From contig NZ_RHQM01000014.1 of assembly GCF_003935375.1 (NCBI RefSeq), forward strand, positions 1 to 64,000: a DNA stretch of 64,000 nt, read 5' to 3'. A program made the translations under genes and the position numbers. Shown here piece by piece: positions 1 to 64,000 of this stretch; positions within the stretch are counted from its first letter, which is position 1; every line of letters starts with the position of its first letter. A model generated the notes under the pieces. The model saw only the letters and a program-made list of their open reading frames with translations. It was not told where the DNA came from and ran no database searches. The stretch is from Stutzerimonas xanthomarina (GTDB lineage Bacteria; Pseudomonadota; Gammaproteobacteria; Pseudomonadales; Pseudomonadaceae).

Positions 1-947
<947 letters not shown>

Positions 948-997
948 GGCTCCATCCTCTCAAGAGTTGGAGCCTCCGGGAAAGCCGGGGCGGTTCA

Positions 998-2058
998 GCC
1001 TCCAGATCGGCTGTGTTTGTTGGTGAGCGCTTTTTCCCACGTTTGTCGCCTTTAGCCGGATTCTCGTCCACGTTGCCCGCTGGCTCGAAATCATCAGTGG
1101 CGTCCACGCGGTCGATCGGAGCCATGCCGCGCTCGACAATCAAGCCGAACAGATGAGCCACCGTGGTCGGCCGGCCACCTCGCGAGGGGGTCGCATGCAG
1201 CGAATCCCAGCGGTTGCCAATCCGATAGGCATCACCCTCATAGCCTGCAGCCTGGGTGGACCAGTCGATGAACTCCTGACGGCCTTCACCTGCTGTCGCG
1301 TGGTGGCAGGCCATCATCAGGTCTTGCCACTCTTGTCCTTTAAACTCGTCGGGGTCCAAGAGTTCCAGGTTGGCTTCCAGCATCTCTGGCGTCAGTTCGC
1401 CCCACCGGTCATGCCCCGATCCTTCAGGCTTCTTCAGGTGGCACACCTGGAGCATTTCGAGCAGTGAGGTCGGTGCCTCGGGTGTCTCGTCGGGGCCGAG
1501 CAGCCAGAAGTCTGCCTCGTAACGGCGGCCTGTATCGGGGTGGATGGCACCCGGCGCGACCACTTGGCCGCCAGCCGTCTTGAAGTCGATCCCTCGATAG
1601 CCGGCCAGTTTGCCGACAGTGCGGATATCAGCGGGCTTGCGCATGTAGTAATGATGACCGCCGCCGCCGGTGAGGACGTGCGGATAGTGGTCAAGCGACA
1701 GGCCTGCATCTGCAGCCAGGGCTTTGAGCGAATCATCACCGCCATTGCGTGGGTCGACATCAACAACCAGATCGGTCGGGCGCAGGCGAACGCCGAGGTT
1801 TCCAGCATTCTGGCGGGCTTCCGCGATCACCTGTTTGATGTTGTATCGGCGGCGAGTCCATTCCTTATCCCTGGGCGCCTTGCTGCCTGCGCGGAGGGGA
1901 ATCAGTTCGTAGCCAGCGTCAGCGAGAAGGCAAGCATCATCAAACAGTGGTGTCGTTCGCGGAAGTGTGGCGGCATCATTGCTTCCGTAAGTTCCCTTTG
2001 ATGTGCTCTCCTGCAGCCCGCCTTGCCCGCGGGCTTCTTTTTGCCTGTTCATTGGCAA
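998..2058 (-). pseudogene. Bifunctional DNA primase/polymerase, disrupted by IS3
   Basis: About 350 residues remain of a replication protein of the archaeo-eukaryotic primase-polymerase family, common in integrative elements and phages. The N-terminal domain (about residues 35-210) shows the metal-binding VVDVDPRNGGD motif and a GGGGHHYY segment. A PriCT-like region follows around residues 225-320 (EWQDLMMACHHATAGEG). The frame is intact up to the IS3 terminus at 997, after which it reads into IS sequence, so any helicase part is displaced or lost. It overlaps the upstream AlpA/Xis-like gene by 10 bp, indicating translational coupling before disruption. The interruption is seen directly; whether a truncated product is made is unknown. 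Confidence 0.82.
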
Positions 2059-2339
2059 GCCCTCCGCACATATAGGCGAAGCTCGGCCATCTGCGACTGG
2101 TCTTCGCTCCGGCCTTGTCCGTCAGCGTATTCACGAATATCGCCCAGGCGATAACGGATGCCCCTGCCTCCAATGCGAACAAACGCCGGGCCGCCGCCTT
2201 TGCAGCGATACCAGGCGAGGGTGTTTTCCTTGAGGTGCAGGAAGGCGGCAGCCTCCGTGGCAGTCACAAGGGCATCATCAGGGAGGGTATGAAGCTCGAT
2301 CAGCTCATCTGAGGTGGTTGTATTTGGATCGGGTGTCAT
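2049..2339 (-). CDS. AlpA/excisionase-type helix-turn-helix protein
   Basis: A small DNA-binding protein (about 96 residues). Residues 25-75 form a MerR-like winged HTH of the excisionase/AlpA class: VTATEAAAFLHLKENTLAWY, then FVRIGGRGIRYRLGDIREY. Such proteins direct excision or activate integrase genes in P4-like and ICE-like elements. I chose the ATG at 2339 because GAGGA lies 8 nt upstream; an ATG at 2366 would add nine residues without an obvious ribosome binding site. It overlaps the primase-polymerase start, so the two were probably one operon. Confidence 0.75.
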   Translation of the reverse strand: MTPDPNTTTSDELIELHTLPDDALVTATEAAAFLHLKENTLAWYRCKGGGPAFVRIGGRGIRYRLGDIREYADGQGRSEDQSQMAELRLYVRRACQ

Positions 2340-2643
2340 ATCTGCGGTCCTCGGATTTCCCAACACGACGGAACTGTCATGGGGGACATCCGCAGCCGTA
2401 TCGCCGCAGATCGGACCCGGGTCTCTGTTGTCATCCAGAGTGGGTCTCGGCTGTTTTGGCCACCGAAAGCCTTATCGACGATTGCCGCCGACGAACCAAA
2501 TATCTCAAAGATTTGCTTTGGTGCAAACCCTTGTTGCCTGACCGTCCAGGTGCTCGCCTGCCGCGTCGAATCGGTCCGATAGCTCAGCGTCAGGCGAAGC
2601 TGCTCCGCAAGCGTTTAACGCGACCTGAGGAACCCGAGGGCCG
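2340..2643. other. Gap of about 300 bp with no recognised gene
   Basis: Several short frames cross this stretch on both strands but none shows a recognisable domain, a good ribosome binding site or coding-like composition. It lies upstream of the AlpA-like gene and probably holds its promoter. I see nothing else that can be supported. Confidence 0.4.
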
Positions 2644-2765
2644 CAATGTCGGCCACCGCTGCGGCTGCCAAGGCTGAAAACAAAAAAGCCACCCTTTGCA
2701 GGTGGCCTTTTGTATTTGAGTGATGCCCTCAAACCGAATCATACTGCGGCAGGTGGCCGACATTG
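2644..2765. repeat. 14-bp perfect inverted repeat flanking a terminator
   Basis: CAATGTCGGCCACC at 2644-2657 is exactly repeated in inverse orientation at 2752-2765, with 94 bp between. The enclosed segment contains a terminator-like hairpin. The repeat lies about 70 bp from the tRNA-derived attachment fragment, so it may be a recombination-protein site of the integrated element; that role is inference. Confidence 0.6.
2683..2712. terminator. Rho-independent, probably bidirectional terminator
   Basis: GCCACC (2689-2694) pairs with GGTGGC (2701-2706) around a 6-nt loop. It has an A-run to the left and a CTTTTG tract to the right, so it could stop transcription on either strand. Confidence 0.65.
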
Positions 2766-2832
2766 TTGTCTAATTCGTGTTTGGGGCGATCCCCTTGTTT
2801 CAGGCTTACATCGCTGAAAGCCTTGCGGTGTC

Positions 2833-2882
2833 TGGTGCCGGCACCAGGAGTCGAACCCGGGACCTACTGATTACAAGTCAGT
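2833..2882 (-). other. 3' fragment of tRNA-Thr(TGT): attachment-site remnant
   Basis: Read on the minus strand, the segment gives a threonine anticodon stem-loop (ACTGA, loop CTTGTAA, TCAGT), a variable loop, a T-arm with GGTTCGACTCC, and the acceptor end GCCGGCACCA. Everything 5' of the anticodon stem is missing: the match stops at 2882 and unrelated sequence follows. A 3' tRNA half of about 50 nt next to an integrase gene is the classic attachment scar of a site-specific element. No second copy is visible in the window. Confidence 0.85.
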
Positions 2883-3018
2883 ATTACACACCTTTTATCA
2901 ACAGCCTGCGTGGAAAATATTTCCATGCAAGAGTTCTTTTAAATGCCTGAATTAGCTAGGGATTAGCGTAATTACTGGCTTTCGTGGGTGAATATACGCG
3001 CTGTTCAATAAGTAGTCA

Positions 3019-3075
3019 AATCCCTACCCCAACCCTACCCCAAGGACTATAATCCCTACCCCAACCCTACCCCAA
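3019..3075. repeat. Four copies of an 11-bp repeat upstream of the integrase
   Basis: CCCTACCCCAA occurs at 3022-3032, 3033-3043, 3054-3064 and 3065-3075. These form two 25-bp units (3019-3043 and 3051-3075) separated by 7 bp. They end 19 bp before the integrase ATG and lie about 140 bp from the tRNA fragment. Arm-type integrase or Xis binding sites, or an operator for the integrase promoter, are the likely roles. Confidence 0.75.
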
Positions 3076-3094
3076 AAACGGTCAGGATTTCGGT

Positions 3095-4471
3095 ATGAAC
3101 ACGCGCGTCGCCATGAATGAGCACACCCTCAAACGGCTTAAATTTGACCCGCAAAAAGGCCGTGTAGAATACCTCGATCCCCCCATGCCAGGGCACGGTA
3201 CTTTTGGTGTGCGGGTCAACAAGACATGCAAAAGTTTCATCTTCCTGTACAGCTTTCATAACCATCCGCGGCGCCTGACGCTGGGCAATTACCCCGATTT
3301 GTCACTCGCCGAGGCCCGCGCCAAGGCGGCGCAGGCCGCTGAACTGCTCAAGCAGGGGATCGATCCCGGGCAGAAGAAGATTGTCGAGTTGGTCGAGTAC
3401 CGTACGAGCCCGACTTTTGAGGAGGCCGTTGAAAGCTATCTGGACTGGGCCCGGGCCAACAAGAAGTCGTGGCGTGAGGATGAGCGCATGCTGCGCACTG
3501 AGTTTGTACCCCACCTGGGCAGGGCCAAAATCGGTGATGTCAGGCGCAAACAGGTGGTGGCGTTGCTCGATGACAAGGCCAAGACCGCCCCGGTGCAGGC
3601 CAACCGTCTGCTGGCCGTGATCCGCAAAATGTTCAACTTCTGCGTCGAACGCGAGATTCTCGATGCCACACCTCTGGTGCAGATCAAGAAGGTGGCCAAG
3701 GAAACGCCGCGCGAACGCAGTCTCAATCGGCACGAACTGGTGTGGTTTCTGCACCAGTTGGCCGGAGCCTCGCTGACTCAAAACACGCGCTTTGCTCTGT
3801 TGCTGAGTCTGATGCTGGCGCAGCGCTCGGGGCGCATCGTGGCCATGCGCTGGGTCGACTTTGACCTCGATGACCGGATCTGGGATCGCAGTGGCAAGTT
3901 CGAGAAGAACAACAACCCCATTGCCATTCCGCTCTCGGACGATGTGTTGAACATTCTGAATTACCTGCGTGAGCGGCAGATTCAGAAAGTGATGGCGGCA
4001 GACCCTGCGCGTTGGGCTGACAGCAAAACGTTGCCCAGTCCTGGGCAGTATGTGTTTCCTGGACGGTGGCCTGCTAAGCCGCAGACGCAGCCTTCGCTCA
4101 ATCGCGCGATGCGCCGTTTCTACGATGACTATGTGAAGGATTCAGATCGCGTCGAAGAAGAGGGGCTGCTGCGAGTTGCCGATGGCTATCCGCGTCCAAC
4201 CGTGCATGACTTGCGTCGCACGGCGACCACGCACATGTCCAAGCATGGCTTGGGTAAGGAGGTGCGCAGTCGCATCCTCAACCACACAGATTTGTCGGTG
4301 GATGCGATCTATGACCGCTATGCCTACTTTGAAGAAAAGGCAGTGGCTCTCCAAGGGTGGCATACCTATCTGAAGGGGTTGCTGCAGAAGGAGTTTGGTG
4401 ACGTGGATTGGGTTGAGTTCTACGGGCGGCGTATGGAGGCCCAGGTGCCAGACGAGGAGGGCGATGCGTGA
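3095..4471 (+). CDS. Tyrosine-recombinase integrase (DUF4102-type N-terminus)
   Basis: A 458-residue site-specific recombinase for an integrative element. Residues 1-95 form the DUF4102 arm-binding domain (LTLGNYPDLSLAEARAKAA). A SAM-like core-binding domain follows (about 105-190). The C-terminal catalytic domain shows the first Arg in LAQRSGRIVAMRW, HDLRRTATTHM (HxxR), LNHTD and the nucleophile Tyr in YDRYAYFEEKA. The usual Glu after the first Arg (RxGE) is Arg here. It points away from the tRNA-Thr fragment. An in-frame ATG six codons downstream is an alternative start. Length is typical for the family. Confidence 0.92.
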   Translation: MNTRVAMNEHTLKRLKFDPQKGRVEYLDPPMPGHGTFGVRVNKTCKSFIFLYSFHNHPRRLTLGNYPDLSLAEARAKAAQAAELLKQGIDPGQKKIVELVEYRTSPTFEEAVESYLDWARANKKSWREDERMLRTEFVPHLGRAKIGDVRRKQVVALLDDKAKTAPVQANRLLAVIRKMFNFCVEREILDATPLVQIKKVAKETPRERSLNRHELVWFLHQLAGASLTQNTRFALLLSLMLAQRSGRIVAMRWVDFDLDDRIWDRSGKFEKNNNPIAIPLSDDVLNILNYLRERQIQKVMAADPARWADSKTLPSPGQYVFPGRWPAKPQTQPSLNRAMRRFYDDYVKDSDRVEEEGLLRVADGYPRPTVHDLRRTATTHMSKHGLGKEVRSRILNHTDLSVDAIYDRYAYFEEKAVALQGWHTYLKGLLQKEFGDVDWVEFYGRRMEAQVPDEEGDA

Positions 4472-4480
4472 GATTGGCCT

Positions 4481-4511
4481 CTGGGCCGGGGCGTGCTGAG
4501 CCCGGGCCCAG
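4481..4511. terminator. Strong GC hairpin after the integrase gene
   Basis: A 12-bp stem with one mismatch (4481-4492 with 4500-4511) and a 7-nt loop lies between the convergent integrase and hipA genes. No U-tract follows on either strand, so a terminator role is likely from position only. Confidence 0.5.
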
Positions 4512-4535
4512 ACGGCGATGGCGCTGAGGAGGGGG

Positions 4536-5855
4536 CTAGCGCGCGTCAATCGGTCCGAGCTGGCGGGTCATCTCCGCGATCACAATGCTGACGATGGCGC
4601 GCAGCAAGCGCATCTCTCCGGCCAGTGTCGCTTTCAGTGTCGGGCGCTGTGCGGTCAGTACGCTGTTTTCCTGCGCCACTTCTGCCAACAACTGCTTTGC
4701 CTGTGTCGAAACATTACTCACCAAGCGAGTGATCGCTGTGCGGGCTGTTCCGGGTTTGATGCCCATCACCTCGGCAGCGGCCAGCAGCAAGGCCGGGGTC
4801 ACCTGGTTCAGATGCGCTTCGCCCTCGATGGGCCAGGCCAGGGTGACGGCCTGTGGCCAGGTGTCTTTGTCGAACGCGCGGGTGCCGTAGACCGACATGC
4901 ACAGCAGGTCGTAGAACGGTGCCAGGCGGACTTTGGCACCGTAGGTCAGGAAACTGAGGTTTTTCAGGTGCGCGTCTTCGTTGCCGACCAGTACGTTGAA
5001 CACCAGCCACTCGAACAGGGCCAAGCGGGCTACCGCCGCCGGGGCGCAGAGTGCGGCCACCTCGGCCAGTCGGGTGACACTGCCGGCGCTGTACTTGAAC
5101 TCCCGTGACAGCCCCAGCAACTGGCAGGTATCCAGGCAGTGCTGGCGTTGCCAGTGCCCGGCATCGTGGGTGCGGTCAAAGCGCGCCACCAGATAGACCG
5201 GTTCCGGGACATACAGGCGCGTCACTTCGGGCACAGCCAGACCGACACGTTTGGCTAGGGTCATCACGAACCATTCGTTGATGACGGAGTGGGCCCAGGC
5301 CCGGTCCGGGTGATCGGGTTTCAGAATGTGCGTCGAGGGACTGGAGCCCTCCGGGTCGAACAAGGTGCCGTTCCGGTAGATGACCGCCATCTTGTGCTGC
5401 GCTCCGGCCAGCGACATCTTTTTTGCCGAGCGATAGGCCAGCGGTACCTGCGGCATCTGCTGGATACGCTGGGACAGCTCCTCGTAGGGCAGAGGTTTTT
5501 CGCTGCCGTTGGCGGGGCGGGTATCGGGCGGTAGCAAGGTGAGTGAACCGGCGGACTCGGCCCCGTATACCTGCAGCAAGGCAAAGGCATCTTCTACGTT
5601 GGCAGCCGAGGCTTTGGCGAGGAGGGCGCGTTGCCCCTCTTCCGGTAGGAGGTTGTCGAAATACCACTGTACCGGACGGTGGGAGGCGCCGTCGAGGTGT
5701 TCCTCGGGTTGCAGGGGCAAGCCCGGGCACACCGCGAAGGCACTGTTACTGGCCAGCCACGCAGGAGCATAACCGAACGCCCACAGCCCATTCTGCTCGC
5801 GGATGTAGCCCACAAGTGCGTCGTTGATCCAGACGTTCAGGGTGCGCGGGGTCAT
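4536..5855 (-). CDS. hipA: HipA-family serine/threonine kinase toxin
   Basis: A 439-residue kinase of the HipA family; the E. coli member phosphorylates glutamyl-tRNA synthetase and causes persistence. Residues 1-100 are the Couple_hipA N-subdomain (WYFDNLLPEEGQR). The kinase core shows the glycine-rich SLAGAQHKMAV, the ATP-binding Lys in THILKPDH, the catalytic loop NEDAHLKNLSF and the metal-binding APFYDLL. All key residues are present, so it should be active. It overlaps hipB by ATGA. Its place on an integrase-bearing island suggests a stabilisation role, which is inference. The C-terminal 60 residues are longer than in E. coli HipA and not recognised. Confidence 0.9.
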   Translation of the reverse strand: MTPRTLNVWINDALVGYIREQNGLWAFGYAPAWLASNSAFAVCPGLPLQPEEHLDGASHRPVQWYFDNLLPEEGQRALLAKASAANVEDAFALLQVYGAESAGSLTLLPPDTRPANGSEKPLPYEELSQRIQQMPQVPLAYRSAKKMSLAGAQHKMAVIYRNGTLFDPEGSSPSTHILKPDHPDRAWAHSVINEWFVMTLAKRVGLAVPEVTRLYVPEPVYLVARFDRTHDAGHWQRQHCLDTCQLLGLSREFKYSAGSVTRLAEVAALCAPAAVARLALFEWLVFNVLVGNEDAHLKNLSFLTYGAKVRLAPFYDLLCMSVYGTRAFDKDTWPQAVTLAWPIEGEAHLNQVTPALLLAAAEVMGIKPGTARTAITRLVSNVSTQAKQLLAEVAQENSVLTAQRPTLKATLAGEMRLLRAIVSIVIAEMTRQLGPIDAR

Positions 5856-6172
5856 GTGCGTTCACCTTGGGGCGACTTCACTTGCGCCGTAGCGGACGGT
5901 GCCGCCTGCTGCTCGCGGCGTTTGGCGAGGGTGGCTTGGGTGTCCTGGGCATACGGTTCCGGCACCTCTACCGAGACGGTCAGGCCCAGCTCCTGAATCA
6001 CCTGGAAGAGTTTTCCCCATTGCACGGTCTCGCCGCCGCGCTCGACCTTGCCGAGAAAGTTTTCGCTTACGCCGATGCTGCCCGCCGCATCGTCCTGGCG
6101 CATGCGCATGGCCTTTCGGCTGGCGCGGATGATTTCGCCGAGGTCGGCAGGGGACTCAATGTCGAATTTCAT
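5852..6172 (-). CDS. hipB: HipB-type antitoxin, Xre-family repressor
   Basis: A 106-residue antitoxin and autorepressor. An Xre/HTH_3 domain covers about residues 10-65 (LGEIIRASRKAMRMRQDDAAGSIGVSENFLGKVERG). The tail (QATLAKRREQQAAPSATAQ) is low-complexity and probably disordered, as in HipB proteins where the tail is a Lon target. It is first in the hipBA operon and its stop overlaps the hipA start. Palindromes resembling HipB operators lie directly upstream at 6168-6295. Confidence 0.88.
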   Translation of the reverse strand: MKFDIESPADLGEIIRASRKAMRMRQDDAAGSIGVSENFLGKVERGGETVQWGKLFQVIQELGLTVSVEVPEPYAQDTQATLAKRREQQAAPSATAQVKSPQGERT

Positions 6173-6273
6173 AAATCCTCACAAGTGAGCGGTTTTATGG
6201 CTGGTGTAAGGCCATAGGATAAAATTCCGCATGTTCGTAAGGATTTTATATGCTTCGTGCTGATCTGCAACAT

Positions 6274-6295
6274 AATCCTCGCATTCATGAGGATT
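6274..6295. promoter_or_regulatory. Putative HipB operator
   Basis: AATCCTC (6274-6280) and GAGGATT (6289-6295) are perfect inverted arms with an 8-nt spacer, the geometry of the known HipB operator (TATCC, N8, GGATA). Related imperfect elements occur nearer the hipB start: AAATCCTCAC with GTGAGCGG near 6171-6192, and AAATTCC with AAGGATTTT near 6220-6249. Confidence 0.65.
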
Positions 6296-6499
6296 TATAC
6301 GAGATGTGGGCAGAGCGGTTCGCGGTAGAGAAGAAGGCTGTAAATGCTATTGGGCCGGAAGGGGTGACGGCTTGTAGGCGCTGGTGCCGAATAGATCCAC
6401 GTGCCGACGCAAGACTGACCTACCTTTGAGTGGCAAGAATCAAGCACAGACAATGGGTCGCAAGAAATCGGACGGGGCAGTGCCATCTCGGTAACTGGG

Positions 6500-7033
6500 T
6501 CAATTCGGCATCAGCGCCAACAGGACAAGGCGCTGATCTTGCAACTGAGCAGCGGACAGTGGCTACGCGACGGCCTCAACCTGATCATCGGCGGCCCCAC
6601 CGGTGTCGGTAAAACCTGGCTGGCCTGCGCCCTGGCCCACCAGGCCTGCCGAGAGGGCTACAGCGTGCGCTATCTGAGCCTGCCACGTTTGCTGGAAGAA
6701 CTGGGTCTGGCCCATGGCGACGGCCGCTTCGCCAAGCTGATGAGCAGCTACGCCAAGACCGACCTGCTGATCCTCGACGACTGGGGCCTGGCCCCGTTCA
6801 CCGGCGAGCAACGGCGCGACATGCTGGAGCTACTGGACGACCGTTACGGCCAGCGCTCGACCATCGTCACCAGCCAGATGCCGGTGGACAACTGGCACGA
6901 ACTGATCGGCGATCCGACCCTGGCCGATGCCATCCTCGACCGCCTGGTGCACAACGCTTATCGGATCAATCTGAAGGGTGAATCAATGCGCAAACGGACG
7001 AGGAAATTGACGACATCGGGCACATCAGATTAA
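6500..7033 (+). pseudogene. IS21-family helper ATPase IstB, 5'-truncated
   Basis: About 175 residues of an IstB/DnaC-like AAA+ protein, the transposition helper of IS21 elements. Homology begins near 6506 (RQQDKALILQLSSGQW), then Walker A GGPTGVGKTWLACALAHQAC, Walker B LLILDDWGLAPF, sensor region STIVTSQMPVDNWHELIGDP and the usual end INLKGESMRKRTRKL. Intact IstB is about 245-260 residues, so the N-terminal 70-80 residues and the whole istA are missing. The surviving part has an open frame, but the protein is probably non-functional for transposition. Confidence 0.88.
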
Positions 7034-7065
7034 CAATGCCACTCTGCGTCGCTGCGCTCCGACTG

Positions 7066-7157
7066 CCCGGCCGGATGGCCGTGGAGCAGGTGGCCGGATG
7101 TGCGTGGAATACCTGGCCAGATGAGCGTGGACTGGGTGGCCGGATGGCGTGGAATCC
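7066..7157. repeat. IS21-type terminal multiple repeats
   Basis: Four related copies of GTGGCCGGATG-GCGTGGAAT recur about every 22-23 bp (starting near 7068, 7090, 7112 and 7135), directly after istB. IS21-family ends carry such multiple transposase-binding repeats. The last copy abuts IS66 sequence, so this is the right end of the IS21 remnant. Confidence 0.7.
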
Positions 7158-7490
7158 GCACACGATGGCTCGGCCATCAGCAAAGCATTGGATTACAGCC
7201 TCAAACGCTGGACGGCGCTGTCGCGCTATCTCGATGACGGCGCCGTACCCATTGACAATAATTGGGCAGAGAACCAGATCCGGCCATGGGCGTTGGGGCG
7301 CAAGAACTGGCTCTTTGCAGGTTCACTGCGCAGCGGTAAACGGGCAGCGGCGATCATGAGTTTGATCCAGTCAGCTCGACTCAACGGGCATGACCCGTAC
7401 GCCTATTTGAAGGACGTGCTCACGCGTCTGCCGACGCAGCGGGCAAGTGAGATTACGGAGCTGCTGCCGCATAGGTGGCGACTGGTTTAG
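7155..7490 (+). pseudogene. IS66-family transposase, C-terminal fragment
   Basis: The last roughly 110 residues of an IS66 TnpC transposase: ISKALDYSLKRWTALSRYL, VPIDNNWAENQIRPWALGR (the end of the DDE domain with the Glu) and the family C-terminus KDVLTRLPTQRASEITELLPHRW. Full-length proteins are about 500 residues. The fragment begins at the IS21 terminus, consistent with an IS21 insertion into IS66 followed by loss of the left parts. About 100 bp of AT-richer sequence after the stop may include the IS66 end. Confidence 0.88.
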
Positions 7491-7598
7491 TTGCGCAAGA
7501 CGGGATGCCCAGACGCATACTGTAGAACTAACCAATCTACTACCGTATAGCGGTAAAGTGCGATGCCTATTCGCTTACGCTCCAGGCAGGAAAATTGA

Positions 7599-7781
7599 TC
7601 ACCTGAACATATTATTCAGGGAGACGACCTGTGGCAGCGGAGGGTTGCAGTAGTGCGCTGGAGTATTGCAGTAACTCTCGGCCGCCGAGTTTTGCGGTTG
7701 CACCTTAGCGCCGAGCCTGAATTCGGAGCACCCGGCCAGCAGGAAGAGCACGCATGCTACGGTGGTGAAGAGTGATTTCAT
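7599..7781 (-). CDS. Small predicted lipoprotein
   Basis: A 60-residue protein with a clear lipoprotein signal peptide: MKSLFTTVACVLFLLAGC, with lipobox LLAGC and Ser at +2, which predicts sorting to the outer membrane. The mature part has two further cysteines (SYCNTPAHYC) and no recognised domain. GGGGAT lies 6 nt upstream of the ATG. It abuts the IS66 remnant, so the C-terminus may be altered by the insertion. Confidence 0.5.
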   Translation of the reverse strand: MKSLFTTVACVLFLLAGCSEFRLGAKVQPQNSAAESYCNTPAHYCNPPLPQVVSLNNMFR

Positions 7782-7984
7782 GGTATCCCCTTTTTTGTTC
7801 TTGTCGTACTCATTCAGTGGATAACTGAATGGTAGTCAGTATCTGGGCGATGTACATACCTTTGGCTTATCGCGGCAGTGCCACTCATCGGTTCGTTACG
7901 AATCCTGAGTTCAGAATGCTCGTGGGAGGTCAGGGGCTACGTGGAGATCTCGAGACCCCACGGGCTGGCTATCTCCGCCTTAGA

Positions 7985-8848
7985 TCATTCGGATGGGGCA
8001 GGCCGGCGACATTCCAGGTTATCGATCAGGCGTGTCTTGCCGAGGAACGCTGCTACCAGAATCACCAGATCCTGGTCTGTGGCAGCGGCTGCCTGCAGCG
8101 TTCGCGCTGAGCGGATATCCAGGTAGTCCAAGTTGAAACCGGTCTGCTCCAGTGCTGTACCGGTGCTTTGGATCAAGGCGGAAAGATCCTTCTCGCCTCT
8201 CTTAATGGTTTCCACCATCCTCTTGAGATTTTCGTACAAGAGGGGGGCGATATTGCGCTCGGCCGGACTGAGGTAGCCATTGCGCGAAGAGAGCGCAAGG
8301 CCGTCGGCTGCTCGGACTGTCGGTGCGCCCAGGATGCGGACGGGAAAGTTCAGATCCTGGGCCATGGCTCGGATTACGGCCAGTTGCTGGTAGTCCTTCT
8401 GACCGAATATCGCGACATTGGGTTGTACGATATTGAACAGTTTACTGACCACGGTTGCCACTCCTTCGAAATGTCCAGGACGGCTATTGCCGCACAGGTC
8501 TTTGGATACCTCGGGAACCGACACGCTGCAGTGGCTGTGTAGCCCGTTCGGGTACATCTCTTCGGTGCCTGGGATGAATAGCAGGTCACATCCCGCTCGA
8601 GCCAGGGTTTCCCGATCCTCTCGCGGTGTTCTCGGATAGGCCTGCAGATCCTCCCTGGGGCCGAACTGAAGTGGGTTGACGAAGATACTGGTGACCACAA
8701 AGCCGCTTTCCCTGTGAGCCATTTCCAGGAGGGAAAGATGGCCCTGGTGCAGGTTACCCATGGTTGGAACCAGGCCGATGGGCCTGTTCTGCTCCCGAAT
8801 ACTGTGCAGAATGGTGCGTAATTCTTCGATGCTGCCGGTGATGATCAT
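7985..8848 (-). CDS. panC: Pantothenate synthetase
   Basis: Joins pantoate and beta-alanine with ATP to give pantothenate, the precursor of coenzyme A. The 287-residue protein shows the family signatures VPTMGNLHQGHLSLL (HIGH-like), SIFVNPLQFG, FGQKDYQQL and LSSRNGYLSPAER. I start at MIITGSIEELRTIL (8848); upstream codons in the same frame are not conserved in PanC. panC usually lies with panB, which is absent here. It follows an SDR gene by 106 bp on the same strand. In this setting it may raise CoA supply for the CoA-dependent pathway; that link is inference. Confidence 0.92.
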   Translation of the reverse strand: MIITGSIEELRTILHSIREQNRPIGLVPTMGNLHQGHLSLLEMAHRESGFVVTSIFVNPLQFGPREDLQAYPRTPREDRETLARAGCDLLFIPGTEEMYPNGLHSHCSVSVPEVSKDLCGNSRPGHFEGVATVVSKLFNIVQPNVAIFGQKDYQQLAVIRAMAQDLNFPVRILGAPTVRAADGLALSSRNGYLSPAERNIAPLLYENLKRMVETIKRGEKDLSALIQSTGTALEQTGFNLDYLDIRSARTLQAAAATDQDLVILVAAFLGKTRLIDNLECRRPAPSE

Positions 8849-8954
8849 GGGATTTACTCGAGGTCGGTTGGCGGGAACCCATCTGAGGCGGCATGGGTGG
8901 GCGAACCGGTTGCGGCACCTGCTCCATGGTCTGCCAAGACAAATGCCGCTGTGC

Positions 8955-9803
8955 TCAGAGATAGTCGGTGGCTGTGGCCAGCGCCTGCCATTGCAGTTGC
9001 TCTCTTTCGACAAATGCGTTCTTGGCCTGGACGATACGCCGTGCGTCGCGGCCGAACTGGATACGTAGTGGCGGCTTATCGGCAGTTACCAACTGCAGTA
9101 GAGCCTGAGCCAGTTTCTTGGGGTCACCGGATTGCTTATGGTTATGGCTGATGCCCATTTCTCGGGCAAGCCCCGCCGTCCCTGCATAGTCTTCGATCAG
9201 ACTCTGCGAGGGGATGAGCGAGGAGGTGTCGAGAAAGTCGGTGCGGAAATGTCCGGGCTCTAGCAGGGTAACCTTGATGCCCAGCGGCAATAGTTCTCCG
9301 TGCAATGCCTCTGAAAGCCCTTCCACCGCGAACTTGGTTGAGCAGTAGATGCCGAACCCAGGGCCTGATTGGTAGCCCCCGACCGAAGATATATTGATGA
9401 TGTGGCCCGAGCGTTGTTCTCGCAACCGAGGGAGTACGGCGCGTGTGACATTGAGCAGGCCGAAGACATTGGTCGCGAAAATTGCACTGACCTCTTCCGC
9501 GCTGGCCTCCTCGATAGCACCCAGAATCCCGTAACCGGCATTGTTCACCACGACGTCGATACGTCCGAAACGCGCGATACCGTCCTGTACGGCCCGCCTG
9601 GCCGCCGCTTCATCACGGACGTCCAGATCGAGGGCGAGCAGTGATTCGGAGGAGCCGAAGCGCCGGGTCACGGATCGTGCGTCCCGGGCGGTGGCGACTA
9701 TCGCGTCTCCATTGGCCAGGGCGGCCGCCACGACTTCTGCGCCAAGGCCCCGTGAGCTTCCCGTAATCAGCCAGACGCGTTGACGAGTGGGATGGTCGTT
9801 CAT
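8955..9803 (-). CDS. Short-chain dehydrogenase/reductase, classical type
   Basis: A 282-residue NAD(P)-dependent oxidoreductase. The Rossmann motif is ITGSSRGLGAEV (residues 14-25), NNAGYG follows, and the active site is NISSVGGY with YCSTK. The C-terminal region (LARQMG-like stretch with GDPKKLAQALLQLV) matches the 17-beta-HSD/retinol-dehydrogenase-like oxidoreductases often annotated only as SDR. The substrate is not predictable. It lies 31 bp after acnB on the same strand, and panC follows, so the three genes may be co-transcribed. Confidence 0.85.
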   Translation of the reverse strand: MNDHPTRQRVWLITGSSRGLGAEVVAAALANGDAIVATARDARSVTRRFGSSESLLALDLDVRDEAAARRAVQDGIARFGRIDVVVNNAGYGILGAIEEASAEEVSAIFATNVFGLLNVTRAVLPRLREQRSGHIINISSVGGYQSGPGFGIYCSTKFAVEGLSEALHGELLPLGIKVTLLEPGHFRTDFLDTSSLIPSQSLIEDYAGTAGLAREMGISHNHKQSGDPKKLAQALLQLVTADKPPLRIQFGRDARRIVQAKNAFVEREQLQWQALATATDYL

Positions 9804-9834
9804 GCCTTGTCTCTCTTCTCAGGCATATTATTTA

Positions 9835-12435
9835 TCATGCTTGAACGACCGGGATCTTGGCGTTCGCCGCCGCTTCGCGGAAGTCGGCAATCTGGTCGAA
9901 GCTCAGGTAGCGGTAGATGTCGCCAGCCATGCTGTCGATATCCTTGGCATAGACCATGTACTCCTCGACGGTCGGCAGCTTGCCGAGAATCGAAGCGACC
10001 GCTGCCAGTTCGGCAGAGGCCAGGTACACGTTGGCGCCATCGCCCAGACGGTTCGGGAAGTTACGGGTGGAGGTCGACACCACGGTGGAGTTGGCAGCCA
10101 CACGTGCCTGGTTACCCATGCACAGCGAGCAGCCCGGCATCTCCATACGTGCACCGGCCTTACCGTAGATACCGTAGTAGCCTTCTTCGGTCAGTTGGTG
10201 AGCATCCATCTTGGTCGGCGGCGACAGCCACAGACGGGTCGGGATGCCGCCCTTGACCTTGTCCAGCAGCTTACCGGCAGCGCGGAAGTGGCCGATGTTG
10301 GTCATGCACGAGCCGATGAACACTTCGTCGATCTTGTCGCCAGCCACGGTGGACAGCAGGCGGGCGTCATCCGGGTCGTTCGGGGCGCACAGTACCGGCT
10401 CGTTGAGCTGGCTCAGGTCGATTTCGATGACTTCGGCGTACTCGGCGTCCTTGTCGGCCTCCATCAGCACCGGGTTGGCCAGCCAGGCTTCCATCGCCTG
10501 AGCACGACGCTCCAGGGTACGGGCATCGCCGTAGCCTTCGCTGATCATCCAACGCAGCAGGGTGATGTTGGACTGCAGGTATTCGGCGATGGCCGATTCC
10601 GGCAGTTTGATGGTGCAGCCGGCGGCCGAGCGCTCGGCGGAAGCGTCAGACAGCTCGAACGCCTGCTCGACGGTCAGGTTGTCCAGGCCTTCGATCTCGA
10701 GGATGCGGCCGGAGAAGATGTTCTTCTTGCCTTTCTTCTCGACGGTCAGCAGGCCTTTCTGAATGGCGTAGTAGGGGATGGCATGGACCAGGTCACGTAG
10801 GGTGATACCCGGTTGCATCTTGCCCTTGAAGCGCACCAGAACCGATTCCGGCATGTCCAGCGGCATGACGCCGGTGGCGGCGGCGAAGGCCACCAGGCCG
10901 GAGCCGGCCGGGAAGCTGATACCGATCGGGAAGCGGGTGTGCGAGTCGCCACCGGTGCCGACGGTGTCAGGCAGCAGCATGCGGTTCAGCCAGCTGTGGA
11001 TGATGCCGTCGCCCGGACGCAGGGACACGCCGCCACGGGTGCGGATGAAATCCGGCAGGGTGTGGTGAGTGGTGACGTCGATCGGCTTCGGATAGGCCGC
11101 GGTGTGGCAGAAGGACTGCATCACCAGGTCAGCCGAGAAGCCCAGGCACGCCAGGTCTTTCAGCTCGTCGCGGGTCATCGGGCCGGTGGTGTCCTGGGAA
11201 CCGACGGTGGTCATCTTCGGTTCGCAGTAGGTGCCCGGACGCACGCCTTCGACGCCGCAGGCCTTGCCGACCATCTTCTGCGCCAGGGTGAAACCCTTGG
11301 TGCTGGCAGCAGGCTGGTCCGGCTTCTTGAACAGGTCGGAGGAGCCCAGGCCCAGCTCGGCACGCGCCTTCTCGGTCAGGCCGCGGCCGACGATCAGCGG
11401 GATACGGCCGCCAGCGCGGACTTCGTCGAGCAGTACCGGGGTCTTCAGTTCGAAGGTGGTGATGACGTCGTCGGTGCCGTGCTTGCAGACTTTGCCAGCG
11501 TACGGGTAGACATCGATCACGTCGCCCATGTTGATGTTCGATACGTCGAACTCGATCGGCAGGGCGCCGGCATCTTCCATGGTGTTGTAGAAGATCGGGG
11601 CGATCTTGGTGCCGAAGCAGAAGCCGCCAGCGCGCTTGTTCGGAACGTACGGAATGTCGTCACCGAAGAACCACAGCACCGAGTTGGTGGCGGATTTGCG
11701 CGAGGAGCCAGTACCGACCACGTCGCCGACGTAGGCAACCGGGAAGCCCTTGGCCTTGATTTCTTCGATTTGCTTCAGTGGGCCGATGGAGCCCGGCTGA
11801 TCGGGGGTAATACCATCACGGGCCATCTTCAGCATGGCCAGTGCGTGCAGCGGGATGTCGGGGCGCGACCAAGCGTCAGGAGCCGGGGAGAGGTCGTCGG
11901 TGTTGGTCTCGCCGGGCACCTTGAACACGGCCAGGCTGTACTTCTCGGCGATTTCCGGCTTGCTGGTGAACCACTCGCCGTCGGCCCAGGATTGCAGCAC
12001 GGCCTTGGCGTTGGCATTGCCAGCCTTGGCTTTCTCGGCGACGTCGTGGAAGGCGTCGAACATCAGCAGGGTGTGCTTGAGTTGCTCGGCGGCAACGGCG
12101 CCCAGAGCGGCGTCGTCCAGCAGTTCGACCAGGGTGGCGATGTTGTAGCCGCCCTGCATGGTGCCCAGCAGCTCGATGGCTCGGAACTTGCCGATCAGTG
12201 GGGAGCTGTCCTCGCCCTTGACGATGGCCGAGAGGAAGCCAGCCTTGACGTAGGCAGCCTCGTCGACGCCGGGCGGTACGCAGTTGGTCAGCAAGTCGAG
12301 AAGGAAAGGTTCTTCGAAGGCGGGCGGGTTCCTCAGCAATTCGACCAGACCGGCGGTTTGCTCTGCGGTCAGGGCCAGGGGAGGAAGACCTTCCTTCTCG
12401 CGTGATTTTACGTGTTGGATATAGGACTCGAGCAC
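9835..12435 (-). CDS. acnB: Aconitate hydratase B
   Basis: Bifunctional aconitase B / 2-methylisocitrate dehydratase of the TCA cycle, with a [4Fe-4S] cluster. At 866 residues it has the normal length. The N-terminal HEAT-like domain ([13 protein letters not shown]), the swivel domain, and the catalytic part with [23 protein letters not shown] and [17 protein letters not shown] plus [11 protein letters not shown] supply the cluster cysteines. I choose the GTG at 12435 because AGGAGGT lies 6 nt upstream and the protein then begins [16 protein letters not shown] as in other AcnB; earlier ATGs give a non-homologous leader. It is divergent from etfBA. Confidence 0.96.
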
Positions 12436-12775
12436 AGTGATACCTCCTGGCAATGAATAAAAAAGCAGGGGCAGCATTGCCCTCCCGGGGATGACTTGCC
12501 CAGCCAGGCAGCCACTCATTCCGCTCCTGCTGAAACCCTGTCGACGCATGTGATCCGTTGTGTATTTCTGTACCAGGCGTCGATACGAAAAGGATGCGTG
12601 TTGACAGCGGGGGTCATGACTGTCAAAAATGACAATCAATCAGTTATTGCGTCGACATTGTTGTCATTTTCTCGAATGGAAACAAGAGCCGATTGCTACC
12701 GACTGCATGAAAAAATCACATTGCCGAGTGCTATTGCAGCGCACCGGCTCTCCATCACCGACGCAGAGAGAGTGT
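12436..12775. promoter_or_regulatory. Divergent acnB / etfBA intergenic region (340 bp)
   Basis: No gene is seen here. The region holds the acnB ribosome binding site (complement of CCTCCT at 12443-12448) and one copy of the locus-wide 25-bp palindrome at 12624-12648. The promoters for both genes must lie here, but I cannot assign convincing -35/-10 pairs by eye. Confidence 0.7.
12624..12648. promoter_or_regulatory. Putative regulon operator, etfBA copy
   Basis: CAAAAATG-ACAATCAAT-CAGTTATT. The right half is a perfect match to the shared motif (CAGTTATT); the left half matches in part. It lies 128 bp before the etfB start, which would bring the electron-transfer flavoprotein into the same regulon as the catabolic genes. 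Confidence 0.55.
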
Positions 12776-13525
12776 ATGAACGTACTGGTTCCGATCAAAA
12801 GAGTGGTTGACTACAACGTCAAGGTTCGCGTCAAGGCGGACAACAGCGGCGTCGACCTCGCCAACGTCAAGATGTCCATGAACCCCTTCTGCGAAATCGC
12901 CGTGGAAGAAGCCGTACGCCTGAAGGAGAAAGGCGTGGCGAGCGAAATCGTCGTCGTCTCCATCGGCCCGGCTACCGCCCAGGAGCAACTGCGCACCGCG
13001 CTGGCTCTGGGTGCCGACCGTGCCATCCTGGTCGAATCCAATGACGAGCTGAACTCCCTGGCCGTGGCCAAGCTGCTCAAGGCAGTGGTCGACAAGGAGC
13101 AGCCGCAGCTGGTGATCATGGGCAAGCAGGCCATCGACAGCGACAACAACCAGACCGGCCAGATGCTGGGCGCCCTGACTGGCTTCGGCCAAGGCACCTT
13201 CGCCTCCAAGGTCGAAGTGGCTGGCGACAAGGTCAACGTTACCCGTGAGATCGATGGCGGTCTGCAGACCGTTGCGCTGAACCTGCCGGCGATCGTCACC
13301 ACTGACCTGCGTCTGAACGAGCCGCGCTACGCGTCGCTGCCGAACATTATGAAGGCCAAGAAGAAGCCGCTGGAAACCGTTACCCCGGACGCTCTGGGCG
13401 TTTCCACCGCTTCCACCGTCAAGACCCTGAAAGTCGAAGCGTCGGCTGCCCGCAGCGCTGGCATCAAGGTCAAGTCCGTGGCTGAACTGGTCGAGAAACT
13501 GAAGAACGAGGCGAAGGTAATCTAA
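12776..13525 (+). CDS. etfB: Electron transfer flavoprotein beta subunit
   Basis: With EtfA it forms the soluble FAD/AMP heterodimer that takes electrons from acyl-CoA dehydrogenases and passes them to ETF:ubiquinone oxidoreductase. The 249-residue protein starts [19 protein letters not shown], has [27 protein letters not shown] (AMP/FAD-domain contact region) and the family loop [16 protein letters not shown] with the conserved Leu of the acyl-CoA dehydrogenase recognition loop. Longer N-terminal extensions in frame are not conserved. etfA follows with zero spacing. Confidence 0.95.
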
Positions 13526-14455
13526 ATGACTATCCTGGTTATCGCTGAACACACCAATGCCGCTCTGGCTGCCGCTACCCTGAACACCGTTGCCGCCGCG
13601 CAGCAGATCGGTGGCGACATTCACGTACTGGTCGCCGGTGCCAACGCTGGCGCCGCTGCCGAAGCCACCGCCAAGATCGCTGGCGTGGCCAAGGTTCTGC
13701 TGGCCGACAACGCCGCCTACGCCAACCAGCTGCCGGAAAACGTCGCGCCGCTGGTAGCCGAGCTGGGCAAGGGCTACAGCCACATCCTGGCCGCCGCCAC
13801 CAGCAACGGCAAGAACATCCTGCCGCGCGTCGCCGCTGCGCTGGACGTCGACCAGATCTCCGAGATCATCGCCGTCGAGAGCGCCGACACCTTCAAGCGT
13901 CCGATCTACGCCGGTAACGCCATCGCCACCGTGCAGTCCTCGGCTGCCGTCAAGGTGATCACCGTGCGTAGCACCGGTTTCGACGCCGCTGCCGCCGAAG
14001 GCGGTTCCGCCGCAGTCGAAGCGGTTTCCGGCCCGGCCGATGCCGGCAAGTCCGCCTTCGTCGGCGAAGAGCTGGCCAAGTCCGACCGTCCGGAACTGAC
14101 CGCTGCCAAGATCGTCGTCTCCGGCGGCCGTGGCATGGGCAATGGCGACAACTTCAAGCATCTGTACGCGCTGGCCGACAAGCTGGGCGCCGCCGTCGGC
14201 GCTTCCCGTGCCGCCGTCGACGCCGGCTTCGTGCCGAACGACATGCAGGTCGGCCAGACCGGCAAGATCGTCGCGCCGCAGTTGTACATCGCCGTCGGTA
14301 TCTCCGGCGCGATCCAGCACCTGGCCGGCATGAAGGACTCCAAGGTGATCGTTGCGATCAACAAGGACGAAGAAGCGCCGATCTTCCAGGTGGCCGACTA
14401 CGGCCTGGTGGGCGACCTCTTCGAACTCGTTCCGGAACTGGAACAAGCCCTCTGA
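13526..14455 (+). CDS. etfA: Electron transfer flavoprotein alpha subunit
   Basis: FAD-binding subunit of ETF, 309 residues. The N-terminal domain ([13 protein letters not shown]) and the C-terminal FAD domain with [52 protein letters not shown] and [20 protein letters not shown] are complete. Its ATG directly follows the etfB stop. A bidirectional terminator lies about 280 bp downstream. Two or more acyl-CoA dehydrogenase systems in this window would need this electron acceptor. Confidence 0.95.
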
Positions 14456-14602
14456 AACAGGGCCTGGTGGAATAGCCAGGCACAAGTCCCCAACTTTCCC
14501 AGCGGATGCGTTTCTGCTCATCCGCGGGAAGCAGTTTGCCCGCTCCTGCGGAAAGACGGAAACCGGCACTTGATCGATGACGTGGCACCAGGGATTCTGA
14601 GC

Positions 14603-14728
14603 GTTCCCACGTGGAGGCGTCGAACCGCCCGCGTGGAAATGCTGCTACAGACGCTTTACGTCTGCGGGATGCGTAGCGCTCCAGGATCAGGCTCCCATGC
14701 TGATGGTTCGACGCCTCGACGTGGGAGC
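14603..14728. repeat. Imperfect inverted repeat with inner hairpin
   Basis: In the 325-bp gap after etfA, a 23-nt arm at 14603-14625 (beginning GTTCCCACGTGGAGG) is repeated inversely at 14706-14728 with two mismatches. A smaller hairpin CAGACG-CTTTA-CGTCTG lies at 14648-14664. This resembles the intergenic palindromic repeats of Pseudomonas genomes that begin GTTCCCACG. No gene is seen in this gap. Confidence 0.55.
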
Positions 14729-14737
14729 TATCAAACG

Positions 14738-14764
14738 AAAACGCCCCGTCAAGCGGGGCGTTTT
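14738..14764. terminator. Bidirectional rho-independent terminator
   Basis: AAAACGCCCCG pairs with CGGGGCGTTTT around a 5-nt loop, with A- and T-runs on both sides. It separates the convergent etfA and amidohydrolase genes. Confidence 0.85.
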
Positions 14765-14779
14765 CCTTGGTGCAGGCTA

Positions 14780-16117
14780 TCAGGCTTCTTCTTCGGCCAT
14801 GATCTGGCCGTCTGCCTTGCCCACTGCTGTGAACATCTTGATGATGTCGCCAGAGGTCACTCGGCGGCGTACTTCACCTTCGGCCAGTGGGGCCGGCCCG
14901 CCATAGGACTTGGGTTCGGTATCGACGTTCTGAGCCAAGGCACGTAGCGCTCCGACGGTGCATTTGTCGCGGCCGCCCATCTTGCCGAAGGCGTCGAAGT
15001 TGTAAAGGCGCAGGGCGTTGCCATGGGTGATTTTGTCGATTGCACGATCCGATAGACCGTCCAAGGATGCCAGCAGCATGTCAGCGGATTCCGGCCAGAC
15101 AGTATCGGAATGCGGGTAGTCGCATTCATAGGAAACGTTGTCTTCGCCTATCTCATCGAGATTCTTCAGGCCGAAGCGGTCGTCGATGAAGCAGGTCTGG
15201 AAGTGCTCGCGGAACACGTCACTGGGCTTCTTGTTGCCGAAGTCGGCATAGGTCCATGCCTTGTGGTGCTCGTGGACGAAGTCGGCGCGCTCGAGGAAGT
15301 AGGGAATCCAGCCGATACCGCCTTCGGACAGGGATATCTTCAGATCCGGATAGCGGTGCAGGGCCTTGAGGTGCAGCCAGTCGGCCGCCGAGTTGACGAT
15401 GGAAATCGGCATGGTGATGATCCAGGCATCGATCGGCGAGTTCATCGAGGCGTGAGGGGCCTGGGCGCCGGAGCCGATATGGATGTTGATCACCACCTTG
15501 TTTTCCGCACAGACCTTCCACAGCGGCTCCCAGTGGGCGTCATGGATGCTAGGTTGGCCTTTCAGCGAGGGGTTGTCGGAGAAGGAGATGGCATGGCAGC
15601 CCTTGGCCACGACGCGTTTGATCTCCGCAACGGTGGCGTTGATGTCCCAGTAGGGCACTATGGCGTTGGGGATGTTGCGCCCCGGGTAACTACCGCACCA
15701 TTCGTCGATATGCCAGTCGTTGTAGGCCTGCAACAGAGCCAGGGCATTCTGCTTGTTGTTGAACTGGTGGAACAGGCTGCCATCGAAGGTCACCACGCTG
15801 GGGAAGTTCAGCGACGCAAGTAGACCGTTGGCGTTCATGTCGTCGATACGGGCGTGGATATCCCAGGCACCCTTGCGCATCTGGTCGAAGGAAATCGGCT
15901 CGCAGCCGTACTCTTCGCGCAGGCGGCCGACCACGGCGTTGAGTCCGATATTGCCGGCGCGACGGCCTTCAAAGAGCCAGTAATCGGCACCGTTCTTGTC
16001 TTTCAGTACCTTGGGGGCGAAGGCTTTCTGGGCAGTGGTGAGGTGCTGCTCGAACATGGTAGGTGGCTCGACGATATGGTCGTCGACGCTGACAAGAATG
16101 AGATCATCGAGTTTCAT
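14780..16117 (-). CDS. Amidohydrolase-2 family metalloenzyme (paralogue group A)
   Basis: A 445-residue TIM-barrel protein of the amidohydrolase-2 family (relatives include ACMSD and gamma-resorcylate decarboxylase; others are hydrolases). Metal-site features are VDDHIVEPP near the N-terminus, NIHIGSGAQAPH in the middle and ECDYPHSDTVWP with the conserved Asp near residue 335. It is closely similar to the protein at 36463-37749 over its whole length (same MNANGL/MNADGV, YNDWHI and GGIGWIPYxLERADFV blocks). It is monocistronic, with an operator-like palindrome at 16228-16252. The reaction is unknown: C-C hydrolysis, decarboxylation or lactone opening are all possible. Confidence 0.82.
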   Translation of the reverse strand: MKLDDLILVSVDDHIVEPPTMFEQHLTTAQKAFAPKVLKDKNGADYWLFEGRRAGNIGLNAVVGRLREEYGCEPISFDQMRKGAWDIHARIDDMNANGLLASLNFPSVVTFDGSLFHQFNNKQNALALLQAYNDWHIDEWCGSYPGRNIPNAIVPYWDINATVAEIKRVVAKGCHAISFSDNPSLKGQPSIHDAHWEPLWKVCAENKVVINIHIGSGAQAPHASMNSPIDAWIITMPISIVNSAADWLHLKALHRYPDLKISLSEGGIGWIPYFLERADFVHEHHKAWTYADFGNKKPSDVFREHFQTCFIDDRFGLKNLDEIGEDNVSYECDYPHSDTVWPESADMLLASLDGLSDRAIDKITHGNALRLYNFDAFGKMGGRDKCTVGALRALAQNVDTEPKSYGGPAPLAEGEVRRRVTSGDIIKMFTAVGKADGQIMAEEEA

Positions 16118-16227
16118 GCGTTATCTCCAGCGCTTAAGCGGCCCCTCATCAGGTGGATCGGGCTGCTCGTAGTTTTTTGTTGTGTGCGATATCGAAAGTT
16201 ACCCCGAGCCGGGCTGTTCGGCAATAG

Positions 16228-16252
16228 AAAAACGGACAAATAGTCAGTTATT
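16228..16252. promoter_or_regulatory. Putative regulon operator, amidohydrolase (14780) copy
   Basis: AAAAACGG-ACAAATAGT-CAGTTATT, a near-consensus copy of the 25-bp palindrome, 111 bp before the amidohydrolase start. A half-site (AAACTGTCAATA) follows at about 16314-16325. The rest of the 310-bp gap to the Cache protein shows no gene. Confidence 0.65.
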
Positions 16253-16426
16253 GGTAGCTGTTCTTGCTGAGTGATGGCCTGCCGGCCTGGCTCTTACCTT
16301 CCCGTCGAAGCTGGAAACTGTCAATAGGCCAAGGTTCTTAGGCGCATGAGCAGCGAATTGCCAGGGTGGAGTACCTGCTCTACAAGTAATATAATGTCAC
16401 CTTTGTGGCCGAGGGATGAGTTGGGG

Positions 16427-17299
16427 ATGACCGCTATGGGTTTAGGAAAGGTTCTGTGCTGGGTTGGTCTGGTGGTGGGGTTGATGGTCGCTACGGGTGC
16501 CAGTGCTGTTCCCGATGGTTATCAAGCGGATGAGCGTGAGGCGCGAGAGCTGCTGGAAAGCGCCGTGGCCTACTATCGAGAGCACAGAACGCAAGCCTTG
16601 CCTGTATTCAGTCGGCAAGGGGCTTTCGTGCGTGGCAGCCACTATGTCTATGTGCTGGATGTGAACGGCGTGATGTTGGCCAGCGGCGGGCCTTCTGCCA
16701 GCCTTATTGGTAGTAATCTGCTGGCACAGCTGCCATCGGATCTGAAGAAGTCCTTCACTGAAGCGCTCGAGGTGCAGGAGGGGCAGGGGATTCAAGAGGC
16801 GGAGTATCGCTGGAGAAACTGGCAAACCGGCCGTGTCGAACGCAAGCGGGTTCTCTTTCAGCGTGTTGGCGATGTGCTTCTGGGGGCCGGATATTTCGTC
16901 TCGAGAGCATCCCAGGCCAATGCCCTGGAGTTGCTGGAAAAGGCTGCCACAGCGGTGGCTTCCGAGCCGCAACAGACCTTTACGGCGATCAACGCTGAGA
17001 ACCTGGCTTTCCTTCAGGATGATCTGTACGTCTTTGTCGTCGACATGAGCACATCACGCTACGTGGCTCATGGCTATAACCGGCGCGTGGTCGGTACCGA
17101 CTTTCGCCGGGTGAAGGATCCCCAGGGCAAGCCGGTTGGGCAGGCAATGCTGGCCGCGGCGGAGAAAAAGAGCACCGGGGAGTACGATTATCTCTGGGAG
17201 AATCCACTGAGCCGGAAAATCGAGCGCAAGCACACCTATTTTCGGCGAGTAGGGACGTACCTGATATCGGTTGGTTACTACGAGAATGCCGGTAGGTGA
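16427..17299 (+). CDS. Periplasmic tandem Cache-domain protein
   Basis: A 290-residue exported protein. A signal peptide (GLGKVLCWVGLVVGLMVATGASA) precedes two homologous single-Cache domains, roughly residues 45-150 and 160-285. The repeat is visible in HYVYVLDVNGVMLASG / LYVFVVDMSTSRYVAHG and in ERKRVLFQRVGDVLLGAGYF / ERKHTYFRRVGTYLISVGYY. Cache domains bind small ligands, often carboxylates, but here no signalling output domain is attached. The start at 16427 has GAGGGA 10 nt upstream; 16436 is possible. The 3' end overlaps the convergent TetR gene by 22 bp. Confidence 0.8.
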   Translation: MTAMGLGKVLCWVGLVVGLMVATGASAVPDGYQADEREARELLESAVAYYREHRTQALPVFSRQGAFVRGSHYVYVLDVNGVMLASGGPSASLIGSNLLAQLPSDLKKSFTEALEVQEGQGIQEAEYRWRNWQTGRVERKRVLFQRVGDVLLGAGYFVSRASQANALELLEKAATAVASEPQQTFTAINAENLAFLQDDLYVFVVDMSTSRYVAHGYNRRVVGTDFRRVKDPQGKPVGQAMLAAAEKKSTGEYDYLWENPLSRKIERKHTYFRRVGTYLISVGYYENAGR

Positions 17300-17862
17300 G
17301 TTCGAGTCTCGGCGCCGGCTATCTGCAGGGCGATCCGTTGGCAGAGGGGAATAAGGGCTTGTGGGTCGCCATCACAGCCTTCCTGCCAGATTCCGAGTCC
17401 CGTCAGCATGGAGAGAATAGCCGTACTTGCCAAGTTGTTCTGCGCGAAAAGGCCCTGGTCTGCACCTGAGGCGAGTAGGTTCTTCAGTTCCCGTTCATAG
17501 CAGGTCTTGATCGCGATGATATGTTGTCGGCTGCCTTCCGGGAGGCTGCGCAAGTCCATGCTGGCGATCAGGCTTTCGGCCTTGCGCTCGCTCTGGAAAG
17601 ACAGGTGGTGGGCGACAAAGGCTTCAAGACAATGCCGCGGGTTGCGCGACTGTCTGGCGAAGTCTTGCCAGGACTGCAGCAGATCCTCCATATAACTGGT
17701 GATCAGGTCGAGCAGGAGATCATCCTTGCTCCTGTAGTAGGCATAGAGTGAGCCCGCCTGCAGGCCGCAGCTCTTCGCCAGTTGTCGCAGCGAAACAGCC
17801 CCGAAGCCGTGCAGTGCGATCAACTGGATGGCGTTGGATCTGATCTCTTCGATCCTGGACAT
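17278..17862 (-). CDS. TetR-family transcriptional regulator
   Basis: A 194-residue repressor. The N-terminal HTH is residues 8-55 (IQLIALHGFGAVSLRQLAKSCGLQAGSLYAYYRSKDDLL); the C-terminal half is a divergent ligand-binding domain. It lies 18 bp after the reductase gene and appears to be the last gene of the minus-strand operon SDR, MaoC, ADH, rubredoxin, reductase, TetR. It could be a local or a second regulator of the 25-bp operator family; position alone does not decide. Confidence 0.88.
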   Translation of the reverse strand: MSRIEEIRSNAIQLIALHGFGAVSLRQLAKSCGLQAGSLYAYYRSKDDLLLDLITSYMEDLLQSWQDFARQSRNPRHCLEAFVAHHLSFQSERKAESLIASMDLRSLPEGSRQHIIAIKTCYERELKNLLASGADQGLFAQNNLASTAILSMLTGLGIWQEGCDGDPQALIPLCQRIALQIAGAETRTHLPAFS

Positions 17863-17880
17863 GCAGCGTGTTCCTGCGGC

Positions 17881-19143
17881 TCAGCTTGCGAGGCTGGCCG
17901 CCAGATCCTTGAGGCTGACCGACTCGTCGGACAGGTTTTCGAGCGCGCCGGAGAATCCCATCTGTACGAGTTTCTTGATGGCCATGAACTCCTGCTGCCG
18001 GTTGACGCAGTCGGCCGCGATCAGGCGTCCTTCACGCGCATAGAAGGCCACGAAAGAGCGCAACGCCCTAGAGCCTCGCAGCAGCACCTGGTCGTAGCCC
18101 TGGCTGATGCCGGCAATCTGCAGCTTTAGATCGTACTGATCCGACCAGAACCAGGGTAGCGAGCGGTAGGGGGCCTGTTTGCCGACAATGGCCGCGGCTG
18201 CGGCGCGTGCCTGTTCAATGGCGTTGGGGATGGACTCCAGGCGCATGCGGCAGCTGTAGTGCTCATTGAGATGATTGCTGCAGTCGCCGATTGCGTAGAC
18301 ATCGGTGGCGCTGGTGCGGGAATGGTCGTCCACCAGTATGCCATTCTCCACCGCAAGGCCAGCCTGTTCGGCCAATGCGGTGTTGGCTATGGCACCTACG
18401 CCGATCAGCACGAGGTCGAGCGGAATGCGTGTGCCGTCGATAGTGACCAGGGACTCCACTTTCCGGCCCGAGGCGTCGAGGCAGAGCTGCTCCAGTTGGG
18501 CGTTCACATGCAGTTCGATGCCGGCGGCACGGTGTACCTGTTCGTAGAAGCTCGATACTTCGGCGGCCGTAACGCGTGCCAGCACGCGAGTCTGGGCCTC
18601 CAATACCGTGACCTGCAGCCCGTTTTTGCGGGCGGCGGCAGCGACCTCCAGGCCGATGTAGCCTCCGCCGACGATCACCAAGCGCTGGCCCTCCACCAGT
18701 TGATCGCGAAGGCGTTCGGCGTCCGCCTGGCTACGCAGGTAGTGCAGGTTGTCCGCTTGGCGCTCGCCTGCTCCGGTGATATCGAGCCGCCGTGCCCGGC
18801 TGCCGGTGGCCAGGATCAGGTGGTTCCAGGGCAACTCCCGTCCATCGGCAAGGCGAACGTACCGTTCGTCGAGGTTCAGGCTGCTGACCTCCACCCCATT
18901 CAACATCTCGATGGCGGCTTTCTCATAGGCTGCGGCCGGGCGAATGGGCAGGGCTTCTGCGGCGAGGGTTCCGTCTAGGAACGCCTTGGACAGCGGTGGG
19001 CGCTGGTAAGGCAGACCGGGTTCATTGCTGACGATCAGGATGCGCCCTTCAAAACCGTTCTGGCGCAACGAGACGGCAGCCTCGCTACCGGCGTGGCCAC
19101 CGCCGACGATCAAGGCGCAGGCCTGTGGGTGGGAGGTTTTCAT
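17881..19143 (-). CDS. Rubredoxin/ferredoxin reductase (FAD, NAD(P)H)
   Basis: A 420-residue pyridine-nucleotide-disulfide oxidoreductase-type flavoprotein that passes electrons from NAD(P)H to a small iron-sulfur or rubredoxin carrier. It shows FAD motif LIVGGGHAGSEAAVSLRQ, PYQRPPLSK, NAD motif LVIVGGGYIGLEVAAAARK, VYAIGDCSN and the reductase_C region (LPWFWSDQYDLKLQIAG). The start at 19143 (MKTSHPQACAL) has GGAG upstream; the longer frame is not homologous. Rubredoxin lies 29 bp upstream in the same direction, making it the natural partner. No P450 or AlkB-type oxygenase is visible in the window. Confidence 0.9.
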   Translation of the reverse strand: MKTSHPQACALIVGGGHAGSEAAVSLRQNGFEGRILIVSNEPGLPYQRPPLSKAFLDGTLAAEALPIRPAAAYEKAAIEMLNGVEVSSLNLDERYVRLADGRELPWNHLILATGSRARRLDITGAGERQADNLHYLRSQADAERLRDQLVEGQRLVIVGGGYIGLEVAAAARKNGLQVTVLEAQTRVLARVTAAEVSSFYEQVHRAAGIELHVNAQLEQLCLDASGRKVESLVTIDGTRIPLDLVLIGVGAIANTALAEQAGLAVENGILVDDHSRTSATDVYAIGDCSNHLNEHYSCRMRLESIPNAIEQARAAAAAIVGKQAPYRSLPWFWSDQYDLKLQIAGISQGYDQVLLRGSRALRSFVAFYAREGRLIAADCVNRQQEFMAIKKLVQMGFSGALENLSDESVSLKDLAASLAS

Positions 19144-19172
19144 GGTAGTTCTCCAGGAGCACCAGGCTCGAT

Positions 19173-19340
19173 TCAGTCTATTTCCAGCATGGCGAAGTCT
19201 TCCTTGGTTGCCCCGCATTCAGGGCAGATCCAGTCCTCCGGAACATCTTCCCAGCGGGTACCGGGCGCGATGCCTTCATCAGGCAGGCCCAGGGCCTCGT
19301 CATAAATGAAACTGCAGAAAAAGCATTGCCACTTCTTCAT
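19173..19340 (-). CDS. Rubredoxin
   Basis: A 55-residue one-iron electron carrier. The iron ligands are CFFC (residues 6-9) and CPEC (near 39-42), with the family segments [22 protein letters not shown]. The start at 19340 (MKKWQCFFC) is 6 nt after GGAG. It is co-directional with the reductase just downstream. In Pseudomonas such pairs feed alkane- or terpene-type monooxygenases, so an oxygenase for this pathway should exist elsewhere or be an unrecognised protein. Confidence 0.95.
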
Positions 19341-19428
19341 ATCTACTCCGGGTTCAGGCTGTGCCAGTTGATGGCATCGTTTTCGTTTGTCATTTGTGGT
19401 TTTGTCGACCAGGTACGACAGGCTGCCT

Positions 19429-20454
19429 TCAGTCGATATGCACCAGTACCTTGGCGGACTGGTGCGGATCCTGTGCCATGGCAAAGGCTTCGGCGAAGCG
19501 GTTGAACTTGAACGTGTGGCTGCACATGCCTTCGAGCGTCAGGCGATCGTCACCCAGCATCGCGAGGACTTCCGGGAACTCGTTGGGGTAGGACAGGGAG
19601 CCGTGAATGGCGAGCTCCTTGATCAGGATCTGAACCATGTCCAGCTCTACCGGCTGTTTGTGGGTGGCCAGTATCAGGATACGGGCCATGTCCTTGGCCA
19701 TGCTGACCGTCTGCTGGAGCAGTGCGCCTTGTCCGGCGCAGTCGATGTACAGGGAGCAGTCCACCAGGGGTTGTCCCGTGAGCTTGCCGGGGACGGTGCC
19801 GAAGTTCTTCTGCAGCGCGGTCTCCAGTGCTTCCCGTGCCGGATTGATGGTCTGCTCGGCGCCGAGCTGGCGGGCGCGTTCCAGCCGCTCGTCGACAATG
19901 TCGACCACGGCGATTCGCTCGACGCCACGATGTTTGAGGGCGGCAACGACGCCGAGGCCGATGGGGCCGGCACCGAACAGGACGACCCGGTCGCCAGGTT
20001 CGGCCTGGCACAGGTTCAGACCGTGAACGCCGACTGCGACGGGCTCGGTCAGGACGGCGCGCTCGAACGCCAGGCTGTCGGGAATGGGGAAGATCGATTC
20101 GCCCAGAACCGCATCGCGTACCAGCAGGAATTCGGCAAAGCCGCCATGTTCGGGGTCGCCAGTGCCAATGCGATTGCTCCCCTTCATCGGGTGAACCACG
20201 ACGCGCTGGCCGATCGCGATGTCCCGCACCGCCTCACCCACCTGGTATACGGTGCCTGCCAGTTCATGCCCGAGGGGCATCGGTTGCGGACTCGGGCTGC
20301 CGATGTAGCCATTCCTGGCGAAGTTGAGGTCGCTGCCGCAGATGCCGAACACGGCGACCTTGACCACCACGTCCCGTGAACCGGCCTGAGGCATCGGTAC
20401 GTCGTCGATGCGCAGATCCTGCGGGCCGTACAAACGGACTTGTTTCATTTTCAC
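19429..20454 (-). CDS. Zinc-type medium-chain alcohol dehydrogenase
   Basis: A 341-residue MDR-family oxidoreductase. The catalytic zinc region shows GICGSDLN and GHELAGTV, with Glu in [11 protein letters not shown]. The nucleotide-binding motif is [20 protein letters not shown], with [12 protein letters not shown] after it. The four-cysteine structural zinc lobe is absent: the loop after VVVHPMKG contains no Cys. L-idonate/sorbitol- or threonine-dehydrogenase-like proteins are the nearest types, but the substrate here is probably a pathway alcohol. It sits between the MaoC and rubredoxin genes of the same operon. Confidence 0.85.
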
Positions 20455-20489
20455 CTCCGGCTATGGGGAGCAGTGCGCCTGGCGTCGGC

Positions 20490-20966
20490 TCAGGCCTGCA
20501 GGTTCTCGCGGCCTTTCACCAGGCGCAACGGGGTATACACCATGACCACGCTGCCATCCTGTTTGATTACCTGGTTGCGGGTGCGCACGAGGCCCATGCC
20601 TGGCTTGCCCTTGCTCGGGCGGGACTCGATTACCTCCACCTCGACATGCAGGGTGTCGCCGGCGAAGGTCGGCCCCTTGATGTCCAGCTCCATGTTCAGG
20701 AAGGCCACGCCCACACCCTGCAGGGCTGTCTGGAACAGCAGGCCCTCGGCCATGCAGAAGACCTGGCCGCCGGGCACCAGGCGACCGTCGAAGCCCGCGT
20801 CGCGCAGGAACTCCTGGTTGGTGAACAGCACTTCCAGCATGCCGGTGGCGGAAATGAAGTTGACGATGTCCGCTTCGGTGATGGTGCGGCCGTAGGTCTT
20901 GAACCTGCGGCCTACTGGCAGTTCGTCCCAGGTGAAGCCGGTGCCGATGGTTTCGATCTCGCTCAT
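20490..20966 (-). CDS. MaoC-like hot-dog protein with altered active-site motif
   Basis: A 158-residue single-hot-dog protein of the MaoC dehydratase family. The fold markers ITEADIVNFISATG and GRLVPGGQVFCMAEGLL are present, but the hydratase motif (TGDxNPxH) reads TGMLEVLF, so the catalytic Asp and His are not in their usual places. It could be a structural partner in a heteromeric hydratase or have another function. The preceding SDR gene ends 31 bp away on the same strand. Confidence 0.75.
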   Translation of the reverse strand: MSEIETIGTGFTWDELPVGRRFKTYGRTITEADIVNFISATGMLEVLFTNQEFLRDAGFDGRLVPGGQVFCMAEGLLFQTALQGVGVAFLNMELDIKGPTFAGDTLHVEVEVIESRPSKGKPGMGLVRTRNQVIKQDGSVVMVYTPLRLVKGRENLQA

Positions 20967-20997
20967 GCTGCGCGCCTCGTGGTTCTTGTCAGAACAG

Positions 20998-21900
20998 TCA
21001 GATCGGATCCCAGGTGGTGAGCTGGGGCGAGGGGATGTTCTCGTAAAAGGAATTTTTCATTGCGGGGATGGCATGTTCGGCGATGCTTTCCGGTGTCCAG
21101 CCATCGCTGCGGTGTACCGAGCGGAGCACGCGGGGCTGGGAATAGAGGTAGATCTCGTTGGCGCGCACGCCGAAGACCTGCCCGGATACGCCGGCGCCTG
21201 CATCGCTGGCCAGGTAAACCGCCAAGGGCGCGATCTTGCGGGGCTCCATGGTCTTGAGTTTCTCCATGCGCGCGGCGGTTTCCGGATCGTCGGTGGGAAC
21301 CGAGGCGGTCATGGCGGTCCAGGCAAAGGGAGCGATGCAGTTGGAACGCACGTTGTAGCGTGCCATATCGAGGGCAATGCTCTTCGACAGGCCCGCCAGG
21401 CCCAGCTTGGCCGCCGAATAGTTGGCCTGCCCGGGATTGCCGATCAGCCCGCTGGTAGAGGTCATGTGGATATAGGCACCGCTGTTCTGGGCCTTGAAGT
21501 ACGGGGCCGCGGCACGAGCGACATAAAAGGAGCCATTGAGATGGACGTCGATCACGGCTTGCCATTCTTCGAGGCTCATCTTGAAGAAGAAGCGGTCGCG
21601 GACGATGCCGGCATTGTTGACCACGCAATCCACTTTGCCGAAGTGATCCATGGCGGTTTGCACGATGCGCTGCGCGGATACCCACTCGGAGACACTGTCG
21701 GTACTCGCCACGGCCTCGCCGCCCGCTGCGCGAATCTCCCCGACTACGACTTCGGCTGCGCTACCCCCCGACTCGGTTCGGCCCAGATCGTTGACCACAA
21801 CACGTGCGCCCTGTGCCGCGAAGGCCAGGGCAAACTCCCGGCCTATACCGCTCCCGGCCCCGGTAATGACTACGACTTTTTCTGCAACCATGTTCGGCAT
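20998..21900 (-). CDS. SDR, hydroxyacyl-CoA dehydrogenase (MFE-2-like)
   Basis: A 300-residue SDR resembling the dehydrogenase domain of peroxisomal multifunctional enzyme 2, which oxidises 3-hydroxyacyl-CoA. It shows ITGAGSGIGREFALAFAAQG, VVVNDLGRTESG, NNAGIVRDRFFFKM and the catalytic TSTSGLIGN/ANYSAAK, and has a C-terminal extension (ENIPSPQLTTWDPI). The start at 21900 has AGGAGG 4 nt upstream. It is the first gene of the operon running down to the TetR at 17278. An operator-like palindrome lies 67 bp upstream. Confidence 0.85.
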   Translation of the reverse strand: MPNMVAEKVVVITGAGSGIGREFALAFAAQGARVVVNDLGRTESGGSAAEVVVGEIRAAGGEAVASTDSVSEWVSAQRIVQTAMDHFGKVDCVVNNAGIVRDRFFFKMSLEEWQAVIDVHLNGSFYVARAAAPYFKAQNSGAYIHMTSTSGLIGNPGQANYSAAKLGLAGLSKSIALDMARYNVRSNCIAPFAWTAMTASVPTDDPETAARMEKLKTMEPRKIAPLAVYLASDAGAGVSGQVFGVRANEIYLYSQPRVLRSVHRSDGWTPESIAEHAIPAMKNSFYENIPSPQLTTWDPI

Positions 21901-21966
21901 GTCGCCTCCTGAGCTGTCTTCTGGGTTTCCATGCACTGGGTGGGTGTGCGTGGGCCATGCCCTTAT

Positions 21967-21991
21967 AATAACTGTAAATGTGTCAGTTATG
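21967..21991. promoter_or_regulatory. Putative regulon operator, SDR-MaoC-ADH-rubredoxin operon copy
   Basis: AATAACTG-TAAATGTGT-CAGTTATG: the best palindromic copy, with both 8-nt arms matching apart from the last base. It lies 67 bp before the 21900 start and 240 bp before the divergent tetR gene. Confidence 0.75.
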
Positions 21992-22096
21992 TATAGGGGG
22001 TGGTGCTATTTTCGATCCTTGCTGATGACGTAAAGGTGCTGGGTCTAGTGGATATGGGTAGGTGGTGTTGTTGGATTACCCTTTATAGATTCGACT

Positions 22097-22121
22097 GAGA
22101 GCTGTCATTTTGTTTATTATT
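22097..22121. promoter_or_regulatory. Weak second operator copy before tetR
   Basis: GAGAGCTG-TCATTTTGT-TTATTATT fits the 8-9-8 layout with a good left inner half but a degenerate right half. It is 110 bp before the TetR start and could serve autoregulation. Confidence 0.4.
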
Positions 22122-22230
22122 AGGGTGCTTGCGCTCGTCAGGTTCGAGGGGCTAATGGCCTCAGGCAGGTCGACGTCGGGTTTGGCGTGCCAATCTTGAA
22201 TTCATGAGTTAAAGGGAGAGAGGGTCGCGC

Positions 22231-22959
22231 ATGGCGTATGAAATCAGCATGAACAAGCAGGGGCAGGTGCTGGGCCGTAAGGGCCAGGAAACACGCCAGC
22301 GCTTGATGGCCGCTACTCGGCGCCTGCTTTTCACCCATCCATTGGTGGACATCACGGCCGTTGCCATCTCCAAGGCTGCAGGTACGTCCTCTGCCAGCTT
22401 CTACATGTACTTCGATGATGTTCAGGATGTGCTCTATTCGCTGGCCCTGGAGGCCGGTGAAGATATGGCCAATGTATCGAAGCTGCTTGAGGAGCCTTGG
22501 CCTGTCGAGCGATTCGAGGAGGAGGCCCTGCGCTTGATTGAAGCGTTGAACGGGGTCTGGAGTCGTCATCGAGAAGTGCTGCGCTACCGCAACCTCGAGG
22601 CTGATCGGGGGGATCCGCGTTTTGAGGAACTGCGGATGAACACCTATATTCCGTTCATCGAGCGTTTTGCCAAGCTGATTCTTGCCGTCAATCCGGCAGT
22701 TGGCAGCCGAAAGAAAAGTGATGCTTATGCCGAAGCCACTGTGCTGCAGGCGGCGATGGAGCGCTTGGCTTCGACTGACCCGGTGGTGATGGAGCGCGGG
22801 CTGGGTTCCAAGCGAATCAACGCGGCCATTGCGCGCATCGTGGTGCAGACCTTGCGCTCCGGCATGCCTGATGAGGCTGCTGGCACCGCCCCGACTCCTC
22901 GTGCCCGCAAGCCGCGCGTCACCAGGGCCTCGGCTGCGAAAGCGACGACCGAGGGCTGA
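22231..22959 (+). CDS. TetR-family regulator, best candidate for locus-wide control
   Basis: A 242-residue TetR protein. HTH at residues 20-65 (ETRQRLMAATRRLLFTHPLVDITAVAISKAAGTSSASFYMYFDDVQDVL). The ligand domain has YIPFIERFAKLILAV. A basic, Pro/Ala-rich tail (PTPRARKPRVTRASAAKATT) extends beyond the usual TetR end and could touch DNA or be disordered. It is divergent from the SDR-MaoC operon, with two copies of the 25-bp palindrome in the shared gap, the classic layout for an autoregulated repressor. Confidence 0.9.
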   Translation: MAYEISMNKQGQVLGRKGQETRQRLMAATRRLLFTHPLVDITAVAISKAAGTSSASFYMYFDDVQDVLYSLALEAGEDMANVSKLLEEPWPVERFEEEALRLIEALNGVWSRHREVLRYRNLEADRGDPRFEELRMNTYIPFIERFAKLILAVNPAVGSRKKSDAYAEATVLQAAMERLASTDPVVMERGLGSKRINAAIARIVVQTLRSGMPDEAAGTAPTPRARKPRVTRASAAKATTEG

Positions 22960-22985
22960 GTCCGTTTGCCTGGTGGAGTACCTGC

Positions 22986-23834
22986 TCAGGCTTCGAACTC
23001 GATGAGGCCATGGCTGAGTACCGGCTTGTCGCGCTCAACCGCATGCATGCGGAACAACGCGAGGCCTGGTTCGATCCGCCATAGCTCGATGCGCATGGTC
23101 TCGCCGCTGTACATCGGGCCGGCATAGCGCACCGACAGGCTGCGCAGACGTGTGGCGTCATTGTCGCAGGCCATCTGCAGTACACCGCGACCGGCTAGGC
23201 CGAAACAGCCGACGCCACGAATCATCGCCTGGGTCGTGCCTTGGGTTTGCGCCGCGATGGCGATATCCGCGGAGAGGCGGAAGGGTGTATCCGCCTCCCT
23301 CGGCGTGAGAATTTCCAGTACCTGATCCGCGGGGCGCTCCGGCAATGGCATGGGGCGCGGTGTATCTTGCGGCTTCCCGCCAAATCCACCGTTACCGCGC
23401 AGGACGGTGGTGACTTCTATGGTGGCTACGGTTTCGCCGGCCGGTTCGCTGAGTGTCAGCGTCTGCAGCATGACGGCGCCTCTCTCGGTGCCGCGATCAA
23501 AGACCTCGTCGATCTTCTGTGTGACCACCAGTTCACCTTCGCTGGCCAGTGGGCGATGCACGCGCAGGGTTTCCTGGGCGTGGACGATCTGTTGCCAGGC
23601 GATACCGGTGCGTGGATCCTTCTGCCAGAACTCGCCATCGGCCAGGGCTACCGCGGACATCGGCAATACCTGCAGCTCCGGGCCGGGTTCGAGGTAGGGG
23701 CGGTCGGCTGTGGCCCATTCCTTCGATGCGCCCGCGCCGAAGCCGCGAGCAAAACGGATGCAGTCTTCCTGACCGTAACGGCGGGTTACGGCGGGGAAGG
23801 GCCAGTCGATAAGTGTTTGATAGAAGAGGGACAC
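22986..23834 (-). CDS. Double hot-dog MaoC-like protein, hydratase motif lost
   Basis: A 282-residue two-domain protein aligned throughout with the hydratase at 24741-25610 (shared WQKDPRTGI / WMADPQAGI, VLRGNGGFGG / FMRGNGGFGG, RYAGPMYSGETMRIELW / RFAAPMYPGETLKLEVW). The hydratase-2 motif, YRLSGDLNPLHID in the paralogue, reads FRLSADIAIAAQTQ here, so the catalytic Asp and His are missing. I start at the GTG at 23834 (VSLFYQTLIDW), with GGAG 7 nt upstream; a longer frame runs antisense-like through the neighbouring hydratase gene. It probably pairs with the 24741 protein. Confidence 0.8.
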   Translation of the reverse strand: MSLFYQTLIDWPFPAVTRRYGQEDCIRFARGFGAGASKEWATADRPYLEPGPELQVLPMSAVALADGEFWQKDPRTGIAWQQIVHAQETLRVHRPLASEGELVVTQKIDEVFDRGTERGAVMLQTLTLSEPAGETVATIEVTTVLRGNGGFGGKPQDTPRPMPLPERPADQVLEILTPREADTPFRLSADIAIAAQTQGTTQAMIRGVGCFGLAGRGVLQMACDNDATRLRSLSVRYAGPMYSGETMRIELWRIEPGLALFRMHAVERDKPVLSHGLIEFEA

Positions 23835-23919
23835 CTGGAAACTCCGGAGCAGTTGAAGGGGGCATACCAGCGCACCTGCGCTCCCGCCTGTGCGGGAGCG
23901 ACGGCACGTATTTTTCTGA

Positions 23920-24720
23920 TCAGGACTGGGCTTTCTTGGCCGCTTCCATCGATGCCCGCATGCCGGCGGCCGCGACCTCGAAGTGCTCCTTGGTCGAGGT
24001 GCTGAGGATGTGGGTGTCGAAATGCGCCATGATCGAGTTGCGGAAGCCCATGATGTCCGCCGTGCGGTTGAGCGAGCGCTTGAGCATGCGAATGCCGATG
24101 GGGGGGGCTGCGGCGATGCGATTGGCCAGATCCAGGGTGAACTGCTCCAGGTCGGCGCGGGGAACCACATGGTTGACCATGCCCCACTCCTTGGCCTCGG
24201 CGGCTGGCAGACGCTGGCCGGTGAAGAGGAACTCCTTGGCCTTGCGTGTACCCATCACCCAGGGGTGTACCAAAGCTTCCACCGAGGCGGCGGCCAGGCT
24301 GTGACCCACCGGATCGCTGAAGAAGGCATCGTCGGCGGCGACCAGCATGTCGCACATGTTGGCGACCATGAAGCCGCCGGCGATGCAGGCACCCTGTACC
24401 TGGGCGATGGTCGGCTTGGGGAAGTCCCAGATGCGCAGGGCGTTGCCCAGGTAGTGCTCGCTTTCCCACAGCCAGTGCTGTTCGGGCGAGTAGTCGCCGC
24501 GCTTTTCCATGCCGTCCATCAGGTCGTGGCCGGCGGAGAAATGCTTGCCGTTGGCGCCGATGATCAGCACGCGGATGGTGTCGTCGCGCTTGGCGCAGTC
24601 CAGGGCGTGGTCAAGCTCGGCCAGCAGGTTCTCGGTTTCCGCGTTGGCCTGGGCCGGGCGATTGTGGCAGATCCTGGCTACCGGGCCGAGGACTTCGTAA
24701 GTGATTTCCGAGTAGTTCAT
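23920..24720 (-). CDS. Enoyl-CoA hydratase/isomerase family (crotonase fold)
   Basis: A 266-residue crotonase-fold protein. The oxyanion and CoA-binding segments are HFSAGHDLMDGM and AQVQGACIAGGFMVANMCD, with SDPVGHSLAAASVEALVHPW and the end LNRTADIMGFRNS. The two catalytic Glu of true hydratases (GGGCELAM and the later PE) are replaced (GGFMVANM, SDPVGHS), so simple hydration is unlikely; crotonase relatives without them act as hydrolases, lyases or dehalogenases. The ATG at 24720 has GAGGA upstream. It sits between two MaoC genes in one operon. Confidence 0.82.
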   Translation of the reverse strand: MNYSEITYEVLGPVARICHNRPAQANAETENLLAELDHALDCAKRDDTIRVLIIGANGKHFSAGHDLMDGMEKRGDYSPEQHWLWESEHYLGNALRIWDFPKPTIAQVQGACIAGGFMVANMCDMLVAADDAFFSDPVGHSLAAASVEALVHPWVMGTRKAKEFLFTGQRLPAAEAKEWGMVNHVVPRADLEQFTLDLANRIAAAPPIGIRMLKRSLNRTADIMGFRNSIMAHFDTHILSTSTKEHFEVAAAGMRASMEAAKKAQS

Positions 24721-24740
24721 CTTGTTATTCCTCGAGGCGG

Positions 24741-25610
24741 CTAGGCAGCGAATTCCACGTAGCCATTGTTGAGAATGACCAGGTCGCGCTCTACCACGCG
24801 CGCCCGGAAACCGGCTTTGCCCGGGCCTTCCAGCCACACTTCGAGCTTGAGTGTTTCGCCCGGGTACATGGGCGCGGCGAAGCGCAGGTTGAGCACCTGC
24901 AGGCGTTCGGGCTGGTTGTCGCACAACAGTTTGACCAGCGCCCGACCCGCCATGCCGTAGCTGCTCATGCCGTGCAGAATCGGTTTGTCGAACCCCGCCC
25001 GGGCGGCGAAGGCCGGGTCGATGTGCAGCGGGTTGAGATCGCCGGAGAGGCGGTAGATGGTCGCCTGCTCCGGACGACTGGGCAGCTCGATGCTGAGGTC
25101 GAAGGGGCGGTCTTCCGGCAGCGCATGGGGTCTGGGCTGGCCTTCGGCGGTGCCGCCGAAGCCGCCATTGCCGCGCATGAAGGTGGACCAGCTGGACGTG
25201 GCCAACAGCTCTTCGGTGTCGGCATCGTAGATGCGGCGCGACATGTACATCACCGCACCCTTGTCCGCGCCCTTGTCGTAGATCTCGTCGACGCTGTCAC
25301 GGCCGATCAGGGTGCCCTGTGCTGGCAGGGGCTTGTGGATGCGCAGGAACTGCTCGCCGTGCAACACCTTGCTCAGGTCGATGCCGGCTTGCGGATCGGC
25401 CATCCAGAACTCGCCACTGGCCATGATGGTGGCCATGGTCGGCAGGGCCTTGAGGCCTTTCTCGTAGACGAATTGCAGGTCTTCGGCAGGCAGCGGGTTG
25501 CTGGTCGCGGCGCCTACGCCCAGGGCATAGAGGATGGTGTCGCGAGTGCTGTAGCTCTGCCGGCCTTCGCCGATGGGCCAGTTCTTGATGCGTTGGTAGT
25601 CGAGAGGCAC
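24741..25610 (-). CDS. MaoC-type hydratase 2 (enoyl-CoA hydratase, R-specific)
   Basis: A 289-residue double-hot-dog protein like the hydratase-2 domain of MFE-2. The C-terminal half carries the intact motif YRLSGDLNPLHIDPAFA with the catalytic Asp and His, followed by GFDKPILHGMSSYGMAGRALV. The N-terminal half is the degenerate substrate-binding hot dog. It should add water to a 2-enoyl-CoA, matching the MFE-2-type SDR genes at 20998 and 25850. It is first of the three-gene minus-strand operon, with an operator 51 bp upstream. Confidence 0.88.
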   Translation of the reverse strand: MPLDYQRIKNWPIGEGRQSYSTRDTILYALGVGAATSNPLPAEDLQFVYEKGLKALPTMATIMASGEFWMADPQAGIDLSKVLHGEQFLRIHKPLPAQGTLIGRDSVDEIYDKGADKGAVMYMSRRIYDADTEELLATSSWSTFMRGNGGFGGTAEGQPRPHALPEDRPFDLSIELPSRPEQATIYRLSGDLNPLHIDPAFAARAGFDKPILHGMSSYGMAGRALVKLLCDNQPERLQVLNLRFAAPMYPGETLKLEVWLEGPGKAGFRARVVERDLVILNNGYVEFAA

Positions 25611-25660
25611 GTCGTATTCCTCGGTGGGCCGTTTCTGGTCTCTAGCATTACGCTTCGATT

Positions 25661-25685
25661 GAAAACTGTCAAACAGTCAGTTACA
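25661..25685. promoter_or_regulatory. Putative regulon operator, divergent MaoC / SDR copy
   Basis: GAAAACTG-TCAAACAGT-CAGTTACA, a strong copy in the 240-bp gap between the divergent 25610 and 25850 starts. On the plus strand TTGAAA (25659-25664) and TACATA (25682-25687) could be a -35/-10 pair with a 17-nt spacer; if so, the palindrome would cover the promoter. Confidence 0.72.
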
Positions 25686-25849
25686 TAATGTAGTATGCCC
25701 GTGTTGGGCATTGAATGCGGGTGCTTGATCTGCTTTTCATGACGGCATTTCAGTTGGCTCATGGTGCCGGAACTCCCGTGCCGAAGCGCGGAGAGACCTC
25801 CGGGCAAGGGCCGAAGCCCGCCCAAACAAGAACATTCTGGAGACAGACA

Positions 25850-26713
25850 ATGGCTCTACTTGAAGGAAAAGTCGCGATCATCACCGGTGCTGGGCGTGGC
25901 CTGGGTGCCTCTTATGCACAGCTCCTGGCGGCTGAGGGCGCGGCCGTGGTGGTCAACGACCTGGGGCGTGACGAGAGCGGCGGCTATACCGCCGAGGCGG
26001 TGGTCGCAGCCGTGCGCGCCGCCGGTGGCCGCGCCGTGGCGCATACCCGGGACATCTCCACGGTGGAGGGTGGCCAGTCGCTGTTGACCACCGCCCTGGA
26101 TGCGTTCGGTCGTGCCGATATCCTGATCAACAATGCCGGCATCCTGCGCGACAAGTCGTTCCTCAAACTGGCCGAGGAAGACTGGGACGCGGTGCTCAAG
26201 GTCAACCTGAAGAGTATGTACGCCGTCACCCAGCCGGTCTTCGCCTGGATGAAGGAAAACGGCGGTGGGGTGATCGTCAATACCGCCTCCACTTCGGGGT
26301 TGGTGGGGAACTTCGGCCAGAGCAACTATGCGGCGGCCAAGTGCGGTGCCTGGGGGTTGTCCAACGTGCTGGCCATCGAGGGGGCCAAGTTCGGTATCCG
26401 CGTCTGGACCCTGGCGCCGGCTGCCATTTCCGCCCTCACCGCGCCGTTGATGGACGAGGCGACCAAGGCCGAGATGGCACCCGAGTTCGTGGCACAGGTG
26501 GTGCTGTACATGGTCAGCGAACTGTCCGGCCAGCGCACCGGCCATTGCCTGTTCGCTTCCGGGCAGAGTGTGCGCGAGCTGAAGCTGGTATCGGCCGAGG
26601 GCATTCCCGGTGGTGGCAAGGATGCGGCCTTTGATGCCCGCAGCCTGGCGGCGGCCGAGAGCAAGGTGTTCCGCCCCGAGGCGGCGTTGACCATCATGGA
26701 CTTCGCCAAGTAA
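25850..26713 (+). CDS. SDR, 3-hydroxyacyl-CoA dehydrogenase (MFE-2-like)
   Basis: A 287-residue SDR similar to the one at 20998. ITGAGRGLGASYAQLLAAEG, VVVNDLGRDESGGYTAEAV, NNAGILRDKSFLKL and the catalytic TASTSGLVGN/SNYAAAKCG mark the family. The NDLG motif favours NAD. The C-terminal extension (about residues 225-287) is typical of MFE-2-type SDRs. The ATG at 25850 has GGAG 8 nt upstream; the longer frame is not homologous. The thiolase gene follows by 44 bp. Confidence 0.87.
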   Translation: MALLEGKVAIITGAGRGLGASYAQLLAAEGAAVVVNDLGRDESGGYTAEAVVAAVRAAGGRAVAHTRDISTVEGGQSLLTTALDAFGRADILINNAGILRDKSFLKLAEEDWDAVLKVNLKSMYAVTQPVFAWMKENGGGVIVNTASTSGLVGNFGQSNYAAAKCGAWGLSNVLAIEGAKFGIRVWTLAPAAISALTAPLMDEATKAEMAPEFVAQVVLYMVSELSGQRTGHCLFASGQSVRELKLVSAEGIPGGGKDAAFDARSLAAAESKVFRPEAALTIMDFAK

Positions 26714-26757
26714 CAGCCCTGCAGAGAGACGGGGCGTGTGGCCCCTAGGAGTACGAC

Positions 26758-27945
26758 ATGAGCAACAAGGTACTGGTCGCCGGTGTGGGGATGGTCAAGT
26801 TCACCAAGCCCGGCAAGAGCGAGATGTATGACGTGATGGGGGGCGATGCCGCCGCCCTGGCGCTGAAGGACGCCGGCATCGACTATTCCGAAGTGCAGCA
26901 GGCCTTCGCCGGCTTCGTTGCCGGGGACACCTGTTCCGGGCAGACCGCGTTGTACCGTGTCGGCATCACCGGCATTCCGGTAATCAACGTCAACAATGCC
27001 TGTGCCAGTGGATCTTCTGCCTTGTTCCTGGCGCGTCAGGCTGTGGCCAGCGGTGTGGTCGACGTGGCCCTGGCGGTCGGCTTCGAGCAGATGAACCCGG
27101 GGGCCATGTCCACCGGTGACGCGGCGCTGCGCACACCGATCACGGTGAAGATCGACGAGGCGGTGCGCAAGATCCGTGGCTGGGACGACAACGCCCCGAG
27201 CGGGCCGCAGTACTTCGGCGGTGCGGGTGCCGAATACCTGGAGAAGTACAACGTTTCCGCCCATCTGTTCGGCCGCGTTTCGGTCAAGGCGCGCAGCCAT
27301 GCGCTGCGCAACCCTTATGCACTGTTCACCGAGCCGCTGACCCTGGAGCAGGTGATGACCTCGCCGCAGATCTTCGGCCCGGTCACGCGCCTGATGTGCT
27401 GCCCGCCAACCTGTGGCGGGGCAGCTGTGGTGGTGGTTTCCGAGGCGTATGCGCGCAAGCATGGCCTGCGCAACTGCGTGGAAATCGCCGGCATGAGCCT
27501 AACCACCGACACGGCCGATAGCTTCGATTCCGGCAGCATGCTCAACGTGGTCGGCGCGGGCATGACCCGTCGCGCGGCGGCCCAGGCCTATGAGCAGGCC
27601 GGCGTGGGGGCGGAGGACATCGATGTACTCGAGTTGCACGACTGTTTCTCGCCCAACGAGGTCATCACCTATGAGGCGCTCGGCGTGTGCGAGGAGGGTG
27701 GTGCCGAGAAATTCGTTCTCGACGGACAGAATACCTATGGCGGTCGTGTGGTCACCAACCCGTCCGGCGGCCTGTTGTCCAAGGGCCATCCCCTGGGCGC
27801 CACCGGCCTGGCGCAGATTACCGAGCTGACCTGGCACCTGCGCGGCCAGGCTGGTGATCGCCAGGTGGAGAATGCCCGCGTCGCCCTGCAGCACAACATC
27901 GGCCTGGGGGGCGCCGGGGTGGTCACCATCCTCAAGAGCATCTGA
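26758..27945 (+). CDS. SCP-2-type thiolase (lipid-transfer acetyl-CoA acyltransferase)
   Basis: A 395-residue thiolase of the SCPx/lipid-transfer class. The nucleophile is the Cys in NNACASGSSALFLARQ; the His and second active-site region are LHDCFSPNEVITYEALG, and GGLLSKGHPLGATGLAQ closes the site. It should split a 3-ketoacyl-CoA with CoA, and this class tolerates branched chains (SCPx acts on 2-methyl 3-ketoacyl-CoA). AGGAG lies just before the ATG. It is second in the operon after the MFE-2-like SDR, which makes its substrate, and is followed by folE. Confidence 0.9.
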   Translation: MSNKVLVAGVGMVKFTKPGKSEMYDVMGGDAAALALKDAGIDYSEVQQAFAGFVAGDTCSGQTALYRVGITGIPVINVNNACASGSSALFLARQAVASGVVDVALAVGFEQMNPGAMSTGDAALRTPITVKIDEAVRKIRGWDDNAPSGPQYFGGAGAEYLEKYNVSAHLFGRVSVKARSHALRNPYALFTEPLTLEQVMTSPQIFGPVTRLMCCPPTCGGAAVVVVSEAYARKHGLRNCVEIAGMSLTTDTADSFDSGSMLNVVGAGMTRRAAAQAYEQAGVGAEDIDVLELHDCFSPNEVITYEALGVCEEGGAEKFVLDGQNTYGGRVVTNPSGGLLSKGHPLGATGLAQITELTWHLRGQAGDRQVENARVALQHNIGLGGAGVVTILKSI

Positions 27946-28005
27946 GGCTGAAGCGCCCGGCGTTTGCCAGGCGCCTGTTCAATGAGATCAATGGGAGAGA
28001 TGCTG

Positions 28006-28563
28006 ATGAGCGAATCCATGCCCCAGCACTACCGGGAGATATTGCTCGGTATCGGGGAGAACCCCGCTCGTGAAGGCCTGCTGGACACCCCCAAGCGCGC
28101 TGCCAAGGCCATGCAGTACCTCTGTCACGGCTACCGGCAGACGCTGGAGGAAGTCACCAACGGCGCACTGTTCAGCTCCGACAACAGCGAAATGGTGCTG
28201 GTGAAGAACATCGAGCTGTACTCGCTGTGCGAGCATCATCTGCTGCCGTTCATCGGCAAGGCTCACGTCGCCTACATTCCCAACGGCAAGGTGCTCGGCC
28301 TGTCCAAGGTGGCGCGCATCGTCGACATGTTCGCCCGCCGCCTGCAGATCCAGGAAAATCTCAGCCGGCAGATCGCCGAAGCCATCGAACAGGTCACCGG
28401 CGCCCTCGGCGTGGCGGTGGTGATCGAGGCGCAGCACATGTGCATGATGATGCGCGGTGTGGAGAAGCAGAACTCGTCCATGGTCACCTCGGTGATGCTC
28501 GGTGAGTTCCGCAACAACCCGGCAACCCGCAGCGAGTTCCTCCAACTGATCGGACGAAAGTAG
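28006..28563 (+). CDS. folE: GTP cyclohydrolase I
   Basis: Converts GTP to 7,8-dihydroneopterin triphosphate, first step to folate or tetrahydromonapterin. The 185-residue protein has the zinc and catalytic motifs [40 protein letters not shown] and [20 protein letters not shown] start at [14 protein letters not shown] (28006), with GGGAGAG upstream. It lies 60 bp after the thiolase, and folX starts 3 bp after its stop. Pseudomonas genomes have a folE-folX-folM group outside catabolic loci, so its position at the end of a catabolic operon is odd. Confidence 0.95.
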
Positions 28564-28566
28564 CCA

Positions 28567-28938
28567 ATGGCGGGCCTACAACCTGGCATGGCGCGCATCC
28601 GTGTCAAGAATCTGAGTTTGCGCACCCATATCGGCATCAAGGAAGAGGAGATTCTCAATAAGCAGGATGTGCTGATTAACCTGACTATTCTTTATCCCGC
28701 CGCCGAGGCGGTGCGGGACAACGATATCGAACATGCATTGAACTATCGCACCATCACCAAGGCGATCATCGGCCATGTCGAGGGCAATCGTTTCGCCTTG
28801 CTGGAACGCCTGACTCAGGAGATTCTCGATTTGGCGATGCGGGATCCGCGTGTGCGTTACGCTGAAGTGGAGGTGGATAAACCGCACGCCCTGCGCTTCA
28901 CCGAGTCGGTTTCGATAACGCTGGCTGGCAAGCGCTGA
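28567..28938 (+). CDS. folX: Dihydroneopterin triphosphate 2'-epimerase
   Basis: A 123-residue tunnelling-fold enzyme related to FolB. It epimerises dihydroneopterin triphosphate to the monapterin form, on the way to tetrahydromonapterin, the cofactor of phenylalanine hydroxylase in Pseudomonas. The sequence [23 protein letters not shown] and [24 protein letters not shown] with [17 protein letters not shown] matches FolX more than FolB. It is coupled to folE. The usual third partner, folM, is not next to it; the following genes are acyl-CoA dehydrogenases on the other strand. Confidence 0.88.
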
Positions 28939-29128
28939 GCGTATTCGTTTTGTGTGTGCCTGCGCGCTGTGGCCGACCAATAGGTGATCGGCTATCGACG
29001 ATCATGACCAGCAGGCTGGCTCCTTCGCTTGATCTGCATAAGGGCGCAGGCGGAGGTCTGGAGTCTGGTTTGTAGACGGCCAGATTAGTGCTGTTCCGCG
29101 TTTCAGGATAAAGCCGGCTAGAGGAGTT

Positions 29129-29152
29129 CGCCCCTCCACCAAAAGAGGGGCG
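29129..29152. terminator. Hairpin between convergent folX and acyl-CoA dehydrogenase genes
   Basis: CGCCCCTC pairs with GAGGGGCG around an 8-nt loop. U-tracts are poor on both strands. The rest of the 220-bp gap after folX shows nothing recognisable. Confidence 0.55.
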
Positions 29153-29158
29153 CTCGTT

Positions 29159-30214
29159 TCATGCGCTGACAGGTGTGGTCAGTCGCTGCCATAGCTGGGT
29201 GCCATCCTGTGCCAGCACCTGCCGGCCAATCCGCTCCGACCACCAATGCTCGCTGCCGGCCTCGGCCCGCCATTGCCAGAGACGGCGGGTGTAGTAGTGC
29301 AGGCTGTGCTCGTCGGTTACGCCGATGGCGCCGAACACCTGGTGAGCGATGGCGGCCGCGCGGGTAGCGGCGCGGCCGACCAGGCTCTTGGCCACAGCGG
29401 CGCCGTAGCTGGCGTTGCCGGCATCCACCTGGCGGGCGGCATAGAGGCCGGCGACCTGGGCGGCGGCAGTCTGGGAGGCAAGTTCGGCGACCATTTGCTG
29501 GATCGCCTGGAACTTGCCGATTGGCCTGCCGAACTGCACGCGGGTGTTGGCGTATTCCACACAGAGATCGAGCACCTGGGTTAGAGCTCCTGCCATCTGC
29601 ATGCCGCGCAGCGTGGCGAGATAGGGGCGCAGACCCAGCTCGTCGAGGAACGGCGCCGTGGCGCTTTGCAGGGGGATGGCGTCTTCCAGTTCGAAGCGGG
29701 CGCAGGGCAGGCGGTCGAGCGTGTCGATGGCCTGTTGATGCCCGGCGTCGCTGCGTACCAGGCAGAGATGCATGAGGCCCTCGCGCTGGGCGGCGAGCAG
29801 CACATGGCCGGCCATTGGCAGCCAGCTCACCTGGGCAGCCTGGCCTTGCAGCCTGCCGAGGGCGTCCAGCTGGAAGACTTCGTCGCAGATGGCCAGCATG
29901 CCTTGCGGTACCTCCAGCCCCGCACGGGATAGCGCCCAGGCGGCAATGCTGGTTTCACCGACCGGCAGCGGCGTGGCGTGGGTGCCGCAGAGGCGCAGCA
30001 TCGGCTCGCTCTCGGCCCAGCTGAGGCCGGCGCCGCCGGCGTCCTCGCTGCCGAGGGCGAGGGTGATGCCCAAGGCCTCGACGTCCTGCCAGAGGCCCTG
30101 GTTCAGTTGGCCATCCTCGGCATCGACCCAGGCCTCGCGGTTGATGCGGTCGGCGAACAGGCGCTGCACCTGTTCGGCGAGCATTTCGCTGATGTTCATT
30201 TCACTGTTACTCAT
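29159..30214 (-). CDS. Acyl-CoA dehydrogenase subunit, short type (heteromer partner)
   Basis: A 351-residue acyl-CoA dehydrogenase-fold protein. The conserved FAD-contacting segment RVQFGRPIGKFQAIQQMVAEL and HQVFGAIGVTDEHSLHYYTRRL are present, but the middle beta domain is short and the usual SEPxxGSD segment is missing. Together with the 385-residue protein encoded just upstream (ATGA-type overlap) this looks like the alpha2beta2 dehydrogenases of actinobacterial steroid side-chain degradation (FadE26-27, FadE28-29), where each subunit holds half of the FAD site. It ends the minus-strand operon that begins with the DUF35 gene. Confidence 0.82.
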   Translation of the reverse strand: MSNSEMNISEMLAEQVQRLFADRINREAWVDAEDGQLNQGLWQDVEALGITLALGSEDAGGAGLSWAESEPMLRLCGTHATPLPVGETSIAAWALSRAGLEVPQGMLAICDEVFQLDALGRLQGQAAQVSWLPMAGHVLLAAQREGLMHLCLVRSDAGHQQAIDTLDRLPCARFELEDAIPLQSATAPFLDELGLRPYLATLRGMQMAGALTQVLDLCVEYANTRVQFGRPIGKFQAIQQMVAELASQTAAAQVAGLYAARQVDAGNASYGAAVAKSLVGRAATRAAAIAHQVFGAIGVTDEHSLHYYTRRLWQWRAEAGSEHWWSERIGRQVLAQDGTQLWQRLTTPVSA

Positions 30215-31368
30215 TTAAGTCCAAGCCCCTTGGCGATGATGCCGCGCAGGATTTCCCGGGTGCCGCCGCGCAGGGAGAAAGAGGGGGCGTTCTGCACGAG
30301 GAACGCCTGCAGCTCGCTGAGCTGGTCGCCGCAGGCAATACTCGACGGGCAGTCCAGCAACTCGCGAACCAGATCCGGCATGCGCTGCTCGTGGATGTTG
30401 CCAAGGTCTTTCACCAGGGCGGCTTCCCTGGCGGGGGAGTGACCATCCTGCAGTTGCCCGACGATCGACAGCGACATTTCCCGCAGGACGGCGATCTCGG
30501 CCACGGCTTCGCCGAGGCGGCGGGCGGCCAGGCGGTCGTCGCTGCCGTTCGCACGCAGGGCGTCAATGGTCAGCGGCAGCAGCGGGAAGGCACTCATGTA
30601 GCGATCCGGCTGGCTGCGCTCGAAGGCCAGTTCGCCACTGGCCTGCGCCCAGCCATCACCCTCGCGGCCAACGATCATGTCGTCGGCGACAAATACGTCA
30701 TCGAAGGTCACCTCGTTGAAGTGGGCCTCGCCGGTCAGGTCGTGGATGGGGCGCACTTCGATGCCGGATGAGCGCATGTCGATGAGGAACTGCGACAGGC
30801 CCTTGTGTTTCTCGTCGGCTGAGCCACCCGTGCGAAACAAGCCGATCATGAAGTCGCACAGGTGCGCATTGGTGGTCCAGACCTTGCGCCCGTTTAGGCG
30901 CCAGCCACCTTCGACACGGGTGGCGCGCGAGCGCAGCGAGGCCAGGTCGGAGCCGGAATCCGGTTCGCTCAGGCCGATGCAGAATGATGCCTCGCCCCTG
31001 GCGATCAGTGGCAGGAAGCGCTGACGTTGCGCCTCCGTGCCCAGGCGCAGCAGCAGCGGCCCGCTCTGGCGGTCGCCGAACCAGTGGGCACCCAGGGGCG
31101 CGCCGGCGGCGAGCATTTCCTCGACCATCACGTAGCGCTCCAGGCCGGAGCGTTCATGGCCGCCATAGGCTGTCGGCCAGGTCATGCCGATCCAGCCACG
31201 CTTGCCGACTGCACGGCTGAACTCGCGGTCGAAGCCGGTCCAGGAGTGGCCGATTTTCCAGCCGGACCATGCCGGCGAGGCTTCGGCGAGGAAGGCGCGA
31301 ACCTCTTGGCGCAGGGGCTCGAGGCTGGCGGGCAGCACGAGCGGGTTGAAGTTGAAGGCACTGGTCAC
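30211..31368 (-). CDS. Acyl-CoA dehydrogenase subunit, catalytic type
   Basis: A 385-residue acyl-CoA dehydrogenase. It has the flavin-shielding segment CIGLSEPDSGSDLASLRSRATR, KVWTTNAHLCDF and the C-terminal SLRGGTREILRGIIAKGLGL, where Glu is the likely base. At the place where homomeric enzymes have RxxFGxxxxxFQ it reads RSQPDRYMSAFPLLP, so the FAD contact is missing and must come from the partner subunit at 29159-30214. The pair overlaps by 4 bp, which supports stoichiometric production. The likely role is alpha,beta-desaturation of a branched or bulky acyl-CoA, with electrons passed to ETF. Confidence 0.85.
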   Translation of the reverse strand: MTSAFNFNPLVLPASLEPLRQEVRAFLAEASPAWSGWKIGHSWTGFDREFSRAVGKRGWIGMTWPTAYGGHERSGLERYVMVEEMLAAGAPLGAHWFGDRQSGPLLLRLGTEAQRQRFLPLIARGEASFCIGLSEPDSGSDLASLRSRATRVEGGWRLNGRKVWTTNAHLCDFMIGLFRTGGSADEKHKGLSQFLIDMRSSGIEVRPIHDLTGEAHFNEVTFDDVFVADDMIVGREGDGWAQASGELAFERSQPDRYMSAFPLLPLTIDALRANGSDDRLAARRLGEAVAEIAVLREMSLSIVGQLQDGHSPAREAALVKDLGNIHEQRMPDLVRELLDCPSSIACGDQLSELQAFLVQNAPSFSLRGGTREILRGIIAKGLGLK

Positions 31369-31378
31369 GATGGCTTCC

Positions 31379-32620
31379 TCAGATCACGTTGCGCTGGCGC
31401 AGGTCGGCGATCTGCGCGGCAGAAAGGCCGAGCCATTCGCCGAGCACGCTGTCGGTGTGTTCGCCGATGGCGGGTGGCGGCAGCTTGTATTGCACCGGTG
31501 TGGCCGAGAAACGCATGGGGCTGGCCGCACTGCGCACGCTGCCGTTCAGCGGATGCTGCTGGGTGACAATCATTTCGCGCTCGATCACATGGGGATCATG
31601 TTCCAGGTCGGCCATGCCGTTGATCGGCCCGCAGGACACGGTGTTGGCATTCAGGTGCTCGATCCACTGATCCTTGCTGCGGCCGCGCAGGGCTTCGGTG
31701 AGCTGTTTCGAGAGTTCCTTGCGGTTGGCTACCCGTGCGCCGTTCTTGGCGAAGAGCGGATCCTCGACCCAGTCCTCGCGCCCCACGGCCTTGGCCAGGC
31801 GGATGAACTCGCGGTCGTTGAAGGTGGCGATCAGGATGTAGCCGTCATCCACCTGGTAGACGCCGTAGGGCGAGGCGCTCGGGTGATCGTTGCCGGTGCG
31901 GCCCAGTTCCTGGCCGCCGTTGAACCAGGCGGAGAAGGTGTTGAGCAGGGTGGCGACCTGGGAGTCGAACAACGATACGTCGATGTGCTGGCCCTCGCCG
32001 CTGGCGTGGCGGTGGTTGAGCGCACCGAGCACGCCGATTGCGGCGTACAGGCCGGCGCAGATATCCGCCACCGGGATGCCTACGCGCATCGGCCCGTCGC
32101 CGGGTTCTCCGTCGCGATGACCGGTCACCGACATCACCCCGGCCATGGCCTGAGCCAAGTAGTCATAGCCGGAGCGGTTGGCGTAGGGGCCGGTCTGACC
32201 GAAGCCGGTGATCGAGCAGTAGATCAGCCGTGGATTGATTCGCTTCAGATCGTCGTAGCCCAGGCCGTATTTGGCCAGGGTGCCGGTGCGGTAGTTCTCC
32301 AGCAGCACGTCGCAGTTGGCCACCAGTTGGCGGATAAGCCCGGCGCCTTCGGCCTGGGCGAAGTCCACGGTGATCGAGCGTTTGTTGCGGTTGGCCGCCT
32401 GGCTGTAGGTGGATTCCTGGTGCGACTGGCCTTCGGTGCCCTTGATCCAAGGGGGGCCGATGCGGCGGATGTCGTCGCCTTCACCCTGGCGTTCGACCTT
32501 GATCACCTCGGCGCCGAGGTCGGCAAGAATCTGCCCGGCGTAAGGGCCGGCTATCACCCGGGTCATGTCGAGGACACGGATACCGCCGAGTGTTTCTGGA
32601 TGCAATTCGTTCATGGTCAT
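31379..32620 (-). CDS. CaiB/BaiF-family (class III) CoA transferase
   Basis: A 413-residue CoA transferase. The N-terminal block is GIRVLDMTRVIAGPYAGQILADLGAEVIKVE, followed by NRNKRSITVDF, LLENYRTGTLAKYGLGYDDL and the catalytic Asp in SGYDYLAQAMAGVMSVTG. The length fits formyl-CoA-transferase-like enzymes better than the shorter methylacyl-CoA racemases, but racemase activity cannot be excluded. The ATG at 32620 overlaps the stop of the upstream SDR as ATGA; 32614 is an alternative. It would activate a pathway acid or recycle CoA between intermediates. Confidence 0.88.
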   Translation of the reverse strand: MTMNELHPETLGGIRVLDMTRVIAGPYAGQILADLGAEVIKVERQGEGDDIRRIGPPWIKGTEGQSHQESTYSQAANRNKRSITVDFAQAEGAGLIRQLVANCDVLLENYRTGTLAKYGLGYDDLKRINPRLIYCSITGFGQTGPYANRSGYDYLAQAMAGVMSVTGHRDGEPGDGPMRVGIPVADICAGLYAAIGVLGALNHRHASGEGQHIDVSLFDSQVATLLNTFSAWFNGGQELGRTGNDHPSASPYGVYQVDDGYILIATFNDREFIRLAKAVGREDWVEDPLFAKNGARVANRKELSKQLTEALRGRSKDQWIEHLNANTVSCGPINGMADLEHDPHVIEREMIVTQQHPLNGSVRSAASPMRFSATPVQYKLPPPAIGEHTDSVLGEWLGLSAAQIADLRQRNVI

Positions 32621-33396
32621 ACCGCGATGGTGTAGCCGCCGTTGACCGACAGCACCTGGCCCGTGATGTAGGAGGCGCCTTCGGAGAGGAGGAAACATAC
32701 CGGCACCGAGACTTCCTCCGGCGTGGCGAAGCGGCCCAAGGCGATCTGCTGCAGGTAAGTGTCGAGGAAGCGCGGGTCGGTACGCACTTTTTCGGTCATG
32801 GCGGTCTCCACCATGCCGAAACACACGGCGTTGGCGCGCACGCCGTACTTGGCCCATTCGCGGGCGGCGGTCATGGCCATGCCGAACATGCCCGACTTGG
32901 CCGCCGAATAGTTGATCTGCCCGAGGCTGCCGCGTCGACCGGCATCCGAGGAAATGAACACGATGGCTCCGGGTGCCTGGTCGCCGGCCTTGCTGCGCTC
33001 GATCAGGTGGCGGCCGACGGCCTGGGTGAACAGGAAGGAGCCGGTCAGGTGCACGTCGAGCACCAGTTGCCATTGCTCCAGGGTCATCTTCTCGATCATT
33101 GCCGGGCGGCCGATACCGGCGTTGTTGACCAGGCCATGCACCGCGCCGAAATGCTCCACGGCGGTGGCCACGGCGTGTTCAACGAAGGCCGCGTCGGAAA
33201 CGCCGCCTACCAGCGGCAGGTAGCGCTCACCCAGGTCGGCGGCGGCGCCGTGTAGCGCCTCGTCGTTGAGATCGACGGCCGCGACGTTGCCGCCCAGCTC
33301 GATGACCAGTCGGGCGATGCCCAGGCCGATGCCCTGGCCGGCGCCGGTGATGATGATGGTGCGTCCCGCAAGAGACATCGGGTTGTTGTTGGCCAT
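32617..33396 (-). CDS. SDR family oxidoreductase (FabG-like)
   Basis: A 259-residue classical SDR: ITGAGQGIGLGIARLVIELGG, AVDLND (Asp favouring NAD), NNAGIGRPAMI, FISSDAGRRGSLGQINYSAAKSG (Ser-Tyr-Lys), and the end TGQVLSVNGGYTIAV. It is probably a hydroxyacyl-CoA or cyclic alcohol dehydrogenase. It is coupled to the CoA transferase by ATGA and follows the DUF35 gene by 9 bp. Confidence 0.87.
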   Translation of the reverse strand: MANNNPMSLAGRTIIITGAGQGIGLGIARLVIELGGNVAAVDLNDEALHGAAADLGERYLPLVGGVSDAAFVEHAVATAVEHFGAVHGLVNNAGIGRPAMIEKMTLEQWQLVLDVHLTGSFLFTQAVGRHLIERSKAGDQAPGAIVFISSDAGRRGSLGQINYSAAKSGMFGMAMTAAREWAKYGVRANAVCFGMVETAMTEKVRTDPRFLDTYLQQIALGRFATPEEVSVPVCFLLSEGASYITGQVLSVNGGYTIAV

Positions 33397-33405
33397 GATG
33401 TTCGC

Positions 33406-33774
33406 CTAGTTGCTGTGTGGGTCGAAAACGACGAAGGACTGTTCCGGGCCTGCGCAGATGCGTGCCTTGACGCGCAAGCCGATGTGCACCTGGTCGGCCG
33501 GCAGGCCCTCGACCCGGGACATCAGGCGCGGGCCTTCGTCCAGGTCGACCAGCACCACGGTATAGGGCTCGACTGGCGGTTTGGGGCGTACCACGGTGAC
33601 CGCATAGACCGTGCCCAGGCCCGAGGCCTCCACCCATTCCAGGTCGGTGGCACCGGTGCCGGGTTCCAGCACTCGCGGATAGAAGAAATGGCGCTGGCTG
33701 GAGCGACTGCGCTGGAGCATGAAGCGCCCCTCTTTGAGGAACCCTTGGAATTCGAGATCGGGGCATAGGCTCAT
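33406..33774 (-). CDS. DUF35 OB-fold protein (thiolase/aldolase partner), zinc ribbon lost
   Basis: A 122-residue DUF35 protein. The OB-fold part (LEWVEASGLGTVYAVTVV, YTVVLVDLDEGPRLMSRV, IGLRVKARICAG) is clear. The rubredoxin-like zinc ribbon that usually precedes it (CPxCG) reads YPRVLEPGTGATD, with no cysteines. DUF35 proteins are accessory subunits of SCP-2 thiolases and of the Ltp2 aldolase (with ChsH2) in steroid degradation. The Ltp2-like protein at 62237 and the thiolase at 26758 are possible partners. It is first in the operon running to 29159. Confidence 0.8.
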   Translation of the reverse strand: MSLCPDLEFQGFLKEGRFMLQRSRSSQRHFFYPRVLEPGTGATDLEWVEASGLGTVYAVTVVRPKPPVEPYTVVLVDLDEGPRLMSRVEGLPADQVHIGLRVKARICAGPEQSFVVFDPHSN

Positions 33775-33882
33775 GGTCGACGCCTGGAGTGTGGTTGCGA
33801 ATTGAAGGTGGATAGCTGTCTATTGGTCATTGTTTGTTCGGGCCACCCTTCATTGGTCGGTTGACTAGGGCTTGCATTGGGT

Positions 33883-33907
33883 AAAAACTGTCAATCAGTT
33901 AGTTTTT
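33883..33907. promoter_or_regulatory. Putative regulon operator, DUF35 operon / MFS copy
   Basis: AAAAACTG-TCAATCAGT-TAGTTTTT, a near-perfect copy between the divergent 33774 and 33970 starts. It can serve both the DUF35-SDR-CoA-transferase-dehydrogenase operon and the MFS gene. Confidence 0.72.
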
Positions 33908-33969
33908 AATATGCGTGCATTCAAACGGCGAGTCAAGCCGAGGCCGCTTGCGCAGAAACGGGATATCCG

Positions 33970-35556
33970 ATGACCGATAGCACTAGCTCTCTCTGGGCGC
34001 CTTTGCGCTTCCCCACTTTTCGCTGGTTGTGGCTGGGTGCCCTGGCGATGAACCTGGCGATCTGGATGCAGAACGTCGGGGCGGCCTGGCTGATGGTGTC
34101 GCTGACCACTTCGCCGATGCTGGTGGCGCTGGTGCAGACCGCCATCAGCCTGCCGGCCTTTTTCTTCGGTCTGCCGGGAGGGGTGTTCGCCGATATCTTC
34201 AACCGGCGCAGCTACCTGCTGGTGACCCAGGTCGGCATGCTGCTGGCGGCGCTGGCTCTGGTGCTGGCCTGTGTCAGTGGGCTGGTCGGCCCGATGCTGT
34301 TGCTCGGGCTGACCTTTGCTTTCGGCATCGGCTTCGCCCTGCAGGGCCCGGCCTGGTACACCACCCAGGCCGAATCGGTTCCGCGCGGCTTCCTGGCTTC
34401 GGCGCTGGCGCTGTCCTCGGTGTCCTACAGTTCGGCCAGGGCCATTGGCCCGGCGCTGGCCGGTGGGGTGGTGGCTGTGTCGGGTATCGTCAGCGTATTC
34501 GTCATCTGCGCCATACTGCTGCTTGGCTCGCTGCTGGTGGTGCTGCATATGCGTCGTACGGAGCATGCGCATGCCTTGCCCGCCGAAAGCCTGTGGTCCG
34601 GCCTTCGTGGTGCGTTGCGCTATGCCCGTCACTCCGCAGTGATACGGGCGCAGTGCTTGCGCACACTGGCGTTCGTCACGGCGGGTAGCGGTTTGTGGGC
34701 GTTGCTGGCGGTGGTGGCCAGTGAGTCGGGGGGCGCAGGCGGGTATGGTCTACTGCTTGGCAGCGTAGGCGCCGGAACCATGTTCGGTGCCCTGGTGCTG
34801 CCGGTGCTGCGATCGCGACTGGAGATCAACCGGATGCTGGCGGTGGCCTGCCTCGCCTATGCCTTGGGTGTACTGGTGGTGGCGCAACTGGAGAACATCT
34901 GGATCCAGTGCGGTGCGCTGTTTGTCGCCGGGATCGGCTGGATGTGCGTGGGCACTACCAACCTGGTGGCGATCCAGTCCGCAGTGCCACCCTGGATACG
35001 CGCCCGCTCCGTGGCCATCTACATGCTGGTGTTCCAGGGTTCGCTGGCCATGGGGGGGGCTGCTTGGGGTCTGGTGGCTACACAGATGGGAACCCGTGAG
35101 GCACTGCTGGTTTCCTCGATAGCCGTCGCCATTTCGTTGCTGGTCATGTGGCGCCATCCCACCCGGTTGGGCGAGGAGGCCGAGGTCACGCCCTCGACCA
35201 GCGAGGTGCCGGTGTTCTCTTTCGCGGAGCTGCAACCCCAGGACGGTCCCGTAGCCATCCAGATTGCCTACCAAGTCCACGAAGAGGATCGCCAGGAGTT
35301 CCTGCGTCGTATCCATGCAGTGGGGGTCAAGCGGCGCCGGGATGGTGCCGGTTTCTGGCGTCTGTACCGCGAATTGGAACAACCTGACTGGTATGTGGAG
35401 CGCTTTATAGTCGACTCCTGGTCGGATTACCTGCGCCAGCAGACCCGCGCCACCCTGGCGGATCGTGAGGCCGAGGCGCAGGTGTTGGCCCTGCACAGGG
35501 GGGAGGAGCCGCCGCGGGTGTCTCATTACGTCAATGAGCCTTTGCCGCGTTCATAG
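33970..35556 (+). CDS. MFS transporter with C-terminal ABM-like domain
   Basis: A 528-residue protein. Residues 1-405 form an MFS transporter of the EntS-like MFS_3 (DUF894) group with about 12 hydrophobic segments (AAWLMVSLTTSPMLVALVQT, GLPGGVFADIFNRR). Residues 420-528 form a soluble domain (VAIQIAYQVHEEDRQEFLRRI, GFWRLYRELEQPDWYVERFIVDSWSDYLRQ) that resembles an antibiotic-biosynthesis-monooxygenase-like ferredoxin fold. Such fusions are known but their function is not. Export of a pathway intermediate or substrate efflux is plausible. Confidence 0.85.
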   Translation: MTDSTSSLWAPLRFPTFRWLWLGALAMNLAIWMQNVGAAWLMVSLTTSPMLVALVQTAISLPAFFFGLPGGVFADIFNRRSYLLVTQVGMLLAALALVLACVSGLVGPMLLLGLTFAFGIGFALQGPAWYTTQAESVPRGFLASALALSSVSYSSARAIGPALAGGVVAVSGIVSVFVICAILLLGSLLVVLHMRRTEHAHALPAESLWSGLRGALRYARHSAVIRAQCLRTLAFVTAGSGLWALLAVVASESGGAGGYGLLLGSVGAGTMFGALVLPVLRSRLEINRMLAVACLAYALGVLVVAQLENIWIQCGALFVAGIGWMCVGTTNLVAIQSAVPPWIRARSVAIYMLVFQGSLAMGGAAWGLVATQMGTREALLVSSIAVAISLLVMWRHPTRLGEEAEVTPSTSEVPVFSFAELQPQDGPVAIQIAYQVHEEDRQEFLRRIHAVGVKRRRDGAGFWRLYRELEQPDWYVERFIVDSWSDYLRQQTRATLADREAEAQVLALHRGEEPPRVSHYVNEPLPRS

Positions 35557-35588
35557 CCCGCTGGGAGGCACGCGCAGCGTTTGCACTT

Positions 35589-36395
35589 TCAGAGATTCAG
35601 GTAGTGTTCCATACCGGACGGCGCCTGCTTGCGGGCCGGGTCGTAGAACGGCGAGAACACCTTGAGCAGACGCGGCAGGCTGGCCTTGGTTATGCGTCGC
35701 TTGACCTGCCGCTGGCGTTCGAGCGAGGCGTCGCGTTCCGTCGCCGTCAGGCCGTGACGATCCTGTTCGAGCAGGTAGGCATTGACCCGCTTGACGTGGC
35801 TGCCGATATGGCCGACCGCGTAGACGAAGCCATACAGGCGGTACAGGTAGCCGCGCAGGCCGTGGCCGTAGAGTGCCTTGTACACGTCATAGCAGACGCT
35901 GCGGTGCTCGAACTCCTCGGCGAGGTGCCATTTCCATAGCGTCACGGCGCTTTCGTCGGCGCCCTCCAGGTAGTCGTCCAGTTCGGTGAAGAACACTTCG
36001 GCGCTGGACGAGCCCATGGCCTCGAAGCCTTCGGAGTAGGCCAGCAGGAAACGCAGCGGTTTGTCTGCCAGCCAGCGCCGGTAGTCGGCCTCGTAGGGTG
36101 CCTCCAGATCGCGCATGCCGGCGTAGCCGCTGTCGTACAGGCGCTGGTTGAAGGCGACATGGCGCTTGCAGTGCTGCACCTCCTGCTTGATGAATATATC
36201 CACGTCCTCCAGCAGGCGCTGCTGTCCGGGGCGTTTGGCCAGTTCGTCGCGGGCGCGCATCATGACCTTGACCAGGAAGGGTTCGACGTGGGCCGGCACC
36301 GTGGAGGCGGCGTTGTAGTACTGGGCGAACTCACGATTCGGCGCCCAGTTCGGGCGCACGTCGGAGAAGTCGATGGTGGGGCTGCGAACGCGCAT
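35589..36395 (-). CDS. PF10118-like metal-dependent protein, possible diiron enzyme
   Basis: A 268-residue mostly helical protein like the family labelled 'predicted metal-dependent hydrolase' (PF10118). It has two carboxylate-His pairs, QEVQHCKRH and AEEFEHRSVCYDV, and an intermediate Glu in AYSEGFEAMG, spaced like a ferritin/diiron four-helix site. The published label is only a prediction; a diiron oxidase or oxygenase is an alternative and would fit the orphan rubredoxin pair. The ATG at 36395 has GAGG upstream. It ends the operon with the two amidohydrolases. Confidence 0.75.
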   Translation of the reverse strand: MRVRSPTIDFSDVRPNWAPNREFAQYYNAASTVPAHVEPFLVKVMMRARDELAKRPGQQRLLEDVDIFIKQEVQHCKRHVAFNQRLYDSGYAGMRDLEAPYEADYRRWLADKPLRFLLAYSEGFEAMGSSSAEVFFTELDDYLEGADESAVTLWKWHLAEEFEHRSVCYDVYKALYGHGLRGYLYRLYGFVYAVGHIGSHVKRVNAYLLEQDRHGLTATERDASLERQRQVKRRITKASLPRLLKVFSPFYDPARKQAPSGMEHYLNL

Positions 36396-36462
36396 CGTGT
36401 GGTTCCTCTTGCTGGGGTTGCGCGAAAGGCCGGGCGCCACGCCAGGGCGGGCGCCCGACGGG

Positions 36463-37749
36463 TCAGGCGAACATCTTCACCACTTCACCCGAGGTCACCG
36501 GCTGGCCGCTGTGGTTGGACGGGTTGTGCCCGCCCATGCCGGCCACCGGCGTGACGTTGACGTGCGTGGCCTTGGCCCGCAGGGCGCCCACGGTGCAGTT
36601 GTCGCGGCCGAGGCTGGCGAAGGGGTCGAAGCGGAATTCGCGCATCGCGTTGAGGTGGGTGGCCTTGTCGATCAGTTCCTTGGGCAGGTGCTTGATCGCG
36701 CTCCACACGGTTTCCGGCGATTTCGGCCAGACACAGTCCGAGTGCGGGTAGTCGCACTCCCAGGCGACCATGTCCATGTTCAGGAAGTCGGTGCTGTGCA
36801 GGCCGAACTGGTCATCGATGAAGCAGGTCAGCACATTGCGCTTGAACAGCTCGCTGGGCAGCAGTTCGCCGAAGTCGGCGTTGGTCCAGGCATGGTGGTG
36901 CTTGTAGACGAAGTCTGCGCGTTCCAGCAGGTAGGGAATCCAGCCGATCCCGCCCTCGGCCAGGGACAGACGCAGGTCGGGGAATTTCTTGAACACCGGT
37001 GAGAACAGCCAGTCGGCGGCGGCATTGGAGATGGCCATGGGCATGGTCACGATCCAGGCGTCGATCGGCGAGTCCATCGACGAGTGTGGCGCCTGGTTGC
37101 CGGAGCCGATGTGGCTGCTGATGACGATGCGTTCCTCGACCGCCGCCTGCCACAGCGGATCCCAGTAGCCCAGGTGGATGCTTGGCAGGCCTACGGCCGC
37201 CGGATTGTCCGGGAAGGTCACCGTGCGGCAGCCCTTGGCTGCGACGCGCTTGAGCTCGGTGACGCAGGCCTGCACGTCCCACAGCGGCAGGATGGACAGA
37301 GGGATGAAGCGTCCGGGCGCCGCGCCGCACCAGTCCTCGATGTGCCAGTCGTTGTAGGCCTGGATGATCGCCAGTGCCGCGCGCTTGTCGCTGGAGGCGA
37401 TCAGACGGTTGCCGGCGAAGTGTGGGAAGGTCGGGAAGCAGATCGCAGCCAGCACGCCATCGGCATTCATATCCTCGACGCGCTTGGCCACGTCGAAAGT
37501 GCCGTGGCGGATCTGGCTGTAAGCGGTCGGCTCCATGCCATACTCCTCCGGCGGCCGCCCTACAACGGCGTTGAGGCCGAAGTTGGGGATCACCTGACCG
37601 TCGTAGACCCAGGTGTCGGCGCCCTTGTCGTTGGTCACTAGGCGCGGCGCGATGTCCTTGTATCTGGCCGGCAGGTGCTTGTCGAACAGGTTCGGCGGCT
37701 CGATGACGTGGTCATCGACGCTGATCAGGATGAGATCGTTCATGTCCAT
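36463..37749 (-). CDS. Amidohydrolase-2 family metalloenzyme (paralogue group A)
   Basis: A 428-residue paralogue of the 14780-16117 protein. It shows SVDDHVIEPPNLFDKHL, SSHIGSGNQAPHSSMDSPIDAW, GGIGWIPYLLERADFVYKHHHAW and ECDYPHSDCVWPKSPE, so the metal ligands of the TIM barrel are kept. The start MDMNDLILIS is first in frame; the next Met (residue 3) is equally possible. It lies between a group B amidohydrolase (30 bp upstream) and the PF10118-like gene. Having both paralogue types side by side suggests two successive steps, or a heteromer. Confidence 0.83.
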   Translation of the reverse strand: MDMNDLILISVDDHVIEPPNLFDKHLPARYKDIAPRLVTNDKGADTWVYDGQVIPNFGLNAVVGRPPEEYGMEPTAYSQIRHGTFDVAKRVEDMNADGVLAAICFPTFPHFAGNRLIASSDKRAALAIIQAYNDWHIEDWCGAAPGRFIPLSILPLWDVQACVTELKRVAAKGCRTVTFPDNPAAVGLPSIHLGYWDPLWQAAVEERIVISSHIGSGNQAPHSSMDSPIDAWIVTMPMAISNAAADWLFSPVFKKFPDLRLSLAEGGIGWIPYLLERADFVYKHHHAWTNADFGELLPSELFKRNVLTCFIDDQFGLHSTDFLNMDMVAWECDYPHSDCVWPKSPETVWSAIKHLPKELIDKATHLNAMREFRFDPFASLGRDNCTVGALRAKATHVNVTPVAGMGGHNPSNHSGQPVTSGEVVKMFA

Positions 37750-37779
37750 GTTCGTACCCTCTTGTTGTTGTCGATGGGG

Positions 37780-38967
37780 TCAGTTGCGAGCGCCTTCGAG
37801 CAGGCCCTTGAGATTGCTGTGCATGATCTTCTTGGTGTCGGCGTCTGACAGGTTCGCGATGTCCTTGAAGAAATCCAGCGGATGGCTGAGGCCCTCCGGG
37901 TGCGGCCAGTCGCTGCCGAACAGCACGCGATCGGCACCCACCAGCTCGATCACCTTGTCCACCGGGTCCTCGTAGAACGGCGCGATGTAGACGTGTTCGC
38001 GGAAGCTTTCCAGTGGATCGCGCTTGAACGATTTGGGCATCTTTGAATAGACCTGTTCGAAGCGCTTGAGCAGCGGCTCCAGCCAGGCCGAGCCATTTTC
38101 CAGCACCGCTACGCGCACGCTGGGGAAGCGGTCGAACACACCATGGCAGACCAGGGCCGACAGCGAGTCGGCGATGGGACGGCCCATCCAGTCGAGCATC
38201 TCGTTGAACGGATCCTTTTCGAAGGGGCGGAATTCGCCTTGGCCACCGGCCGTCCACCAGCGGTAGATACGGTTGTATCCGGAGTCGGAGACGTGGTGGA
38301 TGACGAAGATCTTCGACTCGTTGACGCGCGCCCAGAATGGGTCGAACTCCTTGAAACCATGCGAGCGGCTGCCACGGATGCCGGCCACCGGAGCGGGGCG
38401 GATCAGTACGCAGCGAGCACCGGCGGCAAGCAGGAAGTCCAGCTCCTTGCAGGCGGTTTCGCAGTCCGACAGGTTGATGGCACCGGCCGGAAACTGGCGG
38501 CCGTTGCCGAAACCGTATTCATCGGCGACCCACTGGTTGAGCGAGTGGAACAGCGCCTGGATGGTTTCCGGCTTGTGCTCCAGGCGCTCCTCGATGATCG
38601 AGGCCAGGGTTGGCAGCACGATGGCCGCGTGGATGCCTTCCTTGTCCATGACCTTCAGGTGTTCGGCGCCATTATGGAAAGACGGATGGGACGGGATAGG
38701 GTCGCCGCCGTACTCGCGCAGGGATAGTCCCTCTGGGTTGTCGCCGCGATACCAGCCTTCGTGGGAGCCGACAGCGGCGACATAGTTGAAAGTCGGATTG
38801 GGGATGTAGTCGGAAATGACACCGCCGACGGCCAGCTTGGTACGACCGTTGATCTGCACGTACTGGAAGTCCTTGTGGAACTCCTTGGGCAGGTGGCGCA
38901 GGAAGGCCTCGGGTGGTTCGTAGTAATGCTGGTCGCAGTCGTAGATGGGGTAGTTGATAGTGCTCAT
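37780..38967 (-). CDS. Amidohydrolase-2 family metalloenzyme (paralogue group B)
   Basis: A 395-residue amidohydrolase with YDCDQHYYEPPEAFLRHLP at the N-terminus, HHVSDSGYNR mid-chain, and LFGSDWPHPEGLSHPLDFF near the end (metal-binding Asp). It is very similar throughout to the 46082-47284 protein (both share QYVQINGRTKLAVGG and DWMGRxIxDxL). ATG 38967 has GAGGA 8 nt upstream; the earlier frame has no homology. It is first in an operon with the group A amidohydrolase and PF10118-like protein. An operator copy lies 88 bp upstream. Confidence 0.83.
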   Translation of the reverse strand: MSTINYPIYDCDQHYYEPPEAFLRHLPKEFHKDFQYVQINGRTKLAVGGVISDYIPNPTFNYVAAVGSHEGWYRGDNPEGLSLREYGGDPIPSHPSFHNGAEHLKVMDKEGIHAAIVLPTLASIIEERLEHKPETIQALFHSLNQWVADEYGFGNGRQFPAGAINLSDCETACKELDFLLAAGARCVLIRPAPVAGIRGSRSHGFKEFDPFWARVNESKIFVIHHVSDSGYNRIYRWWTAGGQGEFRPFEKDPFNEMLDWMGRPIADSLSALVCHGVFDRFPSVRVAVLENGSAWLEPLLKRFEQVYSKMPKSFKRDPLESFREHVYIAPFYEDPVDKVIELVGADRVLFGSDWPHPEGLSHPLDFFKDIANLSDADTKKIMHSNLKGLLEGARN

Positions 38968-39054
38968 ACGCTGATCCTCGGTTGTTGTTATGGCTGGGTG
39001 GAAGGCCCGCAGCAATTACATGCCGACGTTCTCGTGCGACTCTTGATCTGTGTC

Positions 39055-39079
39055 AATAGGTGAATGAATGTCAGTTATT
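39055..39079. promoter_or_regulatory. Putative regulon operator, amidohydrolase operon copy
   Basis: AATAGGTG-AATGAATGT-CAGTTATT. The right half is perfect and the left half matches at six of eight positions. It is 88 bp before the 38967 start. Confidence 0.6.
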
Positions 39080-39097
39080 TTCTTGCGAAGTGGAAAC

Positions 39098-39125
39098 GAA
39101 AAACCGGCCGCTGGGGCCGGTTTCT
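39098..39125. terminator. Terminator for the thiolase gene
   Basis: AAACCGGCC pairs with GGCCGGTTT around a short loop. An A-run on the left becomes a U-tract on the minus strand, just beyond the thiolase stop at 39145. Confidence 0.7.
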
Positions 39126-39144
39126 TGGTTCCAGAGCGTTGTCT

Positions 39145-40329
39145 TCAAAGGCGTTCGAGCACAACGGCGATACCCTGGCCGCCGCCGATACACATGGTCA
39201 CCAAGGCATAGCGGCCGCCTGTCCGCTGCAGTTCATAGATCGCCTTGATGGCGATGATGGCACCGGTGGCGCCTATCGGGTGGCCAAGGGAAATGCCCGA
39301 GCCATTGGGGTTGACCCTGGCCGGGTCCAGGCCCAGTTCACGGCTGACGGCGCAGGCCTGGGCGGCGAAGGCCTCGTTGGCTTCGATTACATCGAGATCG
39401 CTCACTTCGAGCCCGGCACGCGCCAGAGCCAGGCGCGAGGCTGGCACGGGGCCGATGCCCATGTGCAGCGGGTCGACGCCGGCGTGGCCATAGGACAGCA
39501 GCCGGGCCATGGGTTTGAGGCCGCGTTGCTCGGCGGTTTTGCGCTCCATCAGAACCAGGGCAGCCGCGCCGTCGTTCAGGCCCGACGCGTTGCCGGCGGT
39601 GACGCTACCGGCTTCGCGGTCGAACACAGGCTTGAGCCGGGAGAAGTCTTCCGGCGCGGCGTCGCGGCGTACATGCTCGTCGGTGTCGAACCGCACCTGT
39701 ACCCGGCCTTTGAGGGTGATCGGCAGGATCTGCTCGCGGAAGTGCCCCTGCTCGATGGCACGTGCCGCACGGCGATGGGACTCAAGCGCCAGGGCGTCCT
39801 GTTCCTCGCGGGAGATGCCATGGCTCTTGGCGACGTTCTCGGCAGTGATGCCCATATGTACGCCATGGAAGGGGTCGGTGAGGGCGCCTGTGAGCATGTC
39901 GGCGAGTTTCGCATCCCCCATGCGCGAGCCGAAGCGGTTGCTGCTGCTGGAGTAAGGCGCACGGCTCATGCTCTCGGCACCACCGGCCACCGCGACCTTG
40001 CTGTCGCCCAGCAGGATGCCCTGTGCGGCGCTGATGAGCGCCTGCAGGCCTGAGCCACACAGGCGGTTCAGCGTCAGAGCCGGTGCCTGCTGGGCGATGC
40101 CGGCCTGTATCGCCACTACCCGGCTGAGGTACATGTCGCGAGCCTCGCTGTGGATCACATTGCCGAATATCACGTGATCCACTTCGGTGCCCGATACACC
40201 GGCCCGGAGCATGGCCTCCTTCGTCACCAGGGTGCCCAGCTCCGTGGGTGGCAGATCTTTCAGGCTGCCGCCGAAGTCGCCGATGGCCGTGCGAACCCCA
40301 CTGACGATCACCACTTCATGCTCGCTCAT
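39145..40329 (-). CDS. Acetyl-CoA C-acyltransferase (thiolase II)
   Basis: A 394-residue classical thiolase. The nucleophile Cys is in LNRLCGSGLQALISAAQ, then NEAFAAQACAV, GHPIGATGAI (His) and CIGGGQGIAVVLE (second Cys). All catalytic residues are present. It cleaves 3-ketoacyl-CoA to acetyl-CoA and a shortened acyl-CoA, or the reverse. It is monocistronic and divergent from the chemoreceptor gene; a weak operator copy lies between them. Confidence 0.92.
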   Translation of the reverse strand: MSEHEVVIVSGVRTAIGDFGGSLKDLPPTELGTLVTKEAMLRAGVSGTEVDHVIFGNVIHSEARDMYLSRVVAIQAGIAQQAPALTLNRLCGSGLQALISAAQGILLGDSKVAVAGGAESMSRAPYSSSSNRFGSRMGDAKLADMLTGALTDPFHGVHMGITAENVAKSHGISREEQDALALESHRRAARAIEQGHFREQILPITLKGRVQVRFDTDEHVRRDAAPEDFSRLKPVFDREAGSVTAGNASGLNDGAAALVLMERKTAEQRGLKPMARLLSYGHAGVDPLHMGIGPVPASRLALARAGLEVSDLDVIEANEAFAAQACAVSRELGLDPARVNPNGSGISLGHPIGATGAIIAIKAIYELQRTGGRYALVTMCIGGGQGIAVVLERL

Positions 40330-40358
40330 CTTCGTTCCTCATATTTGGCGTTGCACTA

Positions 40359-40383
40359 TAAAGATAACTATTCGTCAGTTATT
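40359..40383. promoter_or_regulatory. Putative regulon operator, thiolase / chemoreceptor copy
   Basis: TAAAGATA-ACTATTCGT-CAGTTATT. The right half is perfect but the left half is poor. It sits 30 bp before the thiolase start and 96 bp before the chemoreceptor start. Confidence 0.5.
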
Positions 40384-40478
40384 ATCCTATGCTCGTCGCC
40401 GCCATTACCAGCGTTGCGGTGTGCCGCCGCACCACTTGAACACGACCCTGCCTGAACAAGAACAATGAGGGTATCGCC

Positions 40479-42500
40479 ATGAAGTTTCTGCTGAGTCCCG
40501 GGATATCGCTGATGAATCGCCTGAGTTTCGCGATGAAGTTCAGCCTGATCTGTATCCTGTTCTTCATTCCGCTGCTGGGCACCAGCTACTACCTGGTGCG
40601 GGATGTTCATCAGCAATGGCGCGCTGCGCAAAACCTGCTCAATGGTCTGCCCCTATTGCAACGCGCCTTGACGCTGCACGATCGGCTCGGGCTTTTACAG
40701 GATCTGACGCTGATTCAAGAGCGGCTCAGCCCGTCCGACAGAACCAGCGATAGTGCCGCTACCATCAGCCGTGCCGAGCAGGAAGCGCTGGCGCTGGTCA
40801 GGCAGATGGCCGGGGACGATGCGTTGCTGGTCGCCGGTTTCGAGGAAAAGCGCGGCGAGATGCAGCAAGGTATCGAACAGCTCATTGCCCTTTCGGGGGC
40901 TGCGCCGAAGCGAGAATTGGCCGGACAGTTGGTTCTGCGTGGTGAACTGCTTCAGCAACATATCCTGGCCCACCTGGGCCTGAGTCGGGACGCACATCCG
41001 CTGGTACGGCAGGTCGGCGAATTGCTGGGTGTCACTGCCCCGGAGATCGTGCGCATGTTCCAGGGGGCTAGGCGGGAGGGGGCCGCTGCCCTGGGGCAGA
41101 AGTTCCTGGGAGGCAATAGCAGCATCCTGCTGGATCGTCTGGTGGAGGAGATCGAACAGGCTGGCGGCAGCTATGGACTCCAGCTCGACGGGGTGATGGC
41201 CGCTGCCCACGGCGATGTCGAGCTGACACGACTGGCCAAGCTCAGTCTGGAGAGCCTGGATGAGGCGCGCAGGCAGGTGGATGAGGAGGTGCTGAGCGCG
41301 GTGGACCTGACGGCCCCCTGGATGCCATTTTTCGAACGCATGAGTGGGCTCATCGAGCGACATCAACGGTTGAGCGAACAGGCACTCGCTGTGCTCGGGC
41401 AGGAATTGCAGGCGCGGGCAGCCGAGGCGAGCCGGCAGATGGTGCTGCTGATCACGGCCCTGGTCGGCGTGTTTCTGCTGATTCTCTACCTCTATGCCTC
41501 GTTCTACATGTCCACCCGGCGCACCCTCGGGCGCCTCGGGGAGGCCATGCAGCGCGTGGCCGCCGGCGACATGACCGCCAACCTCCTGGTGGACAGCCGC
41601 GACGAACTGGCGGACCTGGGGCGGGTATTCAACGGCACCGTCGGACAGATCCAGGAGCTGATCCGGCGGGTCAGCGGGGTGGCTGCCCAGGTCAACGATC
41701 AGACCGGGCAGGTACAGTCGATTTCCGCGCAAAGCTCCCGCGCCGCCACGGAGCAGCGCGCCCAGCTCGAACAGGTCGCCACGGCGATGAACGAGCTGTC
41801 CGCCACGGCCCAGGAAGTGGCGCGTGGTGCGGTCGCCGCCGCCGATTGCGCGCGCAGTGCCAACGACGAGACGGTGCGCGGGCGTGACCGGGTGCGCGAG
41901 CAGGTATCCGGAATCCAGCGGGTCGCCACCGAGATCGATCGTTCCATGCTGGTGATCAACCAGTTGGCCGCTGACAGCAATGCCATCGGCCAGGTGCTGG
42001 ACGTGATCAAGAGCATCGCCGAGCAGACCAACCTGCTGGCCCTCAATGCCGCGATCGAGGCGGCACGGGCGGGGGAGCAGGGGCGTGGCTTCGCGGTGGT
42101 GGCCGATGAGGTGCGGACCCTGGCGCGTCGTACCCAGCAATCGACCACGGAAATCGAGCAGATGATCGCCAACCTGCGCCAGCGGGTGGGGGAAACGGTC
42201 GGGAGCATGGCCGAGAGTCACCGGGTCGCGGGTGCTACCGCCAGCGAGGCGGATCATGTCGAGGTGGCGCTGGACAATATCCTGCGCGCCATCGGCACCA
42301 TCGTCGACCAGAGCCAGCAGATCGCCGCGGCGGCGGAGCAGCAGACCGCCGTATCCCTGGAAATCGACAAGAACCTGGTGGAGATCAACCAGATGGGCGC
42401 GCTGACCGCCGAGGGCGCCGAACGGGCCGAGCAGGCCAGCCAGGCGCTGCATGGGCAGGTGGATAACCTGCAGCAGGTCATCGGGACGTTCCGCATCTGA
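40479..42500 (+). CDS. Methyl-accepting chemotaxis protein
   Basis: A 673-residue inner-membrane chemoreceptor. TM1 is about residues 22-42 ([20 protein letters not shown]), a long helical periplasmic domain follows (about 43-325), then TM2 ([19 protein letters not shown]), a HAMP domain ([28 protein letters not shown]) and the signalling domain with the hairpin tip [20 protein letters not shown]. No C-terminal pentapeptide for CheR/CheB docking is seen. Its ligand is unknown; the locus suggests sensing of the pathway substrate. The MFS gene overlaps its stop (TGATG). Confidence 0.93.
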
Positions 42501-43771
42501 TGGCCGGCATGACGCCACCGGGCCATCGACCCGACGCCGAGGACGCAGCGAGGAGCCCGGCGCTGCACGACACGCCTGCTGTCACGGCGCTGTCCCTGCC
42601 GCCTTTGCTGTTTGCCAACATGGCCTGCACGGTGGCCGTGGTCTCCTTCGTATCCCTGGCCGGACCGATTTCGCGCCTGCTCGGCCTGCAGCCTTGGCAG
42701 GCGGGCTTCGCCGTTACCCTGGGCGGCATCCTGTGGATGTTGCTGGCCCGCTTCTGGGGCGCGATGGCTGACCGCCACGGGCGCCGGCATACCTTGCTGC
42801 TGGGGGCGGCGGGCGTGACCCTGGCCTACTGGTGCATGTGCGCGGTGATCGTATTGTCGCTGCGCCTACTGCCTCCGGCGTTGCTGGCGTTTATCGGGCT
42901 GGTGCTCACCCGGGGGGCGGTAGGGGCCTTCTACTCGGCGATTCCCACTTCGGCCCAGGCCCTGATCGCCGATCACTATGCTCCGGCAGAACGTGCTGGC
43001 GCCCTGGCGGCGCTGGGAGCCTCCGGCGCCTTCGGTATGGTGGCCGGTCCGGCCCTGGCTGGTGTGCTGGCGCAGTCCAGCCTGACCCTGCCGCTGTATG
43101 TCACCGCGCTGTTGCCGGCCATCGGTTTCCTGGCCCTGTGGTACGCCATGCCGCGCCATGAGCAGCCGCGCCGTCGTAACGAGACACCGCTGCGCCTGGC
43201 CGACCCGCGCTTGCGTCGGGCCATGTCGGTCAGCCTGGTGGTGGTGACCGCCATCGGTGCCGCGCAGATGACCACGGGTTTCTATGCCCTCGATCACCTG
43301 CACCTGGAGCCGGTGGATGCGGCCCGTGCTGCCAGCCTGGCGTTGACGCTGACCGGTATCGCGATGATCCTGGCGCAACTGCTGGTGCGGCGCCTGGGCT
43401 GGTCGGCGCAGCGGCTCATCCGCATCGGTGGCCTGGTCGCGGCGGCGGGTTTCTTCATCACCGCGATGACGTCCACGGTCACGCTGCTGGCCGTCAGCTT
43501 CTTCATTTCCGCTCTGGGCATGGGCTGGCTGTTCCCGGCCTTCGCGACCCTGGCGACGAACGCCGTGGAGCCCCACGAGCAGGGTGCGGCGGCGGGGTCG
43601 ATCGGGGTCATGCAGGGGTTGGGCATCGTGCTCGGTCCGCTGGCCGGGACGCTGTTGCACAGCGTCGGTGCGACGGTGCCATTCTGGGTGTTGGCGGTAT
43701 TGCTGACGGTTACGGCGCTCTGGCCGTCAGGGGCCGGATCGGCCCTTGACTCCGGCAAGCACTCGCACTGA
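42500..43771 (+). CDS. MFS transporter (DHA1-like)
   Basis: A 423-residue major-facilitator protein with about 12 membrane segments. The signature loop between TM2 and TM3 is ARFWGAMADRHGRRHTLLLG, and TM5 carries GAFGMVAGPALAGVLA as in drug:H+ antiporters of the Bcr/TetA type. It is translationally coupled to the chemoreceptor gene and followed by the GGDEF-EAL gene. Efflux or uptake of the sensed compound is possible. The first 30 residues are hydrophilic. Confidence 0.88.
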   Translation: MAGMTPPGHRPDAEDAARSPALHDTPAVTALSLPPLLFANMACTVAVVSFVSLAGPISRLLGLQPWQAGFAVTLGGILWMLLARFWGAMADRHGRRHTLLLGAAGVTLAYWCMCAVIVLSLRLLPPALLAFIGLVLTRGAVGAFYSAIPTSAQALIADHYAPAERAGALAALGASGAFGMVAGPALAGVLAQSSLTLPLYVTALLPAIGFLALWYAMPRHEQPRRRNETPLRLADPRLRRAMSVSLVVVTAIGAAQMTTGFYALDHLHLEPVDAARAASLALTLTGIAMILAQLLVRRLGWSAQRLIRIGGLVAAAGFFITAMTSTVTLLAVSFFISALGMGWLFPAFATLATNAVEPHEQGAAAGSIGVMQGLGIVLGPLAGTLLHSVGATVPFWVLAVLLTVTALWPSGAGSALDSGKHSH

Positions 43772-43814
43772 ACTAAGTGCAAGGCACTTCTACTTCGTCT
43801 TGGAGGACTCAGTC

Positions 43815-45950
43815 ATGAGTCAGTGGGGAGGACATCCGCCGCTATGGCCGATCCTCTGCGCGGGTGCGGAGCAACATTGGCCACAGGCCGCATCTTTGCT
43901 CAGCGCGTTGGGGAGTGCGGGCATTGGCGCGTGGTACTGGGAAATCGCCACGGGACGTTTCTACTGCACTTCGCTGGCACTGCAATTATTCGGGCTTGAC
44001 GAAGAACCCTCCAGGCCAACCCAGTATCTCGACCTCGTTGCGCCAGAAGATCGCAACGAAGTGCGTCTGCTGTTCCACAATGCTCTCAATCACGCCGCTT
44101 CGCTTCCCATCACCCGCCACCGCATCTATTCGCCAGACGGTGATCTGCAATGGCTGGAAGTCAGCGGCAACCGTGAGTACATCGATGAAAAACAGTGCCT
44201 GGTTGGAGTACTCCGCAACCTCACGAACCACGAGCGACAGGCCGTTGAGGCACTGCTCGAAGCCGGAAGCAAATATGTCAAGGCCTTCCAGACCAGCCCC
44301 AACGCCATTCTGATTACCGAACGCCACAGCATGCGCATCATAGATGCCAACGATGGTTTCTACAGAATGACGGGTTATCACCTCGAGGAAATTTTCGGGA
44401 AGGTCAACCGGGAAGTCGGCCTTGAGCCGACGCAGCCGGAGGAGGCAGAAGCAGCGGCTTATCTGCTGCAGCGCGACGGCTGTATACGCCACCTGGAAAC
44501 GAGTGGCAGGCACCGTGATGGTACGTTGCGTCGAGTCGAAGTGACGGCCGAGCCGATCATTGTGCAAGACCAGGAGTGCCTGTTGTTCACGATTCACGAC
44601 GTTGGCAACCTGAAGACAGCTCAAGAGTCCATCGAGCATCTGGCCTATCACGATTCGCTGACCAACCTGCCCAATCGCGCCCTGCTGATGGATCGCCTGG
44701 TCCAGCAGATCGCCTTGCTCCAGCGCCACGACCTGCGCGGTGCCTTGCTGTTCCTCGATCTGGATAATTTCAAGCACATCAACGACTCGCTTGGCCACCC
44801 GGTCGGCGACGTCGTGCTGAAGATGGTCACCACCCGCCTGGAGGCCAGTGTGCGCCGGGAGGACACGGTGGCGCGCCTCGGCGGCGATGAATTCGTGGTG
44901 CTGATCTCCGGCCTGGAGGGCAAGCGTGCCGAAGTCAGCCGGCAGGCCCACCAGGTGGCGGAGAAACTGCGTGGTCTATTGGCCGAGCCGATGCTGCTGG
45001 ATGGTCACCACCTGCAGGTAACCCCGAGCATAGGCATCGCCCTGTTGCCCGATCACGGCGACAACCCCACTGATCTGCTCAAGCGCGCCGACATCGCTCT
45101 TTACCGGGCCAAGGATTCCGGGCGTAACACTATCCAGATGTTCCACAAGGCCATGCAGGACGCCGCCAACGAGCGCCTGAGCCTGGAAAATGACCTGCGC
45201 CTGGCCCTGGAGCGTGGCGAGTTCGAGCTGTACTTCCAGCCGCAGGTGGATGCCCGCGACGACCGGGTGACAGGCGCTGAGGCCCTGCTGCGCTGGAACC
45301 ACCCGAGCCTTGGGTCGCAGTCACCTGCACAGTTCATCCAGGTGCTGGAAGAGAGCGGACTGATTCTGGAAGTGGGTGCCTGGGTACTGAGAGAGTCTTG
45401 CCGCATCGCCGCGCAACTACTGGCGGACGGCTTGATCGACTGCCGTGATTTCCAGCTTTGCGTCAACATCAGTCCCCGGCAGTTCCGCCAGAATAATTTC
45501 GTCAACCTGGTCGAGTGCTGTCTGCAGAAAAACGGTCTGGCCGCCAATATGCTCAAGCTGGAGATCACCGAGAACATCGCCATCCAGAATCTTGACGACA
45601 CTATCGGCAAGATGCACCGCATGAAGCAGCTCGGCCTGAGTTTCGCCATGGACGACTTCGGCACCGGCTACAGTTCGCTGACTTACCTCAAGCGTCTACC
45701 TGTGGATATGCTGAAGATCGACCGGTCGTTCGTCCGTGACGTTACCAATGACCCCAACGATTCGGAGATCGTTCGCGCCATCGTCGCCATGGCACGCAAC
45801 TTCAACCTGCAGATGATCGCCGAAGGTGTCGAGCGGCATGAGCAACTGGAGTTGCTCATGCAGCAGGGTTGCTATCAGTACCAGGGCTACCTGTTCAGCA
45901 AACCCTTGCCGTTGGCGCAGTTCTGCCAGTTGCTCAAGGACAATCGCTGA
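43815..45950 (+). CDS. PAS-GGDEF-EAL cyclic-di-GMP enzyme
   Basis: A 711-residue cytoplasmic protein. Two PAS domains lie at about residues 30-150 and 160-275 (NAILITERHSMRIIDANDGFYRMTGY). The GGDEF domain (about 285-450) has RLGGDEFVVL, and the EAL domain (about 460-705) has GAEALLRWNHP, NISPRQF, EITENIAI, DDFGTGYSSLTYLKRLP and AEGVE. All active-site motifs are present, so it may make or degrade c-di-GMP. The start at 43815 (MSQWGG) has GGAGGA upstream. It probably belongs to an operon with the chemoreceptor and MFS genes. Confidence 0.92.
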   Translation: MSQWGGHPPLWPILCAGAEQHWPQAASLLSALGSAGIGAWYWEIATGRFYCTSLALQLFGLDEEPSRPTQYLDLVAPEDRNEVRLLFHNALNHAASLPITRHRIYSPDGDLQWLEVSGNREYIDEKQCLVGVLRNLTNHERQAVEALLEAGSKYVKAFQTSPNAILITERHSMRIIDANDGFYRMTGYHLEEIFGKVNREVGLEPTQPEEAEAAAYLLQRDGCIRHLETSGRHRDGTLRRVEVTAEPIIVQDQECLLFTIHDVGNLKTAQESIEHLAYHDSLTNLPNRALLMDRLVQQIALLQRHDLRGALLFLDLDNFKHINDSLGHPVGDVVLKMVTTRLEASVRREDTVARLGGDEFVVLISGLEGKRAEVSRQAHQVAEKLRGLLAEPMLLDGHHLQVTPSIGIALLPDHGDNPTDLLKRADIALYRAKDSGRNTIQMFHKAMQDAANERLSLENDLRLALERGEFELYFQPQVDARDDRVTGAEALLRWNHPSLGSQSPAQFIQVLEESGLILEVGAWVLRESCRIAAQLLADGLIDCRDFQLCVNISPRQFRQNNFVNLVECCLQKNGLAANMLKLEITENIAIQNLDDTIGKMHRMKQLGLSFAMDDFGTGYSSLTYLKRLPVDMLKIDRSFVRDVTNDPNDSEIVRAIVAMARNFNLQMIAEGVERHEQLELLMQQGCYQYQGYLFSKPLPLAQFCQLLKDNR

Positions 45951-46030
45951 AGCGTTAACGGAGGAAGCCGGACAGTCCTTGAGCGTCTCCCGTAGGATGG
46001 AGTGATCTGCATGATGGAATACCCATAACC

Positions 46031-46066
46031 AAAAAAGGGCATGGATGCGCTCCATGCCCTTTTTTG
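46031..46066. terminator. Bidirectional rho-independent terminator
   Basis: AAAAAAGGGCATGGA pairs with TCCATGCCCTTTTTT around a 5-nt loop, between the convergent GGDEF-EAL and amidohydrolase genes. Confidence 0.88.
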
Positions 46067-46081
46067 TGTTGCGCTATGGGG

Positions 46082-47284
46082 TCAGTCGCGCACGCCTTCC
46101 AGCAGACCCTTGAGGTTGCGGCACATCACGCGCTCAGCCTGCGCATCGCTGAGATCCTCGATGTCCTTGAAGAAGTCCCACGGATGGCTCAGGCCTTCCG
46201 GGTGCGGCCAGTCGCTGCCGAACAGCACGCGGTTGTCACCCATGATCTCGCAGATGCGCAGTACCGGATCTTCGTAGAAGGGCGAGATGAAGACGTGCTT
46301 CTTGAAGCTCGCTACCGGATCCTGCTTGAAGGCTTTGGGCATCTTCTTGTAGTTCATCTCCAGGCGCTCCAGCAGCGGTTCCAGCCAGGAGCTGCCGTTC
46401 TCCAGCGAGGCTACGCGCACGTCCGGGAAGCGGTCGAAGACGCCGTGGCAGACCAGCGAGGTCAGGGTGTCGGAAATGGCGCGGCCCATCCAGTCGAGGG
46501 TCTCGGCGAACGGATCCTTCTCGAAGGGGCGGAATTCACCCTTGCCGCCGGCGGTCCACCAGCGGTTGATCTTGTCGTAGCCGGAGTCGGAGACGTGCAG
46601 CATGACGAAGATCTTCGCCTCGTTGACGCGAGCCCAGAAGGGGTCGAACTCGGCCATGCCCGGCGCGCGGCCTTCCAGCGGGTTCTTGGTTCCGGCGACC
46701 GGGGCCGGGCGGATACCCACTACCCGGGCGCCGTGCTTCAGGACGAATTCGAGCTCTTCGACGGCACGGTCGACGTCGTACAGGTTGATCATCGGCACCG
46801 GGAACAGGCGGTTCTCGCGTGCGAAGCCGCACCCTTCGGCCAGCCAGCGGTTTGCCGAGTGCATCAGAGCGGCGATCACGTCCGGCTTGTCGGCCAGGCG
46901 TTCTTCGATCACCGAGGCCAATGTGGGAATGAACAGGGCGGCGTGGATCTTCTGCTCGTCCATCACCTTCAGGTGCGCGGCACCGTCGAAGAAGGCCGGA
47001 TCCGAAGGTATCGGGTCACCGCCGAACTCACGCAGGGAGAGGCCATCGGGGTTTTCCCCGCGGTACCAGCCCTCGTGCGCACCTGGCGCAGCCACGACAT
47101 CGAACGTCGGGTTGGGAATGTAGTCGCTGATCATCCCGCCGACGGCCAGTTTTGTGCGGCCGTTGATCTGCACGTACTGGAATTCCTTGCGGTACTCCTT
47201 GGGCAGGTGGGTCAGGAAGGCCTCTGGCGGCTCGTAGAAGTGCCGGTCGACATCGTAGATCGGATAATTGACGTTGCGCATCAT
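46082..47284 (-). CDS. Amidohydrolase-2 family metalloenzyme (paralogue group B)
   Basis: A 400-residue close paralogue of 37780-38967. It carries YDVDRHFYEPPEAFLTHLP, MLHVSDSGYDKINRWW and LFGSDWPHPEGLSHPWDFF, so the metal-site pattern is preserved. It is monocistronic, ends beside a terminator, and has an operator copy 29 bp upstream. Either of two adjacent ATGs may be used. As with the other three amidohydrolases, the chemistry cannot be called from sequence. Confidence 0.83.
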   Translation of the reverse strand: MMRNVNYPIYDVDRHFYEPPEAFLTHLPKEYRKEFQYVQINGRTKLAVGGMISDYIPNPTFDVVAAPGAHEGWYRGENPDGLSLREFGGDPIPSDPAFFDGAAHLKVMDEQKIHAALFIPTLASVIEERLADKPDVIAALMHSANRWLAEGCGFARENRLFPVPMINLYDVDRAVEELEFVLKHGARVVGIRPAPVAGTKNPLEGRAPGMAEFDPFWARVNEAKIFVMLHVSDSGYDKINRWWTAGGKGEFRPFEKDPFAETLDWMGRAISDTLTSLVCHGVFDRFPDVRVASLENGSSWLEPLLERLEMNYKKMPKAFKQDPVASFKKHVFISPFYEDPVLRICEIMGDNRVLFGSDWPHPEGLSHPWDFFKDIEDLSDAQAERVMCRNLKGLLEGVRD

Positions 47285-47312
47285 GACCTCTGCTGACGGT
47301 CTGGTTGAATAA

Positions 47313-47337
47313 TGAAACTGACTGTATGTTAGTTATG
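47313..47337. promoter_or_regulatory. Putative regulon operator, amidohydrolase / SDR copy
   Basis: TGAAACTG-ACTGTATGT-TAGTTATG in the gap between the divergent starts at 47284 and 47430. Both inner arms (AACTGAC, GTTAGTTAT) match well. Confidence 0.68.
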
Positions 47338-47429
47338 TGCGTGCGTCAATACACATGAAATATGGGTGGATTAACAGTTCTTAACTGACGTGTTGTCATC
47401 GGTTGGGCCGGTGGCCAGGAGAATGAAGA

Positions 47430-48167
47430 ATGAGCAAGGTGTTGGCGGGGAAGGTTGCAGTGGTTGTCGGGGGAAGCAGCGGCATAGGCCTGGCGACCGT
47501 GATCGAGCTGCTGCGCGCTGGCTGTACGGTGCGCGCCACCGGCGTTTCCCAGGCGGAGATAGAGGCGTGTCGAGCGGATCCGGACGCTGCCGGTGCGTTA
47601 TTCGACCTGCTCGATGTTCGCGATGGTGCGGCGGTGACGAACTATTTCGCGAGCCTCCCGCGCCTGGATATCTTGGTCAATTCCGCCGGTATCGGTCGAG
47701 GAGCGGCCGAATTCGAAGAGGAGGGTTTCCTGCAGACCCTGGAGATCAACCTCAACGGCACCATGCGCTGCTGCTATGCCGCGCGAGAGCTGTTGACCCA
47801 CCAGGGTGGCTGCATCGTCAACCTCGGTTCGGTGATGAGCTTCTTCGGCAGCCCCACGGCGCCGGCCTATGCCGCCAGCAAGGGCGGCGTGGCCCAGCTG
47901 ACCCGTAGCCTGGCGGTGGCTTGGGGCAAGGATGGCATCCGCGTCAATGCGGTGGCTCCGGGCTGGACCGATACACCTATGACCCGTGAAATCCAGGAGC
48001 ATGCCACCGAGCGCAACGCCCGTGTCCTGGCGCGCACCCCGCTGGGTCGTTGGGCCCGGCCGGACGAGATCGCCTCCTGCATCCTGTTCCTGGCGTCCCC
48101 TGCGGCATCCTTCGTCACCGGCACTGTGCTGGCGGCCGATGGTGGATATATGGCCAACGGCCTTTGA
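47430..48167 (+). CDS. SDR family oxidoreductase
   Basis: A 245-residue classical SDR: VVGGSSGIGLATVIELLRAG, NSAGIGRG (Ser in place of the second Asn of NNAG), NLGSVMSFFGSPTAPAYAASKGG and the end TGTVLAADGGYMANGL. The Ser-Tyr-Lys triad is intact. The TGVSQAEIEA stretch where the cofactor-specific acid usually lies leaves NAD/NADP preference open. It is monocistronic, followed by a hairpin. Confidence 0.87.
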   Translation: MSKVLAGKVAVVVGGSSGIGLATVIELLRAGCTVRATGVSQAEIEACRADPDAAGALFDLLDVRDGAAVTNYFASLPRLDILVNSAGIGRGAAEFEEEGFLQTLEINLNGTMRCCYAARELLTHQGGCIVNLGSVMSFFGSPTAPAYAASKGGVAQLTRSLAVAWGKDGIRVNAVAPGWTDTPMTREIQEHATERNARVLARTPLGRWARPDEIASCILFLASPAASFVTGTVLAADGGYMANGL

Positions 48168-48204
48168 AGAGAACCGTGCTCTGGGCGCGGCATTGTGTTA
48201 CCCA

Positions 48205-48230
48205 AACGGGCCCGGCTTGCCGGGCCCGTT
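48205..48230 (+). terminator. GC-rich hairpin after the SDR gene
   Basis: AACGGGCCCGGC pairs perfectly with its complement (3-nt loop), followed by GTATTT, a weak U-tract. Confidence 0.6.
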
Positions 48231-48350
48231 GTATTTCCGTTGCCTAGGCGCCGCGTGGTCGGCTTGAACAGGTGTAGGTCAGGGCATAGCCTTCGCAGCG
48301 TACACCGGCCAGGTCAGAGATCGGCTGGCAGGAAACTCATCAAGATAAAC

Positions 48351-48364
48351 GACAGTGTGTTGTC
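48351..48364. promoter_or_regulatory. Candidate MarR autoregulatory palindrome
   Basis: GACA and TGTC arms surround GTGTGT about 25 bp before the marR start. It does not fit the 25-bp motif found elsewhere, so it may bind the MarR protein encoded next to it. Confidence 0.35.
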
Positions 48365-48389
48365 AATTTGGTAATGAGGTGTCATATTC

Positions 48390-48899
48390 GTGGGCAAGAC
48401 GTCCAATACAAGTGATGCAGTGACGTTCGACCATTCGGTCCACAGCGAGCAGGGTGCCCGCCTGGCCGAGCTGGTCGATGAGGTACTGCGTCTGCATGGC
48501 CGTGTGATGAGCGCGAGGAAGCCTGCCGTGCTGGGCAGTTCCGCCCAGATCTTTGTGCTCGCCTCGGTGGTTCTGGCGCAGGAGCCGCCAACCGTGGCGC
48601 GCATTGCGCGCAGCCTGGGCTACAGCCGTCAGGCGGTGCAGCGGGTGGCCGATGTGCTGGTGGAGGGCGGTTATGTCCTCTACGCGGACAACCCGCATCA
48701 CAAGACCTCCAAGCAGTTGCTGCCCACCGACAAGGGGAAGCAGGTCTATGCCGAGGCCAACCGGGAAAGCGCGGAGTGGACCGAGCGAACCTCCCGTGGA
48801 CTGGAGGCCGGGGAGCTGGAACAGGCATTGAGCGTATTGAGGCGAATTCGCCGGAATCTCGAGCAGGACAAACAACTGTCCGCGGGAGGGCCGGCCTGA
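48390..48899 (+). CDS. MarR-family transcriptional regulator
   Basis: A 169-residue winged-helix regulator. The DNA-binding part is PPTVARIARSLGYSRQAVQRVADVLVEGGYVLYADNPHHKTSKQLLPTDKG-like, spanning residues 65-115, with the wing in DNPHHKTSK. The helices on either side form the dimer domain. The start is GTG. It is followed by the kinase-dehydrogenase-SDR-ligase operon, for which it is the likely local regulator. Confidence 0.87.
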   Translation: MGKTSNTSDAVTFDHSVHSEQGARLAELVDEVLRLHGRVMSARKPAVLGSSAQIFVLASVVLAQEPPTVARIARSLGYSRQAVQRVADVLVEGGYVLYADNPHHKTSKQLLPTDKGKQVYAEANRESAEWTERTSRGLEAGELEQALSVLRRIRRNLEQDKQLSAGGPA

Positions 48900-49002
48900 C
48901 GACAAGAAGCAGGTAATCGGGAGGTGAGTCGATGGTCGCGACAACGAGCAATCCACACCGCAACAGCAGGCGGGCGGTGCGGACAGTCAAGGGACGCAAT
49001 GG

Positions 49003-50067
49003 ATGACCACGACACTTCCCGATTTCGATGGCCTGCTCGACTGGACGGCCCTGGCTGCCTGGATCGACTCCGCTGGCCTGCCTGGCAATGGCCCGGTCAC
49101 CGAGATCAGCCAGCTCAGCGGTGGTTCGCAGAACAATCTGTTTCTCATGCGGCGCGGCGACGCTCGTTTCGTGCTGCGTCGCCCACCTCGCCATCTGCGC
49201 GCTAACAGCAACGAAACCATGGCGCGCGAAGCCAGGGTGCTGGCGGCAATTGCCGATAGTGCCGTGCCCCACCCCCGCCTGCTGGCGGCCTGCACCGATG
49301 CCTCGGTGATGGGCGTCAACTTCTTCGTCATGCAGCCCCTGGAGGGTTTCTCGCCTGCTGGCTCATTGCTGGGGAGGTACGCCACGGACGCCAACTGGCG
49401 CCGGCGCATGGGTGAGGCGTTTGTCAGCGCCGCGGCCGCCCTTGGCGGACTCAATTATCAGGCGCTTGGCCTGGAAGGTTTCGGCAGGCCGCATGACTGG
49501 CATGGTCGTCAGGTGGAGCGTTGGCGCTCGCAACTGGATGGTTACCGTGACACGCCTGGCTATGGCGAGGCTTCGCTGCCCCATGTGGATGCGGTTGGCC
49601 GCTGGCTGTCCGACAACGTTCCGCAGGATGGCCGCATTGGTATCATCCACGGTGATTTCCAGTGGCCCAATGTGATGTTCTCCCTGGAGGCACCGCGCAT
49701 TTCCGGGCTGATCGACTGGGAACTCTCGACCCTCGGCGACCCGCTGCTGGATCTGGCCTGGGTACTGACTTCCTGGCGTGAGCCGGGTGACCCCGAAGGT
49801 GGCGTTGGTGCCAAGCCAGTGGTCGAGCCCTGGGATGGCTTCATGAGCCGCGCCGAACTGATTGCCCTCTACGGCGAACTGAGCGGGCGCGACATGAGCG
49901 CCATGCCGTGGTTCTTCGTCCTTGCCTGCTACAAGCTGGCCTGTCTGCTGGAGGGCACCTACGCCCGCTCACTGATAGGCAAGGCGCCGCAGGAGATGGG
50001 CACCTACCTGCACGACTACGCCACCTGGCTGATGGCCAAGGCCCGACAACTTATCGCGGCCGCCTGA
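49003..50067 (+). CDS. APH-family kinase, ACAD10/LvaA-like (4-hydroxyacyl-CoA kinase)
   Basis: A 354-residue phosphotransferase-fold protein. The N-lobe has QLSGGSQNNLFLM and FVLRRPPRHLRANSNETMAREA; the catalytic loop is GIIHGDFQWPNVMF, and the metal site is GLIDWELSTLGDPLLDLAW. These are the hallmarks of the ACAD10/11-like and LvaA-like kinases. LvaA of P. putida phosphorylates 4-hydroxyacyl-CoA before an acyl-CoA dehydrogenase-like partner eliminates phosphate. The adjacent dehydrogenase gene 27 bp downstream matches that arrangement. A role in antibiotic resistance is unlikely. Confidence 0.85.
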   Translation: MTTTLPDFDGLLDWTALAAWIDSAGLPGNGPVTEISQLSGGSQNNLFLMRRGDARFVLRRPPRHLRANSNETMAREARVLAAIADSAVPHPRLLAACTDASVMGVNFFVMQPLEGFSPAGSLLGRYATDANWRRRMGEAFVSAAAALGGLNYQALGLEGFGRPHDWHGRQVERWRSQLDGYRDTPGYGEASLPHVDAVGRWLSDNVPQDGRIGIIHGDFQWPNVMFSLEAPRISGLIDWELSTLGDPLLDLAWVLTSWREPGDPEGGVGAKPVVEPWDGFMSRAELIALYGELSGRDMSAMPWFFVLACYKLACLLEGTYARSLIGKAPQEMGTYLHDYATWLMAKARQLIAAA

Positions 50068-50094
50068 CGCGGCTCCGTCGACACTGGGAGAACG

Positions 50095-51402
50095 ATGACC
50101 ATGTGGGACTTTTCCACCGAACCCGAATTTCAAGCCAGGCTGGACTGGATCGACCGTTTCCTGCGTGAGGAGGTGGAGCCGCTGGACGTGCTCTATCCCT
50201 CGGTCAGCGTGGTCTACGACACCCGCCACGCCAAATCTCGCGCGATCCTCAAGCCCTTGCAGGACAAGGTGCGCGAGCAGAAGCTCTGGGCCTGCCACCT
50301 CGACCCGCACCTGGGCGGCGAAGGCTATGGCCAGCTCAAGCTGGCACTGATGAACGAGCGCCTGGGGCGTTCGCTGTGGGCGCCCACAGTGTTCGGCACT
50401 GCCGCCCCGGATACCGGCAACGCCGAGATCCTCGCCATGTTCGGCAGCGAGGCGCAGAAGGCGCGCTACCTGCAACCGCTGCTGGACGGCGACATCGTGT
50501 CCTGCTTCTCCATGACCGAACCCCAGGGCGGTGCCGATCCGCGGGTGTTCACCACCACGGCGGTGCGCGATGGCGAGCACTGGGTGATCAGCGGCGAGAA
50601 GTGGTACTCCTCCAACGCCCGCTACGCCGAGTTCATCCTGGTGCTGGCGGTGACCGACCCGGACGCGCCGATCCAGAAGCGTATGTCGATGTTCATCGTG
50701 CCACGCGAGACGCCGGGGCTGGAGATCATCCGCAACGTGCCGCACATGGGCGAGCGCATCGAGCAGGACGAGGCCACCGAAGGCTATCTGCGCTACAACG
50801 GGGTACGTGTGCCGCTGGACCATCTGCTCGGTGACGTCGGCGGCGGTTTCGCCGTGGCCCAGGCGCGCCTAGGCGGTGGACGCATCCACCATGCCATGCG
50901 CACGGTCGGCCAGTGCCAGCGTGCTCTTGACATGATGTGCGAGCGCGCCCTGAGCCGGCATACCCAGGGCACCTCGCTGGCGGAAAAAGGCACGGTGCAG
51001 GCGATGCTAGCCGATACCCAGATCGAGCTGGAACAGTTCCGCCTGCTGGTGCTGAAGACCGCCTGGATCATCGATAACAGCCACGGCGATCCGCGCCAGG
51101 CGCGGGCGCATATCGCCATGGTCAAGGTGGCGATGGCGAAGATCTATTACGAGATCGTGCGCCGCGCCATCCACCTGCACGGCTCCCTCGGCGCCACCTT
51201 CGAGACGCCGCTGGCCTACATGTGGAACAACGTGCCGACCATGGGCCTGGCCGACGGGCCGACCGAGGTCCACCAGATCACCGTGGCCCGCGAGCTGCTG
51301 CGCAAGTACAAGCCCGCCGAGGGCCTGTTTCCCAGCGAGCACCTGCCGCCGAAGATCGCCGCCGCGCGTGCACGCTATGCCGACATCCTGGGAGCGCAGT
51401 GA
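50095..51402 (+). CDS. Acyl-CoA dehydrogenase (ACAD11/LvaC-like)
   Basis: A 435-residue acyl-CoA dehydrogenase. It shows GEGYGQLKLALMNERLGRS, CFSMTEPQGGADPRVFTTTA, WYSSNARYAEFILV, GGGRIHHAMRTVGQCQRALDMM and LHGSLGATFETPLAYMWNNVPTMGLADGPTEVH with the terminal dehydrogenase signature. It is longer than the short-chain type and resembles the partner enzyme of ACAD10/11-type kinases, which acts on phosphorylated 4-hydroxyacyl-CoA. The start MTMWDF is chosen, with MWDF as an alternative. It overlaps the next SDR gene by TGATG. Confidence 0.88.
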   Translation: MTMWDFSTEPEFQARLDWIDRFLREEVEPLDVLYPSVSVVYDTRHAKSRAILKPLQDKVREQKLWACHLDPHLGGEGYGQLKLALMNERLGRSLWAPTVFGTAAPDTGNAEILAMFGSEAQKARYLQPLLDGDIVSCFSMTEPQGGADPRVFTTTAVRDGEHWVISGEKWYSSNARYAEFILVLAVTDPDAPIQKRMSMFIVPRETPGLEIIRNVPHMGERIEQDEATEGYLRYNGVRVPLDHLLGDVGGGFAVAQARLGGGRIHHAMRTVGQCQRALDMMCERALSRHTQGTSLAEKGTVQAMLADTQIELEQFRLLVLKTAWIIDNSHGDPRQARAHIAMVKVAMAKIYYEIVRRAIHLHGSLGATFETPLAYMWNNVPTMGLADGPTEVHQITVARELLRKYKPAEGLFPSEHLPPKIAAARARYADILGAQ

Positions 51403-52148
51403 TGAGCAGGAACAATCCGTTCGATCTCAGTGGCAAGGTCATCCTGGTCACCGGGGGCAGCCGTGGGCTGGGTTACCAGATGGTCAAGGCCTTCGCCGAG
51501 CAGGGCGCCGACCTGATCATCGCCAGCCGCAAGCTGGAGGCCTGCGAAGCCGTGGCCGGGGAAGTGCGCGCCCTGGGCCGACGCGCCCTGGCGGTGGCCT
51601 GCCATGTCGGCAAGTGGGACGAGGTGGAGCGTCTGGTGGAGGTGGCCTACACCGAGTTCGGACGCATCGACGTGCTGGTGAACAACGCTGGCATGTCGCC
51701 AGCGGTGCCCAGCCACGAGGTGAGCGAGGAACTGTTCGACAAGGTGCTTGGCCTCAACTTCAAGGGGCCGTTCCGCCTTGGCGCGCTGGTTGCCCATCGC
51801 ATGGCGGCGGGCGCGGGTGGCTCGATCATCAACGTCAGCAGCACCGGTGGCATCCGCCCGTCGCCGCAGATCATCCCCTATGCCGGGGCCAAGGCGGCTC
51901 TCAACGCCATGAGCGTCGGTCTGTCCCTGGAGTACGGGCCGAAGGTACGGGTCAACACCATCTCCGCCGGGCCTTTCCTTACCGACATTGCCAAGGCCTG
52001 GACTCCAGAAATGCGCGAGACCTGCGGCAATGCCCTAGGCCGCCCCGGGCGCCCGGAGGAAATCGTCACCACCGCGCTGTACCTGGCCAGCCCCTGCTCC
52101 AGTTACACCACGGGCGCGCTGATCAAGGTGGATGGCGGCCTGCCATAG
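51402..52148 (+). CDS. SDR family oxidoreductase
   Basis: A 248-residue classical SDR: ILVTGGSRGLGYQMVKAFAEQG, IIASRKLE (Arg after Ser suggests NADP), NNAGMSPAVPSHEV, NVSSTGGIRPSPQIIPYAGAK and TTGALIKVDGG. It is translationally coupled to the dehydrogenase. A similar SDR (LvaD) accompanies LvaA/LvaC in levulinate degradation. Confidence 0.88.
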   Translation: MSRNNPFDLSGKVILVTGGSRGLGYQMVKAFAEQGADLIIASRKLEACEAVAGEVRALGRRALAVACHVGKWDEVERLVEVAYTEFGRIDVLVNNAGMSPAVPSHEVSEELFDKVLGLNFKGPFRLGALVAHRMAAGAGGSIINVSSTGGIRPSPQIIPYAGAKAALNAMSVGLSLEYGPKVRVNTISAGPFLTDIAKAWTPEMRETCGNALGRPGRPEEIVTTALYLASPCSSYTTGALIKVDGGLP

Positions 52149-52218
52149 CACGGCGGCCGGAGCGCTATCCGGCCAATCCGTCCTTCACGTCATACAACAA
52201 TAACAAGAGGTCGATGCC

Positions 52219-52992
52219 ATGCAATTAGCAGGCAGGAATGCGATCGTCACCGGCGGTGCCCGTGGCATAGGCGCCAGCGTGGTGCGTGCCTATGTCGCCG
52301 AGGGTGCGCGGGTGGTGTCACTGGATGTCCTGGACGAGCAGGGCCGAACCCTGGTCGCGGAGCTGGAGACCAGCCATCCCGGCCAGGCCCTGTTCCACCA
52401 TTGCGATATCGCCGACAGGGATCAGGTGGATGAAGCCTTCCGCCTGGCCGTGGACTGGCTGGGCGGGCTGGATATCCTGGCCAATGTCGCGGCGGTGGAA
52501 CGCACCGCGCCTGCCGAGCACATCGAGCAGCCGGACTGGGACCTGATCTTCGACGTCAACGTGCGCGGCACCCTGCACACCAATCAGGCGGCCTTCCCTC
52601 ATCTGAGGGATAGAGGCGGTCGCATCATCAACTTCGGCTCCGCCGCCGGCCTGGGCGGCATGCCCGGGGCTGCCCACTACGCCGCGTCCAAGGGCGCGGT
52701 ACTGGCCTGGACCCGCACCCTGGCCCAGGAGTGGGCGCGCCATCGCATCACGGTCAACGCCGTGGCACCGATGATCTGGACCCCGATGTACGACGCCCAC
52801 CGGGCCAAGATGAGCGTCGACGAGCTGGCCGCCCATGATCAGATGCTCAGTCGCATCATTCCCTTGGGCGGAAAATTGGGCGACGCCGAACAGGACCTGG
52901 CACCGGTGATGGTCTTTCTCGCAGGGGAGGGCTCACGTTTCATCACGGGGCAAACCCTCTGTGTGGACGGCGGCACTGTGCCGGTTCGCTGA
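52219..52992 (+). CDS. SDR family oxidoreductase
   Basis: A 257-residue SDR: IVTGGARGIGASVVRAYVAEG, SLDVLD (Asp favouring NAD), NVAAVERT in place of NNAG, NFGSAAGLGGMPGAAHYAASKGA and TGQTLCVDGGT. The catalytic Ser-Tyr-Lys is kept. It lies 70 bp after the previous SDR and 12 bp before the next. Confidence 0.87.
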   Translation: MQLAGRNAIVTGGARGIGASVVRAYVAEGARVVSLDVLDEQGRTLVAELETSHPGQALFHHCDIADRDQVDEAFRLAVDWLGGLDILANVAAVERTAPAEHIEQPDWDLIFDVNVRGTLHTNQAAFPHLRDRGGRIINFGSAAGLGGMPGAAHYAASKGAVLAWTRTLAQEWARHRITVNAVAPMIWTPMYDAHRAKMSVDELAAHDQMLSRIIPLGGKLGDAEQDLAPVMVFLAGEGSRFITGQTLCVDGGTVPVR

Positions 52993-53004
52993 GGGAGACG
53001 AGTA

Positions 53005-53835
53005 ATGCACGAATTTTCCAACAAGACCGTCGTGATTACTGGGGCGGCCAGCGGCTTGGGCCTAGCGATGGCTCGGGTCTTCCTGCGTGAAGGCATGCGC
53101 GTGGTGCTGGGCGATCTACCGGGACCTGCACTGGACGCGGCGCGGGACAGCCTGGCAGGGCTGGCCGGTGAAGTATTGGCAATCCCCGTGGACGTTTCCG
53201 ATGCTGATTCGGTGGAGGCCCTTGCCCGTCAGGTAGATGCCATCGACGGGGCGGACATCCTGTGCAACAACGCCGGCATCACCGGTGACCGGCCACGCAA
53301 CAGCTGGGAGCACGACCCGGGCAACTGGCGGCGGGTGCTGGACGTCAACCTGATGGGCGTCATTCATGGCCTGCACAGCTTCGTGCCACGCCTGCTGCGT
53401 CAGGGCCGCCCGGCCCATATCGTCAACACCGCCTCGATGGGCGGTTTGCTGGCCATTCCCTATATCGCGCCCTATGTGGCGGCCAAGTCGGCCCTGGTGG
53501 CGGTGTCCGAGTCCCTGGCCCTGGAACTGGCCGGCGAGGGGGCGGGCATCGGTGTCTCGGTACTCTGTCCCGGACTGGTGCGCACCGGCCTCACCAGGCC
53601 GGGCCGCGACCATCCGCTGTCGCGGGTGGCGCAGCCTTCCGCCGCTGCCCTGGCTTTCCAGCAGGGCACCCAGCAGGCACTGGAGCAGGCGCGCCTGAGT
53701 GCCGACGACGTGGCGGAGCAGGTGCTCGCCGCTATCCGCGAACAACGCTTCTATGTGCTGACCCACGAAGGCTCACTGGCGCTGGCGGGGCAGCGCTGGC
53801 AACGCCTGCTTGGCGAATACCCATCCGGAGTCTGA
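53005..53835 (+). CDS. SDR family oxidoreductase
   Basis: A 276-residue SDR: VITGAASGLGLAMARVFLREGM, LGDLPG, NNAGITGDRPRNSWEHD, NTASMGGLLAIPYIAPYVAAKSA and a C-terminal extension EQVLAAIREQRFYVLTHEGSL found in SDRs with larger substrates. It lies 4 bp before the ligase ATG, so the two are coupled. Confidence 0.87.
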   Translation: MHEFSNKTVVITGAASGLGLAMARVFLREGMRVVLGDLPGPALDAARDSLAGLAGEVLAIPVDVSDADSVEALARQVDAIDGADILCNNAGITGDRPRNSWEHDPGNWRRVLDVNLMGVIHGLHSFVPRLLRQGRPAHIVNTASMGGLLAIPYIAPYVAAKSALVAVSESLALELAGEGAGIGVSVLCPGLVRTGLTRPGRDHPLSRVAQPSAAALAFQQGTQQALEQARLSADDVAEQVLAAIREQRFYVLTHEGSLALAGQRWQRLLGEYPSGV

Positions 53836-53839
53836 AACC

Positions 53840-55489
53840 ATGAGCTTTTCCACCCAACTCAACGACAAGGCGCTGCCCGGCTGGTCCGTCGGTCAGATGG
53901 ATACCGTCAACGACGTGGTGCGCCGTGCGGCGCGCGAGCATGGCGACCGCCAGTTTCTAGACGTGCTGGGCGATACCTACAGCTTCGCCGACATCCAGCG
54001 CGAGAGCTGCTGGCTGGCCAATGGTCTGGCGACCCTGGGCCTGGTCAAGGGCCAGACGGTAGTCACCCTGATCGACAACAATGCTGACGCGGTGCTGCTC
54101 TGGTTCGCCCTGAACAAGCTGGGCGCCATCAGCGTGCCGGTGAACACCGCGCTCAAGGGCGACTTCCTACGCCACCAGATCGCCGATGCCAGCGCCGAAC
54201 TGGTGATCGCCGAGACCGAGTACGTCGAGCGCATCGCCCTGGTGCAGGAGTCGCTACCCGGTCTCAAGCACATTGTCCACCGTGGCACCGCACCCGCGGC
54301 GGACTTCGGCGGGAAGACGCTGCTTGCACTGGAGGCGCTGCGCAGTGACGACGCCAGTGATCCTCAGGTCGAGGTGCTGCCCAGCGATCTGACCATGCTC
54401 ATCTATACCGGCGGCACCACCGGCCCATCCAAGGGCTGCATGATCAGCCACAACAACGCCTGCAACGAGGCACGGTAGATCATCGAGGCTCACGGGCGAA
54501 CGCCTGACTCCATCACCTGGACGCCGCTGCCTCTGTTCCACCTCAATGCCACGGTCACCACCATCCTGTGCAACCTGATGATCGGCGCCCGCTCGGTGAT
54601 CTATCCGCGCTTTTCGGTCTCCGGGTTCTGGGCCGATATCGAACGTAGCGGCGCCATCGAGGCCAACCTGCTGGCCTCGATGGGCCCGCTGCTGGCCGAC
54701 GCGCCGGACAACGAAGCGATGAAGCGCTGCTACGGCCAGCTCGACAAGGTCTATTCGGCGCCGTTCCTGCCGGAACTGCAGGCACGCTGGCGCGAGCGCT
54801 TCGGCGTGCGCTACACGGTCGGCGGTGCCGGTTTCGGCCTCACCGAGTGCGCCATCGTCACCATGCTGCCCTTAGGCCAGCCGGACAAACCCAACTGCGC
54901 GGGGCGTCGCTGTGACTCGTTCGATATCCGTGTGGTCGATGAGCATGACGTCGAGCTGCCCTATGGCACGCCCGGCGAGCTGATCGTGCGCCCGCTCAAG
55001 CCCCATGTGATGTTCGAGGGCTACTGGAACCGCCCGGCCGACACTCTCAAGGTTATGCGCAACATGTGGTTCCACACCGGCGACATCGGCAAGATGGACG
55101 AGGATGGGTTCTTCTTCTTCCTCGACCGCAAGAAGGACTACATGCGCCGTGGCGGCGAGAACATCTCGGGTTTCGAGATGGAACGCAGCTTCCTCGTCCA
55201 TCCGCAGATCGAGGAGGTGGCGGTGCATGCGGTGTTCTCGGAACTGTCGGAAGACGAGGTGAAGGTGACTGCCGTGCTGCGCGAGGGCAGCACGCTCAGC
55301 GAAGAGGAGCTGTGTCGCTGGGCCATCGAGCGTGTGCCGTACTATGCGGTGCCGCGCTATATCGAGTTTCGCGACGAACTACCTCGCAGTCCGGTAGGGC
55401 GCATTCTCAAGTACCGCTTGCGTGATGAGGGGGTGACCGAGAGCACCTGGGATCGAGTCAAGGCCAATGTCACTTTTGACAAGCGCTGA
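53840..55489 (+). pseudogene. AMP-forming acyl-CoA ligase with an internal amber stop
   Basis: Read through, this is a 549-codon AMP-binding ligase similar throughout to the intact one at 60374-61999. A5-type motif LIYTGGTTGPSKGCMISHN, then WTPLPLFHLNAT, the adenylate region and WFHTGDIGKMDEDGFFFFLDRKKDYMRRGGENIS, with the C-terminal Lys in SPVGRILKYRLR. An in-frame TAG at 54476-54478 falls where the paralogue has Gln (ARQML), so one C-to-T change explains it. No frameshift is seen, and the frame is otherwise open. It is either a recent nonsense mutation, a sequencing error or a suppressed stop. Confidence 0.85.
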
Positions 55490-55507
55490 CGAAATCACCG
55501 AGAAGGC

Positions 55508-55532
55508 AATAAATAAACAAGTGTCATTTATT
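55508..55532. promoter_or_regulatory. Putative regulon operator, MFS (55587) copy
   Basis: AATAAATA-AACAAGTGT-CATTTATT. Its halves depart from the core CAGTTATT but it keeps the 8-9-8 layout and GTCAxTTATT. It lies 55 bp before the MFS start. Confidence 0.5.
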
Positions 55533-55586
55533 GCCTTTCTCTGTATAGAATCGGGGAAAACAACAAGAGCACTGTGGAGCTTCCAT

Positions 55587-56921
55587 ATGTCGCAATCCCA
55601 ACCGAAATCCGCTCCTTCACTGGCGATCGACCTTACCGAATTCCGCCAGGGCTGGCGGATCCTGATCCTCTCGCTGTTGGGGATCGGCACTTCCGTCTCG
55701 GTCGTTCCGTTGTACTCCTTCGGCTCTCTGGTTCTGCCGCTGCAGGAGGGGCTTGGCTGGTCTCGCGAGGAAATCCAGCCGGCCATCTCCTTCCTGCTGG
55801 TCGCCACCATCATCGCTGTGCAGATCAGTGGCTGGCTGATCCGCCGCCATGGTCTGCGTCCCGTGGCCATTATCTCGCTGATCACGTTGTCACTTTCCTA
55901 TTGGCTGATCACCTTCATCACCGAGGTCTGGCAACTTTATGCCTGCTACACCCTGATGGCATTCGCCGGGATGGGGACGACCATGGTGACCTGGACACAA
56001 TTGGTCAACCTCTGGTTCGAGCGCAATCGTGGCCTGGCGCTGGCGATCATTCTCTGTGGTACCGGCAGCGCAGCATTGATTCTGCCTCCGCTGCTCAGCT
56101 GGGCAATCGAGCTGGCAGGCTGGAAGGCCGGCTTCTGGATTCTTGCGTTGCTGCCGTTGCTGATAACCACGCCTCTATCGATTTTCTGGATACGCAGTGA
56201 CAGTCCGGCCAGCGCCGCCGTCACCCGTGCCGTGGGCGGGCCGCTCGGTCTTGGCGGCTTGTCACTGAGCGAGACGGCCCGTTCGCTGCGCTTCTGGTTG
56301 TGCAACGTCGCGCTGCTGCTGTCGGTCACCGCAATGGTCGGCATGGTCACCAGCACCATTCCGATGCTGCGCGACAAGGGTCTATCGGCTAGTGATGCGG
56401 CGATGGCCTTCAGTGTCTACGGCGTATCGTTGATTCTCGGGCGGGTGGTAGTGGGTTACTTGGTCGATCGGCTGTGGGCGCCTGGCGTGGCCTTCGTGGT
56501 GCTGGCTATGCCCGCGGTGGGTTGTCTGATGTTCTCTGTGGTGGATACCCACCTGCACAGCCTGATGCTGGCCTCGGCGCTGGTAGGCCTGGGTGCCGGG
56601 GCGGAAATGGACATCGCGGCCTTCCTCATGGCGCGCTACTTCGGCATGCGCGACTACAGCAGGATATTCAGTCTGCATATGGGCTTCATTGGTCTGGGGG
56701 CGGCTCTGGCACCGCTCTACTTCAACTATCTCTTCGCGCAGTCCGGTTCCTATTCGGGACTGCTGCTGCACTGCACTATCAGCTTTGCCCTGGGGGCCGT
56801 ACTGTTGCTGCTCATGGGACGCTATCCGGATTTTGGCAGGCCTCTGGAGCGCAAAGAACATGGTGAAGTGGAGAATGACAGCATGGGATCTCCGTTGCGG
56901 AGCCGGGGTCAGGAGGCGTGA
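55587..56921 (+). CDS. MFS transporter, monocarboxylate-type
   Basis: A 444-residue MFS protein with about 12 membrane segments, like the oxalate/monocarboxylate (MCT-like) group. TM regions include GIGTSVSVVPLYSFGSLVLPL, ATIIAVQISGWLI, LILGRVVVGYLVDRLW and GLGAGAEMDIAAFLMARYFG. The protein probably imports the growth substrate. The start at 55587 (MSQSQP) has GGAG upstream; the earlier frame overlaps the ligase end. The hot-dog thioesterase gene overlaps its stop by TGATG. Confidence 0.87.
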   Translation: MSQSQPKSAPSLAIDLTEFRQGWRILILSLLGIGTSVSVVPLYSFGSLVLPLQEGLGWSREEIQPAISFLLVATIIAVQISGWLIRRHGLRPVAIISLITLSLSYWLITFITEVWQLYACYTLMAFAGMGTTMVTWTQLVNLWFERNRGLALAIILCGTGSAALILPPLLSWAIELAGWKAGFWILALLPLLITTPLSIFWIRSDSPASAAVTRAVGGPLGLGGLSLSETARSLRFWLCNVALLLSVTAMVGMVTSTIPMLRDKGLSASDAAMAFSVYGVSLILGRVVVGYLVDRLWAPGVAFVVLAMPAVGCLMFSVVDTHLHSLMLASALVGLGAGAEMDIAAFLMARYFGMRDYSRIFSLHMGFIGLGAALAPLYFNYLFAQSGSYSGLLLHCTISFALGAVLLLLMGRYPDFGRPLERKEHGEVENDSMGSPLRSRGQEA

Positions 56922-57373
56922 TGTCGGATAGAAACGCACAGGAGCTGAGCAGCTTCCTGGAGAGTGTCGACCCTTTGCTGGGAATGGATCCGCTGCTTAC
57001 GCATCTGGAAATCCTTGGCGCTCCATCGTTCGATGAGCGCGGTGCGCAGCTGCGGCTCAGGCTCAAGAACTTCCATATGAATGGTGGGGCGTCGGCTCAT
57101 GGCGGTTTGATCATGACCATACTGGACGTGGTTCTGGCCTGCAGCACCCTGGGCCAGGGTAGTGGTCGTAGCTGCGTCACCGTGGAGATGAAGGCCAACT
57201 TCATCCGCCCAGGAGGTGGGGTGGGTGATTTGCTCATTGCTCAGGGTTTCCTGCGGGCCAGCGGTAAATCACTGGCATTCTGCGATGGCGAGGTGCGCAA
57301 CGAGCGGGGCGAGTTGCTGGCCACCGCCACCGGCACCTTCAAGTATGTCAATCGCAAGCTGCCGGCGGTATGA
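56921..57373 (+). CDS. Hot-dog thioesterase (PaaI/4HBT type)
   Basis: A 150-residue hot-dog protein. The core shows MNGGASAHGGLIMTILDVVLACSTL with the conserved Asp and HGG loop, then VTVEMKANFIRPGGGVGDLLI and TGTFKYVN. It would hydrolyse an acyl-CoA to recover CoA or release a dead-end intermediate. AGGAGG lies 4 nt before the ATG; GTG at 56918 is possible. It is coupled to the MFS gene upstream. Confidence 0.85.
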   Translation: MSDRNAQELSSFLESVDPLLGMDPLLTHLEILGAPSFDERGAQLRLRLKNFHMNGGASAHGGLIMTILDVVLACSTLGQGSGRSCVTVEMKANFIRPGGGVGDLLIAQGFLRASGKSLAFCDGEVRNERGELLATATGTFKYVNRKLPAV

Positions 57374-57389
57374 ACCATCCGGGCTGCCG

Positions 57390-58436
57390 TCAGTCGGCGA
57401 GCGTTCCGAACAGCCGATGCGGATCCAGGTGCTCCTTGAGTTCAAGGAACGGCTGCGAGCGGGTCGTTGGGTTGTGCCGTAGGGGGAGTTCCGTTGCGCC
57501 GGGGGTGAAGCCGCTGGCATAGCCACCGAGCCGCTCGGCAAGACGGCGCACCGCCGCGGCCGGGGCATCGCTTTTCAGCCAGCGCTGGGCGCCGCACCAA
57601 TCGAGCAGTATGGCACCCGGCAGCTCCGGCGATAGCGGCGCATCCTCAGGCAGCGACAGGCGCCAGAGCGGCCGAGGGTCGCGGAAAAAACCTAATTGGT
57701 GTTCACGCAGCTCTTCCCAGAAATTGGCGTTGGCTTCCAGCCCACCCAGCTGATCGCTGGCCTTGCGAACCGTAGCCGCACTGCCTTCCAGGCGCAGGTA
57801 GAGGGCGTCTCCGGTATGGCAGAAGGCGCTGATGGGGGAGGCGCATAGCCGCCATTTCCTCATCAGGGAGAGGGCGAAGCCGCGCTCGATCTCCAACCTC
57901 AGCGTCCGGCTACACGCCGGCTTGGCACGGACTTTCAGGCAGATCTCGGTAAACAAGCCCAGTTCGCCGAGGCTTCCCGCCAGCAGTTGGCTGGGGTTGC
58001 CGACCAGTATCGACTCCGTCGCGTCGATACCAAACCCCCGCTGACGACCCAGGCCATCGATCAGCCTACCTCCCAGCAAGTGCTTGCCTACCGCTCCCGC
58101 CCAGGGTTGACGTGGGCCGGCCAGGCCACAGGCAACCATGCCGCCTACCGTGGCCGTTGGCGCAAAACTCGGTGGCTCGAATGCCAATATCAGCCCTTTG
58201 CCGTTCAGAGCCTGGTTCAGCTCCGCCAGTAGAGTCCCCGCGCGGGCCCTGATTGTCATCCGTTCGGCATCGAGATGGAGAATGCCGCTATGGTCGCGGC
58301 TGTCGAGTTCCGTCGCCTGATGTGCCTGGTGCAGGAACCTCTTGCTCTTGCCGCCCCTGATGTATACGGGAGTGCGACTGTTCAGTGCACTCCTGACGGT
58401 GTCGACCAGTCGGTCGCTGGCATCCTGATCGTTCAT
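57390..58436 (-). CDS. GlcE-like FAD-binding oxidoreductase subunit, orphan
   Basis: A 348-residue FAD_binding_4 protein like GlcE, the FAD subunit of the GlcDEF glycolate oxidase. It has VYIRGGKSKRF, GLILAFEPPSFAPTATVGGMVACGLAGPRQPWAGAVGKHLLGGRLIDG-like (58150-58030 region) and AGSLGELGLFTEICLKV. The usual NVAGYDVSRL segment is replaced by a shorter stretch. No glcD or glcF is nearby. It is divergent from tesB with an operator between. A partner outside the window or a standalone dehydrogenase role are both possible. Confidence 0.78.
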   Translation of the reverse strand: MNDQDASDRLVDTVRSALNSRTPVYIRGGKSKRFLHQAHQATELDSRDHSGILHLDAERMTIRARAGTLLAELNQALNGKGLILAFEPPSFAPTATVGGMVACGLAGPRQPWAGAVGKHLLGGRLIDGLGRQRGFGIDATESILVGNPSQLLAGSLGELGLFTEICLKVRAKPACSRTLRLEIERGFALSLMRKWRLCASPISAFCHTGDALYLRLEGSAATVRKASDQLGGLEANANFWEELREHQLGFFRDPRPLWRLSLPEDAPLSPELPGAILLDWCGAQRWLKSDAPAAAVRRLAERLGGYASGFTPGATELPLRHNPTTRSQPFLELKEHLDPHRLFGTLAD

Positions 58437-58457
58437 GGGAACCGCAGCAGTTGATTC

Positions 58458-58482
58458 AATAATTGACTAATTGTCAGTTTAT
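58458..58482. promoter_or_regulatory. Putative regulon operator, GlcE-like / TesB copy
   Basis: AATAATTG-ACTAATTGT-CAGTTTAT between the divergent 58436 and 58574 starts. It is a good palindromic copy (TTGACTAATTGTCAG core). Confidence 0.68.
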
Positions 58483-58573
58483 TGGGTAGTGTCGAGGTCA
58501 ACAAGAGATAAGTTGGGTGGCCCCGTCCGCTGCTTGGGAAGAATGATGGGCATCTCGGGAGTACGAGTCTTTC

Positions 58574-59437
58574 ATGATGGTTTTGCATACGGAGTCACCT
58601 CTGGCCTGGGGCCAGAAGCAGTTGGCAGAGTTATTCCAACTAGGCCGACAGTCTGCGTCCGTTTTCACCGCCGATATCCATGACATCAACCTGAACGGCC
58701 GGGTGTTTGGTGGGCAACTGCTGGGGCAGGCGCTGATGGCGGCCAGGCAATGCTGCCCGAACAAGGAACCGGCCACCTTGCACTGCCTGTTTCTGCAAGG
58801 GGCCCGAGTGGATCTGCCCCTGCAATACGTGGTGACTCCGCTGCAGGATGGCAAGCGGTTTACCAGCCTGCATGTGGCCGGACGCCAAGGCGAGCGCAAG
58901 GTTCTGGACGCCCAGGTCAGCTTCCAGGCGTCCATGGCGGGCTTCTTCCATATGGAGATGGCCGATGACCTGCCCGGGCCGGATGAGCTACTGCCCATGG
59001 ATGAACTGCCGGGTGGCGCCTGGGGGCGTTTCGAGAAGTCCTGTCTGGAGCTACGAATCATTGAAGCGGAGCACTACCTGCGGCGATCTCCACCGGTTCC
59101 TGCGGTCGCCTACTGGGTGCGTTTGCGCCACAGTTTACCGGACGACCCCGCCATTCACGCCTCGGCGTTGGCCTATCTCAGCGACTTCTGGATCAACAGC
59201 GCGGCTATCAGCTATCACGTCCCCCTGGATGACGCTCGGGAGCGGCTGTTCATCGCCAGCCTCAACCACTCGCTCTGGTTCCACCAGGCCTGCCGCGCCG
59301 ACGATTGGCTGCTGTTCGTCTGCGAAAGTGCCAGCATGCAAGGGGGGAGGGGGCTGACACAGGCCCGCGTCTACGACAGTTCGCGGCGTCTGGTGGCTTC
59401 CACTGCTCAGGACTGCCTGGTGAGTGAGCGTCAGTAG
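58574..59437 (+). CDS. tesB: Acyl-CoA thioesterase II
   Basis: A 287-residue double-hot-dog thioesterase. It has FGGQLLGQALMAARQCCP, FLQGARVDLPLQYVV, SQASMAG-like FQASMAGFFHME, the C-terminal ALAYLSDFWIN with the catalytic Asp, LNHSLWFHQACRADDWLLF and GGRGLTQARVYDSSRRLVAS, as in TesB. It hydrolyses medium- to long-chain acyl-CoAs. It may relieve accumulation of blocked acyl-CoA intermediates. The start is the first ATG of two adjacent ones. Confidence 0.9.
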   Translation: MMVLHTESPLAWGQKQLAELFQLGRQSASVFTADIHDINLNGRVFGGQLLGQALMAARQCCPNKEPATLHCLFLQGARVDLPLQYVVTPLQDGKRFTSLHVAGRQGERKVLDAQVSFQASMAGFFHMEMADDLPGPDELLPMDELPGGAWGRFEKSCLELRIIEAEHYLRRSPPVPAVAYWVRLRHSLPDDPAIHASALAYLSDFWINSAAISYHVPLDDARERLFIASLNHSLWFHQACRADDWLLFVCESASMQGGRGLTQARVYDSSRRLVASTAQDCLVSERQ

Positions 59438-59496
59438 CCGATGGATGCTGGGCCATGACGCTGGCCGCCTGGTTCCGGACCATGGAGCGAATGCGC

Positions 59497-60354
59497 TCAG
59501 GGGAGGGGCAATGGATGATGTCGTTGCAGAAACTCGATAATGGCTCCGTTGAACAGATCGTTCTTGTCACCAGCGACCATGTGTCCCGCGCCCTCGATAT
59601 CGACGAAGTCGAGGTGTGGCAGCATTTCGCGTAGCTCTCGTACACCCTCGGGGCTGACCACGTCGCTCTGCCGGCCACGCACCAGTAGCGTAGGAATCTC
59701 GACACCGCTTGCGGCGGCCTTCATCTGCTGGCCGATCCGCGTGACCTTCTCTAGGTGGTTGCCTTGCATGAAACGCGGATCCCAGTGCCAGTACCAGCGG
59801 CCATCGTCGCGTTGACGCAGGTTCTTGCTGAGACCGTTGAGATCGCGCGATGGGCGTCTGTTCGGGTTGTAGGCGGCGACTACTTCGGCGGCCTGCTCCA
59901 AGGAGGCGAAGCCTTCCGGGTGCCGGGTCATGAAACCGATGATGTGCTCGATACCTTGGATTTCAAGGCGTGGTGTGACATCTACAAGAATGAGCGCCGA
60001 AGCGAGGCCGGTATGGTGTCCGCAGGCGATCAGCGACTGCACGCCACCCATGGACGCGCCCACCAAGGCGGGGCGTTCGCCAAGAGTGGCGATGACGGCA
60101 AGCAGATCGTCGACCTGCGCGTCTGTGCTGTAGTCACCGTCCTCGGGCCAGTCGGATTCGCCATGGCCGCGAGCGTCCAGGGAAATCACCCGATAACCCT
60201 TGGCGGCTAGTACCTTGTGTGCTCGCGCCCAAGAGTGGCGGGTTTGCCCGCCACCATGGAGAAGGATCACCGGGGGAGCGCCTTTCGGGCCCGAGACATC
60301 CGCCGCCAAGCGGTTGCCCGAGCCACCTGTGAAGTAGGTGCTTGTTCCTGTCAT
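59497..60354 (-). CDS. Alpha/beta hydrolase
   Basis: A 285-residue alpha/beta-fold enzyme. The oxyanion loop is VILLHGGGQTRHSW, the nucleophile elbow GASMGGVQ (Ser), the acid is in RQSDVVSPEGV and the His is in GAGHMVAGDKN. The substrate may be an ester, a lactone or a C-C bond (the family includes both). The ATG at 60354 has AAGGAA upstream; the longer frame is not homologous. It lies 19 bp after the ligase gene, so the two are probably one operon. Confidence 0.86.
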   Translation of the reverse strand: MTGTSTYFTGGSGNRLAADVSGPKGAPPVILLHGGGQTRHSWARAHKVLAAKGYRVISLDARGHGESDWPEDGDYSTDAQVDDLLAVIATLGERPALVGASMGGVQSLIACGHHTGLASALILVDVTPRLEIQGIEHIIGFMTRHPEGFASLEQAAEVVAAYNPNRRPSRDLNGLSKNLRQRDDGRWYWHWDPRFMQGNHLEKVTRIGQQMKAAASGVEIPTLLVRGRQSDVVSPEGVRELREMLPHLDFVDIEGAGHMVAGDKNDLFNGAIIEFLQRHHPLPLP

Positions 60355-60373
60355 TTGGTTCCTTCCAGCACCT

Positions 60374-61999
60374 TCAGCGCTTATTGAGCTTGAAACCGGC
60401 CTTTTCACGATCCCAGGTGGTGGTGGTGACGCCTTCGTCACGCAGCTGGAACTTGTAGACGCGACCCAGGGGGCTCTTCGGCAGGGCGCTGCGGAACTCG
60501 ATATAGCGCGGCACTGCGTAGTAGGGCATCTGTTCGGCAGCCCAGTGGCACAGGTCTACCTCGCTCAGGCTGGTGTCCGGCTTGAGGGTGATGGTCACCT
60601 TCAGTTCATCCTCGCCCAGATCGGAGAGCACTGCGTGGGCGGCCACTTCGTCCACAGCCGGATGCTGGAGGAAGGCGCTTTCCACCTCGAAGCTGGAAAT
60701 GTTCTCGCCACGGCGGCGCAGGTAGTCCTTCTTGCGGTCGAGGAAGTAGAAGTAGTCATCCTCGTCGAACATGCCGATGTCGCCGGTGTGGAACCACATG
60801 TTGCGCATGACCTTGAGGGTATCTTCCGGACGCTTCCAGTAGCCCTCGAACATGATGTGAGGCTTGCGCGGACGGACGATGATCTCGCCGGGGGTGTTGG
60901 GCGGCAGTTCGTTGTCGTGGTCATCGACGATGCGTACGTCGAAGTATTCCGTGTTGCGCTTACCGGAGCTGTTCGGCCGCATCGGCGTACCGAATGGCAG
61001 GATGGTCGGCAGCGAGCATTCGCTCAGGCCGAAGCCGCCGACAACGGTGTGGGTGACGCCGAAGCGCGTCTTCCATGCCTGCTGCACTGGTTCCGGGAAA
61101 GGTGCGCCCCATACGCCTTTGATCTGGCCGTAGCAGCGCTTCATTGCGTCGTTGTCCGGCGCGCCGGCCAGCATCGGCATCATCGCCGCCAGCAGACCCA
61201 CGTCATTGGCACCGGTACGTTCGATTTCCGGCCAGAAATTGGACACCGAGAAGCGTGGGTAGATGGCGACCTGGGCGCCGACCATCATGTTGCACAGGAC
61301 GCTGGTGGCCACGGCATTGAAGTGGAACAGCGGTAGCGGCGTCCAGGTGATGGTTGTTTCATCGCGATTGGTGATCATCAGCATCTGTCGCGCCAGGCTG
61401 CACGTATAGTTGTGGCTGATCATGCAGCCTTTGGACGGGCCGGTGGTGCCACCGGTATAGATGAGCATGGCCAAATCGCCAGGTTGCACATCAACCTCGG
61501 GTTCGCTGGTGTCGTCGCTGAGCAGGCCGGCCCAGGGTAGCAGTTGCTTGTTAAACACCAGGTCGGGCGTGGTGCCGCGATAGACCAGGGTTTCCAGGTT
61601 GGGCAGCTTGTCGGCGATGTTGGCCACGCGCTCGGCATAATCGTGTTCGGCGATCACTACGGCAGCATCGGCGTCGGATACCTGATGGCGCAGGAAATCG
61701 CCCTTTAGTGCGGTGTTCACCGGCACGCTTATCGCGCCGAGCTTGTTGATGGCGAACCAGATGACGACGGCGTCGGCCGAATTGTCGAGGATGGTGACGA
61801 CGGTCTGACCTTTGCTCACTCCCAGGCCTTTTAGCCCATTGGCCAGGCGGCAGGCAGCCCGGTTCAGGTCGGCGAAGCTGTAGGTCTCGCCAAGGAACTC
61901 GAGGAATTGGCGGTCGCCGTACTTCTCCGTAGAGCGTTGCAGTACGGCGTTGATGGTGTCGACCTGATCAGTGCTCCAGCCGGGTTCGCGTGCTGACAT
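60374..61999 (-). CDS. AMP-forming acyl-CoA ligase
   Basis: A 541-residue adenylate-forming enzyme (acyl-CoA synthetase, caiC-like). Motifs: LIYTGGTTGPSKGCMISHN, WTPLPLFHFNAVATSV, GFGLSECSLPTILPFG, WFHTGDIGMFDEDDYFYFLDRKKDYLRRRGENISS and the C-terminal acyl-activating Lys in SPLGRVYKFQLRDEG. It activates a pathway acid to its CoA ester with ATP. It is intact, while its paralogue at 53840 carries a stop. It is first in an operon with the alpha/beta hydrolase, and an operator lies 118 bp upstream. Confidence 0.92.
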   Translation of the reverse strand: MSAREPGWSTDQVDTINAVLQRSTEKYGDRQFLEFLGETYSFADLNRAACRLANGLKGLGVSKGQTVVTILDNSADAVVIWFAINKLGAISVPVNTALKGDFLRHQVSDADAAVVIAEHDYAERVANIADKLPNLETLVYRGTTPDLVFNKQLLPWAGLLSDDTSEPEVDVQPGDLAMLIYTGGTTGPSKGCMISHNYTCSLARQMLMITNRDETTITWTPLPLFHFNAVATSVLCNMMVGAQVAIYPRFSVSNFWPEIERTGANDVGLLAAMMPMLAGAPDNDAMKRCYGQIKGVWGAPFPEPVQQAWKTRFGVTHTVVGGFGLSECSLPTILPFGTPMRPNSSGKRNTEYFDVRIVDDHDNELPPNTPGEIIVRPRKPHIMFEGYWKRPEDTLKVMRNMWFHTGDIGMFDEDDYFYFLDRKKDYLRRRGENISSFEVESAFLQHPAVDEVAAHAVLSDLGEDELKVTITLKPDTSLSEVDLCHWAAEQMPYYAVPRYIEFRSALPKSPLGRVYKFQLRDEGVTTTTWDREKAGFKLNKR

Positions 62000-62116
62000 A
62001 TATCTGGACCTCGATGTTGTTTTTGTAGGCGCTTCTCGTCGAGCCTGGGACGAGAAGCCGTTCCGCTATCATCCCGCAGTCGGTTTTGCCGCATTGATTG
62101 CGTGAGCTATCCTTAG

Positions 62117-62141
62117 AAAAACTGACTGTTTGACATTTTTT
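62117..62141. promoter_or_regulatory. Putative regulon operator, ligase / aldolase copy
   Basis: AAAAACTG-ACTGTTTGA-CATTTTTT. On the minus strand it reads AAAAAATG-TCAAACAGT-CAGTTTTT. It sits in the gap between the divergent ligase (61999) and Ltp2-like (62237) starts. Confidence 0.7.
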
Positions 62142-62236
62142 AGAGTCTGCCGCAGTCTGGATGGGGGGTCAATACTCTCTCGAGTGGCTCCTGGGAACCT
62201 GCCCGAAATCTGATAACAAGCAAAAGAGGAAGCTCC

Positions 62237-63421
62237 ATGGTGTCGGCTCTGGAACGAACAGCGATCATTTCCGGGATTGGCCAGTCGGCCGTGGGGCGCA
62301 GGTTGGGGCGCACGGGGTTGGATCTTACTTTGGAAGCCATTCTCGCAGCATTGACGGATGCAGGGCTCGATCGCAGCCAGATAGACGGAGTGGCCAGCTG
62401 GCCGGGCTATCGTGCCGACATGCCGGCCTTCTCGCCGGTTTCCATTGGCCAGGTCAAGGAAGCCTTGGGCCTGGAGCTGAACTGGTATTGCGCGGGCAAC
62501 GAAGCCACCCAGATGAGCGGTTTGATCAATGCCTGCATGGCTGTGGCCTCGGGTCAGGCTCGCCATGTTCTGTGCTTTCGTACCGTAACCGAGTCCAGCG
62601 CCCTGGCGCAGGGTGTGCGCTCCAGCACTGTGGGGGGCTCGGCGCCACGGGTATCCGGTTTCGGTGAGTTCTTGGTGCCGTTCCAGGCCACCTCCGCCGC
62701 CAACTGGGTGGCCCTTGCCGCCAGCCGTTATTTCCATGAATTCGGTACCCGCCGGGAACAGTTGGCGGCCATTGCCCTGAACGCTCGGCGTAACGCCATG
62801 CTCAACCCCAAGGCGGTCTATCGCGACCCGCTGAGCCTCGACCAGTACATGAGCACCCGGATGATTTCCACGCCGCTGTGCCTGTTCGACTGCGATGTGC
62901 CGGTGGATGGGGCTACCGTGCTTATCGTTTCACATCGTGACACGGCGCCGGATCTACGCAGCAAACCGGTGTTCGTCGAATCCATCTGTGGCCCGTTCAG
63001 TGGCCGGGATGCCTGGGATCAGATGGATGATCTCACCCGTTACAGTGCCGAAGCCTGTGGCAAGCGTCTGTGGAGCCGAACCGACTACAAGCCGGCCGAT
63101 GTGGATGTGGCCGAGCTGTATGACGGCTTCAGCTTCCTCACCTTGCTCTGGCTGGAGGGATTGGGCTTCTGCGGGCGGGGCGAGGCGGCGGCCTTCGTCG
63201 AAGGAGGCCAGCGTATCGCCCTCGATGGCGAACTGCCCCTGGCGACCCACGGCGGTCAGCTATCGGCCGGTCGCCTGCATGGTCTTGGCCATGTGCACGA
63301 GGCGGTGGTGCAGTTGCGTGGCGAGGGCGAGGCGAGGCAGGTGCCAGGGCAGCCGAAACTGGCCGTGGCCAGTAATGGCGGGGGGCCTCTGGCTGGTGCG
63401 GTACTGCTGTCGCGTGAGTGA
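62237..63421 (+). CDS. Thiolase-fold protein of the Ltp2 aldolase type
   Basis: A 394-residue thiolase-superfamily protein. The usual nucleophile Cys motif (NxACASG) is replaced by LNWYCAGNEATQMSG, the HDCF motif by LYDGFSFLTLLWLEG and GHPLGATG by THGGQLSAGRLHGLGHVHEAV. This pattern is that of Ltp2, which performs a retro-aldol cleavage in cholesterol and bile-acid side-chain degradation with a DUF35 partner. The DUF35 gene here is at 33406-33774. GAGGAA lies upstream of the ATG. I infer aldolase rather than thiolase activity. Confidence 0.78.
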   Translation: MVSALERTAIISGIGQSAVGRRLGRTGLDLTLEAILAALTDAGLDRSQIDGVASWPGYRADMPAFSPVSIGQVKEALGLELNWYCAGNEATQMSGLINACMAVASGQARHVLCFRTVTESSALAQGVRSSTVGGSAPRVSGFGEFLVPFQATSAANWVALAASRYFHEFGTRREQLAAIALNARRNAMLNPKAVYRDPLSLDQYMSTRMISTPLCLFDCDVPVDGATVLIVSHRDTAPDLRSKPVFVESICGPFSGRDAWDQMDDLTRYSAEACGKRLWSRTDYKPADVDVAELYDGFSFLTLLWLEGLGFCGRGEAAAFVEGGQRIALDGELPLATHGGQLSAGRLHGLGHVHEAVVQLRGEGEARQVPGQPKLAVASNGGGPLAGAVLLSRE

Positions 63422-63504
63422 TTCCTGATTGCTCGTGCAATACGACATGAGCGGATGGAAAAGATCCTGGATAACCATAAAAACAAAAGCTCAAGGAGAC
63501 GGGC

Positions 63505-64000
63505 ATGAGAATCCTGATCGCCGTATTGTCTTTTTTTGGCCTGCAACTGCAATCGCTCGCCGCCGCGCCCCTGGTGATCGGTCTTAGTTACCCCAGTACC
63601 GGGAGCTACAAGTGGGAGGGGCTTTCGCAAAAGCGTGGGGCGCTGATGGCGGTAGAGGAGATCAACCGCGAAGGGGGCATTCTGGGGCGGCCACTCAAGC
63701 TGGTCAGCCGCAACAGTGGCGCCACGCCCGATCGGGCGGTGCAGAATGTCGAGCGCCTGGCGGCTGATGGCGCCGTGATGTTGATGGGGGGTGCGTCCAG
63801 CGACGAAGTCATCGCCGCCGGCGAGCGCGCGCGCAAGCTGCGCTTGCCGTACTTCGTCCCCACCGCCTATGCCAACCGGGTGACCGGGCGTGCCGGCCAC
63901 GACTATCTGTTCCGTGAAGGCGCGAGCGCGCGGATGGCCAATAACCTGCTGATGGAGTACCTGGAAACCACGTTGCCGGGAACGCGCTACTTCATCATCA
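63505..64000 (+). CDS. ABC transporter periplasmic binding protein (LivK-like), partial
   Basis: The start of a branched-chain-amino-acid-type binding protein, cut by the right edge after 165 codons. Signal peptide MRILIAVLSFFGLQLQSLAAA, then LVIGLSYPSTGSYKWEGLSQKRGALMAVEEINREGGILGRPLKLV and VERLAADGAVMLMGGASSDEVIAAGE. Such proteins often serve uptake of aromatic or cyclic acids in catabolic loci. AGGAG precedes the ATG. Permease and ATPase genes, if any, lie beyond the window. Confidence 0.88.
   Translation, partial: MRILIAVLSFFGLQLQSLAAAPLVIGLSYPSTGSYKWEGLSQKRGALMAVEEINREGGILGRPLKLVSRNSGATPDRAVQNVERLAADGAVMLMGGASSDEVIAAGERARKLRLPYFVPTAYANRVTGRAGHDYLFREGASARMANNLLMEYLETTLPGTRYFII

Follow-up and report, generated by a model that had tools for sequence, protein, structure and literature searches.

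The gene at 62237-63421 on the plus strand of the window, the whole stretch of 64,000 nucleotides of Stutzerimonas xanthomarina DNA analysed here, codes for a thiolase-like protein in which the usual catalytic motifs are replaced. Which reaction might such a protein catalyse, and with which partner? An earlier note on this DNA had proposed a retro-aldolase with motifs as in the steroid aldolase Ltp2, acting with the DUF35 protein encoded at 33406. Below, P0001 denotes the protein encoded at 62237-63421 and C5 the contig that carries the window. The main features of the gene are as follows.

62226..62230, +, GAGGA, Shine-Dalgarno-like, 6 nt 5' of the P0001 ATG (sequence)
62237..63421, +, thiolase-fold protein P0001 of the YDGF/GGQLSxGR family, 394 aa (ORF, Pfam, structure matches, tree)
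62480..62512, +, NWYCAGNEATQ codons, residues 82-92, loop of the thiolase nucleophilic Cys (alignment)
63119..63133, +, Y295-D-G297-F-S codons, invariant in 86/86 rows
63251..63283, +, GGQLSAGRLHG codons, residues 339-349 (alignment)

Fold, family and tree position of P0001

The ATG at 62237 was kept as the start codon because the alignment with 6ok1_A already begins at residue 3; a later start at 62390, given by a codon-score gene finder, was dropped for that reason. Thiolase_C_1 (PF22691, 112.8 bits) is the sole Pfam domain detected in P0001 at E values up to 0.001. Its matches among solved structures are thiolases, acyltransferases and thiolase-like aldolases, the nearest by sequence being Ltp2 of Thermomonospora curvata (TcLtp2, 6ok1_A, phmmer E 5.9e-54), followed by 4u4e. 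An AlphaFold model of the monomer, built from 47 family rows, has a mean pLDDT of 84.7 and a pTM of 0.90 and is weak at residues ~121-160. Foldseek found it nearest to 6ok1 (E 1.7e-37), and VIA-align 2 gave a Z score of 47.6 with that structure (rmsd 2.5 over 365 residues), as compared with 45.5 for 4u4e, 44.1 for the acetoacetyl-CoA thiolase 6esq and 44.0 for Sal. As modelled, P0001 has a thiolase fold that is closest to the Ltp2 steroid aldolase. A fold held in common does not demonstrate function.

A scan of 84,980 species genomes, in which loci were selected for the motifs R[HY]FHE[FY]GT and FDCD[VA][PH][CVA]D, yielded 414 confirmed relatives, the best 80 of which were fetched. Judging by their titles, these 80 come from Actinomycetota, Myxococcota/Deltaproteobacteria, Binatia and Alpha-, Beta- and Gammaproteobacteria, and many are metagenome-assembled; five of the loci are from Pseudomonas, two of them with proteins 100% identical to P0001. 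Within the genus of the window, occurrence is patchy: at an E value of 1e-20, four of 36 other genomes have a homologue at 53-54% identity, two have weaker matches only and 30 have none. The family is widespread and apparently uncharacterised. Among CC-licensed PMC texts, no paper dealt with a YDGF-type thiolase family, and the titles and the beginnings of abstracts of the DUF35 and aldolase literature in that collection named no such family.

In a tree of 52 rows (quick IQ-TREE, with SH-aLRT values as the only branch support and without bootstrap), the 20 family rows form one clade with an SH-aLRT of 100 and a long stem. TcLtp2 (99), the 4u4e/C5:73908 type (99) and the SCPx group (100) form separate clades. 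The Comamonas testosteroni Sal (CtSal) and IpfD lie on long branches, and their places in the tree are unsure. The top NCBIfam model for P0001, the lipid-transfer protein PRK07855, scores 269 bits, under its cut-off of 469. P0001 thus does not sit among the Ltp2 proteins.

Active-site columns

The three motifs on which that note relied are present as written, NWYCAGNEATQ at residues 82-92, LYDGFSF at 294-300 and GGQLSAGRLHGLGHVHEAV at 339-357. We aligned 86 family rows, namely P0001, 80 sequences from named genomes, three further relatives and two plasmid sequences, which correspond to 83 distinct aligned sequences. They were compared with 31 outside rows comprising Ltp2, Sal, IpfD, 4u4e and paralogues, with the C5:73908 protein of the same genome counted twice. 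'Invariant' refers here to the nearer part of the family, i.e. the best 80 of 414 relatives. The conservation of D218, C219, D220 and D224 is partly by selection, because the scan patterns cover those residues; neither YDGF nor GR played a part in the selection.

Looked at as thiolases, the family members have the nucleophilic Cys, the second Cys and the catalytic His in 0/86 rows each. In the P0001 model, the NWYCAGNEATQ loop lies between strand 83-86 and helix 92-104; most relatives have one residue more in this loop, so that the alignment of P0001 there can slip by one. The Cys of NWYC was ruled out as the nucleophile, since C85 is near the nucleophile column but not at it and its column has Cys in only 12/86 rows. 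Two other Cys residues, C219 (86/86) and C312 (85/86), are conserved outside the catalytic columns. The columns of the SCP2-thiolase HDCF motif read YDGF in 86/86 rows, with Gly replacing the second Cys in all of them, and the GHP histidine column is occupied by Arg in 86/86. SCP2-thiolases/SCPx have the fold and CoA chemistry in common with P0001, and the one encoded at 26758-27945 of the window keeps CASG, HDCF and GHP, all three of which are replaced in P0001. The claim of a thiolase fold without catalytic cysteines is thus borne out by the Thiolase_C_1 domain, the structure matches and the nucleophile column.

The motifs YDGFS, GGQ, GR and HG are each invariant (86/86). The counterparts of YDGF are Y294-D-H-F in TcLtp2 and Y302-D-C-Y in CtSal. 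Ltp2, which pairs with ChsH2(DUF35) and is 34% identical to P0001, has the same fold, base Tyr (Y294, equivalent to Y295), GGQ glutamine and type of DUF35 partner. In contrast, Arg346 of P0001 (codon 63272-63274) stands where TcLtp2 has Tyr344 and thiolases have His, Gly297 replaces the oxyanion-hole His296 of YDHF, and Glu89 (codon 62501-62503) replaces a Gly. The bile-acid aldolase Sal-Shy(DUF35) of C. testosteroni (9myr) likewise has in common with P0001 the fold, the base Tyr (Y302), the GGQ glutamine and a DUF35 partner, whereas its Cys304 and Gln352 correspond to Gly297 and Arg346. Shy is a MaoC-DUF35 fusion (PMC11321319), unlike the stand-alone DUF35 proteins of the P0001 genome.

Gly297 and Arg346 are each found in 86/86 family rows. 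No Arg occupies column 346 in the 31 outside rows, which have Tyr, His, Gln or Glu there. Position 89, beside the nucleophile column, has 84 Glu and 2 Asp in the 86 rows; among the outside rows, only IpfD has Glu. The placing of Y295, R346 and E89 in space is suggested by the alignment and the secondary structure of the model. The base and the acid are, respectively, Tyr294 and Tyr344 in Ltp2 and Tyr302 and Cys304 in Sal (PMC12329534). As aligned, P0001 retains the aldolase base Tyr (Y295) and has neither known aldolase acid. Likeness to Ltp2 therefore holds for Tyr295 and Gln341 but breaks down at the acid (Arg346 vs Tyr344) and at the YDHF His (Gly297). Membership of P0001 in either Ltp2 or Sal was ruled out by the residues together with the tree, and it should not be filed as one or the other because a defining residue of each fails.

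Two other groups resemble P0001 in part. IpfD and IpfE of ibuprofen degradation are reported to convert a cis-diol acyl-CoA to propionyl-CoA and 4-isobutylcatechol (PMC10004696; see also PMC9195938). We picked them in pIBU218 of Rhizorhabdus wittichii MPO218 by their place between dioxygenase and ligase genes, IpfD being called hypothetical in the record. Like the P0001 family, they are a Thiolase_C_1 and DUF35 pair, and IpfD has a Tyr in YDAF and a Glu in the E89 column; it differs by a Tyr in the Arg346 column, identities of 35-38% and a separate long branch. The 4u4e/C5:73908 type also has the YDxF Tyr and no nucleophilic Cys and, unlike P0001, has His at column 346 and Ala or Ser at 297. 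Y295 is no proof of an aldolase, because the YDxF Tyr also occurs in 4u4e and in C5:73908, both of unknown activity.

With all the classical catalytic residues replaced, P0001 might be a degenerate thiolase serving as a non-catalytic or scaffold protein. We regard this as highly improbable, as the replacements are invariant over several phyla (86/86), which is not expected of degenerate enzymes, and as a DUF35 partner gene accompanies the family.

DUF35 genes of the family and of this genome

In 70/80 loci, spanning Actinomycetota, Myxococcota/Deltaproteobacteria, Binatia and Proteobacteria, the thiolase gene is immediately preceded by a DUF35 ORF on the same strand. With the start codons chosen, on which these counts depend, the two genes overlap in 53 of the 70, are at most 30 nt apart in 13 and are 55-82 nt apart in four. 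In one metagenome-assembled deltaproteobacterium, a single open frame encodes both DUF35 and thiolase, joined by a short repeat linker (L115:9482-11194, +); it may reflect a genuine fusion or an artefact of assembly. Association with DUF35, as suggested in the earlier note, is thus well supported for the family, by 70 adjacent ORFs and one fused frame in 80 loci.

The adjacent DUF35 proteins are nearly all of one type: 69/70 are of what we call type A, i.e. like the protein encoded at C5:115976, with His-Pro after the first zinc knuckle. The exception, at locus L100, is of a second kind with a YPR motif, and a type-A gene is found 6 kb upstream. All four zinc-ligand Cys are retained in 56/70. 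In 13/80 loci (L048, L049, L050, L054, L057, L065, L067, L076, L089, L098, L102, L111 and L120), a second DUF35, with the YPR motif and four Cys, is also encoded; its gene is upstream of the adjacent type-A one and within ~1 kb of the thiolase gene.

DUF35 is neither adjacent nor fused in 9/80 loci: the five from Pseudomonas, two of which match the window almost perfectly over 21 kb, L052 (at a contig edge), Sinimarinibacterium, L060 and L116. Sinimarinibacterium has a type-A gene ~7 kb downstream of the thiolase gene, and no DUF35 was found on the L060 and L116 loci. Genomes were searched for seven of the nine, and all seven have a DUF35 like that of C5:115976, with best identities of 48-100%. 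In the four Pseudomonas genomes searched, this DUF35 is on the same contig as the C5:73908 homologue (92-100% identical) and, by coordinates, 41-61 kb from the P0001 homologue. The partner rule is not absolute, because nine loci have no DUF35 beside the thiolase, that of L100 is not of type A and 13 loci have a second DUF35.

Which DUF35, then, belongs with P0001? The genome codes for three Thiolase_C_1 proteins over the cut-off, at window positions 26758 and 62237 and at C5:73908, and for two DUF35 proteins, at 33406 and C5:115976; all are on C5. The DUF35 ORF that the earlier note had pointed to is real (PF01796, 70 bits).

33406..33774, -, DUF35 (OB_ChsH2_C) protein without all four zinc-ribbon Cys, assigned to C5:73908-75059

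The other, C5:115976-116383, is a type-A DUF35 gene outside the window, ~53 kb from the P0001 gene. In comparisons with the DUF35 proteins of family loci, the C5:115976 protein reaches 174 bits with those encoded next to the thiolases, while the 33406 protein attains ~40-73 bits, its best matches being the second DUF35s of the YPR kind. A relation of P0001 to 33406, alone or as a second DUF35 subunit, could be argued from this weak similarity to the YPR-kind DUF35s of the 13 loci, from the adjacent DUF35 of L100 being of that kind, and from the presence of both genes in the window, with 33406 in an acyl-CoA operon. However, the YPR-kind DUF35s of family loci keep four Cys, which 33406 lacks. 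A match to 33406 was obtained in 185 plasmid records, and we opened the four nearest, 55-63% identical, from Azospirillum, Comamonas, Variovorax and Paraburkholderia. All four are without the same zinc Cys. In three of these loci, the next gene codes for a thiolase that shares 65-68% identity with C5:73908 and only 35-38% with P0001; in the Azospirillum locus, four acyl-CoA dehydrogenase genes follow DUF35, with no thiolase in the stretch examined. The three opened relatives of the C5:73908 type are thus adjoined by a cysteine-free DUF35 of the 33406 type. Also standing against 33406 is the prevalence of the other type next to family members, including in two genomes of the same genus. We hold the P0001-33406 pairing to be quite unlikely and set it aside on these orthologue neighbourhoods; the 33406 protein is probably outside the P0001 system.

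Several neighbourhoods connect P0001 with C5:115976 instead. In two same-genus genomes, whose homologues are 53-54% identical to P0001, and in one genome of the same order, a type-A DUF35 gene is directly upstream of the P0001 homologue. A Massilia putida plasmid codes for a thiolase 72% identical to P0001 and, ~43 kb away, for a type-A DUF35 66% identical to that of C5:115976 and followed by four acyl-CoA dehydrogenase genes. The stretch downstream of C5:115976 matches this Massilia block (68% DNA identity over 4.1 kb). Acyl-CoA dehydrogenase-like ORFs adjoin C5:115976, and two of them cluster with Pfam-confirmed ACADs; on its other side, the SDR encoded at C5:116637 is 64% identical to an SDR near the Massilia thiolase. 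These comparisons make it very probable that the C5:115976 protein, rather than that of 33406, is the partner of P0001. Co-expression of P0001 and DUF35 is not evident, because the partner gene is ~53 kb away.

Gene neighbourhood suggests two pairs, 62237 with C5:115976 and C5:73908 with 33406. The latter, C5:73908-75059 (L007:9908-11059, +) with window 33406-33774 (-), is a predicted second DUF35-thiolase pair, in which the DUF35 is without the four zinc-ribbon Cys and the thiolase has YDAF and a kept His. The 33406 operon also codes for two acyl-CoA dehydrogenases, a CoA transferase and an SDR.

Genomic surroundings and proposed reaction

A ligase gene is transcribed divergently from that of P0001.

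60374..61999, -, divergent acyl-CoA ligase, 541 aa, beside the P0001 gene (Pfam)

Around these two genes are others for acyl-CoA ligases, acyl-CoA dehydrogenases, double-hotdog hydratases and SDRs, as well as CoA transferases, a thioesterase and amidohydrolase-like proteins. Farther along C5 we found genes for a KshA_C Rieske oxygenase (87056-88069), an FMN oxidoreductase of the old-yellow-enzyme kind, DUF1302, DUF1329 and an MMPL transporter. Across the family, a MaoC-type hydratase gene lies three to four genes upstream in 12/60 loci (those anchored, out of 75, by a crude gene finder). In two same-genus genomes, a ligase 53-54% identical to that of 60374-61999 is encoded 6-7 kb from the family member. 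There, besides this ligase, the cluster around the homologue codes for ring-hydroxylating dioxygenase subunits, an extradiol-type dioxygenase and two FAA hydrolases (Pfam was run on one of the two), and it recalls the ipf cluster.

The neighbour genes fit the activation, dehydrogenation, hydration and C-C cleavage of a bulky acyl-CoA. A search of the genome for FAD_binding_2 gave 24 matches, among which no KstD-type protein was recognised; two are full-length, and we take them to be SdhA and NadB. A steroid nucleus as the substrate is doubtful because these two proteins read as SdhA and NadB, and a steroid-nucleus pathway is unsupported in spite of the KshA_C protein. Compared with Ltp2, P0001 has no recognised KstD-type FAD_binding_2 protein in its genome and no DUF35 gene adjacent to its own. 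The genes downstream of P0001 for an ABC binding protein, a GMC protein, an ALDH and an enoyl-CoA hydratase were considered as parts of the system; this was weakened by the absence of the block from Pseudomonas capeferrum 20A1 (L045), in which the match to the P0001 gene is followed, after 75 nt, by a stretch matching C5 from 68843 on.

Other features of the window deserve mention. The acyl-CoA ligase gene at 53840-55489 (+) is split by one in-frame stop codon, and its relative at 60374-61999, ~71% identical in DNA, is one open frame. At 27991-28938 (+), folE- and folB-like genes (GTP cyclohydrolase I and dihydroneopterin aldolase) lie within an acyl-CoA catabolic cluster, and folE is also present in the Massilia plasmid cluster. 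At 49003-51402 (+), a phosphotransferase (APH) gene adjoins an acyl-CoA dehydrogenase gene, a layout also seen in the Massilia plasmid. Near the left edge, a phage-type integrase gene (3095-4471, +) and a HipA-like gene (4536-5855, -) perhaps mark the edge of a genomic island.

We think it reasonably likely, from the sequence comparisons above, that P0001 is the catalytic subunit of a two-protein, DUF35-dependent and CoA-dependent retro-aldol C-C lyase; from these data we infer its activity, the direction of the reaction, the roles of the residues, the dimer and complex, and the substrate. A thiolase-fold P0001 dimer would bind a 3-hydroxyacyl-CoA made by the neighbouring acyl-CoA dehydrogenases and hydratases and cleave it in a retro-aldol reaction, releasing a short acyl-CoA (acetyl- or propionyl-CoA) together with an aldehyde or a ketone. 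The zinc-ribbon/OB-fold DUF35 protein of C5:115976-116383 would sit at the sides of the dimer and help to form its substrate pocket, like ChsH2-DUF35 and Shy-DUF35. Tyr295 would deprotonate the 3-hydroxyl. For the return of a proton to the enolate, the Tyr344 of Ltp2 and the Cys304 of Sal are not available, because these positions are Arg346 and Gly297, respectively. Arg346 might lower the pKa of Tyr295, hold the enolate oxygen, or both; the proton might be returned by Tyr295 itself or by Glu89, which adjoins the empty nucleophile position.

A smaller but appreciable chance goes to another reaction of the same DUF35-dependent fold, such as the decarboxylation of a malonyl-type CoA, a hydrolytic or carboxylate-assisted retro-Claisen cleavage or a Cys-free acyl transfer, with Arg346 binding the substrate carboxylate or the enolate. 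In favour of this are the changes in every catalytic column of thiolases, the loss of both known aldolase acids, and the invariant Arg in place of the former His, which is well matched to a negatively charged substrate or intermediate. Weak malonyl-CoA decarboxylation has been reported for TbSLP, and DUF35 partners also serve thiolases and acyltransferases, namely benzoylsuccinyl-CoA thiolase, PhlABC and archaeal acetoacetyl-CoA thiolase (PMC12329534), which also weighs against the aldolase reading. Nevertheless, the aldolase base Tyr is invariant, the closest relative in both structure and sequence is an aldolase, and the hydrophobic acyl-CoA setting, with its dehydrogenases and hydratases, fits dehydrogenation, hydration and aldol cleavage.

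Beyond the retro-aldol lyase reading of P0001 itself, we put forward only tentatively that the family is an undescribed third catalytic class of DUF35-dependent thiolase-fold C-C lyases, acting on non-steroid acyl-CoAs in Actinomycetota, Myxococcota and Pseudomonadota, with a Tyr base and an invariant Arg (and a Glu beside the vacant nucleophile site) where Ltp2 relies on an acid Tyr and Sal on an acid Cys. The fairest label is that of a variant of DUF35-dependent thiolase-fold lyases distinct from Ltp2 and Sal. The family carries a warning that YDxF alone is not enough to name an aldolase, and the typing of DUF35 proteins offers a way to assign dispersed DUF35 genes to the thiolases with which they belong. 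The two solved aldolases of this fold have different acids, and these residues have been used to explain side-chain length (PMC12329534). A large family with the base and without either acid in all aligned rows offers a direct test of that explanation.
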